Source: Fibrobacter sp. UWB4 (lineage in GTDB: Bacteria; Fibrobacterota; Fibrobacteria; Fibrobacterales; Fibrobacteraceae). From it: a stretch of DNA of 64,000 nt. How positions within the stretch are numbered: the stretch's first letter is position 1; the number at the start of each line of letters is the position of its first letter. The DNA lies in assembly GCF_002210345.1 (NCBI RefSeq), contig NZ_MWQI01000009.1, forward strand, positions 1 through 64,000. The letters run 5' to 3'. The position numbers were made by a program, and so were the translations under genes. The notes under the pieces were generated by a model that saw only the letters and a program-made list of their open reading frames with translations, had not been told where the DNA came from and did no database searches. Shown piece by piece: positions 1 through 64,000 of the stretch.

Positions 1-51
1 ATCGCCGATGGTACCTGGCCCTCGGGTCCGGGAGAGTAGGTCGCCGCTGGA
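1..51 (+). rRNA. rrf: 5S ribosomal RNA, 3' end (partial)
   Basis: The first bases contain the conserved 3' part of bacterial 5S rRNA: GCCGATGGTAC, a short helix around CTGGCCCTCGGGTCCGGGAG, then GAGTAGGTCGCCGC. The 5' part lies outside the window. A strong intrinsic terminator follows a few bases later, so this is the end of an rRNA operon read on the plus strand. The exact 3' end (about 49-53) cannot be fixed without the 5' strand of the closing helix. Confidence 0.85.
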
Positions 52-57
52 TTCACG

Positions 58-93
58 CCCCCTTGGTCGAACAAACGACCGAGGGGGCTTTTT
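58..93 (+). terminator. Intrinsic terminator of the rRNA operon
   Basis: A 12-bp stem (CCCCCTTGGTCG paired with CGACCGAGGGGG, one mismatch) encloses a 6-nt loop and is followed by CTTTTTC. It directly follows the 5S rRNA. Confidence 0.85.
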
Positions 94-472
94 CGTTCTG
101 TGCCGCCCGCGGCTTACGCGGATCCCGTTTTCGGCGCTGTCATGCCGGACTCCGGTCCGGCATCGGCTTACAAGTCTCGTAACGGCATGCACGTCCTGAA
201 ACTGCAGCCCGGTGCAAGTGCGTTCTCCCTGGCGCTCCCCGGATCCCCTATAATTGCAATTGTCTTAGAGACACAATGTGACACTTAATTTGAACTGAAT
301 CTGCGCCGTTATGCGGACCTGCAATATTTGCAGGCTGAATATTCCAGGCTGGCACATTGATAAAAAGTCCATAAAAATAGCCTAAATGTATGGTTTTCCC
401 GTCCAAACTAATTGTAGTTTTGGAATATGGGCAAGCGATGTCGCGGGTCCTGGGTTTAGAGAGGATACAGTT
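94..472. other. Intergenic region between 5S terminator and small membrane-protein gene
   Basis: No convincing gene. A hairpin at about 141-165 (GCCGGACTCCGGTCCGGC) has no T-run. A TAnnTTTG-type box at 415-422 (TAGTTTTG) may be the promoter of the small gene starting at 473. The rest shows nothing I can name. Confidence 0.5.
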
Positions 473-580
473 ATGGAAAACAACGAAAAGGAGATCCGGA
501 GGCTCGGTCCCATCGTCGAGACGGTGTGGGGCGTTCTGCTCATAGCACTGAGCGGCGTCCTGATTTTTATCGGTGCCTAG
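473..580 (+). CDS. Small single-pass membrane protein, 35 aa
   Basis: Function unknown. The ATG is preceded by GAGAGGA at good Shine-Dalgarno distance and the ORF ends just before a strong terminator (598-633), so the unit has its own promoter-like box, RBS and terminator. The product has a charged N-terminus (MENNEKEIRRLGP) and one hydrophobic helix (about residues 15-34, VETVWGVLLIALSGVLIFIG). The frame stays open upstream to 386, but the RBS favours 473. It could be a regulator of a membrane complex, as many bacterial miniproteins are, but nothing here points to a partner. Confidence 0.55.
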   Translation: MENNEKEIRRLGPIVETVWGVLLIALSGVLIFIGA

Positions 581-597
581 CTTTCCGCCACAAAAAG

Positions 598-633
598 AAA
601 GTCCGTCTGTGTTGGAGACGGACTTCTTTTTTT
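598..633 (+). terminator. Intrinsic terminator after the 35-aa membrane protein gene
   Basis: AAGTCCGTCT pairs with AGACGGACTT around a 7-nt loop and is followed by CTTTTTTT. Confidence 0.85.
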
Positions 634-674
634 ATCTGGCAATGCAGCCTTGCTTTTTGATACGCTCGATACAC

Positions 675-703
675 TTGGCGTTGCCTGTGGTAAACATTAT
701 AAT
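675..703 (+). promoter_or_regulatory. Candidate promoter of the GH9 cellulase gene
   Basis: TTGGCG (675-680) and a perfect TATAAT (698-703) are separated by exactly 17 bp. This would start transcription near 710 and leave a leader of about 58 nt before the ATG at 768. Confidence 0.5.
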
Positions 704-767
704 GTGCGGTGTTGGTACGGTTCCGCAAAAGAAAAGGTATTTTTTAAAGCAAAAAGTGAGGTTTTCT

Positions 768-2528
768 ATGCGTAAACATCTGATAGCTGCATTGGCATTG
801 GTGGTGCCGTCTTTCGCTATTCCTTTAGTAAACCAGCTCGGTTTTGCTCCTGAATCTGAAAAGATTGTGGTTATCCCTGGCAATGATGCTAATCCGTTCG
901 AAGTCCGTGACATGGCGGGCAACACGGTGCTTGCGCTCGAAGCCCCGATGGTCTATGACTGGGACTACAGTGGCGAAGAAGTCCAGACGTACGACATTTC
1001 TTCGATCAAGAAGCCGGGCACGTACCGCCTGTACAGGGACGGCTATATCGGCAACCCGGTCGTGATTGGCGAACATGTTTACGAAGATTTGACGAAGGCT
1101 GCCCTCAAGTGGTTCTACTTCCAGCGCGCAGGCATGGCTCTTGATACGCGCTATGCGGGCAAGTGGGCACGTGCGGCAGGCCACATCGACGATAGCGTGA
1201 CGGTTTACGGTACAGACTTGCCGACGGCGACGGTCGTTGCGCAGTCCAAGGGCAAGCCTGCTCCCAAGAAGGCTGACCCGAAGATTATCAAGTCGCAGCG
1301 CGGCTGGTACGATGCCGGTGATTACGGCAAGTACATTGTGAACTCGGGCATTACCGTGTTTACGCTCTTGGAACTTTATGAACACTTCCCGACGTTCATG
1401 GATACGCTCCAGTGGAACATCCCGCGTGAATTCCCGAAGATGCCGGCGCTCCTCGAAGAAATCCGCTGGAATCTGGACTGGATGCTTTCGATGCAGGACA
1501 AGGACGGTGCTGTTTACCACAAGCTCACGTCGCTCAAGTTCGGCTCCAGCACGATGCCTGAAATTGATGGCGCCAAGCGTTACGCCATTGAAAAGAGCTT
1601 GACCGCAACGCTTGACTTTGTCGCTGTGATGGCGCAGGCTTCTCGCGTGTATGCTCCGTTCGACAAGGCTTTTGCAGACCGCATGCTCAAGGCTTCTGGT
1701 GCCGCCTATTACTGGGCCAAGCACAATCCGAAGGCCTTGTACAAGCAGCCCTCCGATGTGCAGACGGGTGACTATACGTATGGCGGCGAAGATGGCAAGG
1801 ATGAATTTGCCCTTGCTGCAACGGAACTTTTCCGCGCTACAAAGAAGAAGAATTACCTCAATGACTTGAGCGCTTACAAGCTCAGAAGCGATGGACCGTG
1901 GTGGGGTGATGTGAATATGCTCGCCGTTTACCATGTGGCTCTTGATTCGGCTGATTTTGGCGCAAAGCTCGGTGGTGCTGCACGCAAGGCTTTGCTTGCC
2001 GCTGCTAATGAACTCCGCGCGATTGGCGACACGAGTGCGTATAGACTCCCTGCAACTCCGTCGAGCTGGAACTGGGGCAGTAACAGCGCCATGGCAAACA
2101 ACGGAATCGTGTTACTCCACGCTTATTACATCACGGGCGACAAGAGCTACTTGGATGGCGCCCAGCAGTGCCTCGATTATCTCTTGGGCAAGAACCCGAT
2201 TGAAATGACGTATGTCACTGGCTTTGGTTACAGAAGCCCGCGCAACCCGCACCATCGCGTGAGCGAATCTGACTTTGTCGATGATCCGGTCCCGGGCATG
2301 CTTGTGGGCGGCCCGCACTTGGGCAAGCAGGATATCAACCTCGATGGCAAGGAACTCTGGAAGTGCCCGAACTACGCTGTTGCGGACAAGCCGGCACTTG
2401 CTTACATCGATAATCGTTGCAGCTACGCGACAAACGAAGTGGCCATCAACTGGAACGCTCCGCTCGCATACCTCGCTGGCGCTTTGCAGGCCATTTACTT
2501 GGGGCATGCCAACGCGGTTGTGAAGTAA
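768..2528 (+). CDS. Secreted GH9 endoglucanase (cellulase)
   Basis: Hydrolyses beta-1,4-glucan outside the cytoplasm. The 586-aa product starts with a signal peptide (about 1-18, MRKHLIAALALVVPSFA). An N-terminal Ig-like cellulase domain follows (about 20-110, beginning PLVNQLGFAPES, the usual start of such domains), then an (alpha/alpha)6 GH9 catalytic domain to the C-terminus. GH9 landmarks are RGWYDAGDYGKY (catalytic base Asp region, near residue 180), NPHHRVSESD (His/Arg signature) and ATNEVAINWNAPL (proton-donor Glu) close to the end. I chose the ATG at 768 because it gives a clean signal peptide; the open frame extends upstream to 573 through the promoter. There is no carbohydrate-binding module and no T9SS-type C-terminal domain. 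It appears monocistronic, with its own promoter and terminator. Confidence 0.93.
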   Translation: MRKHLIAALALVVPSFAIPLVNQLGFAPESEKIVVIPGNDANPFEVRDMAGNTVLALEAPMVYDWDYSGEEVQTYDISSIKKPGTYRLYRDGYIGNPVVIGEHVYEDLTKAALKWFYFQRAGMALDTRYAGKWARAAGHIDDSVTVYGTDLPTATVVAQSKGKPAPKKADPKIIKSQRGWYDAGDYGKYIVNSGITVFTLLELYEHFPTFMDTLQWNIPREFPKMPALLEEIRWNLDWMLSMQDKDGAVYHKLTSLKFGSSTMPEIDGAKRYAIEKSLTATLDFVAVMAQASRVYAPFDKAFADRMLKASGAAYYWAKHNPKALYKQPSDVQTGDYTYGGEDGKDEFALAATELFRATKKKNYLNDLSAYKLRSDGPWWGDVNMLAVYHVALDSADFGAKLGGAARKALLAAANELRAIGDTSAYRLPATPSSWNWGSNSAMANNGIVLLHAYYITGDKSYLDGAQQCLDYLLGKNPIEMTYVTGFGYRSPRNPHHRVSESDFVDDPVPGMLVGGPHLGKQDINLDGKELWKCPNYAVADKPALAYIDNRCSYATNEVAINWNAPLAYLAGALQAIYLGHANAVVK

Positions 2529-2557
2529 GTTTGCGCTAGGTTGTGTGTTTAGGGTTA

Positions 2558-2582
2558 GGCGGGCTTTGGCCCGCCTTTTTTG
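2558..2582 (+). terminator. Intrinsic terminator of the GH9 gene
   Basis: GGCGGGC pairs with GCCCGCC around a short TTTGG loop and is followed by six T. Confidence 0.9.
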
Positions 2583-2585
2583 CAC

Positions 2586-2831
2586 CTCGTCATCCTGAAC
2601 GCGAAGCGTGAAGACAACCTCAAAAGGTGAGTATGCCCCAAGGCGAATGCCGCGACCGTGCTTGCACGGGCATGGCTGAGCCGTTTGGCAAGACGCAAAG
2701 CGTCAATGTTGCAGACATGCTTGCATGGCTATAACCGAGCCCAAGAGGTTGGGGCTTGCCCCATCCAGTTATTTCTGGTATGTAGAACAAGATATAACTG
2801 GGTTCTTCGTTACACTCAGAACGACGTGATT
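2586..2831. repeat. Intergenic repeats (dispersed half-sites)
   Basis: Between the convergent GH9 and pabBC genes lies a half-copy of the window-wide repeat (GTCATCCTGAACGCGAAGCG near 2589) and an inverted half (AACTGGGTTCTTCGTTACAC, ending near 2818). The middle contains a TGCTTGCATGGCTATAACCG / CCGAGCCCAA block that recurs near 52289-52310. Confidence 0.6.
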
Positions 2832-2836
2832 GGGGT

Positions 2837-4432
2837 TTATTCGTCGAGCGTCACTTCTACGATGCCGCGGACGGAATTGAAGCAGTAGATTTTCTCGGCG
2901 GTTTTGAGGTCGCTCGGGTACAGGATTTTTTCCTTGGCCTTGCCTTCGTTCAAAAGCTTTTGCCTTGTGATGCCATTTAAAAGTCCGCATTCGATGGGCG
3001 GCGTGTAGATGATGCCGTCTTTCAGAATGCCGATATTCGTGAACGCGCCTTCGGTGATTTCGCCCTTCTCATTCACGCAGATTTCGTCAAAGACGTCTTT
3101 CGGGAACGGCAGGCGGATGCTCGTTTTGTGATACAGGAACGGGTTGGATGAATTTACCTTGTGTACGATTTTAATTTTTGGATCTTGCTTGGGCGCGGGA
3201 ATCGGTCTTGTCGTGAGTTCGAAGTGACCGTCCTTGAAAAGCTCAATCCTGTTCACGACGGAACTGTCGAACTTGATTTTTTCAAGGTCGCTATTCCAGG
3301 TGAAACCGAGTGCGTTTGCAGAATTTCTCAAACGTTCAAGATGCATTTCGAAATCGGTGATGCCGGTTTCAATCAGCGAAAAATCGGTATTCAAAAAACT
3401 TGCCTTGGTCATTGTCTCGTTCCATTCGTCGTCTGCGGTGGAGGCCCATGTAATGGCGCCGCCTGCATCGTATCTGTATTCCGTTTCGCCTTGCTTTTTC
3501 TGCAAGATCCTGATAGGGACGGAGAAAATCATTTCGTCGCCGTGGATGTAGCCGATGGCGCCGCAGTAGACCTCTCGCGGGAACGGTTCTGCATGGGCGA
3601 TGACTTCCATTGTAGAAATTTTCGGCGCGCCTGTGATGGATCCGCACGGATAAATCGCGTTGATGATGTCGTAAAGCGTTGTGCCGTCTTTCAGTTCTGA
3701 TGAAATCTCGGAGGTCATCTGGAAAACGGTCTTGTGCTTTTCGACTTCAAACAATTTGTCTGCGCGTACTGTTCCCGGCTTTGAAATTCTCCCGAGATCG
3801 TTTCGCAGCAAGTCTACAATCATGACGTTTTCGGTGCGGTTCTTTAAGTCGTTGTGCAAGAGTTCTTGCAATGCGTCATCTTCTTCGGGAGTCTTGCCGC
3901 GCTTGAGTGTGCCTTTCATGGGCTTTGTCAAAATCTTGTTGCCGCGCTTCACGAAAAACAGTTCTGGCGAGAACGATAAGATTGTCTCGTACTTGTTTTG
4001 CAAAAAGGCGTTGTAAGGAGTCTTCTGGTTTTGCAATAGAAACTGGTACAAGTCTAATCCAATTGCGTTTGTTCTTAACGTTGAAGGATATGTGTAATTG
4101 ACTTCGTATGTAATTCCGTTCTTGATTTGCTCTTTGATGTAGTCAATTTTTTGTGCGTATTCTTCTTTGGTTATGCGCGGCTTTACGATGGTGCCGATTT
4201 TATAGTCGGGAATTTTTTCTTCAAACGGTAAGAACGAATCGAACGCTTCGAAATAGATGAGGGGTGCGTCGCCCGCGGTGTTCTTGAGGTCATAGCGTAT
4301 GTAGCCGAGAAGGTAATAGCCTTGGCTTTGCAATTTTTCGATATGGTCTAATGCAAATTTTACATCATTGGGGTTAAAAATCTCGATGATTTCAATGGGA
4401 TTTTTAAATATTTTGTTTACGTATATTTGCAT
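2837..4432 (-). CDS. pabB: Aminodeoxychorismate synthase component I / aminodeoxychorismate lyase fusion (PabB-PabC)
   Basis: Makes p-aminobenzoate for folate. The N-terminal part (about 1-340) is a chorismate-binding PabB. GITYEVNYT, KPMKGT (the Lys typical of ADC synthase; anthranilate synthases have Ala there), NVMIVDLLRNDLGRI and CGSITGAPK are in the expected order. The C-terminal part (about 345-531) is a PLP-dependent ADC lyase of the fold-IV aminotransferase type, with YHKTSIR supplying the Schiff-base Lys, then EGAFTNIGI and GLLNGITRQ. At 531 aa it is a fusion of both enzymes; such PabB-PabC fusions are known in other bacteria. It would need the PabA glutaminase, which is not in this window. 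The start has AGGAAA upstream and a TATATTTG box (4458-4465) about 25 nt before it. Confidence 0.92.
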   Translation of the reverse strand: MQIYVNKIFKNPIEIIEIFNPNDVKFALDHIEKLQSQGYYLLGYIRYDLKNTAGDAPLIYFEAFDSFLPFEEKIPDYKIGTIVKPRITKEEYAQKIDYIKEQIKNGITYEVNYTYPSTLRTNAIGLDLYQFLLQNQKTPYNAFLQNKYETILSFSPELFFVKRGNKILTKPMKGTLKRGKTPEEDDALQELLHNDLKNRTENVMIVDLLRNDLGRISKPGTVRADKLFEVEKHKTVFQMTSEISSELKDGTTLYDIINAIYPCGSITGAPKISTMEVIAHAEPFPREVYCGAIGYIHGDEMIFSVPIRILQKKQGETEYRYDAGGAITWASTADDEWNETMTKASFLNTDFSLIETGITDFEMHLERLRNSANALGFTWNSDLEKIKFDSSVVNRIELFKDGHFELTTRPIPAPKQDPKIKIVHKVNSSNPFLYHKTSIRLPFPKDVFDEICVNEKGEITEGAFTNIGILKDGIIYTPPIECGLLNGITRQKLLNEGKAKEKILYPSDLKTAEKIYCFNSVRGIVEVTLDE

Positions 4433-4457
4433 GGCTGCTTATTTCCTGAAAACGGCG

Positions 4458-4465
4458 CAAATATA
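4458..4465 (-). promoter_or_regulatory. TAnnTTTG promoter box for pabBC
   Basis: Reads TATATTTG on the minus strand, 25 nt before the start codon. If it acts as a -7 element, the mRNA leader is about 19 nt and includes the AGGAAA ribosome-binding site. Confidence 0.45.
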
Positions 4466-4575
4466 AATATTGCATAATGGGGATTACTGAAAATTATTTT
4501 TACCTGGTACTTTTTGATTGCCATTGGTTTATATTGAAAGCTAGGATTGTGGTGTCTTGGGAAAGGAGACTGAGG

Positions 4576-6012
4576 ATGAAAAGAATTTTCTTTTCCGTTT
4601 TTCCCATTGTTTTGGCGACCGCTTTTTCTGCGGCATCTGCCTACACCCTAAAAGGAACTGTTAAAGATAAAGACGATTCTTCGCCAATCGCAGCGACTGT
4701 GAAATTGCTCCAAAAGGGCAAAGAAGCTAAAACGGACCGATCTGGAAATTTTGTCATTAAGGAAGAGGAAGTGTCCTTGCACGGTTCTCGTGCCGCTATT
4801 GGGCATTTCAGCTTGATTAATGGAATTTTGAATTTTACCCAGGGCGGTAGCGCTCCTGTGCAGGTCAAGGTTTTTGACATGATGGGTAACCAGGTGCTTG
4901 CGAAGACGTTGCAAGGTTCTGGGACGGTTGATCTTGCTGCTTCAATCCAGGCGCAGGGAACTTTCGTTGCAAAGGTGCAGATGGGATCTGCGCAGGAAAC
5001 GGTTCGCTTTAGCACTTATGGCTATGCTTCTGGATCTTTCGGTTCTGCAGAAAAGAAGTCGCTTCATAAGGAAGGCGATGCAATTGATACGCTGCGTGTC
5101 GTTGCGGAAGATTATGATACGTTGTTTGTTCCCCTGGCGAAGCTCGATACGACTCTCAATCTGAAACTCAGCAAGGCAGCCACGAAGAAGACGTTTGCGT
5201 TTGGCTATGCCATTGGTAACGATCCTACGCCGAGTAAGGGCTGCGGCAAGGACAATACGCTCAAGAACTACTTCAAGTTCACGGGTGGCGGTATCGAGCA
5301 CGAAGTCTATCTCGACTTGCCTGACAACTACGACAAGAACAAGCCGTACCGTTTGGTGTTCGGCATGCACTGCATGGGCGGTTCCGCACAGAATGTGGCG
5401 AAGAACGAACACTATTATGGTTACCGCGACCAGAAGGGCGCCAAGGAGAGCACCATCTTTGTGGCTCCGCACGGTTACACCGACCAAATGCCATGGCGCT
5501 GTGGCGATAACAAAGACCACCTGTTCTTTGATGAACTTCTTACGCATTTGAACGAGAACTTGTGCGTGGATACGTCTCGCGTGTTCTCTTCGGGCTTTAG
5601 TTTCGGTGCCATGTACTCGAACTCGCTTGCTCAGACGTTCCAGCATCGCTTACGTGGCGTAGTTGTATTTGCGACTGCCGACCAGGTGATTTACATTCCA
5701 AAAAATGCAGGCAAGCCTATTGCCTGGATGGGAACCGTGGGTTTAAGCGATGGAACGTGCCCGCCGAGCATGGGACGCAGTGCCCGTGACAGGATCTTGA
5801 AGAACAATGGCCCCGAAGGCCATACCGACTGCACCAGCGAGAAGGCAACCGAATATACCGGCGGCAACCACGTCTGCTATGACTACAAGACTGTAGATCC
5901 GCGTTTCCCTGTGAAGTGGTGCACGTTCAATGGCGGCCACCAGTGGGATATGCGTGAAAACGGCAAGCTCTGGGCCTCTGATATCGGCTGGGAATTTATT
6001 ACGCAGTTCTAG
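4576..6012 (+). CDS. Secreted CE1-type carbohydrate esterase with N-terminal beta-sandwich modules
   Basis: Probably removes acetyl or feruloyl groups from plant polysaccharides outside the cell (inferred from the esterase-D/LpqC/PHB-depolymerase-like fold). The 478 aa comprise a signal peptide (1-22, ending SAASA), a carboxypeptidase-regulatory-like domain (about 23-80, YTLKGTVKDKDDSS...TDRSGNF), and a segment resembling a T9SS type A sorting module (about 85-155, VQVKVFDMMGNQVLAKTL). The alpha/beta-hydrolase follows from about 220: FGMHCMGGS (oxyanion region), FVAPHGYTD, nucleophile elbow GFSFGAM, and NGGHQWD (catalytic His). It has four tandem paralogs on the minus strand at 16933-23882. 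The ATG at 4576 has GGAG upstream and gives the signal peptide. Confidence 0.85.
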   Translation: MKRIFFSVFPIVLATAFSAASAYTLKGTVKDKDDSSPIAATVKLLQKGKEAKTDRSGNFVIKEEEVSLHGSRAAIGHFSLINGILNFTQGGSAPVQVKVFDMMGNQVLAKTLQGSGTVDLAASIQAQGTFVAKVQMGSAQETVRFSTYGYASGSFGSAEKKSLHKEGDAIDTLRVVAEDYDTLFVPLAKLDTTLNLKLSKAATKKTFAFGYAIGNDPTPSKGCGKDNTLKNYFKFTGGGIEHEVYLDLPDNYDKNKPYRLVFGMHCMGGSAQNVAKNEHYYGYRDQKGAKESTIFVAPHGYTDQMPWRCGDNKDHLFFDELLTHLNENLCVDTSRVFSSGFSFGAMYSNSLAQTFQHRLRGVVVFATADQVIYIPKNAGKPIAWMGTVGLSDGTCPPSMGRSARDRILKNNGPEGHTDCTSEKATEYTGGNHVCYDYKTVDPRFPVKWCTFNGGHQWDMRENGKLWASDIGWEFITQF

Positions 6013-6036
6013 TTTTTAACGCTCCCTATATGTAAT

Positions 6037-6070
6037 GAAGCCTTTCCGGATTCGGGAAGGCTTTCCTGTT
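6037..6070 (+). terminator. Likely terminator of the esterase gene
   Basis: GAAGCCTTTCC pairs with GGGAAGGCTTTC around a 6-nt loop. The T-run (CTTTCCTGTTT) is weak. Confidence 0.6.
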
Positions 6071-6150
6071 TGTAAAATAAACTTTGTAGTAAATTTGTAA
6101 CTTTTTTTGAATGAATGATTTATTGCTTTTTTTCTGTATATATTAATGTC

Positions 6151-6234
6151 ATGCAAAACTGGTATCTTATTATTGTTCTTTCAATAGTTTTTGTTTCGGC
6201 CTTATTTGCTTCTACTGCGTCGGCCCCGATGTAG
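6151..6234 (+). CDS. Possible 27-aa exported mini-ORF
   Basis: An ATG-started ORF translating to MQNWYLIIVLSIVFVSALFA followed by STASAPM. It looks like a complete signal peptide with a Ser-Ala cleavage region and almost nothing after it. There is no clear ribosome-binding site. It could be a real membrane miniprotein, the leftover 5' end of a decayed exported protein, or chance. It lies directly before the exported-protein gene at 6256. Confidence 0.2.
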   Translation: MQNWYLIIVLSIVFVSALFASTASAPM

Positions 6235-6255
6235 TTAAATAAATATATTGTGGAT

Positions 6256-7137
6256 ATGACATTGCGCTCTATCCTTTTTTTGTTTGTATTTGTTTCCCTG
6301 ATCGCAGAAACACAAGGTGCAACGAACCGTGGTGCTGATAAGATCTTCGAAGAAAAAATCGATTCGCTGATATCGAAGCGAATGGAACTTCCTTTGGTGA
6401 GTTCAAAGCTGGATGTTCCCGGTAGTCGGTTTGTTCCTGTATATGGCAATGTTATCGAGGCGGGTGGTGCTGCCTCTCGTGATTTTTTGGACGATTCTGA
6501 AAACTTGTTTGCCGCTGAAAGCCTTTATAACGCGGTGAACGAGCACTTGATGCTGAGAAATGAGGCGCTCTTAAAAAGGGCGTCGGCAGATGTTCGGAAC
6601 AAGTACGGGCAACTTTCAAGTCGATTTAATTTCATCAATTTGGAACGGGTAAGAATCCGGGTTGATTATTATTACGATCGTGTTGGAAAAACGTGGGTCC
6701 GTCCGGCGCATGATTCGATAGTGACCATGACGATGATTGTCAAGTCGGGGTATTTCCTTTATCAGGACAGCGATTCGCTGATTGATATCCGCCGCTATGG
6801 CTATTATATACCGAATTCGAAAGTGAAGCGGATTTTCTTTGGCGATGGGTATTCCGAAGTGCTATGGGATAATCCGAACGAGGCTCCGCTAGATTCGGTG
6901 AAGGTCTTGCCGTACAAACTAGTTGAGAGGATCTTGCTCAATAAGGAAAACGATGAGCGGAACCGTAAGAAAATAAGAAATCTCCTGAAAAATAGAGAGT
7001 TTGCCTCTATACCGAGAGTTATTCAGGAGATGGATGAATACTGCGAGGAGAATCAGTGCGACGAAATGCCCGATTATAGGCGCTATCTGAATGTGCTTGC
7101 GGTCCTTTATAAAACCGGTGTACTTCGCCGCTTCTAG
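6256..7137 (+). CDS. Exported protein of unknown function, 293 aa
   Basis: I do not recognise the family. The N-terminus (MTLRSILFLFVFVSLIAETQG) is a signal peptide without a lipobox Cys. The rest is rich in Tyr, Arg and Asp with no obvious catalytic motif, and the C-terminal third is a charged helical region (residues about 220-260, KENDERNRKKIRNLLKNREF) with a Cys pair in YCEENQCDE. A GTG two codons earlier (6250) is an alternative start; neither has a clear Shine-Dalgarno. It ends 17 bp before the convergent rpe gene. Confidence 0.7.
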   Translation: MTLRSILFLFVFVSLIAETQGATNRGADKIFEEKIDSLISKRMELPLVSSKLDVPGSRFVPVYGNVIEAGGAASRDFLDDSENLFAAESLYNAVNEHLMLRNEALLKRASADVRNKYGQLSSRFNFINLERVRIRVDYYYDRVGKTWVRPAHDSIVTMTMIVKSGYFLYQDSDSLIDIRRYGYYIPNSKVKRIFFGDGYSEVLWDNPNEAPLDSVKVLPYKLVERILLNKENDERNRKKIRNLLKNREFASIPRVIQEMDEYCEENQCDEMPDYRRYLNVLAVLYKTGVLRRF

Positions 7138-7153
7138 ATTTTGTTGAAAACGA

Positions 7154-7801
7154 CTACTTGACCAAATTCACGAATTCGCGGCAGACGGCTTCTGGATCGG
7201 GCTTGCCAAAGATGGCGCTCCCGACGACGAAGATGTTTGCGCCGGCTTCCTTGCAGGCGAGGATGTTGTCGAGCTTTACGCCGCCGTCAATCTGGATGTT
7301 GAGTTCCGGCTTGAGTGCACGGAGTTCACGAATTTTGTCGAGGCAGTAGGGAATGAGGCTCTGGCCGCCGAAACCTGGGTTCACGGACATGATGAGTACC
7401 ATGTCCACAATGTCGAGCACGTACTTGATGGTTTCGAGCGGGGTGGCCGGGTTGATGGCGACTGCGGGCTTGACGCCGAGTTCTGCAATCTGGTGCAGCA
7501 GGCGGTCGAGGTGGTTCGTGGTTTCGGCGTGTACGCTGATGATGCTTGCGCCTGCTTTAGCAAATTCACCCACATAGTTCTCTGGATTCTCGATCATCAA
7601 ATGGCAATCGAGCGGGAGCTTGGTGCCTTTCTTGACGCAGGCAGAGATGCCCGGTCCAAAGCTGATGTTTGGAACAAAGTGCCCATCCATGATGTCCAGG
7701 TGAACGAGGCCTGCGCCTCCGTTTTCGATGGCCTTGAGACCATCGCCGAGAGAGAGAAAGTTTGCGTTCAAGACGCTGGGAGCGATGATTTGTTTAAGCA
7801 T
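7154..7801 (-). CDS. rpe: Ribulose-phosphate 3-epimerase
   Basis: Interconverts D-ribulose 5-phosphate and D-xylulose 5-phosphate in the pentose phosphate pathway, in the cytoplasm. The 215-aa length is normal for the family. Motifs in order: APSVLNANF, HLDIMDGHFVPN (metal-binding His and catalytic Asp), DCHLMIENP, ISVHAE, MSVNPGFGGQ and IQIDGGV (second catalytic Asp), then VVGSAIFG (phosphate binding). The start codon lies only 4 nt from a TATATTTG box (7806-7813), with no room for a Shine-Dalgarno, so the mRNA is probably leaderless. Confidence 0.97.
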   Translation of the reverse strand: MLKQIIAPSVLNANFLSLGDGLKAIENGGAGLVHLDIMDGHFVPNISFGPGISACVKKGTKLPLDCHLMIENPENYVGEFAKAGASIISVHAETTNHLDRLLHQIAELGVKPAVAINPATPLETIKYVLDIVDMVLIMSVNPGFGGQSLIPYCLDKIRELRALKPELNIQIDGGVKLDNILACKEAGANIFVVGSAIFGKPDPEAVCREFVNLVK

Positions 7802-7805
7802 ATTT

Positions 7806-7813
7806 CAAATATA
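7806..7813 (-). promoter_or_regulatory. TAnnTTTG promoter box of rpe (leaderless)
   Basis: TATATTTG on the minus strand, 4 nt before the rpe start codon. Confidence 0.55.
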
Positions 7814-7871
7814 GCAAAATAAAATTTTTTTTACTAAATTTTAAGTTGCTAAGAATTAAGAGGAGATAATT

Positions 7872-8360
7872 ATGTCTAAGAATTCTAAAACTGTGGTCGA
7901 AAAGCCTGCAAAGAAGGTTGCTGCTAAGAAGACCGAGACGAAGGTTGCCGCAAAAGCTGCTGCAAAAACCGTGAAGGCCCCTGCGAAGAAGGCTCTCCCG
8001 AAAGCTGAAAAACCGGCTAAGGCTCCTGCCAAGGTCGCGAGGGCTGCCAAAGTTGAAGCCCCGAAAGCCGAAGTGAAGGCTGTCAAGGCACCGGCAAAGA
8101 AAGCTGCTGCAAAGGCCCCGAAGGCCGCTGCCCCGAAAAAGGTTGCTGTCGAGTTCGTCGCCGATTGCCCGCTTGCAACAACAGTCTCTGTTGCTGGAAC
8201 GTTCAACAACTGGACTGTCGATGCCGACATGCTCAAGAAGGACAAGAAGACCGGTCTTTGGGTTGCAAAGATTTCCCTTGTTCCGGGTGACTATGAGTAC
8301 AAGTTTGTCTGTGACGGCAAGAACTGGGACGCGGGCGACAATAAGATCAAGCACGTGTAA
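7872..8360 (+). CDS. Lys/Ala-rich histone H1-like tail fused to a CBM48/AMPK-beta-like glycogen-binding domain
   Basis: Residues 1-90 are an extended, strongly basic Lys/Ala/Pro repeat (PAKK, KAPAKK, AAAKAP units) like bacterial histone-H1-type tails, which usually bind nucleic acid. Residues about 91-162 form an early-set beta-sandwich resembling the glycogen-binding domain of AMPK beta and the isoamylase N-terminus: VSVAGTFNNWTVDADMLKKD, then LVPGDYEYKFVCDGKNW. There is no signal peptide, so it should be cytoplasmic. I infer a link between glycogen (a large store in Fibrobacter) and a polyanionic partner, but no partner gene is adjacent. AAGAGGAG upstream is a strong RBS and a terminator follows. 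Confidence 0.8.
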   Translation: MSKNSKTVVEKPAKKVAAKKTETKVAAKAAAKTVKAPAKKALPKAEKPAKAPAKVARAAKVEAPKAEVKAVKAPAKKAAAKAPKAAAPKKVAVEFVADCPLATTVSVAGTFNNWTVDADMLKKDKKTGLWVAKISLVPGDYEYKFVCDGKNWDAGDNKIKHV

Positions 8361-8390
8361 GTTTGATTCAAGAACGGGTGTTACCCTACA

Positions 8391-8422
8391 GACGAGAGAC
8401 GAAAGATGTTTCTCGTCTTTTT
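8391..8422 (+). terminator. Intrinsic terminator
   Basis: GACGAGA (8391-8397) pairs with TCTCGTC (8411-8417), followed by TTTTTAT. The 5' arm sits in the AGACGAGAGACGAAAGA motif that recurs near 27214 and 39170. Confidence 0.7.
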
Positions 8423-8728
8423 ATATATAATCCATTTGTTTTGAAATGGACTAATATTTAAGAATAACTAAATAAAACTATATCTTTCCTCTTTTATATA
8501 AACGTATTTTTAACTTATATGAATGATTTTTGTTATTGTTTTCTTGTTTAAGATTTAAATAAAGTACTTTAGATAACTTGCAAGTGTTGTTTAAGTTATT
8601 CTATATTGCCGCGTTGATATGGGGTGACTATAAAGTATTTGTAGAATAAATTTGCATAAATAACATTCTTTACTTTATTTTTGTCCTTAATATCATTAAA
8701 CTCTTTAAAAATTAAGGAAATAAAAGGT
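8423..8728. other. AT-rich intergenic region upstream of the VCBS protein
   Basis: About 300 bp, visibly much more AT-rich than the flanking genes. I see no ORF and no repeat of the window-wide families. It presumably holds the promoter of the gene at 8729, but several AT-rich boxes could serve. Confidence 0.5.
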
Positions 8729-11461
8729 ATGAGAAAACTTCTATCATTTATTCTACTATGCGCGTCAATGACAATGGCTTTGACGACGTTTGATCCGGTA
8801 AAAGTTAGTAGTCCGGCAGAAGTTGACGGCTATGAATATGGAGCTGCAACGGTTTATTACAACGGTGTTTTTTATCGCTTTTATTGCTCTCTTGGAAGGG
8901 GAATAGATACGTATCACGTTATTTCTCATCCAGATAGAGAATCTTTGGATGAATCACATGATTACATTCGAATGAGAACGTCAAGAAATGGTTCTGTATG
9001 GTCTGCCTCTCGTATTGTGCTTACTCCAACTGTTGGTAATAAAGAGGAATGTGCTTGTGACCCGGCTATCATTCAAGGCTATGATGGCTATTGGTATTTG
9101 TATTATACAGGCCATAATAGCGACCAACATACTGTTACTTATGTTGCGAGATCGGAAAATATTGAAGGTCCGTATAAGCGCTATTATAGGGAATATGGTT
9201 ATAAACAATGGTTTGATGGATGGGAAGAGTATCCTGAATTTCCAGAATATCCGTATAACCTTAATTATTATGTACCTGAGCGTAATCCAGAACCGATTTT
9301 AACTCCAGAGCTACCTTTTGTTACTGGAGATGCGTACGGAGCTGGGCAACTTTCTGTAGTGAAGAAGGATGGAAAATATCATTTTTGGTTTACGGATGTG
9401 TCGGAAGCATCAGCATTCCCCAAAAGAGGAGAAACAGATTGGAAGTTTGTCCATATTGTATCAGATAGTCCTTATGAAGATTTAGATGGTGAAAACAGAG
9501 ATGTTATATCTCTTGGTGAACGGAATAAATGGGGAAAATACGAATATAAAAATAAATTTGAGCGAAATGATTTTGGCGATGTCAAATGGGATCCAGTTAA
9601 TAATCAATTTGAAATGTGGATAACTTCGGGACATTTTGATTTGTATGATGAAGTTGTGATAAGAAGGTATGTTTCTAAAGATGGTATTCGTTGGGATCGC
9701 CAAGAAAAAGACGATAAAGGACCGTACCCATTTGCAAATAATGTGGGTATGTCTGGTGATGAAAATGGATGGATTGTTGGTGGCAGGACTTTGGTTACGT
9801 TTGGAGCCCCTGATGAAAGTTTAAGTCTGTCGAGTGGAGATATAGAACGCTGGAAAACGGAGGGATCTGCCAAAAAACAACAGCCTGGCAGGCCTTGGGC
9901 GACGTATCAATTTATGGTTGGTGGACGAGAATATCTGGGAACTTATGGTATAAGAGGTGACGGTACTGGGAGTACTCCTGCGAATTTCCAGTTTCCTGTA
10001 ACATCAAGTGACTTGGAATTCATTGCTGGTGATTTCGATGGTGACGGCATAACTGATATTGGGGCTGTAGATAGGACGACTAGTAAATGGTATGTTATCT
10101 TTAGCATGTACGGGATAAAAAATGATGTTATTCCGGGACTGTTTGAGTGGGGATGGCGTTGGCCTGGATTGGCTTCTTTGGATGAAAATTATGCCATTGC
10201 TTTAGGAGATTATGATGGTGATGGTAAGACTGATCGAGCCATTGTTCATAAACCTAGTAAAACGTGGTATATTTACTCTAGTGCAAGAGGTTCTTACGAA
10301 GCTCTTGTTACTGCTAACGGAGAAACTGTTTGGGGATGGCCTCAGGATCAGGAAAGAAGAAATAAAATTGGGGAAATTACCCATGTTCTTACAGGAGACT
10401 ATGATGGCGATGGCAAGAGTGATATTGGTGCTGTTGATTGTTCCATGTCTCGTGAAAAGGGTTATTGTGAGTGGTATGTTCTTTCTAGCAAAACGGGTAA
10501 AAGAGACAATCCTTTAGTTCCAGATTATTGGGTATGGAGTGGAATGCAGAATCCTCCAATTCATGTTGTGCAAGAAGGCGATTTTGATGGTGATGGAAAA
10601 ACAGATCGTGCTATTGTGGATAACACGATGGGTTTGTGGTATTCGTATACAAGCCGTGCTGCGGGACCGTATTCCGCATTGGAAGAAGCTTATGTGTTGA
10701 CAGATGCTAATGGTAATGCGAAAAGGGACTCTAAGGGTAAGGTCCTGTATCAATGGCGTGTTGTATGGCCTTATGCCTTTGGTGGTATGGATTATGCTCA
10801 TAAACCGATTGTCGGTGATTTTAATGGTGATGGAATAAGTGATAGAACTATTTTTTGTATAGATGATTTTACGCTTCGTTCGGCCAAGATTGCTAATAAG
10901 GATAATTATTTTGAAGGCGGGTTTGTGCTTAATTATTTTTCTGCGAATGGACTCAGGAATATAATAGGTGGAAGCTCGGAACCTATAATGAGCCGGTATA
11001 ATGGTAAGACGATTGTTGGTGAAAACTATCAGTTGCTTGTTGGCAATTATGATGGTGATGCTGCTTCAGATGTTATTCTTGCTGATAGAAAGACTTCAAA
11101 ACTTTATTTCTATACATCGAAATATAAGGGAGATTATTATTTAGTGCCTAACTATAGTTTGTATCCGGTAAAGAGCGCTTATGGAGCTGTCCATAAATCG
11201 CATCCTTCTCTCTCTGAGCCATCTGTTGATGAAGGAAAACCTCAGGTTACTTCACCGAAGTCTCCTAAGTTCGATGTGCAGGGCTTGGATTTGGTGATTT
11301 CTGATATGGAATTAGGCTCTGATGTTAGAGTTTTCAATATGATTGGTCAGAATATTGTTAAGGGCAAGGCTGATTTTGCTGAAAAGAAAATTCAACTTCC
11401 GTCCAAAGGAATGTACATAGTCCGTGTAGGAAGCAAATCTTCTGTAATTAACGTAAAGTAA
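8729..11461 (+). CDS. Secreted beta-propeller (GH43-like)/VCBS-repeat protein with T9SS sorting domain
   Basis: The 910-aa product begins with a signal peptide (1-18, ending MTMA). Residues about 20-400 look like a five-bladed propeller of the GH43/GH117 type (YGAATVYYNGVFYRFYCS, CDPAIIQGYDGYWYLYYTGH, GKYHFWFTDVS); I cannot assign all three catalytic acids, so activity is uncertain. Residues about 430-810 hold at least six FG-GAP/VCBS-like Ca-binding units (GDFDGDGITDIGAVD, GDYDGDGKTDRAIV, GDYDGDGKSDIGAVD and so on). The last 65 residues are a T9SS type A-like C-terminal domain (VFNMIGQNIVKGK...GMYIVRVGSKS), which implies secretion and surface anchoring. Codons are clearly AT-biased compared with neighbours, which suggests transfer or a distinct expression class. 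The ATG at 8729 gives the signal peptide; the frame opens at 8681. Confidence 0.82.
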   Translation: MRKLLSFILLCASMTMALTTFDPVKVSSPAEVDGYEYGAATVYYNGVFYRFYCSLGRGIDTYHVISHPDRESLDESHDYIRMRTSRNGSVWSASRIVLTPTVGNKEECACDPAIIQGYDGYWYLYYTGHNSDQHTVTYVARSENIEGPYKRYYREYGYKQWFDGWEEYPEFPEYPYNLNYYVPERNPEPILTPELPFVTGDAYGAGQLSVVKKDGKYHFWFTDVSEASAFPKRGETDWKFVHIVSDSPYEDLDGENRDVISLGERNKWGKYEYKNKFERNDFGDVKWDPVNNQFEMWITSGHFDLYDEVVIRRYVSKDGIRWDRQEKDDKGPYPFANNVGMSGDENGWIVGGRTLVTFGAPDESLSLSSGDIERWKTEGSAKKQQPGRPWATYQFMVGGREYLGTYGIRGDGTGSTPANFQFPVTSSDLEFIAGDFDGDGITDIGAVDRTTSKWYVIFSMYGIKNDVIPGLFEWGWRWPGLASLDENYAIALGDYDGDGKTDRAIVHKPSKTWYIYSSARGSYEALVTANGETVWGWPQDQERRNKIGEITHVLTGDYDGDGKSDIGAVDCSMSREKGYCEWYVLSSKTGKRDNPLVPDYWVWSGMQNPPIHVVQEGDFDGDGKTDRAIVDNTMGLWYSYTSRAAGPYSALEEAYVLTDANGNAKRDSKGKVLYQWRVVWPYAFGGMDYAHKPIVGDFNGDGISDRTIFCIDDFTLRSAKIANKDNYFEGGFVLNYFSANGLRNIIGGSSEPIMSRYNGKTIVGENYQLLVGNYDGDAASDVILADRKTSKLYFYTSKYKGDYYLVPNYSLYPVKSAYGAVHKSHPSLSEPSVDEGKPQVTSPKSPKFDVQGLDLVISDMELGSDVRVFNMIGQNIVKGKADFAEKKIQLPSKGMYIVRVGSKSSVINVK

Positions 11462-11481
11462 TTTTAAGGATTCATTTTAGT

Positions 11482-11520
11482 GGACGCCGTTCTTTGTTGC
11501 TGAAGGACGGCGTTTTTCAT
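11482..11520 (+). terminator. Intrinsic terminator of the VCBS gene
   Basis: ACGCCGTTCTT pairs imperfectly with AAGGACGGCGT around TTGTTGCTG, followed by TTTTTC. Confidence 0.75.
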
Positions 11521-11606
11521 TTTTTGTAAAATTCATTTTCTGCATTTAGCTCGGCTCGGATATGCTCGTTCAAACAAGTTTGACTCGCGCATCGCTCGCC
11601 TTTTTC

Positions 11607-11614
11607 TAAATTTG
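11607..11614 (+). promoter_or_regulatory. TAnnTTTG promoter box of lysA (leaderless)
   Basis: TAAATTTG ends 6 nt before the lysA ATG, with no Shine-Dalgarno between. Confidence 0.55.
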
Positions 11615-11620
11615 CGCCGT

Positions 11621-12880
11621 ATGAAATATTCCATCCCTGATTCAGTGCTTTTGAAAGCGGCCAGTGAATACGGCACCCCGCTTTGGATTTATGACCGTGC
11701 GACGATTGAACGTGCTGTAAAGGACGTGCAGGTTTTTGACACTGTGCGCTTTGCTCAGAAGGCATGCCCGAACCTTTCTGTGGTTTCGCTCATCCGCAAG
11801 CTTGGCTGCGTTGTTGACGCTGTCTCTGCTGGCGAAATCGTGCGCGCCCTCAAGGCTGGCTTCAAGGGTGGACAGCAGAAGGGCAAGGTCCCTGAAATTG
11901 TTTACACTGCCGATATCTTTGACCGCGATGCACTTGAACTCGTGAAGAAGTACGACATCGCCGTGAACGTGGGCTCTCCGGATATGATTCAGCAGCTCGC
12001 TGATTTCGGCGTGAAGTCTGAACTTACGATCCGCGTGAATCCGGGCTTTGGCCATGGCCACTCCCGCAAGACGAACACTGGTGGCGACCTTTCCAAGCAC
12101 GGCATTTGGCACGAACAGATCAAGGACTGCATCAAGCTCGCCCAGAGCAACGGCATGTGGATTACCGGTTTGCATATGCACATCGGTTCCGGCACGGATT
12201 TTGAACACTTGGCCCAGGTTTGCGATGCCATGGTTGATGCCAGCCGTCATCTCGGTTCTCACCTCCGCACGATCAGCGCTGGTGGTGGCCTCCCGATTCC
12301 GTATCACGAAGAAGAAAAGGGCAACCGCATTGACGTGAAGGCTTACTACGACTTGTGGGACAACGCTCGCAAGCGCATTCAGCAGAGCATTGGTCACGAT
12401 GTCCATCTCGAAGTGGAACCGGGCCGTTACCTTGTTGCAGAAAGTGGCTACCTCGTTGCTGAAATCCGCGCTGTCAAGAAGCAGGGAAATAATTTGTTCT
12501 ACTTGCTCGACGCTGGTTTCACCGATCTCGTTCGCCCGAGCTTCTACGGTAGCTACCACGCTATTTCTGTGGTTGCCCGTGACGGTCGTGAACTCAACGA
12601 AACGGTTGACGCCGTTGTGGCTGGCCCGCTTTGCGAATCCGGTGACGTGTTTACGCAGGAAGAAGGCGGCTTTGTCGTAACGCGCAAGCTCCCGAAGGCT
12701 CAGGTGGGTGACCTCTTGATTCTCCATGATGCCGGTGCTTACGGTGCCGCCATGAGCAGCAACTACAACAGCCGTCGCTACGCTGCCGAAACGATGTACA
12801 CGAAGGGCGAAATCAAGCTTATTCGTGAACGCCAGACTTTCGAACAATTGCTGCAAAACGATCGCATTATCGAATTATAA
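11621..12880 (+). CDS. lysA: Diaminopimelate decarboxylase
   Basis: Catalyses the last step of lysine synthesis, meso-diaminopimelate to L-lysine and CO2, with PLP in the cytoplasm. The 419 aa fit the family (alanine-racemase-fold PLP barrel plus C-terminal beta domain). Visible motifs are FAQKACPN (PLP-Lys region), HMHIGSGTDFEH, SAGGGLPIP, EPGRYLVAESG and GPLCESGD (the Cys-Glu-Ser substrate motif of DAP and ornithine decarboxylases). The N-terminus (TPLWIYDRATIERAV) is typical of LysA. The ATG at 11621 was chosen over the in-frame TTG at 11612 because that codon lies inside the promoter box. Confidence 0.93.
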   Translation: MKYSIPDSVLLKAASEYGTPLWIYDRATIERAVKDVQVFDTVRFAQKACPNLSVVSLIRKLGCVVDAVSAGEIVRALKAGFKGGQQKGKVPEIVYTADIFDRDALELVKKYDIAVNVGSPDMIQQLADFGVKSELTIRVNPGFGHGHSRKTNTGGDLSKHGIWHEQIKDCIKLAQSNGMWITGLHMHIGSGTDFEHLAQVCDAMVDASRHLGSHLRTISAGGGLPIPYHEEEKGNRIDVKAYYDLWDNARKRIQQSIGHDVHLEVEPGRYLVAESGYLVAEIRAVKKQGNNLFYLLDAGFTDLVRPSFYGSYHAISVVARDGRELNETVDAVVAGPLCESGDVFTQEEGGFVVTRKLPKAQVGDLLILHDAGAYGAAMSSNYNSRRYAAETMYTKGEIKLIRERQTFEQLLQNDRIIEL

Positions 12881-12902
12881 ACTTCGCATAGCGGCGTTGC
12901 TC

Positions 12903-12937
12903 GCCTCCTCACGTACATTTTAGTACGCTACGGAGGC
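12903..12937. repeat. Palindromic intergenic hairpin
   Basis: GCCTCCTCACGTAC and GTACGCTACGGAGGC form an imperfect stem around ATTTTA, with no T-run after it, so it is not a simple terminator. It is embedded in a longer stretch (CTTCGCATAGCGGCGTTGCTC) that resembles sequence near 16847-16880. Confidence 0.5.
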
Positions 12938-13031
12938 TCGTGCCTTGCTCTGCTCGTTTCTAATTCAATAATGAAATTCGAATCGCATTATTGCGTTGCG
13001 GTAATGAGCCGCTCTCGCAAAAGCGCTTGTC

Positions 13032-13063
13032 ACCCCGGCCTCTGTGCCGGGGTCGCCTTTTTA
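13032..13063 (+). terminator. Intrinsic terminator downstream of lysA
   Basis: CCCCGGC pairs with GCCGGGG, followed by TCGCCTTTTTAT. Nearly the same hairpin core (CCCCGG / CCGGGG with TCGC then T-run) follows the phosphohexomutase gene at 16892. Confidence 0.75.
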
Positions 13064-13124
13064 TAACGAGTTTTTCGCCCACAACCCCAAAGCGAAGCGA
13101 CCCCATAGCCCATACCTAAATTAC

Positions 13125-13132
13125 TACCTTTG
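13125..13132 (+). promoter_or_regulatory. TAnnTTTG promoter box of the BASS transporter gene (leaderless)
   Basis: TACCTTTG ends 8 nt before the ATG at 13141, with no ribosome-binding site in between. Confidence 0.5.
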
Positions 13133-13140
13133 CTCTCGCT

Positions 13141-14046
13141 ATGGGTAACTTACGCGCTATTCTCATGCCGATCGCCATTCTTGCTGGCATCCTCATTCCT
13201 CAGGCGCACTTTCTGTCGCCGCTCTTGCCGTTCACTATTGGCATCATGATGTTCCTTACGTTCGTGACGAAAATTCCGCCGCAGACGCATGGTTACACGT
13301 TCAAGATTGAAGCCCGCGCGTTTATTGCAAGCCTCGTGATGATTGCTGCCCTCTGGGGCGTTGTGGAGCTTTTTCACTTGCCGCGTGAAGTGCTTTTGGG
13401 CGGTGCGATTATTGCGCTTTGCCCGCCTGCGAATGCGGCGCCTGCGATGGCGAAAATGCTTGGCGGCAGTGCGTCCCTTGCGCTGAAGATTTTCCTCAGC
13501 GGTAACCTGATTGCATGCTTTAGCATCCCAGTGATTTTTGGCTATTTGACGGGTGCCGAAGCGGACCTTTCTGAAATCGCGATGAAGATTTTCAACACGA
13601 TCCAGCCGATTATCAGCATCCCGCTCGCGTTTGCGTTTGGACTTCGCAACTTTTACCCGGAACTTGCTGACCGTGCCGCAAAATACCAGAAGTACACAAT
13701 GTTTGTGTGGACGTTCTCGGTGTTCATTATTTTGTCCAAGGCTAGCTTCGATATTCGCGAGATGGGCTTTGCTGATTTGTGGAATAGCGGAAAGCTCCCG
13801 CTTATGGCTGCGGTTTCGCTCGTGCTTTGCCTTTTGCAGTTCTGGCTTGGCTGGGTTTGCGAACGCGGTCGCCGTCCGATTGAAGGTTCGCAGAGCATGG
13901 GACAAAAGAACACGACGCTTGTTATCTGGGTTTCTAGCCTTTATGCAGGCCCGGTGGTGGCGCTCGCCCCGACATGCTACGTTGTATGGCAAAACCTCGT
14001 GCTCAGCTACATGACTGCAAAAATCAAGCCGAAGAAAGACAATTAG
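13141..14046 (+). CDS. Bile acid:Na+ symporter (BASS) family transporter
   Basis: A 301-aa inner-membrane protein with about nine to ten hydrophobic segments throughout. The N-terminal FTIGIMMFLTFV, the central GGAIIALCPPANAAPAMAKML (the conserved helix-break region of BASS transporters, with small residues around the Na+ sites) and a C-terminal VALAPTCYVVWQNL support the family. The substrate cannot be read from sequence; bacterial members move organic anions, and none of the neighbours (lysA, membrane protein, cupin) narrows it. A strong terminator follows at 14077. Confidence 0.78.
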   Translation: MGNLRAILMPIAILAGILIPQAHFLSPLLPFTIGIMMFLTFVTKIPPQTHGYTFKIEARAFIASLVMIAALWGVVELFHLPREVLLGGAIIALCPPANAAPAMAKMLGGSASLALKIFLSGNLIACFSIPVIFGYLTGAEADLSEIAMKIFNTIQPIISIPLAFAFGLRNFYPELADRAAKYQKYTMFVWTFSVFIILSKASFDIREMGFADLWNSGKLPLMAAVSLVLCLLQFWLGWVCERGRRPIEGSQSMGQKNTTLVIWVSSLYAGPVVALAPTCYVVWQNLVLSYMTAKIKPKKDN

Positions 14047-14076
14047 AACTTAGAATATTTCTGAAATAGAAATGTC

Positions 14077-14107
14077 ATGCCCTGCTCCGGCAGGGCATCT
14101 CCTTTTT
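14077..14107 (+). terminator. Intrinsic terminator
   Basis: ATGCCCTG pairs with CAGGGCAT around CTCCGG, followed by CTCCTTTTTAT. Confidence 0.8.
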
Positions 14108-14218
14108 ATAACGAGAACATGTGCGGATATGACAAAATAAATAATATTAATTGTCGCATACAAGAAAATTTTCAAACTTTCTTTTCCTTTTTGCTCGAGT
14201 CCGCTGTATATTTAAAAT

Positions 14219-14989
14219 ATGGTTTACTCGAAAGTAGTTTCATTATTTGTTGCTATTATCGCCGCGCTTTTTGTGACTTTCTTTGCTCGTGACTGGTTTG
14301 TCCTTCACCAGTGCGGTGCTGTACAGTCTTGCCTGGATTCTACGAGTGATTATCAGAATATTACCAAGTTTATTGTGACTTTTTTGACGACTTTACTTGC
14401 TTTCTTTATTGGTAAGCGTAAGATAACTGATCGAGATCGTTTCTTTGTGCAGTCGGCTTTTGTGATGATTCTTTGTGCCGACTTTTGTTTTAAAATTCTG
14501 TATAATTATTTTGGTACGGTTGAAAATCGCGAAAATTTTATTTCGCTTGGAATTTGCTTTTTCTTTTTCGCACAAATGATTTTTATTTATCGTCATACGC
14601 GCACTAGCGATGACGATTGGAGTTTTCCGTGGATCTGCTGTATTCCGCTTGCGGCGATTATTGCGATGGTTTTTCTTTCGTATTTTCAGGTGCTCGAATC
14701 CCTGATGCTCATGGCGGCCCTCGCTTATGCACCAACGCTGTTGTGTTCTCTGATTGTTGCGTGCAAAACGACGGGTGTTGGATTTTTCCCGAAGAACAAT
14801 GCTTGGCTTATAATGCTTGGAATGGTGCTTTTCTCGTGTTGCGACATACTTACTGGGATTTCGCTTTTGACAGGCGCAGATCATTCGACCATGGAAGTTC
14901 TGGCTTCTGTCTCGAATAATTTTATATGGCTGTTCTATGTTCCTGCGATTGTGTCCCTTGCTTTGAGCGGATATCGCCGTGGCGGCTAG
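14219..14989 (+). CDS. Multi-pass membrane protein, YhhN-like
   Basis: The 256 aa are almost entirely hydrophobic, with about eight predicted helices. The late motif GMVLFSCCDILTGISLL resembles the conserved Asp-containing helix (G..LF..SD) of the YhhN/TMEM86 lysoplasmalogenase family, and the overall layout fits, but the similarity is weak and I would not assert the enzyme activity. A TATATTTA box ends 4 nt before the ATG, so the transcript is probably leaderless. Confidence 0.6.
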   Translation: MVYSKVVSLFVAIIAALFVTFFARDWFVLHQCGAVQSCLDSTSDYQNITKFIVTFLTTLLAFFIGKRKITDRDRFFVQSAFVMILCADFCFKILYNYFGTVENRENFISLGICFFFFAQMIFIYRHTRTSDDDWSFPWICCIPLAAIIAMVFLSYFQVLESLMLMAALAYAPTLLCSLIVACKTTGVGFFPKNNAWLIMLGMVLFSCCDILTGISLLTGADHSTMEVLASVSNNFIWLFYVPAIVSLALSGYRRGG

Positions 14990-15049
14990 GTGATCAGGGT
15001 GGCGCTTGCTTTTTAAAATTCTATTATTTCCTCGTTCAAAGAGGTCATA

Positions 15050-15382
15050 ATGATTATTGATTTAAAAGGCATGGAAACAACGGTGCTCCCGAATTTTAAG
15101 GGCGGCGAAAAAGAATACAAGGCCAAAATGTATTTCGACGGTACGACGCGCATTATGCACGGGACGCTCGAGGCTGGCGCTTCTATCGGTTATCACAAGC
15201 ACGAAACCAACAGCGAAATTATGTTCTTTGTCTCGGGGAAAGGCAAGGTTCTTTTTGATGACGGCGTTGAATATGTCGAAGCTGGCCAGTGCCATTTCTG
15301 CCCGAAGGGCCACTCCCACAGCTTGATTAACGAAGGTCCGGAAGATCTCGTCTTTTATGCGACGGTTCCAGAACTCGGATAA
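15050..15382 (+). CDS. Small cupin-fold protein
   Basis: A 110-aa single cupin domain. Motif 1 is GYHKHETNSEIMFFVSGKG (HxH and Glu metal ligands) and motif 2 is GQCHFCPKGHSHSLIN (His ligand). It probably binds a divalent metal; single-domain cupins include isomerases, dioxygenases and sensor domains, so substrate and reaction are open. It has GAGG upstream and is followed after 21 bp by the phosphohexomutase gene on the same strand, so the two are likely co-transcribed. Confidence 0.8.
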   Translation: MIIDLKGMETTVLPNFKGGEKEYKAKMYFDGTTRIMHGTLEAGASIGYHKHETNSEIMFFVSGKGKVLFDDGVEYVEAGQCHFCPKGHSHSLINEGPEDLVFYATVPELG

Positions 15383-15403
15383 GTTTAATTTAATGGAGAA
15401 AAT

Positions 15404-16744
15404 ATGTCTAAATTAATGCGTTCTATTTCTGGTATCCGCGGAATCGTTGGCGATACCCTTACTCCGCAGGTTTTGCAGAGCCATGTGCGTGCATTCCTCG
15501 AAATCACGAAGGCAAAGCGCGTGGTGATTGGCCGTGATAGCCGCCCCACAGGTGATGCGATTGTGCAGTATGTCGCTGGCATCTGCCGCCTTTCTGGTGT
15601 GGACGTGGTGGATGTTGGCCTTTCGACGACTCCGTCCGTGGAACTCTTGACGACGCATTTCAAGGCTGATGCGGGCATCATCATTACCGCAAGCCATAAC
15701 CCGCTCGAATGGAACGCTCTCAAGTTCCTCAACAACAAGGGACTTTTCCTCGGCCCGGATGACGTGAAGCAGCTCTTTGCTCTTGCCGATGCAAACCAGT
15801 TCAGCTATCCGGATTACCGCACGATGGGCAAGTACGAAGTTGCCCCGGATGCCGATGGCATTCACATCGATGGAACACTCAAGATCCCGTTCGTAGATGT
15901 CGAAGCCATCAAGGCCAAGCATTTTAAGGTTGCTGTCGATGCTGTGAACGGTGCTGGTAGCTTTATTGTGCCGCGTCTTTTGGAACAGCTCGGTTGTGAA
16001 GTTGTTCGCGTCCATTGCAGCCCGGATGGCACGTTCCCGCGCGGTGCAGAACCGATTCCTGAAAATCTCGGTGACTTGCGCAAGGCTGTCAAGGATAACG
16101 GCTGCGCAGTTGGCTTTGCCGTGGACCCGGATGCAGACCGCTGCGCTCTCGTCGATGGCTTGGGACAAAGTATCGGTGAAGAATACACGCTTGCGATTGC
16201 AACGGACGAAGTGCTTGCCCAGAAGAAGGGTAGTGTTTGCGTGAACCTCTCCACGAGCCGCATGAACGAAGATGTTGCCGCCAAGTACGGTTGCGAATTC
16301 AGCCGCGCCAAGGTCGGTGAAATCAACGTGAGCCTCCAGATGATCGAAAACGGTTGCGTTATCGGCGGTGAAGGTAACGGCGGCGTGATTCTCCCGGCAC
16401 TCCATTACGGTCGCGATAGCCTCGTGGCGGCAGCACTTGTGCTTAGCTGGATGGCCCACCACAATGGCGGCCCGGAAAAGTTCGTGGCAGAAAATCCGGC
16501 TTACGTGATGCCGAAGAAAAAGTTCGAACTCGGCGACAAGAAGGTTGCTGACATTCTCCCGAAGGTCAAGGCTGAATTTGCCGGCTGGAAGACTGATGAA
16601 CGCGACGGTCTCTGGCTCGGTTCCGAAAAGTCCTGGGTGCATGTGCGCGCCAGCAACACGGAACCCGTGATCCGCGTGATTGCCGAAGCGCCGACTGCTG
16701 AGGAAGCCGAAAACTTGTGCGCTAAGGTCGAAAAGCTCATATAA
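15404..16744 (+). CDS. glmM: Phosphohexomutase (phosphoglucosamine/phosphomannomutase family)
   Basis: An alpha-D-phosphohexomutase of 446 aa. All four signature loops are present: TASHNPLEWN (phospho-Ser), DPDADRCALVD (Mg2+ loop), GEGNGGVI (sugar-specificity loop) and RASNTEPVIRV (phosphate loop). The GEGNGG loop and the N-terminal SISGIRGIVGD are typical of the GlmM-like branch in FCB bacteria, which would make it the GlcN-6-P to GlcN-1-P mutase for peptidoglycan; a phosphomannomutase cannot be excluded. It has a good RBS (TGGAGAA) and two terminators downstream (16801, 16892). Confidence 0.85.
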   Translation: MSKLMRSISGIRGIVGDTLTPQVLQSHVRAFLEITKAKRVVIGRDSRPTGDAIVQYVAGICRLSGVDVVDVGLSTTPSVELLTTHFKADAGIIITASHNPLEWNALKFLNNKGLFLGPDDVKQLFALADANQFSYPDYRTMGKYEVAPDADGIHIDGTLKIPFVDVEAIKAKHFKVAVDAVNGAGSFIVPRLLEQLGCEVVRVHCSPDGTFPRGAEPIPENLGDLRKAVKDNGCAVGFAVDPDADRCALVDGLGQSIGEEYTLAIATDEVLAQKKGSVCVNLSTSRMNEDVAAKYGCEFSRAKVGEINVSLQMIENGCVIGGEGNGGVILPALHYGRDSLVAAALVLSWMAHHNGGPEKFVAENPAYVMPKKKFELGDKKVADILPKVKAEFAGWKTDERDGLWLGSEKSWVHVRASNTEPVIRVIAEAPTAEEAENLCAKVEKLI

Positions 16745-16800
16745 GACCGCTCGGCTCTATTGCAAAAATAAAATGTAATATCGCCTCGCTCTCGCGACCA

Positions 16801-16825
16801 CGCCCAGTTAATACTGGGCGTTTTT
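16801..16825 (+). terminator. Intrinsic terminator of the cupin-phosphohexomutase operon
   Basis: CGCCCAGT pairs with ACTGGGCG around TAAT, followed by five T. Confidence 0.9.
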
Positions 16826-16891
16826 CGCTCACGGAACCTTCGCTATGCGGCGTTTCTCGCGCCTTGCCTAGCTCGGTTGGTGGTAAAGTCA

Positions 16892-16922
16892 CCCCGGATT
16901 TATTCCGGGGTCGCTTTTTTTT
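16892..16922 (+). terminator. Second plus-strand terminator before the esterase cluster
   Basis: CCCCGGA pairs with TCCGGGG, then TCGC and a run of eight T. It is separated from the first by 66 bp and insulates the convergent esterase gene that ends at 16933. Confidence 0.85.
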
Positions 16923-16932
16923 GGGGCATTTT

Positions 16933-18402
16933 CTAGAACTGTGTGATAAATTCCCAACCGGTTTTGGTTGTCCACACTTCGCCGTCTTCGCGGGGGTTAT
17001 ATGTGTGCTCGCCCTTGAACGTGCACCACTTCACGGGGAAGCGCGGATCGACGGTCTTGTAATCATAGCACACGTGCTTGCCGCTGCCGGTGTATTCTTC
17101 GGCCACTTCGCTTCTGGCGTCGGTGAAGTTTCCGTCGTCATCGGGCTTGCCGTTGTTCTTGAGGATCCTATCGCGGGCGCTGCGTCCGAGCTTTGGTGTA
17201 CACAGGTTGTCTTCCATGCCGACCGTTCCCATCCATGCGATGGGTAAGCCTTTGTTTTTCGGCATGTAGATTACCTGGTCCATGGTCGCGAATACCACCA
17301 CGCCACGCAAACGGTGCTGGAAATCCTGGGCAAGTGCGTTGCTGAACATAGCGCCAAAGCTGAACCCGATAGAGAAAACGCGCGATGTATCGACGCAGAG
17401 GTTTTCGTTCAGGTAGGTGAGGAGTTCGTCAAAGAAGAGGTGGTCTTTGTCGTCTCCGCAACGCCATGGATTTTCTTTGCCGTTTTCATCCGTGTATCCG
17501 TGCGGTGCCACGAAGATGGTGTTTTCCTTGGCTCCCTCCTGGTTGCGGAATCCGTAATAAGCCTCTCTCGTTGCCACGTTTTTGGCGGAACCGCCCATGT
17601 AGTGCATACCGAATACAAGACGGTAGGGCTTGTTCTTGTTGTAATTTTCGGGCATGGTGAGGTAAATCTCGTGTTCGATGCCGCCACCCGTGAATTTGAA
17701 GTAGTCCTTTAACGTGTTGTCTTTGCCGCAGCCCTTGCTTGGCGTGGGCCTGTTGCCAATGGCATAGCCGAATGCATAAGTCCGCTCGTTGGATGTCTTT
17801 AGGAGTCTCAGTGTTATGGTTGTGTCGAGATTGGAGAGGGCGACGTTTAATGTATCGAACCCGGGCGCCGTGACGCGCAGCGAGTCTCCTTCGCTGGGTT
17901 TTAGCAATGCCTTGTGGCCTCGGTTTTCGCGGATGGCGCTGTTGAACTGTTTGCCGTTTGCGGTGAATTGCACTGTCTTGACGGCGCTACCGACACGGAT
18001 TTTTGCAAAATAGGAACCTTGGGTGGTGACGCCTTGTCTCAAGTCCACCTGCCCTGAACCGAGCAGTTCCTGTCGAAGGACTTGATTCCCTGTCGCATCG
18101 AAGATGCTTACTTGCACGGGAGTGTTGCTGCTCTGTGCATAACGTAGCACACCATCGCTGACGCTGATGTGTCCGGGCGTGAAATTGCCGGGACGCAAGG
18201 ATACTTCTTCATCTTCGTGGATGGAAAACTTGCCGTCTTTATCCGTTTGGGCGGAGTCTCCCTTGACGATGAGTTTTACGAGCGCACCTGAAACTAGATT
18301 CCCGGATTCGTCAAAGACTGTTCCGTTTAGCGTGAATGCGGATGCCGTTGTAAGTGCTGATGCCAGCACGAAGGGTAGAGTGAAGGCTACGGATTTTTTC
18401 AT
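16933..18402 (-). CDS. Secreted CE1-type esterase, paralog 2
   Basis: 489 aa, the closest relative in the window of the plus-strand esterase at 4576: both share the FAFGYAIGN/YAFGYAIGN...PTPSKGCGKDNTLK linker and both end in GWEFITQF. Layout: signal peptide (1-22), carboxypeptidase-regulatory-like domain (YTLNGT-type start FTLNGTVFDESG), T9SS-sorting-like module (VQVSIFDATGNQVLRQEL), then alpha/beta-hydrolase with FGMHYMGGS, nucleophile elbow GFSFGAM and a C-terminal His. The His motif differs from its paralogs (KGEHTYN instead of GGHQW) but keeps the His. It lies last in a four-gene minus-strand tandem array. GAGGAG precedes the ATG. Confidence 0.85.
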   Translation of the reverse strand: MKKSVAFTLPFVLASALTTASAFTLNGTVFDESGNLVSGALVKLIVKGDSAQTDKDGKFSIHEDEEVSLRPGNFTPGHISVSDGVLRYAQSSNTPVQVSIFDATGNQVLRQELLGSGQVDLRQGVTTQGSYFAKIRVGSAVKTVQFTANGKQFNSAIRENRGHKALLKPSEGDSLRVTAPGFDTLNVALSNLDTTITLRLLKTSNERTYAFGYAIGNRPTPSKGCGKDNTLKDYFKFTGGGIEHEIYLTMPENYNKNKPYRLVFGMHYMGGSAKNVATREAYYGFRNQEGAKENTIFVAPHGYTDENGKENPWRCGDDKDHLFFDELLTYLNENLCVDTSRVFSIGFSFGAMFSNALAQDFQHRLRGVVVFATMDQVIYMPKNKGLPIAWMGTVGMEDNLCTPKLGRSARDRILKNNGKPDDDGNFTDARSEVAEEYTGSGKHVCYDYKTVDPRFPVKWCTFKGEHTYNPREDGEVWTTKTGWEFITQF

Positions 18403-18483
18403 GATTCAAACACACTCCTCTTATCTTTAATATAATCTAATTTCCGTAAGAATAAAATATGTAATGATGTTAAAATTTGTTCG

Positions 18484-18512
18484 AAAAAGGGTTCGCCATT
18501 TCCGGCGAACCC
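18484..18512 (-). terminator. Terminator of esterase paralog 3
   Basis: Read on the minus strand, GGGTTCGCC and GGCGAACCC form a perfect 9-bp stem around a 6-nt loop, followed by five T. It lies just downstream of the gene ending at 18542. Confidence 0.85.
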
Positions 18513-18541
18513 ATGAACGTTTAGAGAGTGTGTAGAAATTT

Positions 18542-20080
18542 CTAGAACTGTTCGAAGAACTTGTGGACTTCTTCGGGGACCCATGTCTGTTCCCAGTTCC
18601 AACCCACGCCCATGTTGCCGGTGTCGTGGGCTGTCCACTGGTGGTCTCCCGGCCAGCAGCACCACTTGACTGGGAAGCGTTCGTCAACAGTCGTGAAGTC
18701 GTAGCAGACGTGCCCGGTTTTGCCGCTTACTTCCTTTGGCTTTTCGGCGCTTGCATCGGTGAAGTCTCCGTTTGCGTCGGCCTTGCCGTTACGCTTGAGG
18801 ATTCTCGGGAGGGCGCTGTTCTTCGCGCGGTTGTAATCACAGCGGCCATCGTTCACACCATGAACGTTCATCCAGGCAATCGGCAAGTTCTTCATGTTGT
18901 TGCCTTCGGGGAGCCAGATGTTATAATCGGCCACGGCGTAGGTGGCAGCGGCACGTACGCGGGTCTGCATGTCCTGCATCAAGGAATAGCTGAACATGGC
19001 GCCATAGCTGAAGCCCGTAATGAACACGCGGCTCGTGTCAATGCAATAGTTTTCGTTCAGAGTCGTGAGCGTCTGGGCGAAGAAATCGTGGTCGCTCTGA
19101 CCCTTGTTCCATAGGCCACCGATTGCATCGAGTGAAACAAAGATGTAGTCGCCGTTCTTGTCGAGCACTTGCTGGCCGTAATACGGCGTGGGGTGGTCAT
19201 AATCGGCGCTGTGGTGCACAAAGTCTTCGCCGGTGCTACCGTAGCAGTGCAATGCAAACAGAACCTTGTGCGGTTTTGTGTTGTCGTAGTTCTTGGGCAA
19301 GGTGATAAAGTATTTGCGGCTGTCGCTGCCTACCTGGATCTGGAACTGGTCGCCATTTTCGACGCTCTTGACCTTTTGCAACTTGGAGTTGCTGCCGCAG
19401 CCCTTACTCGGGGTGGGCTTGTTGCCGAGGGCATAGCCGAATTTGAACGTCGGTTCAGGAGGGATGGTCTTTGCGAGTTTCACATCGAGTGTCGTGTCGA
19501 GCGTTCCCAGTGGCACGGTGAGCGTGTCAAAGCCATCGAGTGTAAAGCGGAGCGCTTCGCCTTGGGCGGCGTCTTTCATGAGAGCGCCGTTGCTTGCCTG
19601 GGCGCCCAGCGTCTGGCTGTAGTTGCCATCGGTTGTGAACTTGATGTTTTGCTTGGCGTTACCGACGGAGACCTGTGCAAAGTACGTGCCGCGGGCTTCG
19701 AGACCTTTGCTCAAGTCATAAGTGCCAGAACCCTGCAAAGTCTTCTTGAAGACCTGGTTGCCGAGCGAATTGTAAATCTTTACCTGGACAGGCGATGTGC
19801 TGCTCTGGGAGTAAGAGAGTATGCCGTTGTTGATACTGATGTACCCGACGGAATTTCTGAAGGCCGTTTTAATGCCCACGTCTTCGTCTTCGTGGATGGT
19901 GAATTTGCCCTTGTCGTCGGTTGTGGCGGTCTTGCCTTCTTTGAGTAAGTTGACCGAGACCCCTTTTAGGGCCTTGCCTTCATCGTCGGAAACTGTTCCT
20001 GTGATTGTGTATGCCGACGCGATTCCGCAGAACGCCAAAAGGCTTGCTACCGTGAAAAGCTTAGGTGATTTGAAACTCAT
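18542..20080 (-). CDS. Secreted CE1-type esterase, paralog 3
   Basis: 512 aa. Signal peptide (MSFKSPKLFTVASLLAFCGI, cleavage after ASA), regulatory-like domain (YTITGTVSDDEGKALKG), T9SS-sorting-like module (VQVKIYNSLGNQVFKKTL), linker with PTPSKGCGSNSKL, then the hydrolase with FALHCYGSTGED, elbow GFSYGAMFSYS and PGDHQWTAHD. The elbow has Tyr (GFSYG) where the sister genes have Phe. Its signal peptide and N-terminal modules are nearly identical to those of the gene at 20443. AAAGGAGTCAAC before the ATG at 20080 sets the start; the frame continues 6 codons upstream. Confidence 0.85.
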   Translation of the reverse strand: MSFKSPKLFTVASLLAFCGIASAYTITGTVSDDEGKALKGVSVNLLKEGKTATTDDKGKFTIHEDEDVGIKTAFRNSVGYISINNGILSYSQSSTSPVQVKIYNSLGNQVFKKTLQGSGTYDLSKGLEARGTYFAQVSVGNAKQNIKFTTDGNYSQTLGAQASNGALMKDAAQGEALRFTLDGFDTLTVPLGTLDTTLDVKLAKTIPPEPTFKFGYALGNKPTPSKGCGSNSKLQKVKSVENGDQFQIQVGSDSRKYFITLPKNYDNTKPHKVLFALHCYGSTGEDFVHHSADYDHPTPYYGQQVLDKNGDYIFVSLDAIGGLWNKGQSDHDFFAQTLTTLNENYCIDTSRVFITGFSYGAMFSYSLMQDMQTRVRAAATYAVADYNIWLPEGNNMKNLPIAWMNVHGVNDGRCDYNRAKNSALPRILKRNGKADANGDFTDASAEKPKEVSGKTGHVCYDFTTVDERFPVKWCCWPGDHQWTAHDTGNMGVGWNWEQTWVPEEVHKFFEQF

Positions 20081-20157
20081 GTTGACTCCTTTTACCAAAA
20101 ACTCCTAATGTGCACACCTCCATATAAATGAATCTAATTTCGAATGCAATTAAAATT

Positions 20158-20445
20158 ACATGGCGAGACTTTGTGCCTGTTGACGAATTGTCTATAAAAA
20201 GATATTTACAGTAAAGAGATGAATATGCCGCTATTCTGAGTTAATTTTGATTGGGATTGTCGTCATTCTCATTGAAACGAAGAATCCAGTGAGGTCTAGA
20301 AAGTTACGACAAGAAATTACTGGATCCTTCAGGCTTTTACCCCTCAGGATAACGGGCGTGAGTGGCGTTAGGATGATGGTACAAAAAAAGCGGTCCCTGG
20401 GGAGGAACCGCTTTTGGTAGAGAGCTGATTTATGAAACTTTATTA
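20158..20445. repeat. Duplicated intergenic block, copy 1
   Basis: About 288 bp almost identical to 22080-22367. It contains the upstream region of the 18542-20080 gene, one full copy of the dispersed inverted repeat (20261-20355) and the terminator of the next gene. It marks the 1.9-kb unit that was duplicated in this array. Confidence 0.8.
20383..20415 (-). terminator. Terminator of esterase paralog 4
   Basis: Minus-strand stem AAGCGGT / ACCGCTT around a GC-rich loop, followed by seven T on that strand. Confidence 0.75.
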
Positions 20446-21999
20446 GAACTGTTCGAAGAACTTGTGAACTTCTTCGGGGACCCAGGTTTCCTGCCAGCCG
20501 GCACCGACACTCATGCTGCCGTTGTCGTGTGCGGTCCACTGGTGTCCACCCGGCCAGCTGCACCACTTGACCGGGAAGCGTTCGTCGACGGTCGTGAAGT
20601 CGTAGCAGACGTGTCCGGTATTGCCGTTGTTTTCCTTGGGCTTTTCGGCACTTGCATCGGTGAACTTTCCGTTGGCGTCGGCCTTGCCGTTACGCTTGAG
20701 GATTCGCGGAAGGGCGCTGTTCTTGGCGCGGTCGTAGTTGCACATACCGTCGTTCTTGCCGTGTACGGCCATCCAGGCGATCGGCAGATCCTTTGCATCA
20801 TAGCGGCCTGGATTTGCAGATGCTGCGGGCAGCCAAATGTTATAGTCGGCAGTGGCGTAGACGGCTACAGCGCGGAGTCTTTCCTGCATGTCCTGGGCGA
20901 GAGAGTTCGTGAACATGGCGCCAAAGCTGAAGCCTGTTGCAAACACGCGGGTCGTGTCGATGCAGTAGTTGTCGAACATCGTCGTGATCATTTCGTCAAC
21001 GAACTGGTGGTCTTCCTTGCCGTTCCATGTACCGTTGTCGTTACCCTGCGGAGCAATGAAGATGTAGTTGCCCTCGGTATCCAGTTTCTGCTGGCCATAG
21101 TACGGAGTCGGATGGTCATAGTCCGGACTGTGGTGTACGAAGTCTTCGGCTTTAGAACCCATGCAGTGGTTTGCGATGAGGAGCTTGTGGGCCTTGGTAT
21201 TGTCGTAGTTCTTCGGCAAGGTGATGAAGAATGTGCGGTTCTTGCCGCCGACATTGATTTGGAATTGCTCGCCATTTTCGACTTTTTTGCTGGACTTCAA
21301 GGTAGAAGTTGTGCCGCAACCTTTACTCTTGCGAGGATCATTTTTCAAGGCGTAGCCAAAGGAGAACGTCGGTTCAGGAGGGATGGTCTTTGCGAGTTTT
21401 ACATCGAGTGTCGTGTCAAGCGTATTGAGGGCGATGGAGAGTGTGTCGTAGCCATCGAGGACAAAACGGATGGCTTCGCCTTCGGCGGCGTCCTTCATGA
21501 GTGCGCTGTTGCTTGCCTGGGCGCCGAGCGTCTGGCTGTAGTTGCCATCGGTTGTGAACTTGATGTTTTGCTTGGCGTTACCGACGGAGACCTGTGCAAA
21601 GTACGTGCCGCGGGCTTCGAGACCTTTGCTCAAGTCGTAAGTGCCGGATCCATGCAAGGTCTTCTTGAAAACCTGGTTGCCGAGCGAGTTGTAAATCTTT
21701 ACCTGGACAGGCGATGTGCTGCTCTGGGAGTAGGAGAGTATGCCGTTGTTGATGCTGATGTAGCCAACAGAGTTCTTGTATGCCGGGTGGATGCCTATGT
21801 TTTCGTCTTCATGGATGGTGAATTTGCCCTTGTCATCGGTCTTTGCAGTCTTGCCTTCCTTGAGCAAGCTTACATCAACGTCCTTGAGGGCCTTGCCCTG
21901 ATCGTCAGAAACGGTTCCTGTAATTGTGTATGCCGACGCGATTCCGCAGAACGCCAAAAGACTTGCTGCCGTGAAAAGCTTAGGTGATTTGAATTTCAT
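20443..21999 (-). CDS. Secreted CE1-type esterase, paralog 4
   Basis: 518 aa with the same layout as its neighbours: signal peptide (MKFKSPKLFTAASLLAFCGI), YTITGTVSDDQGKALKD domain, VQVKIYNSLGNQVFKKTL module, then hydrolase with IANHCMGSKAED, FIAPQGND, elbow GFSFGAMFTNS and PGGHQWTAHD, ending KFFEQF. It carries KNDPRKSKGCG where most paralogs have NKPTPSKGCG. Its first half is nearly identical to the gene at 22365 and its signal peptide to the gene at 18542, so it is a mosaic. AAAGGAGTAAAC precedes the ATG at 21999. Confidence 0.85.
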   Translation of the reverse strand: MKFKSPKLFTAASLLAFCGIASAYTITGTVSDDQGKALKDVDVSLLKEGKTAKTDDKGKFTIHEDENIGIHPAYKNSVGYISINNGILSYSQSSTSPVQVKIYNSLGNQVFKKTLHGSGTYDLSKGLEARGTYFAQVSVGNAKQNIKFTTDGNYSQTLGAQASNSALMKDAAEGEAIRFVLDGYDTLSIALNTLDTTLDVKLAKTIPPEPTFSFGYALKNDPRKSKGCGTTSTLKSSKKVENGEQFQINVGGKNRTFFITLPKNYDNTKAHKLLIANHCMGSKAEDFVHHSPDYDHPTPYYGQQKLDTEGNYIFIAPQGNDNGTWNGKEDHQFVDEMITTMFDNYCIDTTRVFATGFSFGAMFTNSLAQDMQERLRAVAVYATADYNIWLPAASANPGRYDAKDLPIAWMAVHGKNDGMCNYDRAKNSALPRILKRNGKADANGKFTDASAEKPKENNGNTGHVCYDFTTVDERFPVKWCSWPGGHQWTAHDNGSMSVGAGWQETWVPEEVHKFFEQF

Positions 22000-22079
22000 G
22001 TTTACTCCTTTTACCAAAACTCCTAATTGAACACACCTCTATATATGCGAATCTATTTTCGAATGGGGTTGAAATTACA

Positions 22080-22367
22080 CGGCGAGATTTTATGTCTGTT
22101 GATGAATTGTCTATAAAAAGATATTTACAGTAAAGAGATGAACGTGCCTCTATTCTGAGGTCATTTTGATTGGGGATTGTCGTCATTCTGAGTGAAACGA
22201 AGAATCCTGTGAAGTCTAGAAAGTTACGACAAAAAATTACTGGATCCTTCGGGCTTTTACCCCTCAGGATGACGGGCGTGAGTGGCGTTAGGATGACGGT
22301 ACAAAAAAAACGGTCCCTGGGGGAGGAACCGCTTTTTGGTAGAGAGCTGATTTATGAAACTTGATTA
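22080..22367. repeat. Duplicated intergenic block, copy 2
   Basis: Near-identical partner of 20158-20445, with the dispersed inverted repeat at 22181-22275. The terminator arm has lost one G-C pair relative to copy 1 (AACGGT instead of AAGCGGT). Confidence 0.8.
22303..22337 (-). terminator. Terminator of esterase paralog 5
   Basis: Same element as at 20383 but with a weakened stem (CGGT / ACCG) and eight T on the minus strand. Confidence 0.6.
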
Positions 22368-23882
22368 GAACTGTTCGAAGAACTTGTGAACTTCCTGAGG
22401 TACCCAGGTGTTCTGCCAGTTGCCGTTGTCGTAGGCGGTCCACTGGTGCTGACCGTTCCAGCTGCAGAATTTGACCGGGAAGCGTTCGTCGACGGTAGTG
22501 AAATCATAGCAGAGGTGTCCGCTGCCACCGACTTCCTTCGGCTTTTCTGCGCTGGCGTCGGTGAAGTTGCCATCTGCATCGGCCTTGCCGTTGTTCTTGA
22601 GGATGCGCTTCAGTGCACTGTCACGTGCGCGGTTGTACTGGCAGGTGCCGTCATTCTTGCCGTGCACTGCCATCCAGGCGATGGGCAAGCCCTTGTTCTG
22701 CGGCAAGTAGATGTTGTAGTCGGCGGTTGCATAGACAGCGACTGCGCGCAGGCGGTCTTGCATATCCTGGGCCATGGAGTTCGTGACCATGGCGCCGAAG
22801 CTGAAGCCCGTCATGAACACGCGGCTGGTGTCAATGCAGTAGTTTTCTTCGAGAGTCGTAAGCAACTGGTTGATGAACTTGTGGTCCTTGTCGCTAGATA
22901 CGCTCCACGGCATACCGTCGGTATCGCCACGCGGAGAAACGAAGATATAGTTGCCTTCGGTGTCGAGTTTCTGCTGGCCGTAGTACGGACTCGGATGGTC
23001 CTGGTCCGCATTGTGGTGGACGAAGTCTTCGGCGTTAGAGCCCATGCAGTGCATGGCGAAGAGCAACTTGTAAGGTTTCTTGTTGTCGTAGTTCTTCGGT
23101 AGCGTGATGAAGTATTCGCGGTTGTCGCTACCGACTCTCATTTCGAAGCGGTCGCCGTTTTCGACGCTCTTGGTCTTCTGCAGCTTTGACGTCGTGCCGC
23201 AGCCCTTACTCGGGGTCGGCTTGTTGCCGAGGGCATAGCCGAATTTGAATGTCGGTTCGGGAGGAACCGTCTTCGTAAGCTTCACGTTGAGGATCGTGTC
23301 AAGCGTATTGAGGGCGATGGAGAGCGTGTCGTAGCCATCGAGGACAAAGCGGATGGCTTCGCCTTCTGCGGCGTCTTTCATGAGTGCGCTGTTGCTTGCC
23401 TGGGCGCCGAGCGTCTGGCTGTAGCTGCCATCGGTTGTGAACTTGATGTTTTGCTTGGCGTTACCGACGGAGACCTGTGCAAAGTACGTGCCGCGGGCTT
23501 CGAGACCTTTGCTCAAGTCGTAAGTGCCGGATCCATGCAAGGTCTTCTTGAAAACCTGGTTGCCGAGCGAGTTGTAAATCTTTACCTGGACAGGCGATGT
23601 GCTGCTCTGGGAGTAGGAGAGGATACCGTTGTTGATGCTGATGTAGCCGACGGAGTTCTTGTATGCCGGGTGGATGCCCACGTTTTCGTCTTCGTGGATG
23701 GTGAACTTACCTTCGTCATCGGTCTTTGCGGTCTTGCCTTCCTTGAGCAAGCTTACATCGACGTCCTTGATTGCCTTGCCCTGGTCGTCGGAGACTTTTC
23801 CGCTAATCGTGTAGGCGAATGATGTGGAACATAATGCCGCAACGCATGCTGCGGTAACAAACGAAAGACGTTTTGCTTTCAT
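22365..23882 (-). CDS. Secreted CE1-type esterase, paralog 5
   Basis: 505 aa. The signal peptide differs from the two downstream paralogs (MKAKRLSFVTAACVAALCST, cleavage near SFA). The regulatory-like and sorting-like modules (about 24-165) match the gene at 20443 almost residue for residue, while the hydrolase has its own features (FAMHCMGSNAED, FVSPRGDTDGMPW, GFSFGAMVTNS, NGQHQWTAYD). AAAAAGGAG precedes the ATG at 23882. As the most upstream gene of the array it probably carries the best promoter; its upstream region differs from those of the duplicated copies. Confidence 0.85.
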   Translation of the reverse strand: MKAKRLSFVTAACVAALCSTSFAYTISGKVSDDQGKAIKDVDVSLLKEGKTAKTDDEGKFTIHEDENVGIHPAYKNSVGYISINNGILSYSQSSTSPVQVKIYNSLGNQVFKKTLHGSGTYDLSKGLEARGTYFAQVSVGNAKQNIKFTTDGSYSQTLGAQASNSALMKDAAEGEAIRFVLDGYDTLSIALNTLDTILNVKLTKTVPPEPTFKFGYALGNKPTPSKGCGTTSKLQKTKSVENGDRFEMRVGSDNREYFITLPKNYDNKKPYKLLFAMHCMGSNAEDFVHHNADQDHPSPYYGQQKLDTEGNYIFVSPRGDTDGMPWSVSSDKDHKFINQLLTTLEENYCIDTSRVFMTGFSFGAMVTNSMAQDMQDRLRAVAVYATADYNIYLPQNKGLPIAWMAVHGKNDGTCQYNRARDSALKRILKNNGKADADGNFTDASAEKPKEVGGSGHLCYDFTTVDERFPVKFCSWNGQHQWTAYDNGNWQNTWVPQEVHKFFEQF

Positions 23883-24102
23883 CGAACACTCCTTTTTAAA
23901 ATCCAAAAAATTCTCTTTGGACTCCCATACCCAAGGTAAATTTACTCTTTCGAGTGAAAGACTTTACGAATGTAAATATATTGTTATGGACAATTTGTCA
24001 ATGACTTGTGGTGAAATTTTGCTTTTGTGAGAAAATTGTAAACTTATACTCGGCTCAAGTATGGATCCTCCTAACGGAGGATGACCATTGACTAATAGCT
24101 AG

Positions 24103-24110
24103 TAACTTTG
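24103..24110 (+). promoter_or_regulatory. TAnnTTTG promoter box of the NYN-LOTUS gene
   Basis: TAACTTTG, 24 nt before the ATG at 24135. A hairpin (ATCCTCC / GGAGGAT, 24064-24082) lies just upstream. Confidence 0.35.
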
Positions 24111-24134
24111 CAAATCCTTTGCTATTATTAGCGC

Positions 24135-25289
24135 ATGAACCACATTGCAATTTTTATCGACGCAGAAAACCTGACCAACTGGGTCAAGAATAACGGTGTA
24201 CAGTCGCTCATGGACGAGCTTTTGCCGCTGGGGCAGATTGTCGTGCGCAAGGCGTATGGCAAATGGTCCACGCCGCAGCTGATCCCGTTACAGTCTGCGC
24301 TCAATGAAAATGGCTTTGAACTCGTGCACACGTTCCACCCGGTGAGCGGCAAGAATTCGACGGACATCAAGATGACGGTCGATACGATGGAAGTGGCGCT
24401 CGATTCCCAGGTGCAGTGGATTGTGCTTGCCACGGGTGATTCCGACTTTTCGCCGCTTTTCCGCAAGCTGCGTGAACAGGGCAAGGAAGTGATTGGCGTT
24501 GGACCCAAGTCCCCGCTGAGCGAATGCGTCAAGAATTCCTGCTCCCGCTACATTTACACAGACGATGCGACTGCTGCAGATGAAGATTCCGGCGATGAAG
24601 TCGCCGATGCAAAGGAGCGCGCAAACCTGATTGTTTCCGAGAAAATCGATTCCATGGAAATGCTCCGTAGCGTATTGCAAAAGGAAGATGGACCGATTGC
24701 ACTTGCGGCGATCAAGCCCAAAATGCTCGGTCTCGATAACGCGTTTAATGAGAAGCGCCTCGGTTTCAAGACGTTCAAGGATTTCGTGAAGTCCGCTGAC
24801 TTTGTGCAAATGACGGATGTGGGCGGCGGCTCTTACATGGTCGCACTCGCCGAGCAGAAAGTCGCTGTCGAAGAAGATGCGCAGATGGTTTTAGCAAAGG
24901 CGCTCAAGCGCAAGGGCTGGGACATGTTCCCGCGCAACATGCTCAAGAAGATTTATGCCGAAGCTTGCGACCTTACTTCGTTTGTTCCGATGAACAAGCA
25001 GGACTTGGTTCAGGAAATTGTTGCAAAGAACATTGCGGGTACGACGAGCAGCATTATCAACCGTGCACTGAGCACGTTCTTCAAGGCGAAACTCGTGACC
25101 ATCAGCGGTGGCGATGACAAGCTCTGGACGGTCACCGAGACGAATCAGTACTGGAAAGAGATTGACAAGGCGATGCTCGACAGGCTCCGCGTGAGCCTCA
25201 AGGAGACTGGCCAGAAAGTCCCCAAGAAAGATATCGTCGCTATTTTGTACGGAAAGTACGCCGACGGCGAAGCCGAGAAGCTTGTTTAG
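24135..25289 (+). CDS. NYN-domain (LabA/PIN-like) protein with OST-HTH/LOTUS domain
   Basis: 384 aa. Residues about 1-145 are a NYN domain of the PIN nuclease superfamily: [11 protein letters not shown] (first acidic residues), [15 protein letters not shown] (second Asp) and [20 protein letters not shown] (third acidic cluster), so the metal site is complete and RNase activity is likely. Residues about 170-245 are an OST-HTH/LOTUS domain ([38 protein letters not shown]), which binds RNA (or G-quadruplex RNA) in known cases. A second helical domain (about 255-384) is probably a further winged-helix repeat. The combination resembles eukaryotic Limkain/MARF1 regulators and some bacterial NYN proteins. 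No signal peptide; stands alone. Confidence 0.88.
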
Positions 25290-25300
25290 CGGCTACGCTT

Positions 25301-25392
25301 CGTCGTTCTGAGTGCAACGAAGATACCAGTTATATCTTGTTCTACATACCAGAAATGACTGGATTCTTCCGCCTTCGGCGTCAGAATGACGG
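25301..25392. repeat. Dispersed inverted repeat, full copy
   Basis: Left half CGTCGTTCTGAGTGCAACGA ... CCAGT and right half ACTGGATTCTTC ... GTCAGAATGACG are inverted copies around about 30 bp. It lies between the convergent NYN and TolC-like genes. Confidence 0.7.
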
Positions 25393-25402
25393 TTGCGATA
25401 GT

Positions 25403-26701
25403 CTAATCTAACTTGCCTTGATACAGATCCAGCAGATTGCGGGCCAAGAGGCTTGTGTACTTGGCGTTGGTGAGCGTGGACTGTGCGCTTTCGAGGCGAT
25501 TCTTTTGCGTGAGGTAATCGGTGTACGTGAGGGCGCCTACGTTACGCTGTTCTTCGGCAACCTGCAATGCTTCGTTTTCCGCTTCGACCTGGAGGATTGC
25601 GGCCTTCCACTGCATGTCGGCGCTGAGTGCGTTCAGGTAGAGCTTTTCGATATTGTTTTCGAGCGTCTTTGCCTGTTCCTTCAAGGCGACCTGACTTTCG
25701 GTTTCGCTAATCTGAGCTTGCAAGATTTTGTTCTCCGTGGCACCGCCGTCGATAATCGGGATGTTGATGTTCAACGAAATGCTGTGCGAGTATCCGTTCT
25801 TGAGCTGGCTTCCGTACTTCTTGGATTCCCAGGCCTGGAGGCCGGTGCTTGCGCTTGCGCCGAGCGATACCTTGATGGACTTGCCCTTGCCTGCAATTTC
25901 GGTATTCTTCTTTGCAACCTGGATGGCGAGGCTGTCGGACTTTAATCCCGGATTCGTTTCCGTGGCTGTAGCCTGGAGCGCGTCAAGAGCCGGAATCGGC
26001 GTGAGGGCGTCCGGCGTCTGGATTTCGGATTCCGGAGCGGAGACTTCGAACGCTTCGCTTTCCGGGAGTTCCAAGAGCTGGCGGAGCGTAGTCTTTGCGG
26101 TGCTCACGCTAAGCTGTGCGGCAAGCTGGGCAGCTTCTTTCTGGAGCACGTTTGCCTGCGACTGCGTCAAGTCCTTCTTGGTGATGGAGCCTGCTTCGAA
26201 CAGCGTGTTGTAGTGCTCGAATTCAGCCTTGGCCAGTTCAACGGAAGCATCTGCGGTGTGCAGTTTTTCGATTGCGGCGAGCAAGTTCATGTATGCGTTC
26301 AGGACGCTTTCTTGCACGGAACGCTCGGTTTCCTTTGTCGAGAGTCGCGTCGCTTGCTTGTTGATTTCGTTTGCCTGAATGGAAAGTCTCGTAGAGCCGC
26401 CGTCCCAGAGCGTGTAGGAAGCGCTGAGGCCAGCGTTTAAGCGGTAATGGTCCTGTGGACCGTCTCTGAACGGGGAATCGTAAAGGGAGTTGCCGATGCT
26501 GGCGGAAAGCGTGGGGTAGTTACCGACTTTGGCCTGTTCGAGGCTCACATCTGCTTTCTGTTCGCGGAGCTTTGCGGATTCGAGCTTGAGGCTCTTTTCT
26601 TTGGCCTGCTTGAGGCATGCGCTTAAGGTCCAGGGACCATCAGCGAAGACAAGTGATGCTGACGCAAAAATACCGAGAACGATTGCTTTTCTGTAATTCA
26701 T
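25403..26701 (-). CDS. TolC-family outer-membrane channel protein
   Basis: 432 aa with a signal peptide (1-20, ending LVFA) and the two-fold repeated coiled-coil layout of TolC. The mature start GPWTLSACLKQAKEKSLKLE is the usual opening; there are long heptad helices at about 120-210 and 330-410, and short strand regions (LSASIGNSLYD, KVSLGASASTGL). It would form the outer-membrane exit duct of a tripartite efflux or type I secretion system. No periplasmic adaptor or inner-membrane pump is adjacent, though a MacB-like pair sits at 39235-41216. AAAAGG precedes the ATG. Confidence 0.88.
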   Translation of the reverse strand: MNYRKAIVLGIFASASLVFADGPWTLSACLKQAKEKSLKLESAKLREQKADVSLEQAKVGNYPTLSASIGNSLYDSPFRDGPQDHYRLNAGLSASYTLWDGGSTRLSIQANEINKQATRLSTKETERSVQESVLNAYMNLLAAIEKLHTADASVELAKAEFEHYNTLFEAGSITKKDLTQSQANVLQKEAAQLAAQLSVSTAKTTLRQLLELPESEAFEVSAPESEIQTPDALTPIPALDALQATATETNPGLKSDSLAIQVAKKNTEIAGKGKSIKVSLGASASTGLQAWESKKYGSQLKNGYSHSISLNINIPIIDGGATENKILQAQISETESQVALKEQAKTLENNIEKLYLNALSADMQWKAAILQVEAENEALQVAEEQRNVGALTYTDYLTQKNRLESAQSTLTNAKYTSLLARNLLDLYQGKLD

Positions 26702-27031
26702 ACCTTTTAGATGCCCCAGCTATATATTTTGGTTGCGTGAATTTTAAGATAGAAAATTTTGGCTAGACGCCTGAAGTATGTTCTTTTGTATCTATAAATC
26801 TTGAAAAGTACGTCATGCGGGCGGGGCCCCAGCTCGGAGTTGCGAAGGCCGCACGGGCCCCTCCCTGCACCCTCCCCATCCTTGGCCGACGCTTTCATTC
26901 TCTAAACGTTAATTTATTTGCTTGGAGATGAACATTTATCTCGCTTAATACTGAAGATGTATTGGTCTAGTTATTGCGAGGTTTATAATGTTTGTGTTGG
27001 ATTATGGAAATTGCAGAAAATGCGCATACAC
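26702..27031. other. Intergenic region with a GC-rich block
   Basis: Between the TolC-like gene and tRNA-Val. The block at about 26812-26885 is very GC-rich (GGGCGGGGCCCCAGC, then CCCCTCCCTGCACCCTCCCC) in an otherwise AT-rich spacer. The ORFs that cross it look like chance. I see no tRNA or terminator in it. Confidence 0.5.
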
Positions 27032-27058
27032 AAAAAGGCTTCCTTGCGGAAGCCTTTT
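27032..27058 (-). terminator. Terminator of tRNA-Val
   Basis: AAAAGGCTTCC / GGAAGCCTTTT, an 11-bp perfect stem around TTGC. On the minus strand it directly follows the tRNA 3' end. Confidence 0.85.
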
Positions 27059-27062
27059 CGAA

Positions 27063-27137
27063 TGGACGGTACTGGATTTGAACCAGTGACCTCTGCCGTG
27101 TGAAAGCAGCGCTCTAAACCAACTGAGCTAACCGTCC
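27063..27137 (-). tRNA. tRNA-Val(CAC)
   Basis: On the minus strand the cloverleaf is complete: acceptor GGACGGT/ACCGTCC, D arm GCTC...GAGC, anticodon stem CTGCT/GGCAG with loop TTCACAC (anticodon CAC, reading GUG), and T arm ACTGG-TTCAAAT-CCAGT. The discriminator is A. The CCA end is not encoded. The T31-G39 closing pair is a wobble, and reading the loop one base off to give TTC (Glu) breaks the anticodon stem, so I prefer Val. Confidence 0.85.
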
Positions 27138-27183
27138 GAGGTGAGAGCAAATATAGAAAAGCTATTGAATGTTGTCAAGTGGT

Positions 27184-27401
27184 TTTAGACGAAAGACCGC
27201 TTACGCTGGTAGACGAGAGACGAAAGAAGTTGCTTTCTATAAAATTCAATCCCGGAACGGAGTCCGGGATGATATTGAAAATCTCTAGTCTCTGGACAAG
27301 TCCCAAATGCTGGACTCAGTTATAGGTCTGCAAGCAGCCCTGCAACATTCGCCCTTTGCATTTGTCGTCTGTAGGCTCGTAGAGCCGTTCTTTCGTCTAA
27401 C
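27184..27401. repeat. Intergenic segment flanked by imperfect inverted repeats
   Basis: TTTAGACGAAAGACCGCTTA at the left end and the reverse of GTTAGACGAAAGAACGGCTC at the right end bracket about 215 bp without a credible gene. A second AGACGAGAGACGAAAGA copy lies just inside (27211-27227), and a hairpin (ATCCCGGA / TCCGGGAT) follows at about 27249-27271. Confidence 0.4.
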
Positions 27402-27865
27402 TACAGGAACTTGTCTTCGGCGGCGCGGAGGATGGTGAGGAACTCGGCCGGAGTCTTCGAGGCGATGAGGTCCTTGCGCACGTTGCCGTCGGCGAGGAGG
27501 CGGCTCACGGAGGAGAGAGCCTTGAGGTGCGGACCCACAGTATTGCCCGGGCTCACGATGAGGATGAGCAGGTATACCGGTTCACCGTCAAAGGACTGGA
27601 AGTCCAGGCCTTTTTCGATTGTGGCGGCAACCATGCACATACGGTCCACGTAGTCTATCTTTGCATGCGGAACGGCGAGTCCGCAACCGATGCCCGTGGA
27701 ACGGCTCTGTTCGCGTGTCCAGATGGCTTCGAAGATTTCGTCGCGGTGATCAAGTTTGTAGGCGCTGCAAAGAGTATCTACCAATTCGTTAAGAATGGCT
27801 TCCTTAGTTTCGCTGGAAGAGTTAATCAAGATGCAATTATCTACAAATCTTTCAGAAAGACGCAT
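27401..27865 (-). CDS. PTS EIIA domain protein (PtsN/fructose type)
   Basis: 154 aa forming one EIIA domain of the fructose/nitrogen-PTS (PF00359) type. The phospho-accepting His lies in GCGLAVPHAKIDYVD, and the surrounding TREQSRSTGIG and SPGNTVGPHLKALSSVSRLL are typical. No EIIB or EIIC is nearby, so a regulatory PtsN-like role is more likely than sugar uptake. AAGGAATAT upstream of the ATG is the probable RBS. It is followed upstream by aroD on the same strand, but 77 bp separate them. Confidence 0.88.
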   Translation of the reverse strand: MRLSERFVDNCILINSSSETKEAILNELVDTLCSAYKLDHRDEIFEAIWTREQSRSTGIGCGLAVPHAKIDYVDRMCMVAATIEKGLDFQSFDGEPVYLLILIVSPGNTVGPHLKALSSVSRLLADGNVRKDLIASKTPAEFLTILRAAEDKFL

Positions 27866-27942
27866 GGTTTATAATATTCCTTTTTATGTATCCCTCAAAC
27901 AATTATTTTAGAATAATTATTGAAGTTTGGTAAGATTTATAT

Positions 27943-28704
27943 CTAAAATGTGTCCAAAAAAGAAGAAATTTCTAACTGGGAAGATGATGTTTCTAGCCTG
28001 TCGATGGCTTTTCTCATGAGAGCGACGTCAATTTGACCAGGGGCGGCTGCTTTCCCGATGGATCCGTAAGTGAGGTTTGCGCCCTCCTTCAAGGACCAGA
28101 TTCGGCTGGTTTTACCGGTTTCGCCCATGCCGAATGCGGCGATGAACTTGAGTCCTTTTGCTTTTTTGGCGAACTTGTAGAGGCGTGAGCAGTCGTCGTC
28201 GGAGTTGCTCATGGCGGCGATTTTGATGCCGTCTGCCTTTACCCGTTTAACGTCGTTGAGGTAGTTCTTGAGTTCGAGGTCGTTCGGGATTCGGGTAAAG
28301 TTGTGTTCGGAAATGAGGATCTTTACGCCTTTCGGGGCAGTAAGCTCGCGAAGCTTGTCGTAGTCGTGCAGGCAGTCGCGTTCAAGGTCGAGCCATTCCG
28401 GGATGTCCGATGCGTTTAGAATTTGTTCGAAAAGTCCGAGGCGCTCGATGGCGCGGGCGTCGGGGAATGTGCCGCCGTCACGCTTGAGGCGGATGGTGCC
28501 AAGCTGGATCGCCTTCGGAACGAGCTTGCGGATTCTTGCAGAAAGCCCTGCCCATTCGGATTCGTCAAAAAAGTCGTAGCGGATTTCAAGGATATCGCAG
28601 CTTTCGTAGTCGATGCGCGCCGGGTGGAACTCTTCGCTCTCGGCGGCGGTAAGCGTCTCGGGACTCACGAGCCCGACCAGGTATTTTCGAGAATCAGTTG
28701 GCAT
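27943..28704 (-). CDS. aroD: 3-dehydroquinate dehydratase, type I
   Basis: Dehydrates 3-dehydroquinate in the shikimate pathway by a Schiff-base mechanism. 253 aa is the family length. Landmarks: LEIRYDFFDE (Glu-x-Arg), ISEHNFTRIP (catalytic His), ADGIKIAAMS (Schiff-base Lys) and NLTYGSIGKAAAPGQIDV (substrate loop with Pro-Gly-Gln). A TAAATTTT box lies 5 nt before the start with no Shine-Dalgarno, so it may be leaderless. Confidence 0.93.
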   Translation of the reverse strand: MPTDSRKYLVGLVSPETLTAAESEEFHPARIDYESCDILEIRYDFFDESEWAGLSARIRKLVPKAIQLGTIRLKRDGGTFPDARAIERLGLFEQILNASDIPEWLDLERDCLHDYDKLRELTAPKGVKILISEHNFTRIPNDLELKNYLNDVKRVKADGIKIAAMSNSDDDCSRLYKFAKKAKGLKFIAAFGMGETGKTSRIWSLKEGANLTYGSIGKAAAPGQIDVALMRKAIDRLETSSSQLEISSFLDTF

Positions 28705-28758
28705 GGCCTAAAATTTAGCAATTAGGAAATAGGAAGTAGGAGTTAGGAATTCTCATCG

Positions 28759-28853
28759 CGTCATGTTGAGTGGCGAAGCCACGAAACATCCAGTAAAGTC
28801 TCGTATTGAACGGAATATGACTGGATCCTTCGTCGCAAGCTCCTCAGGATGAC
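28759..28853. repeat. Dispersed inverted repeat, full copy
   Basis: CGTCATGTTGAGTGGCGAAG ... CATCCAGT pairs with ACTGGATCCTTCG ... CTCAGGATGAC. It lies between the divergent aroD and clpP genes. Just before it, at 28719-28755, are degenerate TTAGGAA/GTAGGA repeats. Confidence 0.65.
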
Positions 28854-28968
28854 AACTTTAGAATGACGATGTTGAAATCTTGTAACTAACTTCTACCATT
28901 AAAACTCTGTCTACTTCCTGCTGCTAATTGCGAATTTTCTACATTGTAATGGAACAAAAGGATTTTTT

Positions 28969-29550
28969 ATGGCAGATTGTAACGAAAACAAAGAAAAGCA
29001 GACCCCAGACATGCTCAAGAAGGCTGAAGAATACCTCGCCTCCAAGCGCAGAATTTTCTTGTGGGGTGGTGTCGATGACGAAAGTGCCGAACGCATTGTG
29101 AAGCAGCTCCTTTACCTGGATTCCCTGAATCACGATGATATTTATTTCTTCATCAACAGCCCGGGTGGCGTGATTTCTAGTGGCCTTGCGATTTACGACT
29201 GCATGAATGCAATCCAGAGTGATGTCGTGACGGTTTGCTGCGGACAGGCAGCCTCGATGGGCGCCGTGCTCCTCACTGCCGGTGCAAAGGGCAAGCGCGC
29301 TGCATGGCCGAACGCCCGCATCATGATCCACCAGCCGCTCATTCACGGCGAGATTGTGGCGCCTGCAAGCGATATCCAGATCCAGGCCGAAGAAATGCTT
29401 CGCATCCGTGGCATCACGGGCAAGATCCTTGCTGAAACTTCTGGCCATACGATTGAACAGATTGACCGCGATACCGAACGCGACAACTTCATGTCTGCCG
29501 AAGAGGCCAAGGCTTACGGTCTCGTGGATAAAGTCGAGAGTATTATCTAA
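28969..29550 (+). CDS. clpP: ATP-dependent Clp protease proteolytic subunit
   Basis: Serine peptidase barrel of the Clp machine. 193 aa with the full triad: Ser96 in GQAASMG, His121 in IMIHQP, Asp172 in [26 protein letters not shown] is the usual oxyanion/substrate segment. The ATPase partner (ClpX/ClpA) is not in the window. The RBS AAAAGGA precedes the ATG. The stop codon overlaps the ftsY start by one base (TAATG), so the two are translationally coupled. Confidence 0.94.
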
Positions 29551-30470
29551 TGGGTTTATTTTCTGCAATTAAGAGCGGCCTTGCCAAGACCCGTGACGCT
29601 CTCCTCGGGGAGTTGAAGGGTATTGTCGGTGCCGGTAAGATTACGGACGAGACGCTCGAAGAACTCGAAGAGCATCTCATCAAGGCTGATGTCGGCGTCG
29701 AAGCGGCGTTCCTTTTGACGGATGCGCTCCGCGAAAACGCTTTGGGCAAGTCGCTTACGACAGAGCAGGTGCTCGACATCATGCGTAACGAAGCGGAACG
29801 CTTGCTCAAGGACCCGCCGCCGTTTGAACTCAAGGGTAAGCCGCATGTGGTGCTCGTGATTGGCGTGAACGGTGCCGGCAAGACGACGACGATCGGTAAG
29901 CTTGCTGCCCGTCTCAAGAACGAAGGCAAGAAGGTCATGATTGCTGCTTGCGATACGTTCCGTGCTGCGGCCATTGACCAGCTTGAAACATGGGCCGAGC
30001 GCTCGGGTGCTGAATTCGTGAAGCACCAGGAAGGCTCTGACCCGGCTGCTGTGGCGTACGATGCTTGCAGTGCTGCTGTCGCCCGCGGTTGCGATGTTGT
30101 CTTGATCGATACCGCTGGCCGTCTGCACAACAAAGACTACTTGATGGAAGAACTCAAGAAGATTGTCCGCGTCATCAAGAAGGTAAGCCCGGACATGCCG
30201 CATGACATGTGGCTCGTGATTGACGGCAACACCGGACAGAACACCATCAACCAGACGAAGATCTTTAACCAGAGCTTCCCCTTGACCGGTCTTGTGGTGA
30301 CAAAGCTCGATGGAACCGCGCGTGGTGGCTCCGTGCTCTCGATTGCAAGTTCTCTGCAAATTCCGATCCGCTGGGTCGGCATGGGCGAACGCATCGACCA
30401 GCTCGTGGAATTTAACAAGCGCGACTACGTTGACGGGCTTTTTGAAAACGCTCTGGAAAACAGGGAGTAG
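29550..30470 (+). CDS. ftsY: Signal recognition particle receptor FtsY
   Basis: SRP receptor GTPase that docks ribosome-SRP complexes at the membrane. 306 aa: N domain (about 1-90), then the G domain with G1 [14 protein letters not shown] (near residue 106), [15 protein letters not shown]3 [11 protein letters not shown]4 [10 protein letters not shown] and the closing [22 protein letters not shown]. It lacks the long acidic A domain of E. coli FtsY, as in many bacteria. First of a string of overlapping or abutting genes to 32426. Confidence 0.96.
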
Positions 30471-30472
30471 TC

Positions 30473-30805
30473 TTGAAGCGGTTTGCATTTTTCTGTGCAG
30501 TGGCGTTTGCGTTTTGCGCGTGTTCGGATTCTCCTCCGAAGGCCGATGACCGCCTTGTTGCTGCATTTGTAGAAATGCGAGTCGCAGAGCAAATTTACGG
30601 GGGCGATTCTCCCACGGCTCGCCTTGCCCGCCTGGATGTCTTGAAAAAGTATGGCTATACTCGCGAGGAATATCTTAGGGCAGCAAATAAAGTTCTTGAT
30701 AATGATAAGCTTTGGTTGCCGTTTCAGGCTGCCGTTTCGGATAGGATAGATTCTTTGCTTGGAATCCCTAAAATTGTGCCTGTACAAAAGAAGGGGAAGA
30801 AATGA
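30473..30805 (+). CDS. Small lipoprotein, DUF4296-like
   Basis: Starts with TTG two bases after the ftsY stop. 110 aa: signal peptide with lipobox (AFAFCACSDS, lipid Cys near residue 17), then a helical domain: DDRLVAAFVEMRVAEQIYG, VLKKYGYTREEYLRAANKVL, QAAVSDRIDSLLG. The pattern resembles DUF4296 lipoproteins of Bacteroidetes. Function unknown. It overlaps the thioredoxin-like gene by 4 bp (ATGA). Confidence 0.75.
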   Translation: MKRFAFFCAVAFAFCACSDSPPKADDRLVAAFVEMRVAEQIYGGDSPTARLARLDVLKKYGYTREEYLRAANKVLDNDKLWLPFQAAVSDRIDSLLGIPKIVPVQKKGKK

Positions 30806-31278
30806 TGAGAGCGTGTTTGTGGATTGTTCTGGTGCTAAGCCTTGCGCTTTCGGCTTTTGCGGCTCCTCCGGCGAGGCCAAAGCTTGTACACTGGATGAAC
30901 TACACCGAAGCGCTGGAGAAGGCTAAAGGTTCGAACAAGCTTATTTTTGTGGACCTTTATGCAGACTGGTGTGTTCCATGCCGTATCATGGATGCAAACA
31001 CTTATTCGGATCCGACGGTGGCGTCGCTTTTGAATACAAGATTTTTCCCGGTGAAACTCGACGTGGATTCGCAAGATACGATTGTTTGTGACGGAAAGCG
31101 CAAGACTGTCCAGCGTTGCTATTTTGACGTCTGGAACTTGAGCGTACTCCCTGCATTTGTCCTTATTGCCCCGAAAGGGCTTTCTATTTTGACGATAAAG
31201 GATTCGTTTACCGCCGAAGAAATGAAGTATTTGCTTTACCAGATTCTCGAAAAAGAGAAGGAATGGATTTCGAAATGA
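30802..31278 (+). CDS. Periplasmic thioredoxin-like protein
   Basis: 158 aa with a cleavable signal peptide (to about 20, ALSAFA) and a thioredoxin fold of the DsbD-gamma/thioredoxin_7 type: FVDLYADWCVPCRIMDANTY with a CVPC redox pair, and a cis-Pro in VLPAFVLIAP. Two further Cys (IVCDG, QRCYF) lie between, unusual for a minimal thioredoxin. It probably reduces or isomerises disulfides in the cell envelope. Coupled on both sides by ATGA overlaps. Confidence 0.85.
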   Translation: MMRACLWIVLVLSLALSAFAAPPARPKLVHWMNYTEALEKAKGSNKLIFVDLYADWCVPCRIMDANTYSDPTVASLLNTRFFPVKLDVDSQDTIVCDGKRKTVQRCYFDVWNLSVLPAFVLIAPKGLSILTIKDSFTAEEMKYLLYQILEKEKEWISK

Positions 31279-32426
31279 GTGAAAATGTACTCTTTTATGC
31301 TCAGATTGCATTCTGGGTTCTTTTGTTCCTGATTGTTCATTGCTATTTGCTTTTTCCGATGACGCTCCCGTTTGTGAGTGAAATTTTCAAGCGCAAGAAA
31401 AAGATGGTGGATGGCACTCCCGAACTCCCGACCGTGTCTATCCTGATTTCGGCGTATAACGAAGAAGCGGTGATCGAACGTAAGATCCACAACATTCTCG
31501 AAATTGACTACCCCAAGGAAAAGCTTGAAGTTTTGATCGGCGATGATGGCTCTGCGGACAAGACTGCAGAAATTATCGCCCGCTATGCCGACCAGGGAAT
31601 CACCTTGGTCAAGGCTCCGAAAAATGCCGGCAAGGCGGCCATGCTGAACCGCTTGCAGAAAATTGCAAAGAACGATATTTTGTTGTTCTGCGATGCAAAT
31701 ACGATGTTCTTCCCGAATGTAGTGCGTAAGCTTGTGGACCCGTTCAAGGACAAGAAGATTGGTTGCGCTTGCGGCCACTTGATTCTTTCGGACAAGAGCG
31801 GAAGTGTGCTTGGCAAGGGCGAAAGCTCTTACTGGGATCTGGAAAGTGAAATCAAAAAGTTCGAAGGCGTGCTTGACCGTCTGATTGGTGGCAACGGCGC
31901 CCTTTATGCCATTCGCCGTGAACTTTATACGGAGCTTCCGGTCAAGAAGAGCGTCATGGACGACTTCTTTGTGACAACGAAGATTTTGCAGAAGGGTTAT
32001 TTCTGTACGTTTGTGGATAGCGCCATTGGTACGGAGCAGACTTCGAAGGAATCGAGCGGTGAATACAGGCGCAAGGTGCGCATTGGTCGTGCGAACTTCA
32101 ACTATTTGTTCTCTTACTTGCCGCTTTTGAATCCGTTCCGCCCGCTGTTGGCTTACCTGTTCTTCTCGCACAAGATTGTGCGCTGGTTCTCGCCGCATAT
32201 CATTATTCTTTTGTACGTAGCGAATGCGCTTCTTTTGACGAAGGGCTTGTTCTATCAGGTGACTTTTGGATGCATGACGCTTGCGTTCCTTGTCGCAGTG
32301 ACAAAGCTTTTGCCAAGTGCCTATTACTTCTTGCTCATGAACCTCGCGATGCTCAAGGGATTCTTCCTCGCGTTTAAGCGCGAACGCAGTGGTGGCTGGG
32401 CCCGCGAAGCCCGCAGCGACGAGTAG
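31275..32426 (+). CDS. Membrane glycosyltransferase family 2
   Basis: 383 aa. An N-terminal membrane helix (about 5-30) precedes a GT2 catalytic domain: VSILISAYNEEAVIERKI, VLIGDDGSADKT (DD, nucleotide binding), LLFCDANTMFFP (metal DxN), GGNGALYAIRREL and DDFFVTTKIL (catalytic Asp-Asp); YRRKVRIGRANF stands where processive enzymes have QxxRW. Two or three C-terminal membrane helices follow. It resembles the BcsA/NodC/PgaC-like group, so a cell-surface polysaccharide is likely, but the product is not predictable. The ATG at 31275 forms an ATGA overlap with the previous stop; ATG 31263 is an alternative, but its RBS would sit too close. Confidence 0.88.
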   Translation: MSENVLFYAQIAFWVLLFLIVHCYLLFPMTLPFVSEIFKRKKKMVDGTPELPTVSILISAYNEEAVIERKIHNILEIDYPKEKLEVLIGDDGSADKTAEIIARYADQGITLVKAPKNAGKAAMLNRLQKIAKNDILLFCDANTMFFPNVVRKLVDPFKDKKIGCACGHLILSDKSGSVLGKGESSYWDLESEIKKFEGVLDRLIGGNGALYAIRRELYTELPVKKSVMDDFFVTTKILQKGYFCTFVDSAIGTEQTSKESSGEYRRKVRIGRANFNYLFSYLPLLNPFRPLLAYLFFSHKIVRWFSPHIIILLYVANALLLTKGLFYQVTFGCMTLAFLVAVTKLLPSAYYFLLMNLAMLKGFFLAFKRERSGGWAREARSDE

Positions 32427-32446
32427 TATTAGACGAAAGGAATTCG

Positions 32447-32610
32447 TCATCCTGAGCGAAGTGTAACGGAGTCGAAGGATCTAGTCAAGTCTTGTTTCGC
32501 AGTGTCATCCTGAGGCCTTTCGTTCGCGTCATCCTGAACGCAAAGCGTGAAGGATCCAGTAATGTCTTGTACCATGTTGTCATCCCGCACTTGTTGCGGG
32601 ATCGCCATCT
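32447..32610. repeat. Cluster of dispersed-repeat halves
   Basis: Four tandem half-units: CGTCATCCTGAGCGAAGTG, TGTCATCCTGAGGCC, CGTCATCCTGAACGCAAAGC and TGTCATCCCGCAC, each followed by variants of GAAGGATC(C/T)AGT. All point the same way, so no full palindrome forms. Confidence 0.7.
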
Positions 32611-32648
32611 CGTAAGTGAATAGAAATTATATATTAGAGTGTCGAGAT

Positions 32649-33107
32649 ATGAAGAAAATTTTGATAACATTACTTTTCGCGCTTGCGTTTGTCGCCGTTC
32701 CAGCAAATGCCTTCACGATGGATGCGCAGGGCGGTATCTGCAATCGCGTGAGCCACATGGGGCACTTCAACATGAGCTTCTATGGTCATCTGTGGTATCC
32801 CATTGACCAGATGGTTTTTGCAGGCGTTGGCGTTGGCTATCAGGAACTCGACAATGTCGGCTATATGCCGTTGTCTGGAAGCTTCTGGGTGCGCCTCCCG
32901 ATTGGGCGTACCATATTGCCTGTCGCTACAGGCGATTTCGGCTACATGTTCGGCAAGGATGATCAGATGTTCTGGCGAGCTGGCGGCGGACTCGACATCA
33001 AAAATGGCGACCGCACATCGATTATCGTTTCGACCGGCTATCAATTTTTGAACCACTCCGGCGAAGGCTACTGGTACTTGCAAGCTGGAATTTTGATAGA
33101 GATGTAA
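32649..33107 (+). CDS. Small exported protein, probable outer-membrane beta-barrel
   Basis: 152 aa with a signal peptide (1-19, ending PANA). The mature part alternates Gly/aromatic strands (FAGVGVGYQEL, GDFGYMFG, SIIVSTGYQFL) and ends in YWYLQAGILIEM, which suggests a small eight-strand outer-membrane barrel. No family name recognised. It is flanked on both sides by dispersed repeats. The ATG at 32649 gives the signal peptide. Confidence 0.7.
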   Translation: MKKILITLLFALAFVAVPANAFTMDAQGGICNRVSHMGHFNMSFYGHLWYPIDQMVFAGVGVGYQELDNVGYMPLSGSFWVRLPIGRTILPVATGDFGYMFGKDDQMFWRAGGGLDIKNGDRTSIIVSTGYQFLNHSGEGYWYLQAGILIEM

Positions 33108-33113
33108 AGCCTG

Positions 33114-33370
33114 CTGTCATCCTGAATCTGCGTCTCCGTCACCCTGAGCAACGCGTAGAAACGAGTGCTCATTGTCGTCATCCAGAGCGCGTTAGCGCGA
33201 AGGATCCAGTTATTTTTTACGCTGTCATGCCTGCTAGTCATCCTCGAAGCGGAGCGTAGGGGATCCATTATGTTTATTCCTTACATTTGTGCGGGCATCG
33301 CCTTTCTCGTCATCCTGAACCCGCTTCTTTGTCACCCTGAGCAACGCGAAGGGTCCAGTCAAATCTAGTT
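33114..33370. repeat. Cluster of dispersed-repeat halves
   Basis: About 250 bp that are almost wholly repeat: at least six half-units beginning GTCATCCTG, GTCACCCTGAGCAACGCG, GTCATCCAGAGCGCG, GTCATCCTCGAAGCGG and so on, with ends such as AAGGATCCAGT and AAGGGTCCAGT. I see no gene here. Confidence 0.7.
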
Positions 33371-33434
33371 ATCGCATATAACACTTTTATATGTAAATTT
33401 ATATTGGAAAATTTTAAACATAGGAAAATCTCTT

Positions 33435-34376
33435 ATGGAAAATAAAATGAACAAGTTTGGATTTGAAAAGATGCTCGCTGTTTTGGCAGTTGTGCTCGCA
33501 TGCGTGTGCATGTGGGGGTGTGGGCTGTTGGATGAAGAGGTGACTCATGAAGTGCATGAAAAAAGGCACAGTGGGCTTGTAATTGCGATTTTGGATGATT
33601 CGCTTGCTCTGGAAACAAATGGCCGTGGTTGGACGGATCATACGGAAAACTGTGATTATTGGGAAAATTGCGATGGCGGAACTATCAACCAAGGCCTTTT
33701 TCTTGTGAATTATCGTAACAAGCAGAAACCCTTGTGGGGGGATACGATTGATGGTGCCATAACCATAATTGGGGGATTGGCGGCTGATTCGACGGTGCTT
33801 TTTTACGATAAAAAAGGAAATTTTGGATTCTGGAAAGTTGGAAAAAATATTGATATCCGTAAAAAAATGAAATGGAAAGATGGATGTAAATTAGAGCATC
33901 GTTATGTTGTCGTGCGAACAAGGCCGTGGAAAGAAGGTAATGTTTTATTAAAGGATGCTGATCCTTGTCCTTACGCGGTTTTGGATACACTAACGGGATA
34001 TGTGAATAAATTAGAATTTAAGAACGAATACGCATGGCTTGAGGGGTGTGATGACATTACGTACATTGATGGTGAGACTGTGTGCGTGAAGAGGTTGGGA
34101 GAAGTCATGGGGGCCATAAGCATGCTGACTTCAGATGGTGTTGTTGATTCCTTGGAAAATACGAAAGAACGAGATTTTTTGGGCTATTCTCCTGTGTTGT
34201 ATGGAAATTTTATGATAACGCAGGTATATAAGAAAGGAATGCTTATAACTAAAGTGAAGAAAGATGGCTTTGATGCGAATTATCCTGAAACATGGCTAAG
34301 AGACAATTCATTTATTGATTCTACGGGTTCTACAATAAGTTATTACCCCTCTGAGGATTTAATTGTTACGAAATAA
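33435..34376 (+). CDS. Lipoprotein of unknown function, 313 aa
   Basis: The hydrophobic N-terminus (KMLAVLAVVLACVCMWGCG) ends in a plausible lipobox with the lipid Cys near residue 29. The mature part contains motifs such as WTDHTENCDYWENCDGGTIN and a repeating beta-strand pattern (VLFYDKKGNFGFWKVG), which could form a small propeller, but I recognise no family. AT-rich codons. AGGAAAA upstream supports ATG 33435; ATG 33447 is an alternative. Nine bases separate it from the decayed gene at 34386. Confidence 0.7.
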   Translation: MENKMNKFGFEKMLAVLAVVLACVCMWGCGLLDEEVTHEVHEKRHSGLVIAILDDSLALETNGRGWTDHTENCDYWENCDGGTINQGLFLVNYRNKQKPLWGDTIDGAITIIGGLAADSTVLFYDKKGNFGFWKVGKNIDIRKKMKWKDGCKLEHRYVVVRTRPWKEGNVLLKDADPCPYAVLDTLTGYVNKLEFKNEYAWLEGCDDITYIDGETVCVKRLGEVMGAISMLTSDGVVDSLENTKERDFLGYSPVLYGNFMITQVYKKGMLITKVKKDGFDANYPETWLRDNSFIDSTGSTISYYPSEDLIVTK

Positions 34377-34385
34377 GAGGTTTTT

Positions 34386-35049
34386 GTGAAGACATTTCTT
34401 TGTGTTGTTGTTTCCGTTGCCTGTTTCGTATTCGCCGCTCCGAGACCGATGGAGGCTCTTTCTCGGTACAATGTTGTGCTTATTCATGGGGCTGCACCGG
34501 AAGAAAAAGGCTTTGAAAGCGAGTGTAATTCAGATGATATATATGATGCCAATACGATGATGTCGGGGCATTTTAACTCTCCGCAATCAATTGCTTCGCA
34601 GTTGGGTGGTGCTGCGGGTATGCTTGGCGATTATGAAAATGAAGGGGAGAAAAAGCTTACCTACTGGCTTGATTCCGCTGTTTTTGAGGATTATCAGTAC
34701 CGAAACGGCAAAATTTATATGGATTCCACGAACTATCGGTTCTCCTGAGGATTACAACAATCCTATTGCTGAAGGAAATCTTTGGAAATTGACGCCCAAG
34801 GATCCGGCTAAGCCGACGCTTTACTATTCGCAGAAAAACAAACGTGTGATGAAAATGAATGTTGCCGTGAATGGAATGGGGGCTGTGAGCGAATTCGAGT
34901 ATTGCGATAATTCTTGCTCATTACCGGGAACGATTAAGAAGGTGACGATAAAGTCAAAAGCACCTCAAGGCGAAAGTACAGTTACTCTTGAAGTTCTAAA
35001 AGCAAAACAAAGACATCTTTTGCCGATGAAAATCTTTAATGTGGAATAA
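34386..35049 (+). pseudogene. Decayed exported alpha/beta-hydrolase-like gene
   Basis: A GTG-started frame encodes a signal peptide (MKTFLCVVVSVACFVFAAP) and the N-terminal strand of a PGAP1/lipase-like alpha/beta-hydrolase (YNVVLIHGAAPEEKGF), then stops at 34748. The coding pattern continues in another frame to 35049 (SPEDYNNPIAEGNLWKLTPK ... VLKAKQRHLLPMKIFNVE). No nucleophile-elbow Ser, catalytic Asp or His region is visible in either part, so the gene has probably lost its middle as well as its frame. It could also be two small genes, but the second frame has no good start. A strong terminator follows immediately. Confidence 0.6.
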
Positions 35050-35050
35050 T

Positions 35051-35077
35051 AAAAAGCGGACTTTCGTCCGCCTTTAT
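35051..35077 (+). terminator. Intrinsic terminator
   Basis: AAAGCGGAC / GTCCGCCTTT around TTTC. Confidence 0.8.
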
Positions 35078-35161
35078 TGTAATTATGTCTTGCAGTTTAT
35101 TAATCACGAGATTTAACTGGACCTTTCGCCCCTAACGTGTCTCAAGGTGACGAAGATGTCT

Positions 35162-36235
35162 CTACCCTTTCGCAATCATTTCCATGAGTTCAGTGTCGAG
35201 GCGTTCGGGGTTATTGTACTGTTCCAGATTGTTGTGGAGTGATTCGCCCTTCGAAACGAGACCGAAGTCCAGATTCTTGTAGTTCCAGTAGCTGTAGCCC
35301 ACGTCGGCATCGCGGAGAATGTCGAGGAAGTCGCGCATCCAGGCAAGCTGATATTTGCGGGGAACTTGTACGTAAACGCCGAACTCGTTGCAGCTTACCG
35401 GCAAGTCATACTTGGCGCGGAAATCGAGGGCGTTCTGGATGCTGGCCTGCAACTGGGCCTTGTCCCATCTGCCGTATTCCACGTTCAAACGTGTTGTGCC
35501 GCCAACTTCGGGGGCGGCGTAATCGCCTGGCCACGGGCGTTCAATCTTGAAGAACGGGTCGTCGATCCATGCGGCGCCCTGGTGCGTAAACGTCACCGGC
35601 GTGTAGGTATGGAAGCTGTAGATTGCGTTGTCGTCATCGAGCGGTGTCAAGAATTCGAATTCCCTGGCGCTGTTCCACTTGTTGGCGCCTACGACGATAG
35701 TGTTCTTCGGAGCGTGCTTGCGGATTTCCCAGAAGATTTCGTCCTTGACTTTATCCCAAACCTTGGAATCGCTTGCGGCGGGTTCATTCAAAAGTTCCAT
35801 CATCACGCGCGGCATGGAGCTGTAGCGTTCGGCCATGAAAGCCCAGATCTTGCGCGTGTCCTTGCGGGCGTTCGCATCGGCAAAGAAAGCTTGTTCGTGG
35901 TTGCTGGCGAGGTGGAAATCGTGACCCGGGCACTTGTGAAGGTCGAGAATCACGTCCAGATCTGCATCCTGGATGTCCTTGAGCGCCTTGTCCAGGAGCG
36001 CAAAGATTTCTTCGTCCGGCTTGAGGTCGTCGCCTTTAAATAAATTAAAGTAGTCAACCGGCAAGCGAACGTGGTTGAACCCCGCATCGTGGATGCGCTT
36101 GAAATCGCTTGTTCCAAGGAACGTCTTGATGTGACCTACGACCCCTGGAAAACCGACAGGATCCTTTTCTTCGATGCAGTCAACCTGACTGAACCATCCG
36201 CCCAAATTCACTCCGCGCAATCTTTCTTTATTCAT
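35162..36235 (-). CDS. GH5 glycoside hydrolase (cellulase family) without signal peptide
   Basis: 357 aa, a complete GH5 TIM barrel: GVNLGGWFSQ at the start, HVRLPVDYFN, VILDLHKCPGHDF, acid/base Glu151 in MMELLNEP, YSFHTYTPV and nucleophile Glu284 in SCNEFGVY, then YSYWNYKNLDFG. The protein begins directly with the catalytic domain (MNKERLRGVNLGGW) and no signal peptide can be found upstream in frame. It is therefore likely cytoplasmic, acting on imported oligosaccharides, or exported by an unusual route. Members act on cellulose, xyloglucan or mannan; I cannot choose. Confidence 0.9.
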   Translation of the reverse strand: MNKERLRGVNLGGWFSQVDCIEEKDPVGFPGVVGHIKTFLGTSDFKRIHDAGFNHVRLPVDYFNLFKGDDLKPDEEIFALLDKALKDIQDADLDVILDLHKCPGHDFHLASNHEQAFFADANARKDTRKIWAFMAERYSSMPRVMMELLNEPAASDSKVWDKVKDEIFWEIRKHAPKNTIVVGANKWNSAREFEFLTPLDDDNAIYSFHTYTPVTFTHQGAAWIDDPFFKIERPWPGDYAAPEVGGTTRLNVEYGRWDKAQLQASIQNALDFRAKYDLPVSCNEFGVYVQVPRKYQLAWMRDFLDILRDADVGYSYWNYKNLDFGLVSKGESLHNNLEQYNNPERLDTELMEMIAKG

Positions 36236-36285
36236 GCGTGTATCCCATACTTTGGCGGCCGAAGCCGCCTGTTTGAATGAATAGG

Positions 36286-36576
36286 TTATTCGTTTACGAT
36301 GTTCAAATCTTCGTCGGCGATATTCAAGTCCATGATGACTTCCATATCGTCGGGAAGGTTATAAAAATCTACAACCAGGCCCACCTTCTTGTCTTCGTCC
36401 TTCTGCTTGTCGAACTGGACGACGTCGTAAATTTTCATTTTGATGACAGCTTCCTGCGTTACAGGAATTTCGATGGTCATACCCTTGCTGATGGGGCCTT
36501 CTACAATCTTGCCCTTGAAAACCAGACTGGTCTGGTCGTCGCCGAGCGAGGTCTTCTTCACGTGAAATACAGCCAT
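36286..36576 (-). CDS. Small protein resembling elongation-factor domain II
   Basis: 96 aa, acidic. LVFKGKIVEGPISKGMTIEI followed by a Lys/Asp loop and KKVGLVVDFYNLPDDMEVIM matches the pattern of the domain-II beta-barrel of translational GTPases (G.V..G.I..G....I, then vGl...g). It stands alone without a GTPase domain. Function unknown. It is 50 bp upstream of the GH5 gene on the same strand and divergent from mqnA (87-bp spacer). Confidence 0.7.
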   Translation of the reverse strand: MAVFHVKKTSLGDDQTSLVFKGKIVEGPISKGMTIEIPVTQEAVIKMKIYDVVQFDKQKDEDKKVGLVVDFYNLPDDMEVIMDLNIADEDLNIVNE

Positions 36577-36663
36577 TATTCTTTAGCCATTAACTTTTAA
36601 ATTAATCGGTTTGTTTTGATGTGGCATACAATTTCGCCACTCGTAAAAATTTAACTTTTTTAC

Positions 36664-37485
36664 ATGACTCTCCGTGTTGGTCGAATCCCTTTTTTGGTCT
36701 GTGCGCCGTTTTTCTTCAATTCTGTCGGGCGCGAAAATGAATTTCCCGAGGTGGCTTTTGTCGATGGTCCGCCGAGTGCCCATAGTACAGGCCTCAAGGA
36801 CGGCTCGATCCACCTTTCCCCGGCGTCCTCGATTACGTTTGCGCAAAAGCCGGGCGCCTTTGTGCTTTCGCCATCGCTCTGCACGTCGTGCTCTTTCGAG
36901 GTGCGGTCGGTCAAGCTTTTTTCGCGCTACCCGATCAGTGAACTTTCGGGCAAGAACATCCGCATGACTTCGCAGAGCAAAACGTCTGTTACTTTATTGA
37001 GGATTCTTCTTGAAAACCGCTATGGACTTTCGCCCGAATATGTGCCGGGGCTTGCTGCCGAATCGACCGATGATGCGTGTCTCTTGATAGGCGACCTTGC
37101 GCTTGAAGAAAATGAACGCCATCGCTTTGCGTATAGCTATGACTTGGGGACACTTTGGCAGGAATGGCAAGGATTACCTTTTGTGTTTGGTGCATGGCTT
37201 ATTTCGAAGGAGGCGCTTTCGGCCCGCTTGCGGCTTGTTCTCGACGATTACATGGCGCGCCTGGAAACGAGCATCCGCGAGTTCCGCAAAAATCCGTCGC
37301 AGGCTCTGGACGTATGGCTTGCGAAGTATCCGGTGAAGTTGCCGCGCCCTCTTGTCGAAGATTACTTTAGCGTACTCGATTACCGATTCACCGACGAACG
37401 CAAACAGTCGCTGACGTTGTTTTTCAAATTGGCCGCTCAAATGAGGCTCGTTGAATCTGCGCCGCCGATAGAGTTTCTCGAGTAA
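36664..37485 (+). CDS. mqnA: Chorismate dehydratase (futalosine menaquinone pathway)
   Basis: MqnA dehydrates chorismate to 3-[(1-carboxyvinyl)oxy]benzoate, the first step of the futalosine route to menaquinone. 273 aa of periplasmic-binding-protein fold. VGRIPFLVCAPFFF, GSIHLSPASSITFAQ, MTSQSKTSVTLLRILL and LIGDLALEEN fit the family, as does LGTLWQEWQGLPFVFGAWL (the conserved D-x-x-x-W-x-x-x-T/G-x-x-P-F-V-F segment). Fibrobacter respires fumarate, so menaquinone is expected. A TAACTTTT box ends 4 nt before the ATG, so the gene is probably leaderless. Confidence 0.85.
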   Translation: MTLRVGRIPFLVCAPFFFNSVGRENEFPEVAFVDGPPSAHSTGLKDGSIHLSPASSITFAQKPGAFVLSPSLCTSCSFEVRSVKLFSRYPISELSGKNIRMTSQSKTSVTLLRILLENRYGLSPEYVPGLAAESTDDACLLIGDLALEENERHRFAYSYDLGTLWQEWQGLPFVFGAWLISKEALSARLRLVLDDYMARLETSIREFRKNPSQALDVWLAKYPVKLPRPLVEDYFSVLDYRFTDERKQSLTLFFKLAAQMRLVESAPPIEFLE

Positions 37486-37535
37486 TTTTATTTTATAGCT
37501 GTTGGAATGAGTGTAGGGATGGTAAGGAGAATAAA

Positions 37536-38405
37536 ATGGTAGAGGAAAAAATTCTTATCGTCGACGATGATGATGTTGAATTGAAAAGGGACTCGGATGT
37601 TCTGAAAGCAGTTGGGTACGATGTTATTGGCTGCAAGTCCGGTGCCGAGGCTTTGGAGTACTTGAACGATAATCCCGTGGAGCTTGTTCTGCTCGATGTC
37701 AACATGCCGGGAATGAACGGCTACGACGTTTGCCTGAATATACGCAAGCAGTTCCCGCTAGATGACCTGCCGATTATATTCCTCACGAATCAGGAGAACG
37801 AGGCCAGCGTAACGCAGGGGTTCCAGTCGGGGGCTTCTGACTTTGTTTGCAAAAATTCTGCGCCGGATATCCTGCTTGCAAGAATTGCTGTGCATCTGCG
37901 CCTGACGCGTTCGCTTCGCAACTTGCGCGAGATTTCCTTGACGGACGATCTGACGGGCGCCTACAACCGCAGGCATGCGATTTGTTCTTTGCGTGAACTG
38001 TTCGCGCGCAGCAAGCGCTACGGCACGAATTTCTCAATAGTTTATTTTGACTTGAACGGTCTTAAAAAGGTCAACGATCAGCACGGGCATTTGGCAGGCG
38101 ACTTGCTGCTGCGTTCTGTCGTGAACGCTTGCAACAAGCTGCTCCGTGAATCGGATATGCTGTTCCGCATGGGCGGCGACGAGTTCCTGGTCATCTGCCC
38201 GGACACCGATCTGAAGGGTGCGTTCGTCTGTGCCGAGAGAATGCAGGAGGCGGTGAAGTCGCTTACGATTGTAGACCAGACGGTTTGCTTTGCTTATGGC
38301 ACGGCAAGTTCCACCGAAGACTACAAGGACATGGACGAGATGTTGCGCAGCGCGGACTCTTCCATGTACGAATGCAAGCGCAAAATGCGCGCAGAACGCG
38401 GTTAG
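37536..38405 (+). CDS. Response regulator with GGDEF (diguanylate cyclase) output
   Basis: 289 aa. A receiver domain (about 1-125) has acidic pocket DDDD, phospho-acceptor Asp54 in LVLLDVNMPGMNG and FLTNQ; Lys is replaced by the sequence DFVCKNSAPD. It is joined to a GGDEF domain (about 135-289) with DDLTGAYNRR, FDLNGLKKVNDQHGHLAGD and an intact GGDEF motif. RESD five residues before GGDEF is an inhibitory c-di-GMP I-site, so product inhibition is likely. PleD-like but with a single receiver. TAAGGAG precedes the ATG. No histidine kinase is adjacent. Confidence 0.92.
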   Translation: MVEEKILIVDDDDVELKRDSDVLKAVGYDVIGCKSGAEALEYLNDNPVELVLLDVNMPGMNGYDVCLNIRKQFPLDDLPIIFLTNQENEASVTQGFQSGASDFVCKNSAPDILLARIAVHLRLTRSLRNLREISLTDDLTGAYNRRHAICSLRELFARSKRYGTNFSIVYFDLNGLKKVNDQHGHLAGDLLLRSVVNACNKLLRESDMLFRMGGDEFLVICPDTDLKGAFVCAERMQEAVKSLTIVDQTVCFAYGTASSTEDYKDMDEMLRSADSSMYECKRKMRAERG

Positions 38406-38445
38406 TCGTTCTGATTGTGTCATCCTGAGCGAAGTCGAAGGATCT

Positions 38446-38480
38446 AAAAAAAATGCCGCGGAATTTTCCGCGGCTTTGTC
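38446..38480. terminator. Bidirectional terminator between GGDEF and eda genes
   Basis: A perfect GCCGCGGAA / TTCCGCGGC stem with eight A on the left (T-run for the minus strand, serving eda) and CTTTGT on the right (plus strand, weaker). Confidence 0.85.
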
Positions 38481-38509
38481 GCATTTTCGCAATTGTCTCA
38501 TCGGGCTGC

Positions 38510-39151
38510 TTACGCAATTGCTGCTTTGACAGCTTCCAGCAGTTTCTGCATCCTTGCTTCGATGGTCGCCCAGTCGCCAGCCTTCATCAGTTCTGCATTG
38601 AAGATGCTTCCGCCGAACGATAGCAGGTTCGCACTGGCCTTGAGGTAGCTTGCGGCGTTCTCTGCATTCACGCCACCGCATGCCATCAGCGGGATGTCGC
38701 GGAACGGTCCGCGCAAAGCCCTGATGTATTCCGGACCGCCCACGCAGTTCACCGGGAAAATCTTGATGGCGGTTGCGCCAAGGTCGTAAGCCTTCTGCAC
38801 TTCGGTCGGCGTGAGTGCACCCGGGATAATCGGAATGCCTGCCGTGTTCGAAAGACGGATGACTTCGTGACGCGTGTTTGGCGTGACGATGAATTCGGCA
38901 CCTGCAGAAATCGCTTTTTCCACATCGCTCCCGTGACGGACTGTACCTGCGCCGACCTTGATTCCAAGCGGCTTTGCAATGGACTTGAGCTTTGCGATAA
39001 TTTCGGTTGCTGCTGCGGTGTTCATCGTGACCTCAATCGCCTTGAGCCCGCACTTTGCGGACGCGTTCACGCACGCTTCTTCGGCACCCTGAGGAATGTC
39101 GCGGAGAATGCCCACGACCGGCATCGGTTGTAAAAATTCAAGAAAATTCAT
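38510..39151 (-). CDS. eda: 2-dehydro-3-deoxyphosphogluconate (KDPG/KHG) aldolase
   Basis: Cleaves KDPG to pyruvate and glyceraldehyde 3-phosphate. 213 aa, one class I aldolase barrel: VVGILRD, IEVTMNT (catalytic Glu), VGAGTV, FIVTPNT, IPGALTPTEV and AIKIFPVNCVGG with the Schiff-base Lys, then MACGGVNAEN. No Entner-Doudoroff dehydratase or sugar-acid gene is adjacent, so its pathway (Entner-Doudoroff or hexuronate catabolism) is open. Confidence 0.9.
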   Translation of the reverse strand: MNFLEFLQPMPVVGILRDIPQGAEEACVNASAKCGLKAIEVTMNTAAATEIIAKLKSIAKPLGIKVGAGTVRHGSDVEKAISAGAEFIVTPNTRHEVIRLSNTAGIPIIPGALTPTEVQKAYDLGATAIKIFPVNCVGGPEYIRALRGPFRDIPLMACGGVNAENAASYLKASANLLSFGGSIFNAELMKAGDWATIEARMQKLLEAVKAAIA

Positions 39152-39234
39152 GACTTTAAAATAGTTTATAGACGAAAGACGAGAGACGAAAGAAAATAAA
39201 AAAGTGTTGTTTTTTTATTTACAGAGAATATAAC

Positions 39235-40440
39235 CTATTCAAACCTCAGCGCTTCGATCGGGTCAAGTCTGCTTGCCTTGCGGGCGGGGTACCATCCGAA
39301 GAACACGCCTGTCGCAAAGCACACGCCAAAGCTCACGATGACGCTTGTGACGGAAACGCTCATGGGCCAGTTCATGGCAATCTTTACCGTTTCGGAGGCG
39401 GCAATGCCAAGTGCAATTCCGATGGCTCCTCCGAGCAAACTGATGATCACGGATTCAAAGAGGAACTGCAAAAGGATGTCGCGGCCGCGGGCGCCGATGG
39501 CCATGCGAAGCCCGATTTCCTTGGTGCGTTCCGTGACGGACACGTACATGATGTTCATGATGCCGATACCGCCAACAAACAAACTAATTCCAGCGATGGC
39601 GGTAAGCACGAGCGAGAGCATGTCGGATGTGCTTGTGACCATCTGGATCATTTCTTCTTGCGTAAACACGCGGAACGGGTCGGTCGGTTTTGTCCAGTTG
39701 CGGCGTTCCTTCAGGATGGTCATGATTTCTTCGGTGGCTTTTGCGGCGTAGCCTTCGCCGATGGAGTTTGCGTAAATCTGCCGGATGTTCGTCGTTGCGG
39801 AGAAGCGCCTCATTACGGTCTGGTACGGCGTGAATATCACGTCGTCCTGGTCCTGCCCGAAATCGCCGGAGCCTTTTGCTTTTAATGTGCCGATGACCTT
39901 GAGCGGAATGCTCTTGTAGCGGATTGTTTTTCCAATCGGGTCTGTGTCCGGGAAGAGGTTTTTCACGACGGTTTGCCCGATGACGCAGACTTTTGCCATG
40001 CGGTCCGCTTCGTCGTCGAACATCACGCCGTCCTGGATTTCGTAGTTGCGGATCTTGAGGTAGTCTGCCGAGACGCCGGAAAGCGTCGTGGGGGAGTTAT
40101 TGTTTCCGACTATGGCTTGCCCGCCGACTGAGACCATTGGCGATACGCCGTTGATGTAGCTTGCGTTTTCGCGGATGGCGATGACGTCTTCTTCTTCAAG
40201 GGATTCGGCCGATTCCGTCTGGACGCCGCCTCGGCGGCTCTGGTTTGGCATGATGGTGATTGCGTTTGTGCCCATCGCGGTCATCTGTTCCTTGATGGAT
40301 TTCTTGGAGCCTTCACCCATGGCGACCATGGTGATGACGGCTGCAACGCCGATGACGATGCCGAGCACCGAGAGGAATGTGCGCATCCGGTTGCGGAGCA
40401 GTGCGCGGAGTGCAATCTTAGCTAAGGTAAACGGGTTCAT
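39235..40440 (-). CDS. MacB-type ABC transporter permease (FtsX fold)
   Basis: 401 aa with one N-terminal membrane helix (about 20-42, FLSVLGIVIGVAAVITMVAM), a large periplasmic domain (about 50-270, ITIMPNQSRRGG onward) and three C-terminal helices; the last region reads GWYPARKASRLDPIEALRFE, a family hallmark. It pairs with the ATPase gene at 40437 with an ATGA overlap. Together they form a MacAB-like mechanotransmission transporter. No MacA adaptor is adjacent; the TolC-like protein at 25403 could be the outer channel, but that is only a guess. Confidence 0.9.
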   Translation of the reverse strand: MNPFTLAKIALRALLRNRMRTFLSVLGIVIGVAAVITMVAMGEGSKKSIKEQMTAMGTNAITIMPNQSRRGGVQTESAESLEEEDVIAIRENASYINGVSPMVSVGGQAIVGNNNSPTTLSGVSADYLKIRNYEIQDGVMFDDEADRMAKVCVIGQTVVKNLFPDTDPIGKTIRYKSIPLKVIGTLKAKGSGDFGQDQDDVIFTPYQTVMRRFSATTNIRQIYANSIGEGYAAKATEEIMTILKERRNWTKPTDPFRVFTQEEMIQMVTSTSDMLSLVLTAIAGISLFVGGIGIMNIMYVSVTERTKEIGLRMAIGARGRDILLQFLFESVIISLLGGAIGIALGIAASETVKIAMNWPMSVSVTSVIVSFGVCFATGVFFGWYPARKASRLDPIEALRFE

Positions 40441-41216
40441 TCCACTTCTCCTTCATCATCGTCTTCAAATGTTTCTGGTGGCGGGAGCATCTCGAATGCG
40501 ACTTTTGCATCTTGCACTTTTTCGTTGATGACATCTTTTTTCAGTAAACCGTCGCGAAGTGTGATGGTGCGTCCGCTGAACGTGGCGATGTCGGGTTCGT
40601 GCGTCACGAAGGCGATTGTCTTGCCCTGCCTGTGCAGCTCCTGGAAAATCATCATGATTTCGTAGCTAGTGCGGGTGTCGAGGTTGCCGGTCGCTTCGTC
40701 GGCGAGAATGATTACGGGGTCGTTCACGAGCGCACGGGCGATGGCTACGCGTTGCTGCTGGCCGCCCGAGAGCTGGTTCGGCAAATGGTTCATGCGGCTT
40801 TCGAGTCCGACCATCTTTAACGCTTCGATGGCGCGGTGGTGGCGCTCTTCAGCGGAAATTTTGGAATTGTACAGTAACGGGAGTTCCACGTTTTCGATGG
40901 CGGTCGTGCGGCTGAGCAGGTTGTAGCTCTGGAAAACGAATCCGAGTTTCTGGCTCCGGATGCGGGCGAGCGCATCGCGTTTCAGTGTTTCGGTATGCTG
41001 TCCGTCCAATATATAGTGTCCGGAAGTCGGTCGATCCATGCACCCCAGAATGTTCAGCATGGTGGACTTGCCGGAACCGGATGTTCCCATGATCGTTACG
41101 AATTCCCCTGGGTAGATGTCGAAACTTACTCCCCGGAGAGCGTGGACGGTCTCGTCGCCCATTTTAAAATCACGGCGCAAATTTTGTACAGAAAGAATCG
41201 GTGAAGCGGTTTGCAT
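40437..41216 (-). CDS. MacB/LolD-type ABC transporter ATPase
   Basis: 259 aa. Walker [17 protein letters not shown]-loop FQSYNLL, signature [15 protein letters not shown], Walker [14 protein letters not shown] and H-loop VTHEPD are all intact. [12 protein letters not shown] and the overall length match the LolD/MacB/FtsE group. Translationally coupled to the permease. AAAGG precedes the ATG. Confidence 0.93.
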
Positions 41217-41439
41217 AAAGACCTTTTATTTGCCTCTTTGGATGCTCTAACCTGTTGAATTGGTTGCTTTTACATCGAATAAATATGGTTTTTCGCTCTT
41301 TGCTGAGTGAAATATTGGAAAAACACCAAAAAATCAGATGATTGTTATGTTTCAATGTATAAACAATAATTTTTTTTTTATTTTATATTCCGAATTGGAC
41401 CACAGCAGGTGGTTGGTTCATGTGCCCTTGGAGATTTTA

Positions 41440-43560
41440 ATGAATGAGAAAATGACTCAGAATATGTCGAATGCGTCTGCTGATGGCGAAATCGATATTC
41501 TTGAGATAATTGTGTATTTGAAAAGCAAGTGGAAATTCTTGCTCGTTTTCTTGTTCTTTGGCGTTGTTTTTGGCTGCCTTGCCGCAATGTGGATTCGCCC
41601 GTCCTTTAAGAGCGACATTCTTCTCCAGGTAAATGTTAAGGGAAATAAGCAGGGCCTTGCTCTTGGCGAAATGGGTGCGTTGTTTGATGTCTCGACGCCT
41701 TCCGCTGCCGAAATGGAACTCATCAAGAGCCGTGTCATTCTGGATCAGGTCGTCCAGGACGAGAGACTGTGCTATTCTGCTGTTCCGCTCAATAAGCTTG
41801 ATCGTCTTATGCATCGCGAAGGCCGCATGGATCTTGAACTTCTGGTTATTCCGCGCGCGTTCGAAGAAGCGAAGGGTGAACTTGTGGCCCGCGTCACAGC
41901 CGACTCCAGTGCATACGAAGTAATCGGACTAGAGGGCGAGGTCGTACTGTCCGGCAAGGTCGGTGAAACTTACCGTAAGCCTTTTGCTGGTGATACTTTA
42001 GCCATTTGTGTCAAGAACCTGACCGCAACCGTTGGTCAGACTTTCTTGCTCACTGCCGTGCATCCGCAGGTTGCTGCTGGGAATCTCCTCAAGGGTCTTA
42101 GCATTTCGGAAGAAGGTAAGAGTTCTGGCATTATCAGAGTGTCTCTTGAAAACCGTTACGCGGATCGAGTTGCTGCTATTTTGAACACTGTCGCTAATAC
42201 ATATCTGAAACAGAATATCGAAATGCGCAGTGCCGAAGCCAAGAAAACTTTGATGTTCCTTGAAGAGCAGTTGCCGGGCGTTAAGGCCAAGCTCGATTCT
42301 GCTGAACAGAAGTTGACCTCGTTCCGCAATGCAAAGGGAACTATTGACCTTTCGGGCGAAACTCGTTTGCACCTTGAAAAGGACGTGACTCTCCAGCAGC
42401 GCATCATCGAGCTGGAACAGAAAAAGCAAGAAGTCCTTCGCCTGTTCCGTGCGGAACACCCGACGGTCCGTACGATTGAAGAACAGCAGGCCAGACTGCG
42501 TCGCGAACTTGCCAGACAGCAGCGTTCCGCATCTAGCTTGCCGGTCTTGCAGCAGGAAGTGCTTTCGTTGCAGGAAGAAGTTGAAGTCAACAACAAGCTT
42601 TACACGAACTTGCTGAACAATATCCAGCAGTTGCGAGTTGTCCAGGCCGGTGAAGTTGGCAATGTCCGCATTGTGGACCAGGCTTATGAACCGCTTAAGC
42701 CGAATAAGCCCAACAGGAAGCTTATCTTCCTTGGGGTTATGGGTGCATTTCTGCTTCTGGGCTGCTTTATTGTCTATATCCGTCGCTTGCTCTCGAACGG
42801 TGTTTGCAGCAGCAGCGAAGTGGAGCAGGCTACAGGCGTGGGCGTTTACGGCAAGCTTCCTATGCTTGACGGTAAGACGTTGAACGATGTATATAAGCCT
42901 TGCGTTGCCACTAACCCGGACGATCCGTTTGCAGAAGGCATCCGCGCTCTTCGTACGGCTCTTGAATTTTCTGTCTTCTCGGATGGCAAGAAGGTGTTGA
43001 TGGTGTCTGGCCTTGTGCAGGGAGTCGGTAAGTCCTTTGTCTCTACAAACCTTGCTGCGTCCTTTGCCATGTCGGGCAAGAAAGTTTTGCTGGTCGATAT
43101 GGACCTTCGTCGTGGTCACCTGTTCAAGCATAGCCAGAAGGGCTTGTGCGAAATGCTTGAAGAAGAAAACTATGGCGACGACTATGTTGTCAAGGTGATG
43201 GACAATTTCCATGTCCTAGGTGCAGGCGCCCGTGTCGTGAATCCGGGTGGACTTTTGACCAGTTCTAGATTTAGCGCTTTCCTTGATGCATTCAGGGATA
43301 AGTATGACTTGATTGTTCTGGATACTCCTCCGGTATTCCAGTGCAGTGACGCATTGCTTGTCGAAAAGCATGCGGACTATCTGTTGTGTGTTTTGAAGCA
43401 TGCAGCTCATACCATTGAAAGCATCCAAGATGCCTTGAATACTTTTGACCGCAGTACGGAAACACCGTTGCAGAAGGCTTTCGTCTTCAACAAGTGCGAG
43501 CGTCATGCGGGGTCCGGCTATGGTAGCTACGGCTACTATGGCTATCACAAGAAATATTAA
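41440..43560 (+). CDS. Wzc-like polysaccharide co-polymerase/tyrosine autokinase
   Basis: 706 aa. Wzz-type N-terminal domain with a membrane helix at about 33-54, a long coiled coil in the periplasm (about 250-410), a second helix at about 425-447, then a cytoplasmic BY-kinase: Walker A GVGKSF (near 527), Walker A' VLLVDMDLRRG, Walker B LIVLDTPP. The C-terminus is a Tyr cluster (GSGYGSYGYYGYHKKY), the usual autophosphorylation tail. It would control length and export of a capsule or exopolysaccharide. No Wza or Wzy gene is in the window. ATG 41440 has TTGGAG upstream; the open frame begins at 41338. Confidence 0.92.
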   Translation: MNEKMTQNMSNASADGEIDILEIIVYLKSKWKFLLVFLFFGVVFGCLAAMWIRPSFKSDILLQVNVKGNKQGLALGEMGALFDVSTPSAAEMELIKSRVILDQVVQDERLCYSAVPLNKLDRLMHREGRMDLELLVIPRAFEEAKGELVARVTADSSAYEVIGLEGEVVLSGKVGETYRKPFAGDTLAICVKNLTATVGQTFLLTAVHPQVAAGNLLKGLSISEEGKSSGIIRVSLENRYADRVAAILNTVANTYLKQNIEMRSAEAKKTLMFLEEQLPGVKAKLDSAEQKLTSFRNAKGTIDLSGETRLHLEKDVTLQQRIIELEQKKQEVLRLFRAEHPTVRTIEEQQARLRRELARQQRSASSLPVLQQEVLSLQEEVEVNNKLYTNLLNNIQQLRVVQAGEVGNVRIVDQAYEPLKPNKPNRKLIFLGVMGAFLLLGCFIVYIRRLLSNGVCSSSEVEQATGVGVYGKLPMLDGKTLNDVYKPCVATNPDDPFAEGIRALRTALEFSVFSDGKKVLMVSGLVQGVGKSFVSTNLAASFAMSGKKVLLVDMDLRRGHLFKHSQKGLCEMLEEENYGDDYVVKVMDNFHVLGAGARVVNPGGLLTSSRFSAFLDAFRDKYDLIVLDTPPVFQCSDALLVEKHADYLLCVLKHAAHTIESIQDALNTFDRSTETPLQKAFVFNKCERHAGSGYGSYGYYGYHKKY

Positions 43561-43579
43561 CCAATAACAAGGAGAATAG

Positions 43580-45682
43580 ATGAAAAAAATAGTCGCAATG
43601 TCTCTCTTGGCCGGTAGCTTCGCGTTCGCGCAGTCCGGTCTGATGGGCGGAGCCGATGGTCTCAACCAGAAAACAGCCCAAACCCTCGGTCAGGGTGGCT
43701 TTGCTGCCGGTTTCGGTGGCCAGGCTTCTTATGACTCTTGGTCCCTCACTCGCGGTGGCCATTTCAGCAAGGCTGGCAACAAGGACAGCTTCCATGACAA
43801 CGTTGGTAGCTTGACTGCAAATATCAACTTTGCAGCTGGCGTGACGGACTTCATGGATATCGGTCTTGCCCTCCCGCTTTACTACGACCATGCTAACGCA
43901 CACAAGGTCGGTGAAGGCGACATGTGGAAGGCTAGCCGTGGTGACCTCGAACTCTGGGCAAAGGCAAAGCTTCCGCTCGATGAAGCAACTGATGGCATCT
44001 TCAATGCTGCTATCGCTGCTCAGTTCTACTTCCCGACTGGCGACAAGTCCGTTGGCGTACGTCCGCGTCACGCTTGGTACTTGAACGCTAAGGGCGAACA
44101 GACTCACCCGTACACCCTCAATGGCATGGCTTTTGGTGGTGAATTGATCCTCACTCTCGACCTCCAGAAGGTTGGCGCTCCGCTCCGCTTCAACGGTAAC
44201 GTCGGTTTCGTCGGTACTGTTGGCCGTGGTTCCAACACGTTGGTCTACGGTGGTGGCATCAACGTCCTCCCGACTGACTGGATGGACTTCTTCGTTGAAG
44301 CTAACGGTGAATTCCGTGTAGAAAAGGGTGAATATCCGCGTGATCCGGGTTATGATCCGTTCACTCTTACTCCGGGCTTCCGTTTCCACCTCCCGGCAAA
44401 CATCGACATCGCCCTCGGTCTCGATGTGGGTATCCGTGCTCTCTCCAACTTCACTTGGAAGTACAAGGACGAAATGCACGCTGCTGAATCTTACCAGCTC
44501 CACTACGGTGACAAGCATGGTAACAAGATCGTTTACGGCTACACCCCGACTCCGCGTTATGCTGGTACCGCCGCTCTTACCTGGCGCTTCGGTAACGTCC
44601 GTGGTGCTGACGAAGATAACGATGGCGTAGCAAACAATGTTGACCAGTGCGCCGCTACTCCGGCAGGTGCTGTTGTTGACGCTAACGGCTGCCCGATTGA
44701 CGGCGACAATGACGGTGTCTTCGACGGTCTCGACCAGTGCGCTGAAACTCCGGCTGGTGCTGTTGTTGACGCTGCTGGCTGCCCGGTTGACTCCGACAAT
44801 GACGGTGTTGCTGATGGTATCGACCAGTGCGCTGAAACTCCGGCTGGCGTAGTTGTTGACGCTGCTGGCTGCCCGGTTGACTCTGATAAGGATGGCGTTG
44901 CTGATTACCTCGACAAGTGCCCGAACACTGCTGCTGGTGCTACTATCGATGCTAACGGCTGCCCGATCGATTCTGACAAGGACGGCGTTGCTGACTACCT
45001 CGATCAGTGCCCGAATACTCCGGCTGGTGTTGCTGTTGACGCTAAGGGTTGCCCGGTTGACGCTGATAACGACGGCGTTGCTGACTACCTCGACAAGTGC
45101 CCGAACACTGCTGCTGGTCTCCCGGTTAACGCTGATGGCTGCAGCCCGGACGGCGATAGCGACGGCATCGTTGATGCTCTCGACAAGTGCCCGAATACTC
45201 CGGCTGGCGTCTCTGTTGACGAAGTTGGTTGCCCGGTTGACTCCGACAAGGATGGCGTTGCCGATCACCTCGACAAGTGCCCGAACACCCTCGTTGGCGT
45301 TGCAGTTGACAAGAACGGCTGCCCGAACAAGAACCAGGACCTCGACAAGCTCAAGAAGGGTATCCAGTTCAAGACCGGTTCTGCTAAGCTCACCGCAAGC
45401 AGCAACAAGACCTTGAACAATATCGCTAAGTTGCTCAAGAAGCTCCCGGCTGTCAACCTCGAAATCCAGGGCCACACGGATGACACTGGTAAGGAAGAAA
45501 AGAACAAGAAGATCTCCGAACAGCGTGCACAGGCTGTTGTCAAGTACCTCGTCAAGAAGGGCATTGACAGCGAACGTCTCCGCGCAGTCGGTTACGGTTC
45601 TGACAAGCCGATCGCAGATAACAAGACTAAGAAGGGCCGCAAGCTCAACCGCCGTGTTGAACTCGTTCCGTTCGAAAAGTAA
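43580..45682 (+). CDS. OmpA-family outer-membrane protein with thrombospondin type 3 repeats
   Basis: 700 aa: signal peptide (1-18, GSFAFA), an N-terminal beta-barrel (about 20-340) with Gly/aromatic strands, eight 30-residue TSP3-like Ca-binding repeats (about 344-583, D-x-D-x-DG-x-x-D...C...GC type), then an OmpA C-terminal domain (about 587-700) with IQGHTDDTGKEEKNKKISEQ and LRAVGYGSDKPIADN, which binds peptidoglycan. It anchors the outer membrane to the wall through a Ca-stiffened linker. It lies 19 bp after the Wzc-like gene with its own AAGGAG and probably shares its transcript. Codon use is strongly biased (GCT, GGT, CTC, AAG), as for a highly expressed protein. Confidence 0.92.
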   Translation: MKKIVAMSLLAGSFAFAQSGLMGGADGLNQKTAQTLGQGGFAAGFGGQASYDSWSLTRGGHFSKAGNKDSFHDNVGSLTANINFAAGVTDFMDIGLALPLYYDHANAHKVGEGDMWKASRGDLELWAKAKLPLDEATDGIFNAAIAAQFYFPTGDKSVGVRPRHAWYLNAKGEQTHPYTLNGMAFGGELILTLDLQKVGAPLRFNGNVGFVGTVGRGSNTLVYGGGINVLPTDWMDFFVEANGEFRVEKGEYPRDPGYDPFTLTPGFRFHLPANIDIALGLDVGIRALSNFTWKYKDEMHAAESYQLHYGDKHGNKIVYGYTPTPRYAGTAALTWRFGNVRGADEDNDGVANNVDQCAATPAGAVVDANGCPIDGDNDGVFDGLDQCAETPAGAVVDAAGCPVDSDNDGVADGIDQCAETPAGVVVDAAGCPVDSDKDGVADYLDKCPNTAAGATIDANGCPIDSDKDGVADYLDQCPNTPAGVAVDAKGCPVDADNDGVADYLDKCPNTAAGLPVNADGCSPDGDSDGIVDALDKCPNTPAGVSVDEVGCPVDSDKDGVADHLDKCPNTLVGVAVDKNGCPNKNQDLDKLKKGIQFKTGSAKLTASSNKTLNNIAKLLKKLPAVNLEIQGHTDDTGKEEKNKKISEQRAQAVVKYLVKKGIDSERLRAVGYGSDKPIADNKTKKGRKLNRRVELVPFEK
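44609..45328 (+). repeat. Eight tandem 90-bp units encoding TSP3 repeats
   Basis: Each unit encodes 30 residues, of the form D-x-D-x-D-G-V-x-D-x-x-D-x-C ... D-x-x-G-C-P. The eight units keep exactly 90 bp spacing, so recombination could change copy number without frameshift. Units 4 and 5 are the most alike. Confidence 0.9.
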
Positions 45683-45710
45683 TCTTCGATCTTAACTGAG
45701 AACTAAAAAG

Positions 45711-45735
45711 GGGCGTCCGCAAGGACGCCCTTTTT
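45711..45735 (+). terminator. Terminator of the wzc-ompA unit
   Basis: GGGCGTCC / GGACGCCC around GCAA, then TTTTT; five A precede it, so it may also work on the minus strand. Confidence 0.9.
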
Positions 45736-45836
45736 GTATGTGAAGAAAGTCTGTATTTGGAGAATGCTGCAGGCCGTTATGAACGAGCTGCGCAATTCCA
45801 AGTGTTGCTCAATAACATAAATTGAACAACGAAAAA

Positions 45837-45862
45837 GCGCACGGTTACTCCGTGCGCCTTTT
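45837..45862 (-). terminator. Bidirectional terminator, probably of gtrA
   Basis: GCGCACGG / CCGTGCGC around TTACT, with A5 on the left and C then T5 on the right. On the minus strand it lies about 120 bp downstream of gtrA. Confidence 0.75.
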
Positions 45863-45910
45863 TAATAACCAATGACTAGTAGTTAAACTTTAAATTCTGT
45901 TAACCAGAAA

Positions 45911-45971
45911 TAACTGGATCCTTCGACTCCCCCTATCGCCTACGGCTCCAGGGGCCGCTCAGGATGACAAT
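45911..45971. repeat. Dispersed repeat, right half
   Basis: ACTGGATCCTTCGACTCC ... CGCTCAGGATGACA, with an insert of CTATCGCCTACGGCTCCAGG in the middle. Confidence 0.65.
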
Positions 45972-45977
45972 TCCGAA

Positions 45978-46394
45978 TTAACTCTTAAACACCCATTTCT
46001 TATAGAGCGTAAAGCTTACGAGGACGTAAACGACGTTTGCGATGATGTTCGCGAAGTAGGTCGGCTTCATGAATCTGGAGATGAAGGCGGTAAAGTCTGC
46101 GCACCAGGAAGCGTTCGTGAGCACGTGGGCGGAACCTTCCAGAACAAGTAGGTTTATGCCGTAAGAGCAGAGGAAAACGATGATAAAACGTACGACTTCC
46201 GTGCGCTTCTTGTTGGTGCTCTTGAAGTTCCAAATGCGGTTCATGATGTAGCTGTTGAGGCCGCCGGCAACGAAACCAAGAAAGTTCGAAAGTTCCAGAT
46301 TCCAGTCCAGGACCTGGTGCAATATCCAGACGGCGGCAAGGGTGATCAAGGTGTTCATTACACCGATGGCGTTGTATTTGATAAAATGTTTCAC
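45978..46394 (-). CDS. GtrA-family membrane protein
   Basis: 138 aa with four membrane helices and the GtrA pattern: YNAIGVMNTLITLAAVWIL at the start, LSNFLGFVAGGLNSYIMNRIWNF in the middle, FANIIANVVYVLVSFTLYKKWVF at the end. GtrA proteins help move or supply lipid-linked sugars for surface polysaccharide decoration. Starts with GTG; TATTTTTA lies 5 nt upstream, so the mRNA may be leaderless. Divergent from the CoA transferase gene with only 29 bp between. Confidence 0.85.
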   Translation of the reverse strand: MKHFIKYNAIGVMNTLITLAAVWILHQVLDWNLELSNFLGFVAGGLNSYIMNRIWNFKSTNKKRTEVVRFIIVFLCSYGINLLVLEGSAHVLTNASWCADFTAFISRFMKPTYFANIIANVVYVLVSFTLYKKWVFKS

Positions 46395-46399
46395 GGCGG

Positions 46400-46416
46400 T
46401 AAAAATACTATTTTTG
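46400..46416. promoter_or_regulatory. Back-to-back promoter boxes for gtrA (-) and CoA transferase (+)
   Basis: TATTTTTA on the minus strand (46400-46407) and TATTTTTG on the plus strand (46409-46416) are one base apart. Each lies 5-7 nt from its start codon, so the two transcription units cannot both be engaged at once. Confidence 0.45.
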
Positions 46417-46423
46417 CTACGAT

Positions 46424-47911
46424 ATGACCTGGATTACAACTAAGAAATGCAGTGCTGCCAGCGCTGCAGATATGATTCGTAATGGCGATGTTCTCGGGGT
46501 TTCCGGATTTACTTTGGCAGGATACCCCAAAGCGGTTCCCTTGGCGATTGCAGCACGTGCTGAAAAATTGCACGAAGCGGGTCAGGAATTTAAGGTAACG
46601 TTGTTCGCAGGCGCCTCGACAGGCGACAGTTGCGATGGCGCTCTTGCCCGCGCGAAGGCTCTGAAACTTCGCATGCCATACCAGTCCAATCCGAGTTTGC
46701 GCAAGGCGATTAACGATGGAAGCATCCGCTACATTGACGCGCATTTGGGTAAGATGGGTTATCTTGTGCGTACTGGGGCTGTCCCTGCGCCGACGGTTGC
46801 GATTATTGAAGTTTCTGCGATTTTGCCGGATGGACGCGTTTGCCTTTCGACTTCGGGCGGTAACTCCGTCTGCTACCTAGAAATGGCACCGAAGATTATC
46901 CTTGAATTGAACACTCGTCTGGGCGATAGCTGTATCGGCATGCACGATAACGCCCTTCCGGAACTTCCGCCGCATGCAAGACCGCTTGCAATATACAGCG
47001 CCGGAGACCGCGTGGGTGGTGAATTTGTACAGATTGACCCGAACAAGGTCATTGCGATTGTCGAGAACGAAGCGTATGATGAAGTGACTCCGTTTGTGGA
47101 ACCTGATGAAGTTTCTAAGAACATCGGCGAACGCATCTTGGACTTTATCCGGTTCGAAGAATCGCACGGCAGACTTCCGAAGGGGCTTGCTTACCAGAGT
47201 GGCGTGGGCAAGGTCGCAAATGCGGTGCTTTGCGCGATGGCGGACGATGACCGCCTTGGGCAAATTGACTTGTTTACTGAAGTGATTCAGGAAGCGGTGC
47301 TCCCGCTTTTGAAAAAAGGCAAGCTTGGCATCGCGTCTGGAACGGCACTTACGCTTTCGCAGGCGGCGCAGAAAGAATTTGTTGAAAATAGCGCCGAATG
47401 GAAAAAGCATTTCATTATCCGCCAGCAGGAAGTGAGCAACAGCCCGGATGTAATTCGCCGCCTGGGCGTGATTTCCATGAATACGGCTCTGGAAGCGGAT
47501 ATCTTTGGCAATGTGAACAGTTCGCTTGTGTGCGGTTCGGCGATGATGAACGGCATCGGCGGCTCGGCTGACTTTGCTCGCCATTGCGCTCTCGGATTTT
47601 TCCTCACGCCGTCTGTGGCGAAGGGCGGTGCGATTTCGAGCATTGTGCCTTACGTGAGCCATGTGGACCATACCGATCACGATACGCAGATCTTTGTGAC
47701 GGAGCAAGGCCTTGCGGATCTTCGCGGCTTGCCGGTCGAAGAACGCGCCCGTCTGATTATCAAGAACTGTGCCCACCCGGACTACCGCGATGCGCTCACG
47801 GATGTTCTGGAGTACGGTCTCAAGCATGCGAAAGGCGTCCACTTGCCGCTTGCACTTTCCCGCGCTTTCGAGATGCATACCCGCTTCCTCGAAACAGGCA
47901 AGATGCTGTAA
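46424..47911 (+). CDS. Acetyl-CoA hydrolase/transferase family protein (probable succinyl-CoA:acetate CoA-transferase)
   Basis: 495 aa, class I CoA transferase. GVSGFTLAGYPKAVP is the N-terminal start; GVGKVANAVLCAM is the CoA loop (near residue 265); the catalytic Glu sits in DLFTEVIQEAVL (near 285); and GIGGSADFARHC and VTEQGLADLRGL are typical of the SCACT/Cat1/AarC group. In a succinate- and acetate-producing fermenter it would interconvert succinyl-CoA and acetyl-CoA (or propionyl-CoA). No Shine-Dalgarno; TATTTTTG ends 7 nt before the ATG, so it is probably leaderless. Confidence 0.88.
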   Translation: MTWITTKKCSAASAADMIRNGDVLGVSGFTLAGYPKAVPLAIAARAEKLHEAGQEFKVTLFAGASTGDSCDGALARAKALKLRMPYQSNPSLRKAINDGSIRYIDAHLGKMGYLVRTGAVPAPTVAIIEVSAILPDGRVCLSTSGGNSVCYLEMAPKIILELNTRLGDSCIGMHDNALPELPPHARPLAIYSAGDRVGGEFVQIDPNKVIAIVENEAYDEVTPFVEPDEVSKNIGERILDFIRFEESHGRLPKGLAYQSGVGKVANAVLCAMADDDRLGQIDLFTEVIQEAVLPLLKKGKLGIASGTALTLSQAAQKEFVENSAEWKKHFIIRQQEVSNSPDVIRRLGVISMNTALEADIFGNVNSSLVCGSAMMNGIGGSADFARHCALGFFLTPSVAKGGAISSIVPYVSHVDHTDHDTQIFVTEQGLADLRGLPVEERARLIIKNCAHPDYRDALTDVLEYGLKHAKGVHLPLALSRAFEMHTRFLETGKML

Positions 47912-47973
47912 CCCTTACCATCTATATTTTTGGTCCTTTTAAGCCCTTGTTTGCGATAATTTATTCCTGTTAG

Positions 47974-47996
47974 CTATTGCGCAAATTGTGCAATAG
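47974..47996. promoter_or_regulatory. 23-bp palindrome, candidate operator
   Basis: CTATTGCGCAA and TTGTGCAATAG are inverted halves around a single central A with one mismatch. It ends 3 bp before the TATTTTTG box at 48000, a position where a repressor would block the promoter of the lipoprotein gene at 48056. No T-run follows, so it is not a terminator. Confidence 0.5.
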
Positions 47997-47999
47997 TTA

Positions 48000-48007
48000 T
48001 ATTTTTG
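48000..48007 (+). promoter_or_regulatory. TAnnTTTG promoter box of the phosphatase-lipoprotein operon
   Basis: TATTTTTG, 48 nt before the ATG at 48056. Confidence 0.4.
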
Positions 48008-48055
48008 ATACGGGGTGTTTTTGAAAAAAAAACTTGATGGTAAGGGGCAACTTCT

Positions 48056-50065
48056 ATGGGGATTTTTTCTCAAAAGAGTTCTAAGGGTTGGAATTTTGGG
48101 TTCAAGGTTTCTTGTTCCGCGTTACTTGCTGCACTCCTTTTCGCTTGCGGTGACGATCCCGTCAGCGGACAGAAAGATGATTTGAAGGATGATTCCAGCT
48201 CGTCTGGCAAGATCGATAGCTTGCAATCTTCATCAAGTTCGAAGACTCCCAGTAGATCCTCGTCGAGTAGCTCTAAAGGCAAGGTCTCGTCTTCCAGTAG
48301 CCTGAAGGAGGTTGATCCCCTTGACGGTCAAGATATCGTTTATGTGCTTGTCAATGGATCCGTGTCGGGTTCTATTGCCCTGGATGGGTTTGCAAGTACT
48401 GCTAAAGTCAAAATGGTGCAGCTGGATACGGCAAATTCGTACAAGGAAACGAAAAACGTATTTTCGGGCAAAGTCGGCAAGGGTGGAACGTACGGTATAG
48501 ACAAAATAGACCTGCCGCAGCCTTATGTGATCTTTTCTGTAGATGGTAAAGTCGATAACATTGTAGACGGTAAGTCTGCTTCAATTACGCTTTCGGCTTT
48601 GAGTGATGCGACTTCGGGCGAAGTGTTCAATTTGAACTTGCTTACGACGCTTGAGTCGGAACGTACTCTTGGCCTTTTGAGTGGGCGGCAGAAAGTCTCG
48701 TTTGAAGATGCGAAGAAAAAGGCTTCGGAAGATGTATGGGGCGTGTTCCATTTGGCCGCTGCTGACTTTGATGCAAGCGAACTGATACATGTTTCTGACC
48801 TCAGCGAGTCTGGTGCTGCGCTCTTGGCGTCAACGCTCCTGTTGCAGGCGGGGGCAAACGGCGATTTTGCGAAGTCCTTCAAGGCGGTTGCAGCTGATGT
48901 CCGCAAGGATGGAGTGTGGGACGACTCTGATGCAAAAATCGCAATTGCTGATTGGGCTTTGTCGAACGACCTGGAAGATGGCTACGCATCGGTCCGTAAG
49001 GCTCTTGAAAAGAAATGGAGCAAGGCTGCTGAATTTGAAAAGTTCGTCAGGAACTTTTATTTGACGGAATTGGAATTCCCGAAGTGCGATGCGGAATCCG
49101 CTGGTGAAATTTTCTTCGTGAAAAATAAGGCGAGTAAATTTTATGCAGCGAATTATGGCGATGTTTCAAAGTCTAGGGAAAGATTTGTCTGTGATGAAAA
49201 GTCCGGCTGGACGTCTATTCCGGATAGCTTGAAGGACTTCATGGGCGAAACTACTCCAGCAAAAGATGGCGAAGTTCGCCGTGGTACTTTCTCTGGAGAG
49301 TTCTTTACGTATGACGGAAGCTCAAAACAGTGGCGCAAGGCGACTGCTGTTGAAAAAGACCGTTATTTTGTCCTGAACTCCGATGCAAAGGAATTTGTGG
49401 ATATTCAGGATGTCTACGAAAGCATCAAGGATGACGAGCGCGTTATCTTTGTGCTACGCCATGCAGAACGCGGTGACGATACAAGCAAGGGCGGGACGCT
49501 CACGGACAACGGTAAAAAGCAGTCCGAAGAAGTTGGCGCTCGACTCACGAAGTTCAAGGAAGACTTTGTCCTTGGTGCTTCTGAATTCTTGCGCGCGCAC
49601 CAGACTGTGGAATCGATTGCGAAAGGCCGCGGACAGTCTTATGACAAGCGCGATACGATCCCGCAGCTGAATGATGACTGGTATGCCAAGAATAACGAGG
49701 CGGTCGAAAAGGCGAAAAATGAATGCGGTGGCGGTTGGGAAGTGACTTCCAAGTATGCTTACACGGGGGCTTATTCGACGGGTGCCGATGCCGCATACTA
49801 TAATCTTGCGGAACGCTCGGTGGAACTCATCGAAGATGTTCTTGTCAAAAAGTATCCGACAGAAAAGTTCGTCCTTTTGAGTTCTCATGACAAGCTTATG
49901 GTACCCCTTGTCGCTTACTGCTCGAATTTGCAGGTGGAACTCAAGAAGTACGAGAATAACGGCAAGTGGATCAACTACCTGGCTGGTGTCGCGATCATCA
50001 TCGACAAGGACGGAAACCGCCGTTATGTCGCTATTCGCGGTCTCAAGTCTGGGTACGCGAACTAG
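48056..50065 (+). CDS. Lipoprotein: shared QKGPF-type N-terminal module + histidine-phosphatase domain (1)
   Basis: 669 aa. Signal peptide with lipobox LLFACGDD (lipid Cys near 32), a Ser-rich stalk (about 40-85, SSSSKTPSRSSSSSSKGK), then the module shared with five other genes here, although its opening lacks the QKGPF motif (DGFASTAKVKMVQLDTANSY ... FNLNLLTTLESERTLGLL). A linker follows (EFPKCDAESAGEIFFVKN ... FVCDEKSGW). From about 455 comes a branch-1 histidine phosphatase: VIFVLRHAERGDD (phospho-His near 468), GTLTDNGKKQSEEVGARL, RAHQTVESIA, and VLLSSHDKLMVPL (second His). The phosphatase is outside the cytoplasm. Substrate unknown. Twenty bp upstream of its sister gene. Confidence 0.82.
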   Translation: MGIFSQKSSKGWNFGFKVSCSALLAALLFACGDDPVSGQKDDLKDDSSSSGKIDSLQSSSSSKTPSRSSSSSSKGKVSSSSSLKEVDPLDGQDIVYVLVNGSVSGSIALDGFASTAKVKMVQLDTANSYKETKNVFSGKVGKGGTYGIDKIDLPQPYVIFSVDGKVDNIVDGKSASITLSALSDATSGEVFNLNLLTTLESERTLGLLSGRQKVSFEDAKKKASEDVWGVFHLAAADFDASELIHVSDLSESGAALLASTLLLQAGANGDFAKSFKAVAADVRKDGVWDDSDAKIAIADWALSNDLEDGYASVRKALEKKWSKAAEFEKFVRNFYLTELEFPKCDAESAGEIFFVKNKASKFYAANYGDVSKSRERFVCDEKSGWTSIPDSLKDFMGETTPAKDGEVRRGTFSGEFFTYDGSSKQWRKATAVEKDRYFVLNSDAKEFVDIQDVYESIKDDERVIFVLRHAERGDDTSKGGTLTDNGKKQSEEVGARLTKFKEDFVLGASEFLRAHQTVESIAKGRGQSYDKRDTIPQLNDDWYAKNNEAVEKAKNECGGGWEVTSKYAYTGAYSTGADAAYYNLAERSVELIEDVLVKKYPTEKFVLLSSHDKLMVPLVAYCSNLQVELKKYENNGKWINYLAGVAIIIDKDGNRRYVAIRGLKSGYAN

Positions 50066-50085
50066 AAATTACTAATATTCAATTT

Positions 50086-52218
50086 ATGCGGGTTTGGATA
50101 ATAGTATTGTCGTTTTTGCTGTGGACAGCGTGTGATTCTGTCCGTTATGGCTCTGTGCCGTGTGAAGGCGATGAATGCGGTGATATATCCGAAATAGAAA
50201 GTTCTGATTCGAAGGATAGCCTTTCTAGTGAAAATCCGCGCAAAGATAATAAGAGTAGCTCTTCTTCAGTGAACGGTTCTTCGCAAAGGGAACACCGTCA
50301 TCGAAGCTCTAGTAGTAAAGGGTCCGGCAAGGATACTTCGGAAGTTCAGAATCCCATTATCGATACGACTATAACCGGGACATTCACATGTCACGATGGT
50401 GTTCTTGTTCCTGCTGAAGCTGCTGAGGAAACGGAAGACAAAGCGGCTGATTTCCGTAGAGCGGGAGTTGCGATCTCGGGCTTAGCCGAGAAGGGTCCGT
50501 TCCGTTACGGGACTTCGGTAAAGATTGTTGAGCTGGATAGCGTAAAGCGCTTGGCCGATTCTGACAGGTCGCATGAAACATGCATTGTCACTACGGATGG
50601 CTCGTTTAATTTTGCAAATATCAATCTTGTTTCGCCGTATGTGAGGGTCGAGGCGAATGGCTTTTATGTGGATGAGCTGACTGGCGGGGTTTCCTCGTCA
50701 CTGATAAAGCTCAATGCTGTTGTGGACTTGTCTAAGCGCGATTCGTTCAACGTTAACATGCTAACGCACATGGCAGCTCCGCGTGTGAGGAAGCTTGTCG
50801 AAGATTCCGGCAATAACCAGCCAATCGGGAGCCAGAGCGGTCGCGCCCTGAGCGATGTGCTTTCGTCTTTCGGGATTAGCCTTGGCGGTTCTGGCGGTGG
50901 AGGCTATGGCGGTTTTGGCGGCTGGAATCGCGGTGGACAGACGACAGCGTCGAGCAAGTCCGCAGAAGATATTAGCTTGTTCGGTTCGGACGATTACAGT
51001 GCGGCGCTTTTGGCGGTTTCTGTGATGATACAGAGCTATGGCTCGGTAAGCGATATGCTCAAGTTTGCAAATTCCGTGGCCGATGATATCCGTGGCGATG
51101 GCAACTGGGGCGATAATTCTTCCAAGGCGAAACTTGCTGATAAGCTTTTGATGCTCGATGCTGAAGGTGGCCTTGAAAAAATCCGCAAGAACATGGAAGG
51201 CTGGAACCTTGGCAAGGTACCGGATTTTGAAAAGCATGTGCGGAATTTCTGGACAAAGACTCACGGCTTTGAAACTTGCGGTACGATGAATGCTGGCCAG
51301 GTGAAGCATGTGGGTAACAGCCAGAGCGAATACTTTGTCTCTTACTATGAACAGCCGGATGGCCCGAAGATCCGTTTTATTTGCGACAGGACCACTAAGA
51401 ACTGGCGCGTGGCGACTGACCTTGAAAAAGATACGTATGGCTTGGGCGCTGGTGATTACGATGGACAAATCAAGAGCGGAAAAGTCAATCAGGATAAGTC
51501 TTACATTTACGACCAGGGCAAAAAGACCTGGCGTGAACCCGAGCCGGGCGAAATTCTTGAATTTGAAGATGTTGGCGATGTTTTGAAGACTGTTGCAGCC
51601 GGTGAAAAGGTCATCTTTATTTTGCGCCATGCGGAGCGTACAGATGATACTGGTAAGAGCGGGCACTTGACGAGTAACGGAAAGAAGCAGTCACAAACTG
51701 TGGGCGAAAAGTTCAAGGGTGAAAATATTTACTTTGCAAACTCGACTTATACGCGAAGCTATGAGACTTGCGAAAATGTGGCGGCCGGTGCGGGATTCAC
51801 AAGCCTTGTGAGCGATACGATTCCGGATTTGGACGGTGCTTGGTTTGAAAAAGACGAAGCGAAGTTCGAAAGCTACAAGAATTCCGATGGCGGTGGCTGG
51901 GTGGTTACATCGGCCTATGCGTACAAAGGAATTTATATGGATGCGTTCTACCCGCTCAAGTCCCGTGGCGAAGAATTTATAACCGAGGTTGTGAAGCCGC
52001 GTTTTGAAAAGGTCAATAAGGTGGCTGTGTGGATTTCTCATGACATGCTTGTCGTTCCGCTCACGGTGTTCTGCACGGACGGAAAGGTCAATCTGCGCTA
52101 TTTTGACACAAAGCAGTGGATCAATTACCTTGCCGGCGTGGCGATCATCCTGGGTACCGACGGCTCGCTTCGCTATGTGCCTGTGAAGGGCCTAACTTCC
52201 GGCACGATGACGATGTGA
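50086..52218 (+). CDS. Lipoprotein: shared QKGPF-type N-terminal module + histidine-phosphatase domain (2)
   Basis: 710 aa with lipobox LLWTACDS (lipid Cys near 16), a Ser-rich stalk, then the shared module starting GVAISGLAEKGPFRYGTSVK and including INLVSPYVRVEANGFYVDEL and FNVNMLTHMAAPRVRKLVED. A Gly-rich insert (about 270-290, GGSGGGGYGGFGGWNRGG) interrupts it. The linker shows FETCGTMNAGQVKHV, FICDRTTKNW and DLEKDTYGLG, followed by the phosphatase from about 505: VIFILRHAERTDD, HLTSNGKKQSQTVGEKF, TRSYETCENVA and WISHDMLVVPL. The ATG at 50086 gives the lipoprotein signal; the frame is open from 49966 inside the previous gene. Product of a tandem duplication with the gene at 48056. Confidence 0.82.
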   Translation: MRVWIIVLSFLLWTACDSVRYGSVPCEGDECGDISEIESSDSKDSLSSENPRKDNKSSSSSVNGSSQREHRHRSSSSKGSGKDTSEVQNPIIDTTITGTFTCHDGVLVPAEAAEETEDKAADFRRAGVAISGLAEKGPFRYGTSVKIVELDSVKRLADSDRSHETCIVTTDGSFNFANINLVSPYVRVEANGFYVDELTGGVSSSLIKLNAVVDLSKRDSFNVNMLTHMAAPRVRKLVEDSGNNQPIGSQSGRALSDVLSSFGISLGGSGGGGYGGFGGWNRGGQTTASSKSAEDISLFGSDDYSAALLAVSVMIQSYGSVSDMLKFANSVADDIRGDGNWGDNSSKAKLADKLLMLDAEGGLEKIRKNMEGWNLGKVPDFEKHVRNFWTKTHGFETCGTMNAGQVKHVGNSQSEYFVSYYEQPDGPKIRFICDRTTKNWRVATDLEKDTYGLGAGDYDGQIKSGKVNQDKSYIYDQGKKTWREPEPGEILEFEDVGDVLKTVAAGEKVIFILRHAERTDDTGKSGHLTSNGKKQSQTVGEKFKGENIYFANSTYTRSYETCENVAAGAGFTSLVSDTIPDLDGAWFEKDEAKFESYKNSDGGGWVVTSAYAYKGIYMDAFYPLKSRGEEFITEVVKPRFEKVNKVAVWISHDMLVVPLTVFCTDGKVNLRYFDTKQWINYLAGVAIILGTDGSLRYVPVKGLTSGTMTM

Positions 52219-52526
52219 TTTTGGAATTCGGAATTAGGAAGTATGAATTAGGACTAATGCATAGGGCGAGTGAAGCAGGATTGCTTGCAAGCCTATTTCC
52301 GAGCCCAACATTAGGTACTTGAGTAAAACGAAAGTACAATTGTTTAGTTTGGCGGCTTCGCCGCGATTATTTAAATTCCACATTCCGAAATCCGAATTCC
52401 TAATTGTCGGCTTCCCACTGCCTACTTCCTACTTCCTACTGTCTACTGCCCACCAAAAATTGCTATATTCACGCGCGTTGATTTTTATCAAACAGTTCAC
52501 TTAATTAAACATGGACGCATTCCGAT
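52219..52526. other. Intergenic region with degenerate direct and inverted repeats
   Basis: No gene. GGAATTCGGAATTAGGAAGT (from about 52222) is mirrored by CCGAATTCCTAATTG (from about 52391). In between lies GCTTGCAAGCCTATTTCCGA / GCCCAA, similar to 2719-2742. CCTACTTCCTACTTCCTACT follows at about 52423-52442. Just before the gene is GCTATATTCACG, a possible promoter region. Confidence 0.5.
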
Positions 52527-53369
52527 ATGAATGATACACTAAAGAAAGCTATGCTTTTTGCCGCGGTGACAACGGTTTCCGGTGCCTTCGCGTCTGAAAT
52601 CGTAGCTCAACCTGCTGCTTCCCAGGCTGCAAAGGTTGGCCGTTTTGACGAGCAGATCGCTCTGATGCCGGACTCCATTGCCGCTCCGATCAAGGAACAG
52701 CTCAAGTGGATGGATGAATCTACTGTTTTCCAGATTGTGGAAACTCACGGTGGTGGCTATTCCATTCTTTATAAGACATACGAACAGTCCGTTCGCGCCC
52801 GCGATATTCGCGATTCCGTCGAAAATGCGAACGGTACGGCCGTGCTCCCGATTGCTAAGGCTAAGCTCGGCAGCGAATACTGCCAGGGCAAGATGGAAGG
52901 TGGCAAGTGCCATGGTGAAGTCCAGAAGTTCACCCTTGGCAAGCTAGTCGAATTCCAGGCAACAGGCCTCATCGTCGTGATGTCTGTGATCATTGGCCTC
53001 CTCGTCCTCTGCACTATCATGAGCGCAATCATGAAGAAGCTCGGTTTGGACAAGGTCAAGGCTCCGGCTCCTGCTAAGAAGGCTGCTCCGGCTGCTGCCG
53101 CTGCTGCCGCTCCGGCTCCTGCGGTTCGTGCTCCGGCACACTGCGACTGGGATCCGAATGCAAAGAGCATCCATCCGGGATTCACCAACAAGCAGCTCCA
53201 GGCGTTCCTCGGCATTGCCGCCGTCGCCGCCCTCGAAGAACATCCGGGACTGACAAACGAACAGTTCCTCGTGATTGCTACCGCTGCTGCAACGCAGGCT
53301 CTTGGTCAGCCCTGCCGCGTGACCGCTTACAGAAACATTAACTCCCCTGCTTGGACGATCGTCAAGTAA
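52527..53369 (+). CDS. Na+-pumping decarboxylase gamma-like (OadG/MmdD) subunit, extended
   Basis: 280 aa. An export-type N-terminus (MNDTLKKAMLFAAVTTVSGAFA), a periplasmic part (about 25-140), a single membrane helix (about 145-167, GLIVVMSVIIGLLVLCTIMSAI), then an Ala/Pro/Lys-rich hinge (about 178-205) and a C-terminal cytoplasmic domain. Helix plus AP-rich tail is the OadG plan, but classical gamma subunits are about 80-110 aa; this one has added domains on both sides. Its gene is followed by the biotin carrier and beta subunits with short spacers, which supports the assignment. Confidence 0.75.
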   Translation: MNDTLKKAMLFAAVTTVSGAFASEIVAQPAASQAAKVGRFDEQIALMPDSIAAPIKEQLKWMDESTVFQIVETHGGGYSILYKTYEQSVRARDIRDSVENANGTAVLPIAKAKLGSEYCQGKMEGGKCHGEVQKFTLGKLVEFQATGLIVVMSVIIGLLVLCTIMSAIMKKLGLDKVKAPAPAKKAAPAAAAAAAPAPAVRAPAHCDWDPNAKSIHPGFTNKQLQAFLGIAAVAALEEHPGLTNEQFLVIATAAATQALGQPCRVTAYRNINSPAWTIVK

Positions 53370-53417
53370 GGTTCAACTTTTAAAACTTAACAGGCTTTTA
53401 AGCCAGGAAAAATAAAA

Positions 53418-53783
53418 ATGAAGAAAACAGTCCGTATCAGTTTCGAAGGCAAGACCTACGACGTCGAAGTAGAAGTTCTTGATTCCGCAGTTGCTGCAGC
53501 TCCTGCTGCTCCGGTTGCTGCTCCGGCACCGGCTCCTGCTGCTCCGGCAGCCGCTCCGGCCGTCGCTGGTGGCACCGAAGTCAAGAGCCCGCTCGCTGGC
53601 TCTGTGTTCAAGCTCAAGGTTGCTGTTGGCGACACTGTTGCTGCCAACCAGGAAGTGGCTGTTATCGAAGCCCTCAAGATGGAAAACCCGGTCGTCGCTC
53701 CGTGCGCAGGCAAGGTCACCTCTATCTCCGTCAAGGAAACCGACACCGTTACTGATGGCCAGGTCTTGATGACCATTGCCTAA
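53418..53783 (+). CDS. Biotin carboxyl carrier subunit of the Na+-pumping decarboxylase
   Basis: 121 aa: a short N-terminal strand region, an Ala/Pro-rich flexible linker (about 27-50), and a biotinyl domain (about 53-121) with EVKSPLAGSVFKLKVAVGD, and biotinylation site EALKMENP (Lys87), where the common EAMKM has Leu in place of the first Met. It shuttles CO2 from the carboxyltransferase to the membrane beta subunit. Good RBS (CCAGGAAAAA). It matches MmdC/OadA-C-terminal carriers. Confidence 0.9.
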   Translation: MKKTVRISFEGKTYDVEVEVLDSAVAAAPAAPVAAPAPAPAAPAAAPAVAGGTEVKSPLAGSVFKLKVAVGDTVAANQEVAVIEALKMENPVVAPCAGKVTSISVKETDTVTDGQVLMTIA

Positions 53784-53797
53784 TGAGGTAAAAGTCA

Positions 53798-54958
53798 ATG
53801 AGTGGAATTATTAACTCAGTCGCGGACTTCGCCTCGAGCACAGGATTCGCGCAGATTACCGTTCCGATGGTAATCATGTGGATCGTGAGCTTCGTGTTGA
53901 TGTTCCTTGCGATTGTCAAAAAATACGAACCGCTTCTGCTCTTGCCGATTGCTATCGGTGCACTTGCGGTGAACATCCCGTCCGTCGCGTTCTACGACGG
54001 TGGCTGGAGCATCGAAGGTATGTTCAGCCCGACTGGCGGTCTCTACTACTACATCAGCCAGGGTATCCATCTGGAACTCTTCCCGCCCATCATCTTCTTG
54101 GGCGTGGGTGCCATGACGGACTTTGGACCGCTTATCGCTAATCCGCGTACGCTCATCCTCGGTGGTGGCGCACAGTTTGGCGTGTTCATGACCATGTTTG
54201 CAGCTGTCGCTCTTGGTGGCTTTACGCTCGGTGAAGCAGCTTCCATTGGTATCATCGGTGGTGCTGACGGTCCGACGTCCATCTTCACTGCGAACAAGCT
54301 TGCTAAGCACCTCATCGGCCCCATCGCCGTTGCTGCTTACACCTACATGGCTCTCGTGCCGCTCATCCAGCCGCCTATCATGCGCGCTATGACGAACGAC
54401 GCTGAACGCAAGATTCGCATGAAGGCTCTCCGCCAGGTTTCCAAGGCCGAACGCATCGTGTTTGCCGTGATGGTGATGATCGTTTGCGTGCTCGTCGTGC
54501 CGGATGCTTCTGCCCTTATCATCATGCTTATGATGGGCAACATCTTCAAGGAAGCTGGTGTCGTTGAACGCCTCGTGAAGACTTCTTCGAACGAACTCAT
54601 GAACATTGTGACGATCTTCCTCGGCACGTCCGTGGGTCTCACGATGTCTGCTGACATCTTCCTCAAGCCGCAGACTCTCATGATCATCGCTATGGGTGTG
54701 GTTGCCTTTGGCTTCTCCACTTTCGGCGGTTTGCTCCTCGCAAAGATCATGAACAAGTGCTCTCCGAAGAACCCGGTGAACCCGCTTATCGGTTCCGCAG
54801 GCGTTTCCGCTGTGCCGATGGCTGCCCGTGTTTCTCAGGTTGAAGGTGCCAAGTATGACCCGCAGAACTTCCTCCTCATGCACGCTATGGGCCCGAACGT
54901 CTCTGGTGTGATTGGTACGGCAGTTTGCGCTGGTTATATGATCAGCCGCTTGAGCTAG
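53798..54958 (+). CDS. Na+-translocating decarboxylase beta subunit (OadB/MmdB type)
   Basis: 386 aa, nine or more membrane helices. FLGVGAMTDFGPLIANPRTL (with the conserved Asp), IGIIGGADGPTSIFTANKLA (a family hallmark) and NPLIGSAGVSAVPMAARVSQ are the known key regions III, IV and VIII of OadB/MmdB. It decarboxylates the carboxybiotin and pumps Na+. With the CoA transferase at 46424 the likely complex is methylmalonyl-CoA decarboxylase (propionate formation), but oxaloacetate decarboxylase is equally possible; the carboxyltransferase alpha gene is not here. RBS GAGGTAAAAG. Confidence 0.93.
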   Translation: MSGIINSVADFASSTGFAQITVPMVIMWIVSFVLMFLAIVKKYEPLLLLPIAIGALAVNIPSVAFYDGGWSIEGMFSPTGGLYYYISQGIHLELFPPIIFLGVGAMTDFGPLIANPRTLILGGGAQFGVFMTMFAAVALGGFTLGEAASIGIIGGADGPTSIFTANKLAKHLIGPIAVAAYTYMALVPLIQPPIMRAMTNDAERKIRMKALRQVSKAERIVFAVMVMIVCVLVVPDASALIIMLMMGNIFKEAGVVERLVKTSSNELMNIVTIFLGTSVGLTMSADIFLKPQTLMIIAMGVVAFGFSTFGGLLLAKIMNKCSPKNPVNPLIGSAGVSAVPMAARVSQVEGAKYDPQNFLLMHAMGPNVSGVIGTAVCAGYMISRLS

Positions 54959-54968
54959 TTTACCGATT

Positions 54969-55034
54969 CGTCATTGCGAATAGCGTGTAGCAATCTCCAG
55001 ATATTACTGGATCCTTCACGTTGTTCAGGATGAC
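54969..55034. repeat. Dispersed inverted repeat, short full copy
   Basis: CGTCATTGCGAATAGCGTG ... CTCCAGAT and ATTACTGGATCCTTCACG ... TTCAGGATGACG. Confidence 0.65.
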
Positions 55035-55052
55035 GAAATGAAAACTTTAAAT

Positions 55053-55083
55053 TCCCTCGGCAATGCGCCGGGGGATTTTTTTG
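55053..55083 (+). terminator. Terminator of the decarboxylase operon
   Basis: TCCCTCGGC / GCCGGGGGA around AATGC, followed by TTTTTTTT. One position is a T-G wobble. Confidence 0.75.
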
Positions 55084-55219
55084 TTTTATAGAATTTCACT
55101 TTTGTTTTATGGATAAATACTTTTTTGTGTTTTAATTTATAATTGCCGAAATTTGTTTAAAAACGCCATTTTTGTTTTCGCGAAAATATTGCAGGCAAGA
55201 GTGCGAATTTTTAATTTTA
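55081..55219 (+). promoter_or_regulatory. Upstream region of regulator 1 with three TTGTTTT repeats
   Basis: TTGTTTT at 55081, 55102 and 55172 (intervals 21 and 70 bp); the first two extend to TTTTGTTTTAT. The third follows AAAAACGCCA (55159). TAATTTTA (55212-55219), a near match to TAnnTTTG, ends 5 nt before the ATG. The region upstream of the second regulator has the same arrangement with a different heptamer. In such AT-rich DNA some of these could be chance. Confidence 0.4.
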
Positions 55220-55224
55220 AATTC

Positions 55225-56055
55225 ATGAAGTCTGTAACTGAATATAAGGAATACCGCGAATATGTGCTGGATTACTATCGCGAGCGCAAGCGGTGTTCTG
55301 CATTTACGTGGCGCGAATTTGCAAAGGATGCCGGATTTGCTTCGGGCTCGTACTTGAAGCTGGTTTGCGATGGCAAGACTCGTTTGCGCGAAGAGAGCGC
55401 GAAAAAGACTGCGCTAGCGATGGGCCTGGTGGGTTTTGAGTTTGATTATTTTGTCTTGATGGTGCGTTACGAAAATGCGAAAACGGACCAAGAGAAGAAA
55501 AAGTGCTTTGAAGAGATGCAGACGCTTGCTGAGGCTAGCCGTGTGAAAATCCTCGGGAGCGAAATGTACACGTTCTATGAAACGTGGAAACATTCTGTTG
55601 TCCGTGAATTGGCTGTTGCGATGCCGGGTGCGAAACCGAACGAGATTGCGAAAGTTTGCAGGCCTCCGATTTCTGCGGCGGATGTGAGCGATAGTCTGCA
55701 TTTCCTTGTCAAGTCTGGACTTTTGAGGCGTGACATCAAGGGCAATTACCACCAGGCGAACCAATCGCTTTCGACGGGGCGCTTGAACGTGGTTGCTGTG
55801 GCGGTGCATTCGCTTTTGCGCCAGATGGGCGAATTTGCGCTGGACGCTTTTGACACGCTTCCAATCTCGGAACGCCACTTTAGCGGTATCACGATGGGCG
55901 TGACATCAGAAAGCTATGCGAAAATTGTGGATGAAATTGCAGCGTTCCGCAAGCGCATTGTGTCAATGGTCGCGGACGAGAAAAATCCAGAAAAAATTTG
56001 TCGATTGAACTTTCAGTTTTTCCCGTTGACGGAAAAAATTGACAAAAACGAGTGA
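55225..56055 (+). CDS. TIGR02147-family regulator 1 (Fibrobacter paralogous family)
   Basis: 276 aa, cytoplasmic. The opening MKSVTEYKEYREYVLDYY is characteristic of the TIGR02147 (DUF4423-type) family. Residues about 30-60 (TWREFAKDAGFASGSYLKLV) look like an XRE-type helix-turn-helix, and about 155-190 (PISAADVSDSLHFLVKSGLL) like a winged helix. I infer a DNA-binding regulator; no ligand domain is recognisable. It ends in NEXT to the next gene: the stop lies 8 bp before the FISUMP lipoprotein start at 56064. ATG 55225 was chosen because it matches the paralog's N-terminus. Confidence 0.82.
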   Translation: MKSVTEYKEYREYVLDYYRERKRCSAFTWREFAKDAGFASGSYLKLVCDGKTRLREESAKKTALAMGLVGFEFDYFVLMVRYENAKTDQEKKKCFEEMQTLAEASRVKILGSEMYTFYETWKHSVVRELAVAMPGAKPNEIAKVCRPPISAADVSDSLHFLVKSGLLRRDIKGNYHQANQSLSTGRLNVVAVAVHSLLRQMGEFALDAFDTLPISERHFSGITMGVTSESYAKIVDEIAAFRKRIVSMVADEKNPEKICRLNFQFFPLTEKIDKNE

Positions 56056-56063
56056 GTGAGATT

Positions 56064-58172
56064 ATGAAGGTGATGAAGTTTATATCAAATTTTGCAATGC
56101 TTGCTTTTGGGCTTGTGTTTTGGGCGTGTACCGAAAATAATACCGCCGGCACGAGTGATGAAAGCGAGGGCATTGTCGCTATCAAGGATCGTGAAATCGC
56201 GGGCGTGACGCAGAAGGGGCCGTTCTTGACAGGTTCCTCGTTGACGGTCCAGGAACTCGATGGTGAAACGCTTGCTCAGACTGGGAAAAGCTTTAGAACG
56301 AGTGTGAAAAGCGATCGGGGCGATTTTGTGCTTGGTGGTATAAATCTGGTTTCGCCGTATGCCTTGTTGGAAGTGAACGGTTATTATCTGAATGAAGTCT
56401 CTTGGAAAAAATCCGAGGGAATGATTGCGTTAAATGCTCTTACGGATTTGTCGGATCGTAGCCATGTGAATGTGAATATTCTGACCCATTTGACGGTAGA
56501 CCGTATTTTGACTTTGGTTCGACGCGATGGAAAAACATTTGTGGAAGCAAAAAAGCAGGCGGAAAGGGAAGTTCTGAAATCTTTTGCTGTTACGGATGAT
56601 GTTGGAAATAGCGAAGATTTGGATTTGTTTGAAAATAAAAATGGTTCCGTGTTGCTTGCAATATCTGTTTTGATGCAAGGCGAGAGAGCTGAAGCGGCGT
56701 TCTCTGAACTGCTCGCGAAAGCGGCCATTGCATTTGCGGATAGCGGAGTCTGGAATGGACCCGAAAAGGCTGAAGTTGCGGATTGGGCGTTCCTGACAGA
56801 AAAGGAATATTGGGATGCAGGTTATGGTGCCACTAGGCCCTTAATCACCGAGATTAAGAAAAATGTGGAGTCTTGGAATGTGGACCCTTTGAAGAGGGAA
56901 TATTATGCAGATTCTACTTTGGAAGTGTATATGTATGATTTTTGGGTAAAAGAATATGGGCTTGGTGAGTGTAGTGATGAAAACGTGGGTGAAATACGTA
57001 ATAATGCAGATGAGCATAGCAAGTTCTATAATATGAAGTTTAAATGCGATGGAGACTATCATAAGCATTGGATTTGGATGGGTGTCGCTGATTTTTCGGA
57101 CTCCGATTCTTCTCGAATAGTTGATTTGCAAGAACAAAAGACATATAAGATGAAACGCTTTGGGGATACCTTTTGGATGATTAGCAATTTGCAGTATGGC
57201 CCAAAGCCTTTTAAAAGTGTGTACTTGTACAAGTATGAATCTGCATCGAAAATTTGCCCTGTAGGATCTCGTTTGCCTCGATATGACGAAGTTGAAAATT
57301 TGTTGTTACAATATGGTGGTGCCGGGAAAAGTGCTGCTGATTCGTTGATGGCGGTGGATGGCTTCAATGCGCTGCAGGACGGGCCCTTCAGTATAGATTT
57401 TTGGTGGTATGATAAAAATGGCCACAGACAAGAATATGAACAAAAGGGTGTCGCGATATGGATTTCGACGACGGATATTTATTCTTATGAAAATTTTGTT
57501 TTATGGATTGATTCTGCAGGGGCTGAAATAAAAAAAATTACTGATTATTTCTCTGGCGCTTCTGTTCGCTGTGTTGTTAGTCCAGAATCGGATAAAAAAC
57601 AGGATGCTCGTGAACAGAAACAATATAGTGCGGACAGCTACATAAAAGATGTGCGCGATGATGAAGTGTACCGTTTTACTGAAATAGATGGCAAATATTG
57701 GTTGGCAGAAAACCTACGCTATAGAGAACCTGTGCTGGATACTTCGATGTGCGATGATGATGGCTGCCGTTATTCATGGCTTGAGGCTGTTGCCTCTGAT
57801 TCCGCTTACAATGTATGTCCCGAAGGTTGGCGTCTTCCAAGTCGGTTTGATTGGGATGAAATGTTGACATTTGTTGCGAATGGAGTGGTTAAGGGGAGTA
57901 CTTATGATATCGGATATAGATTGTGTGATTATAGAGAATGGGATAAAGGAGACCATATTCTTCAAGGAGAGAATGATCCTTATGATTTTAGTGTAAAATA
58001 TAATGCAGAACATATTTTTTGGACAAAATCCGACACCACTGTTAAGGAACGTTACGGTGATGAATATATCGAAAGCGCTTGGGTAATCGAGATGCGTGAT
58101 AAAGAAGCTGGATTAATTCTTGAAAGAAAACAGGATCGCTATTTAGCCGTTCGCTGCGTAAAGGATAAATAA
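56064..58172 (+). CDS. FISUMP lipoprotein 1 (two FISUMP-like domains)
   Basis: 702 aa. Signal peptide and lipobox LVFWACTEN (lipid Cys near 22). Shared module about 40-300: AGVTQKGPFLTGSSLTVQEL, NLVSPYALLEVNGYYLNEV, VNVNILTHLTVDRIL, LLAISVLMQGERAEAAF. Linker EYGLGECSDENVGEIRNN. First FISUMP-like domain from about 365 (QKTYKMKRFGDTFWMISNLQ, ICPVGSRLPRYDEV, SVRCVV) is degenerate; the second from about 520 (DEVYRFTEIDGKYWLAENLR, VCPEGWRLPSRFDW, AVRCVKDK) is closer to the consensus. FISUMP domains are known chiefly from Fibrobacter and are presumed surface-exposed. Start: ATG 56064; ATG 56073 or GTG 56052 possible. Confidence 0.82.
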   Translation: MKVMKFISNFAMLAFGLVFWACTENNTAGTSDESEGIVAIKDREIAGVTQKGPFLTGSSLTVQELDGETLAQTGKSFRTSVKSDRGDFVLGGINLVSPYALLEVNGYYLNEVSWKKSEGMIALNALTDLSDRSHVNVNILTHLTVDRILTLVRRDGKTFVEAKKQAEREVLKSFAVTDDVGNSEDLDLFENKNGSVLLAISVLMQGERAEAAFSELLAKAAIAFADSGVWNGPEKAEVADWAFLTEKEYWDAGYGATRPLITEIKKNVESWNVDPLKREYYADSTLEVYMYDFWVKEYGLGECSDENVGEIRNNADEHSKFYNMKFKCDGDYHKHWIWMGVADFSDSDSSRIVDLQEQKTYKMKRFGDTFWMISNLQYGPKPFKSVYLYKYESASKICPVGSRLPRYDEVENLLLQYGGAGKSAADSLMAVDGFNALQDGPFSIDFWWYDKNGHRQEYEQKGVAIWISTTDIYSYENFVLWIDSAGAEIKKITDYFSGASVRCVVSPESDKKQDAREQKQYSADSYIKDVRDDEVYRFTEIDGKYWLAENLRYREPVLDTSMCDDDGCRYSWLEAVASDSAYNVCPEGWRLPSRFDWDEMLTFVANGVVKGSTYDIGYRLCDYREWDKGDHILQGENDPYDFSVKYNAEHIFWTKSDTTVKERYGDEYIESAWVIEMRDKEAGLILERKQDRYLAVRCVKDK

Positions 58173-58183
58173 GGAGGCTGGGT

Positions 58184-59651
58184 ATGAAAAAAAGGATGTT
58201 GTTCTTTTTGCTTGCTTTGGGAATAGTTCTTTTGGCGTGTTCCGGTGGTGATGTTGTGGGAGGCGTTTTGGATGGCGTTGTTGCGATTAAGAATCGTAAA
58301 ATTGCAGGTGTTACGCAGAAGGGACCTTTCTTGACGGGATCTTCGGTGACGATCCAGGAACTCGATGGACGAACTTTAGCTCAAACTGGGAAAAGTTTTA
58401 AAGCTTTTGTAAAAAGCAATCAAGGTGATTTTGCTATCAAAGGTGTAAGTCTTGTTTCTCAATACGCAATGCTCGAAGTTGAAGGCTATTTTCGAAACGA
58501 AATTGCGGGAAAAAGTTCTGATGGAAAGATTCGATTAAACGCCTTGACGGATTTAAGAAAGCGTAATCATGTGAATGTGAACTTGCTTACGCATCTTGAA
58601 TCGGGTCGAATTCTTAATCTTGTCCAAAAACATGGACTTTCCGTTGATGCCGCAAGAAAACAAGCTGAACAGGAACTTTTTACGTCTTTTGGCTTCATGA
58701 ATGAAAATGCGGTTCCAGAAGATATGGATATTTTTTCAGAAAAAAATGGTGGTGCGATGCTGCTTGCTGTGAGTGTGCTAATGCTGCAAGACAGTTCAAC
58801 GGAGGCGGATTTCTCGGAACGGATGTCTAGGGCCGCTTTTGCTTTTGCCGAGAATGGAACATGGTCGGGAACGGATAGAGCGGAAATTGCAGATTGGGCC
58901 GTGTATTCCGAAGTTGCAAATGGTTCTGATTTAAGTGTGCTGCAAAGAGTTCGGAAAAATTTGGAATCTTGGAATGAGTCTGTCCCTCCGTTTGAAACGT
59001 ATATCAACCTTTTTTGGTCTAACGAATATGGATTGGGCGTATGTAGTGATGAAAACTTTCATGAGGTTCGTCCTAACATAAATGAAAACAGCTTGTTTTA
59101 TCTGGATGAGTTCGTATGTAACTCGAATCATCGCTGGAGCTTGATTGCGTATCGAGAAAATGCAGGCGATATTAATGTTGCTGGCGTTTATTGGGCGCCT
59201 AGAAATGTTGGATGTGAGAAACAGAAGTCCCACGTTGGCTATCTTCCAGATCTTATTGATAGTGTTTTAAGGATGGAAGAAATGGAAAAAAAACAATGTA
59301 TTACTTATGGCGGGTACTTTTATGCATATGATGCTTTGAATGTGTGCCCGGATGGATATCGGTTGCCGACGCAGGAAGAAGCACAAGCTCTGATAGATGC
59401 GTATGGTGGAAGTGAAAAAGCGGCCGTTGGCTTGCGATCTGTAGATGGCTTTGCTGCAGTGATGGGGGGGGCGTGTTGAGCATAGGAGTGCCGCTACATC
59501 TGAATATATAGGTGTTCACAAGGTAGGCGAATTTTGGATATCGACTTCAATTATGGGTGACCGTTATATTCTGAAAATAGACTCGAATGGGGCTTCCTTT
59601 GCTGGAGATTATGGTGCAGCAAGACCTGTTCGTTGCGTAAGGAACTTTTAA
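58184..59651 (+). CDS. FISUMP lipoprotein 2, interrupted by a poly-G frameshift
   Basis: The ATG at 58184 (RBS AAGGAGG) opens a 431-aa frame that stops at 59479. It contains lipobox VLLACSGG, the shared module (AGVTQKGPFLTGSSVTIQEL, VSQYAMLEVEGYF, VNVNLLTHLESGRIL) and the first half of a FISUMP domain (CPDGYRLPTQEEAQ). At 59464-59471 eight G occur. Removing one G restores the frame through VGEFWISTSIMGD and PVRCVRNF to the TAA at 59649-59651, where FISUMP domains normally end (full product 488 aa). The remaining sequence shows no decay. This fits slipped-strand phase variation, a recent mutation or a sequencing error. The next gene follows after 17 bp. Confidence 0.75.
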
Positions 59652-59668
59652 AAAAGGAGGATAATCAG

Positions 59669-61135
59669 ATGAAAAAGATGACTTTGTTTGTGCTGTTTAT
59701 TGCTCTCTGTTTGCTTTGCTGTTGTTCTTCGGAAAATCCAATGGAGGTTCCAGGAGCTGGATTGCATTTTGACGGAACTGTTGATGGCGTTTCGCAAAAA
59801 GGTCCTTTTTTGACGGGAGCCACGGTGACCCTTCAGGAACTTGATGCGAAATCCTTGGAACAGACTGGAAAAAGTTTTAAGGGGAAGATTGCAAATGATA
59901 AAGGTGAGTTCGCGGTCGATAATGTTGATTTGAACTCCCCGTATGCACTGCTTGTGGCCAATGGGTATTTCCGCAATGAGGTGACGGGTAAAAAATCGGG
60001 TGGCACGATAACTTTGATGGCGTTTGCGGATTTGTCGAACTGTTCTCATGTGAATATCAATTTGTTGACCCACTTGGAATATGAGAGAATTCGTGTGTTG
60101 TTGGATCAAAAGAAAATGTCTTTCGTAAAAGCCAAAAACAAGGCGGAGCAAGAAATATTCTTAAACTTTTTTAATATGCCAGCTTCTGAAAAAGCTGAAA
60201 ACTTGAGTATTTTTGAGGATAGTGAAGGAGGCAAGGCTCTGCTTGCGATAAATGTCCTTTTGCTGGGAAATTTAAGTGAACCTGAATTTATGGAACGCTT
60301 GGTCGCGTTGAGCGATGATTTTGCTCGTGATGGCGTTTGGGATGATTCTCTTCTCAAAGTGAAAATTGCCGATTATGCTTGTGAGTTGAGCATATGGGGC
60401 GAACTTCTGGAAATTCGCAAGAATATAGAAGCTTGGAAAATTGCCGATGTTCCGGCGTTTGAACCTTATGTGAACCGTTTTTGGACGGACCTGTATGGTC
60501 TTGGAAAATGCGATGCTTCGAATGTGGGTGTACGCAAGAAGAATGCTAATGAAACCAGTGCTCTCTATGGCATGAATTTTGTCTGTGATAAGGATAGTGG
60601 ATGGGTTGCAAATAAGAATGAATTTTACGGCGGTTGTGATTCTTGTTCTGTGATGAGGGACCCCCGTGATGGTCATGTGTATAAATATTGGAATGTGGAT
60701 GGAGTTGACTGGATGGCGTCAAATCTCAGGTTTGATAACGGTGATTTTGAATGCTTCTTTGGGAACTGCGATGCTTATGGTTATCTCTATAAATCTCCTG
60801 GAATAAGCATTTATAGTGATGGATCCTACTACAATGACTATGACCCCGACGGTGATCCTGTTGCGGGTATATGCCCTAGTGGCTGGCGTGTTCCTGTATT
60901 TGAGCATCTTATACATTTGGACGATGCTGCTTCCAAAAATGACATAAAACAGCTTTTCTCGGAAGCTGAAAGGAATATCATTTTGGCGTCGGGGGCTAAT
61001 TCGACTTCTTATTGGACTGCTGATGTTTCGTATACGGGATATCGCCGTGCCTTGATTGTAAATAGTGACGGTTATTTTTATTGGTCGATGAAAGAAAAGG
61101 GTGATGTCTTCTTCGTCCGTTGCGTCAGAGATTAG
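59669..61135 (+). CDS. FISUMP lipoprotein 3
   Basis: 488 aa. Lipobox CLLCCCSSEN (Cys near 18-20). Shared module about 30-280: DGVSQKGPFLTGATVTLQEL, DLNSPYALLVANGYFRNEV, VNINLLTHLEYERI, LLAINVLLLGNLSEPEF. Linker YGLGKCDASNVGVRKKN and FVCDKDSGW. FISUMP-like domain from about 345: GHVYKYWNVDGVDWMASNLR, GICPSGWRVPVFEHL, YWTADVSYTG, FFVRCVRD. AAAGGAGGATAATC gives a strong RBS. Last gene of the four-gene unit that begins with regulator 1. Confidence 0.82.
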   Translation: MKKMTLFVLFIALCLLCCCSSENPMEVPGAGLHFDGTVDGVSQKGPFLTGATVTLQELDAKSLEQTGKSFKGKIANDKGEFAVDNVDLNSPYALLVANGYFRNEVTGKKSGGTITLMAFADLSNCSHVNINLLTHLEYERIRVLLDQKKMSFVKAKNKAEQEIFLNFFNMPASEKAENLSIFEDSEGGKALLAINVLLLGNLSEPEFMERLVALSDDFARDGVWDDSLLKVKIADYACELSIWGELLEIRKNIEAWKIADVPAFEPYVNRFWTDLYGLGKCDASNVGVRKKNANETSALYGMNFVCDKDSGWVANKNEFYGGCDSCSVMRDPRDGHVYKYWNVDGVDWMASNLRFDNGDFECFFGNCDAYGYLYKSPGISIYSDGSYYNDYDPDGDPVAGICPSGWRVPVFEHLIHLDDAASKNDIKQLFSEAERNIILASGANSTSYWTADVSYTGYRRALIVNSDGYFYWSMKEKGDVFFVRCVRD

Positions 61136-61190
61136 TTGAACGATTTTTTCACTATTTGAAACCTCATTAGGAAACTAGCGAGGTCTTTTC

Positions 61191-61289
61191 ATGTTCTCAG
61201 AACATACAGTCATGTTCTAAAATATTAGAATTTTTGAAAATTTAGCGAAAATTAGTAAAATCTGACGAAAAACGCCAATTTTATGTTCT
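61191..61289 (+). promoter_or_regulatory. Upstream region of regulator 2 with three ATGTTCT repeats
   Basis: ATGTTCT at 61191, 61212 and 61283 (intervals 21 and 71 bp). The first is half of a perfect 15-bp palindrome ATGTTCTCAGAACAT (61191-61205). The third follows AAAAACGCCA (61269). Likely operator sites, perhaps for autoregulation by the protein at 61320. Confidence 0.5.
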
Positions 61290-61306
61290 GAATACGCCGG
61301 AAAAGT

Positions 61307-61314
61307 TATATTTG
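61307..61314 (+). promoter_or_regulatory. TAnnTTTG promoter box of regulator 2 (leaderless)
   Basis: TATATTTG ends 5 nt before the ATG at 61320. Confidence 0.55.
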
Positions 61315-61319
61315 TACTC

Positions 61320-62174
61320 ATGAAGGAAATCGTTGAATATACGGATTATCGCAAGTACATCCAGGACTACTATGACGAGCGTAAACGCACATCGGCGTTT
61401 TCTTGGCATATGTTTGCGCAGAAGGCGGGTTTTGCGTCGGATGTCTATCTGAAGTATGTTTGCGAGGGAAAGAAAAATCTGAGTGTCGGTTCTGCGGGTT
61501 CTGTTGCAAGTGCCATGGGCCTTGTCGGATTTGAACAGACTTACTTTGTCCTGATGGTCTCGTATGCCCATGCGAAAGATGACAAGACGAAGCGCGCTGC
61601 ATTTGAAGAACGCTGTGCGCTTGCGAATGCGCACAAGATGCGTGTTCTTGGGGATGAAGAGTTCAATTATTTCAAATCGTGGAAAAATTCCGTGATTCGA
61701 GAATTGGCTCCGCACATGCCCGGCGCAAAGCCTCTCGAAATGGCGCGAGCTTGCAAGCAGAAGATTTCGGCAACGGAAGTTTCCGAGACGCTTGATTTTT
61801 TGGTGAAGGCAAAGCTTTTAAAGAAGGACAAAAACGGAAACTACCAGCAAACAGATAAGGCCATCAGGATGGCGCCTGTGGAGGCGGTTCCCTTGGCGGC
61901 TCGTGATTTGCAGCGCCAGATGGGAGAGTTTGCGATACAGTCGCTTGATTTGCCTCTTTCTGAACGCATGATGTCGGGCTATACGCTTGGTCTTACGCGT
62001 CGTGCGTACGAACGCATCAAAAAAGAGACGGAAGATTATTACCGCCGCGTGGTGGCGATTGCGACTGAGGAAGATGAAACGGAACAGGTTTACCGCTTGA
62101 ACGTGCAGTTGTTCCCGCTGAGCGAACGCTTGAATAAAAATGAAACGGATTTAAATAAGGACAAAACGAAATGA
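61320..62174 (+). CDS. TIGR02147-family regulator 2
   Basis: 284 aa, clearly paralogous to the protein at 55225: MKEIVEYTDYRKYIQDYYDE, SWHMFAQKAGFASDVYLKYV (HTH-like), MGLVGFEQTYFVLMVSYAHA, MPGAKPLEMARACKQKISAT, ETLDFLVKAKLLKKDKNGNY (winged-helix-like), LQRQMGEFAIQSLDLPLSER. The C-terminal tail is charged. Its stop overlaps the start of the next lipoprotein gene (ATGA), so regulator and lipoprotein are translationally coupled. Confidence 0.84.
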   Translation: MKEIVEYTDYRKYIQDYYDERKRTSAFSWHMFAQKAGFASDVYLKYVCEGKKNLSVGSAGSVASAMGLVGFEQTYFVLMVSYAHAKDDKTKRAAFEERCALANAHKMRVLGDEEFNYFKSWKNSVIRELAPHMPGAKPLEMARACKQKISATEVSETLDFLVKAKLLKKDKNGNYQQTDKAIRMAPVEAVPLAARDLQRQMGEFAIQSLDLPLSERMMSGYTLGLTRRAYERIKKETEDYYRRVVAIATEEDETEQVYRLNVQLFPLSERLNKNETDLNKDKTK

Positions 62175-64000
62175 GATGGAATGTGTATAAAAGATTTAGA
62201 AATGGCCTTGCAAATGCATTGTCGATTGCCGTGGCGACTGTCTTTATGGCGGGTTGTTCCGATGTTGACGTCGCTGGCGGAGCTTCGGGTGATGCTGGCG
62301 TCGTTGCGATTAAGGATCGTGAAATTGCAGGCGTGACGCAGAAGGGGCCGTTTGTTGCGGGGTCTGCGGTGACCGTGCTTGGAATCGATTGCAAGTCGAT
62401 GAAGCTCTCGGACGAGCATTTTGAAGGCGAGGTCAAGAGCGAAAAGGGTGACTTTACGGTGGATGATGTTTCACTCAAGTCGTCGTGCGCAGTGCTTGAG
62501 GCTACGGGAAAGTACCGCAGCGAAATTACCGGCAAGATGTCGTCGGGTGAAATTACGCTCCATGCGCTGACAGACCTTAAGGACCGCAAGAACGTGAACG
62601 TCAATGTGATTACCGAGCTGGAATACGAACGCGTGATGTATCTTGTGACCGAAAAGAAGATGAATTTCGCGGATGCAAAAAAACAGGCCGAAAAAGAAGT
62701 GCTTGCAGCTTTCGGTATCGCGGGCAACTTTGATAGTTCCGAAGACTTGAACATTTTCGGAAAGGGTGACGGGAACGCGGCTCTGCTTGCTGTGAGTGTG
62801 CTGTTGCAGGCGGAAACGGATGTGGCCGGAATCGAGAAACGCCTTGAAAAGTTTGCGGATTCGTTTGCGGAAACTGGCAAGTGGAATGATTCTTCCGCAA
62901 AGACTGCAATTGAAAAGTGGCGAGTTGCCGCTATGGCTGACGGTACTCTTGATTCGATTCGCAAGAATGTCGAAAGCTGGGGCTATGCCGATGAAGCGCC
63001 TGATTTCGAGAAATATATCGAAACCTTCGGTGACTCTGTTACCCTGGGCAGTGAATACGACGCAACTGCAAATACGCTGAAAGACTTGCGCGACGGCCAG
63101 ACTTACAGAACCGTAAAAATCGGCGATCAGGTGTGGATGGCCGAGAACTTGAACTTTGAAACAGCGTTCAGTTCTTGCTACAACGATAGTGCAGAGTATT
63201 GCGAAAAGTATGGCCGGTTGTACACCTGGGCCACGGCGGTGGGCAAGTCGGAGGATGAGTGCGGGGTAGGAAAGGAATGTAATCTGCCATCTGGGAATAT
63301 TCGTGGTGTTTGCCCCGATGGATGGTATTTGCCTAGCGAAGATGATTTTGTGGCTTTAATCAAGGCCGTGGGTGACGAAAAAGGAGCTGGCTCTAAACTG
63401 AAGTCTACCGATGGCTGGAATGACGATGATGGTGAAAGCGGCAACGGCACTGACGCTTTCGGGTTCTCGGCGCTGGCTGCAGGCTTCGGCCATCCGGGTT
63501 ACTATGGCGTGGGTTACACTACGAGCTTCTGGGGTTCTACGGAGTGCGGTAGCGAGGGTGTTCCGGAGACCGGTAACGGCTGCGCGTATGCGATGTACTT
63601 GGACTATGACGATGTCAACGTAAGCTTCAGGGGTTATGCCGCTAAGGACTTTGGGTACTCTGTCCGCTGCGTCAAACGTGATGACGGAACTGTTCCGGCA
63701 TCCAGCAGCGGTTCCGCAAAGGCGGATGCCGGCAGTAAATACGACGCCTCTGCAAATACGCTGAAAGACTTGCGCGATGGCCAGACTTACAGAACTGTAA
63801 AAATCGGTGGTCAGGTATGGATGGCGGAGAACTTGAACTACGAAGTGGAGAATAGTATCTGTTATGAAAATTCCGCGGATAGCTGCGCCAAGTATGGCCG
63901 CTTATACACTTGGGCTGCGGCTATGGATTCCATAAAGACAGGCTGTGGTTATGGAGTGGCTTGCTCGCAGACTTTGCCAGCCCAGGGTGTTTGCCCAAGC
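62171..64000 (+). CDS. FISUMP lipoprotein 4 (C-terminus beyond window)
   Basis: An open frame from ATG 62171 to the window edge (610 aa so far). Lipobox VFMAGCSDV (Cys near 29), shared module about 40-285 (AGVTQKGPFVAGSAVTVLGI, VNVNVITELEYERVMYLV, LLAVSVLLQAETDVAGIEKR). It lacks the YGLGxC linker of the others and goes straight to a canonical FISUMP domain (about 300-500: LKDLRDGQTYRTVKIGDQVW, NLPSGNIRGVCPDGWYLP, FGYSVRCVKRDD). A short Ser/Ala linker leads to a second, very similar FISUMP copy from about 525 that is cut by the window end. The two copies share LKDLRDGQTYRTVKIG at protein and nearly at DNA level, which suggests recent internal duplication. Confidence 0.85.
   Translation, partial: MRWNVYKRFRNGLANALSIAVATVFMAGCSDVDVAGGASGDAGVVAIKDREIAGVTQKGPFVAGSAVTVLGIDCKSMKLSDEHFEGEVKSEKGDFTVDDVSLKSSCAVLEATGKYRSEITGKMSSGEITLHALTDLKDRKNVNVNVITELEYERVMYLVTEKKMNFADAKKQAEKEVLAAFGIAGNFDSSEDLNIFGKGDGNAALLAVSVLLQAETDVAGIEKRLEKFADSFAETGKWNDSSAKTAIEKWRVAAMADGTLDSIRKNVESWGYADEAPDFEKYIETFGDSVTLGSEYDATANTLKDLRDGQTYRTVKIGDQVWMAENLNFETAFSSCYNDSAEYCEKYGRLYTWATAVGKSEDECGVGKECNLPSGNIRGVCPDGWYLPSEDDFVALIKAVGDEKGAGSKLKSTDGWNDDDGESGNGTDAFGFSALAAGFGHPGYYGVGYTTSFWGSTECGSEGVPETGNGCAYAMYLDYDDVNVSFRGYAAKDFGYSVRCVKRDDGTVPASSSGSAKADAGSKYDASANTLKDLRDGQTYRTVKIGGQVWMAENLNYEVENSICYENSADSCAKYGRLYTWAAAMDSIKTGCGYGVACSQTLPAQGVCPS

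Follow-up and report, generated by a model that had tools for sequence, protein, structure and literature searches.

A frame break at a run of eight G's in a FISUMP lipoprotein gene of Fibrobacter

In a Fibrobacter genome, the open reading frame of a FISUMP lipoprotein stops shortly after a run of eight G's, and the rest of the domain continues in another frame. Is this run a reversible switch, as a reading of the sequence alone had proposed, the mark of a gene that has been lost or an error in the assembly? We analysed a window of 64,000 nucleotides on contig C9 of the genome (F. succinogenes group; 3.58 Mb in 18 contigs), the nearest named relatives of which are the F. succinogenes MAGs RUG12439 and RUG12208. 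The probable explanation, in our view, is a recent, lineage-specific strand-slippage frameshift that truncated one redundant FISUMP lipoprotein.

The truncated gene and its reading frame

The truncated gene (58184–59479, plus strand) encodes 431 amino acids, starting with a lipoprotein signal (MKKRMLFFLLALGIVLLACS; lipobox LLACS) and ending in GFAAVMGGAC. Its stop codon (59477–59479) lies 8 nt past the run, which by exact letter count spans 59464–59471 on the plus strand. In profile searches the open reading frame matches TIGR02145 and PF09603 over part of the model only, and these partial matches bear out the identification as a FISUMP lipoprotein made from the sequence alone. The TIGR02145 score (28.5 bits) stays below the family cut-off (41.65), a consequence of the domain being interrupted by the frame break; intact relatives carry the missing part.

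The remainder of the domain (59472–59651, plus strand) comprises 59 codons (RVEHRSAATSEYIGVHKVGEFWISTSIMGDRYILKIDSNGASFAGDYGAARPVRCVRNF) that end in RCVRNF and are terminated by a TAA at 59649–59651, without an additional stop or frame shift. It is 49% identical to the C terminus of an intact relative in genome G072, with GEFW.STS and VRCVRNF aligned in register. Relative to this gene, insertions and deletions other than the G run add up to multiples of three; this leaves a single net frame offset, located at the run. In the assembly the G run does break the frame, as the sequence-only reading had stated, and its claim that the downstream part is intact also holds; the open and homologous remainder implies a young event. 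Two properties of a poly-G phase-variable gene are therefore present: a run of at least 7–8 G's within the reading frame, and a change in run length that throws the rest of an intact gene, here the 59 open and homologous codons, out of frame.

Related genomes and the case for a switch

High-identity copies of the gene occur in three other Fibrobacter genomes, with DNA identities of 87% in G072 (the better of two copies) and 80–81% in G046 and G075. None of these three genomes has a G run at the corresponding site, where the codons are GGC GGT, GGT GGT or AGT GGT. The reading frame is open throughout in the G075 copy and in both G072 copies. The G046 orthologue is itself frame-broken about 180 nt earlier (contig C3, about 135,225–135,245), at an A8 run or immediately ahead of it, and its own C terminus is open in another frame. 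According to the homopolymer check and the comparison of orthologues, the counterpart of that A8 run in the truncated gene (59286–59293, plus strand) is frame-neutral. The G046 break is either slippage or an adjacent deletion; because it lies at another place, the gene can evidently be lost, and repeated breakage at differing sites fits tolerated loss better than a single conserved switch.

True phase variation, in which the G run would slip to and fro at a high rate and toggle the C-terminal FISUMP part to give clonal surface heterogeneity, is in our judgement rather unlikely. Several observations speak for it and against a slippage loss. Eight G's lie inside a surface lipoprotein with the remainder uninterrupted, and switching by runs of at least eight G's has been demonstrated for Campylobacter genes (PMC6321876), so that the length would suffice. 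Two of the four orthologous loci are frame-broken at or near homopolymers, as a contingency locus would also show, and a surface-type acyltransferase gene elsewhere in the genome is split at a G11 run. Against phase variation stands the absence of the run from all three relatives, together with the presence of MutS (TIGR01070) and MutL (TIGR00585), both above cut-off in a profile search of the genome. Moreover, switching at the G7 run of Neisseria siaD is too infrequent to give efficient phase variation (PMC5953494).

The distribution of G runs also counts against a switch. This is the sole G8 in the window, where dinucleotide shuffles give an expectation of 0.78, and by that measure its presence is unremarkable in itself. 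Pattern searches of the whole genome gave 7 exact G8 runs and 6 runs of 9–11 G's, no sign of enrichment against about 44 G8 matches expected from a crude extrapolation of the window figure (0.78 per 64 kb). The run is thus neither kept in homologues nor part of a genome-wide excess. Among 80 congeneric genomes searched for at least 7 G's followed within 20–80 nt by an FW-S-like motif, no second frame break was found at such a run ahead of the FISUMP motif; the other matches were a FISUMP-like gene with an in-frame G7 in G052 and two that are not FISUMP-like (judged from the matched letters only). Runs of at least 9 G's sampled in five other genomes are mostly intergenic. With the G046 orthologue broken elsewhere, these results leave the phase-variation switch of the sequence-only reading unestablished.

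The acyltransferase gene (Acyl_transf_3; contig C8, about 93,341–93,353, minus strand) is split exactly at its G11 run, and its C-terminal part reads on in a different frame; the gene has only distant relatives in the genus. It is a better candidate for phase variation than the FISUMP gene of the same genome. A protein of a related family in genome G004 has an in-frame G10. On contig C13 (about 9,663–9,672, minus strand), the gene for a HESMH-motif protein looks decayed and has a G8 at one frame break; the surrounding frames are broken at several places, as in a decayed gene, and we did not count it as a second G8-broken case. A broader reading seems to us unlikely, namely that Fibrobacter, a cellulose degrader of the gut that is not among the classic phase-variable pathogens, relies on slippage at homopolymers as a contingency mechanism for its surface: G or A runs would act in the FISUMP lipoproteins, and G runs in acyltransferases that modify the surface. 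If the switch were true, a bacterium with a major part in degrading fibre in the herbivore gut would have surface proteins that vary within a clone, which could bear on fibre attachment and on escape from phages.

Other homopolymers and the remaining alternatives

An error of sequencing or assembly, with a true run length that differs and a gene that is intact, would be in keeping with the uninterrupted remainder and with the fact that base-call indels are commonest at homopolymers. We nevertheless regard it as quite unlikely. Eleven other homopolymers of at least 7 within the open reading frames of the window are compatible with open frames, the A7, A7 and A8 runs of the truncated gene itself leave its frame unbroken, and the in-frame G8 of a lipoprotein gene on contig C1 (about 783,035) leaves that gene intact. 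The genome has 63 TIGR02145 matches, none with internal stops, and among those inspected only the truncated gene ends at a homopolymer. The intact homopolymers elsewhere argue against a systematic homopolymer problem; a single error is compatible with them. A T10 run in the window (41370–41379) lies just ahead of the probable start of a gene for a Wzc-like polysaccharide tyrosine kinase and could alter its expression if its length varies.

Programmed recoding, in which a ribosome or polymerase slips on the run to yield full and short proteins, would suit a homopolymer directly ahead of a stop codon, but we reject it as highly improbable because the site is not conserved, the genes of relatives, which lack the run, are read through, and a search of the region found no Rfam elements.

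The FISUMP family and the consequence of the cut

The truncated gene lies in a group headed by a TIGR02147 (Fsuc_second) gene (55228–56055, plus strand; 285.7 bits). Immediately upstream is an intact lipoprotein gene with two FISUMP domains (56052–58172, plus strand; TIGR02145, 124 bits), and downstream is another intact FISUMP lipoprotein gene, which ends in VRCVRD (59669–61135, plus strand; TIGR02145, 60.9 bits). TIGR02147 genes lie repeatedly upstream of FISUMP lipoprotein groups, both in the window (55228–56055 and 61320–62174) and in G072, G046 and G075, and are possible group-specific regulators.

The C-terminal tips of these proteins change quickly, and at 56052–58172 and 59669–61135 they have diverged several-fold faster than the N-terminal parts. 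Relative to G072, dN is 0.063 and dS 0.238 across the 426 codons preceding the run, and 0.436 and 0.415 across the 59-codon remainder. We rejected this divergence as a sign of decay: the tip of an intact neighbour diverges equally (ratio about 1.06 in its last 70 codons and 0.23 in its first 330, also relative to G072), so the divergence is a trait of FISUMP tips in this group. At the protein level, the intact neighbour diverges several-fold more over roughly its last 120 codons than over the rest, consistently across four genomes. The FISUMP copies of G072 and G075 are near-identical up to roughly the final 60 codons, where they become sharply different, as if tips had been swapped by recombination.

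We modelled the last 180 residues of an intact relative with modest confidence (mean pLDDT 66.2; 9 sequences); in it the truncation point lies near residue 114, ahead of a C-terminal run of seven strands. A fold search of the PDB with the same modest-confidence model gave no significant match, and the weak ones include several C-type lectins. The FISUMP domain has been proposed to act in a cohesin-like way or to bind cellulose (PMC4704652). The truncated lipoprotein would retain its anchor and N-terminal region and would probably be without whatever the FISUMP domain does. Loss of one copy is plausibly tolerated because there are 63 matches in this genome and 17 to 119 FISUMP copies in most Fibrobacteres genomes (PMC4704652).

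We propose that the glycine codons of the FISUMP domain at this site became G-only in this lineage, which would have created a slippage-prone run, and that a change in run length then put the remaining domain out of frame. The product would keep the lipid anchor and the conserved N-terminal region and lose the strand-rich C-terminal FISUMP part, a loss that the dozens of FISUMP domains in the genome may make tolerable, with no selected switch involved. As the evidence stands, the locus appears to be another slippage frameshift within a redundant, fast-evolving gene family.

Three known systems resemble parts of this picture. Like the poly-G phase-variable genes of Campylobacter (PMC6321876), this gene encodes a surface-type protein, contains a G8 run and is one frame off; it differs in that G runs are not enriched here, the run is not conserved in relatives and mismatch-repair genes are present. 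Diversity-generating retroelements have variable proteins that also contain the FISUMP domain (PMC4159848); these Fib_succ_major proteins are similar in carrying it at the C terminus of a lipoprotein whose tip changes fast. We rejected the gene as a target of such a retroelement because no reverse transcriptase (PF00078) was found in the genome; the change here is, in addition, a frame shift rather than adenine-directed substitution. The FISUMP (TIGR02145/PF09603) lipoproteins of Fibrobacteres (PMC4704652) are alike in domain, lipoprotein nature, high copy number and grouping with TIGR02147 genes, from which this copy departs in being cut mid-domain.
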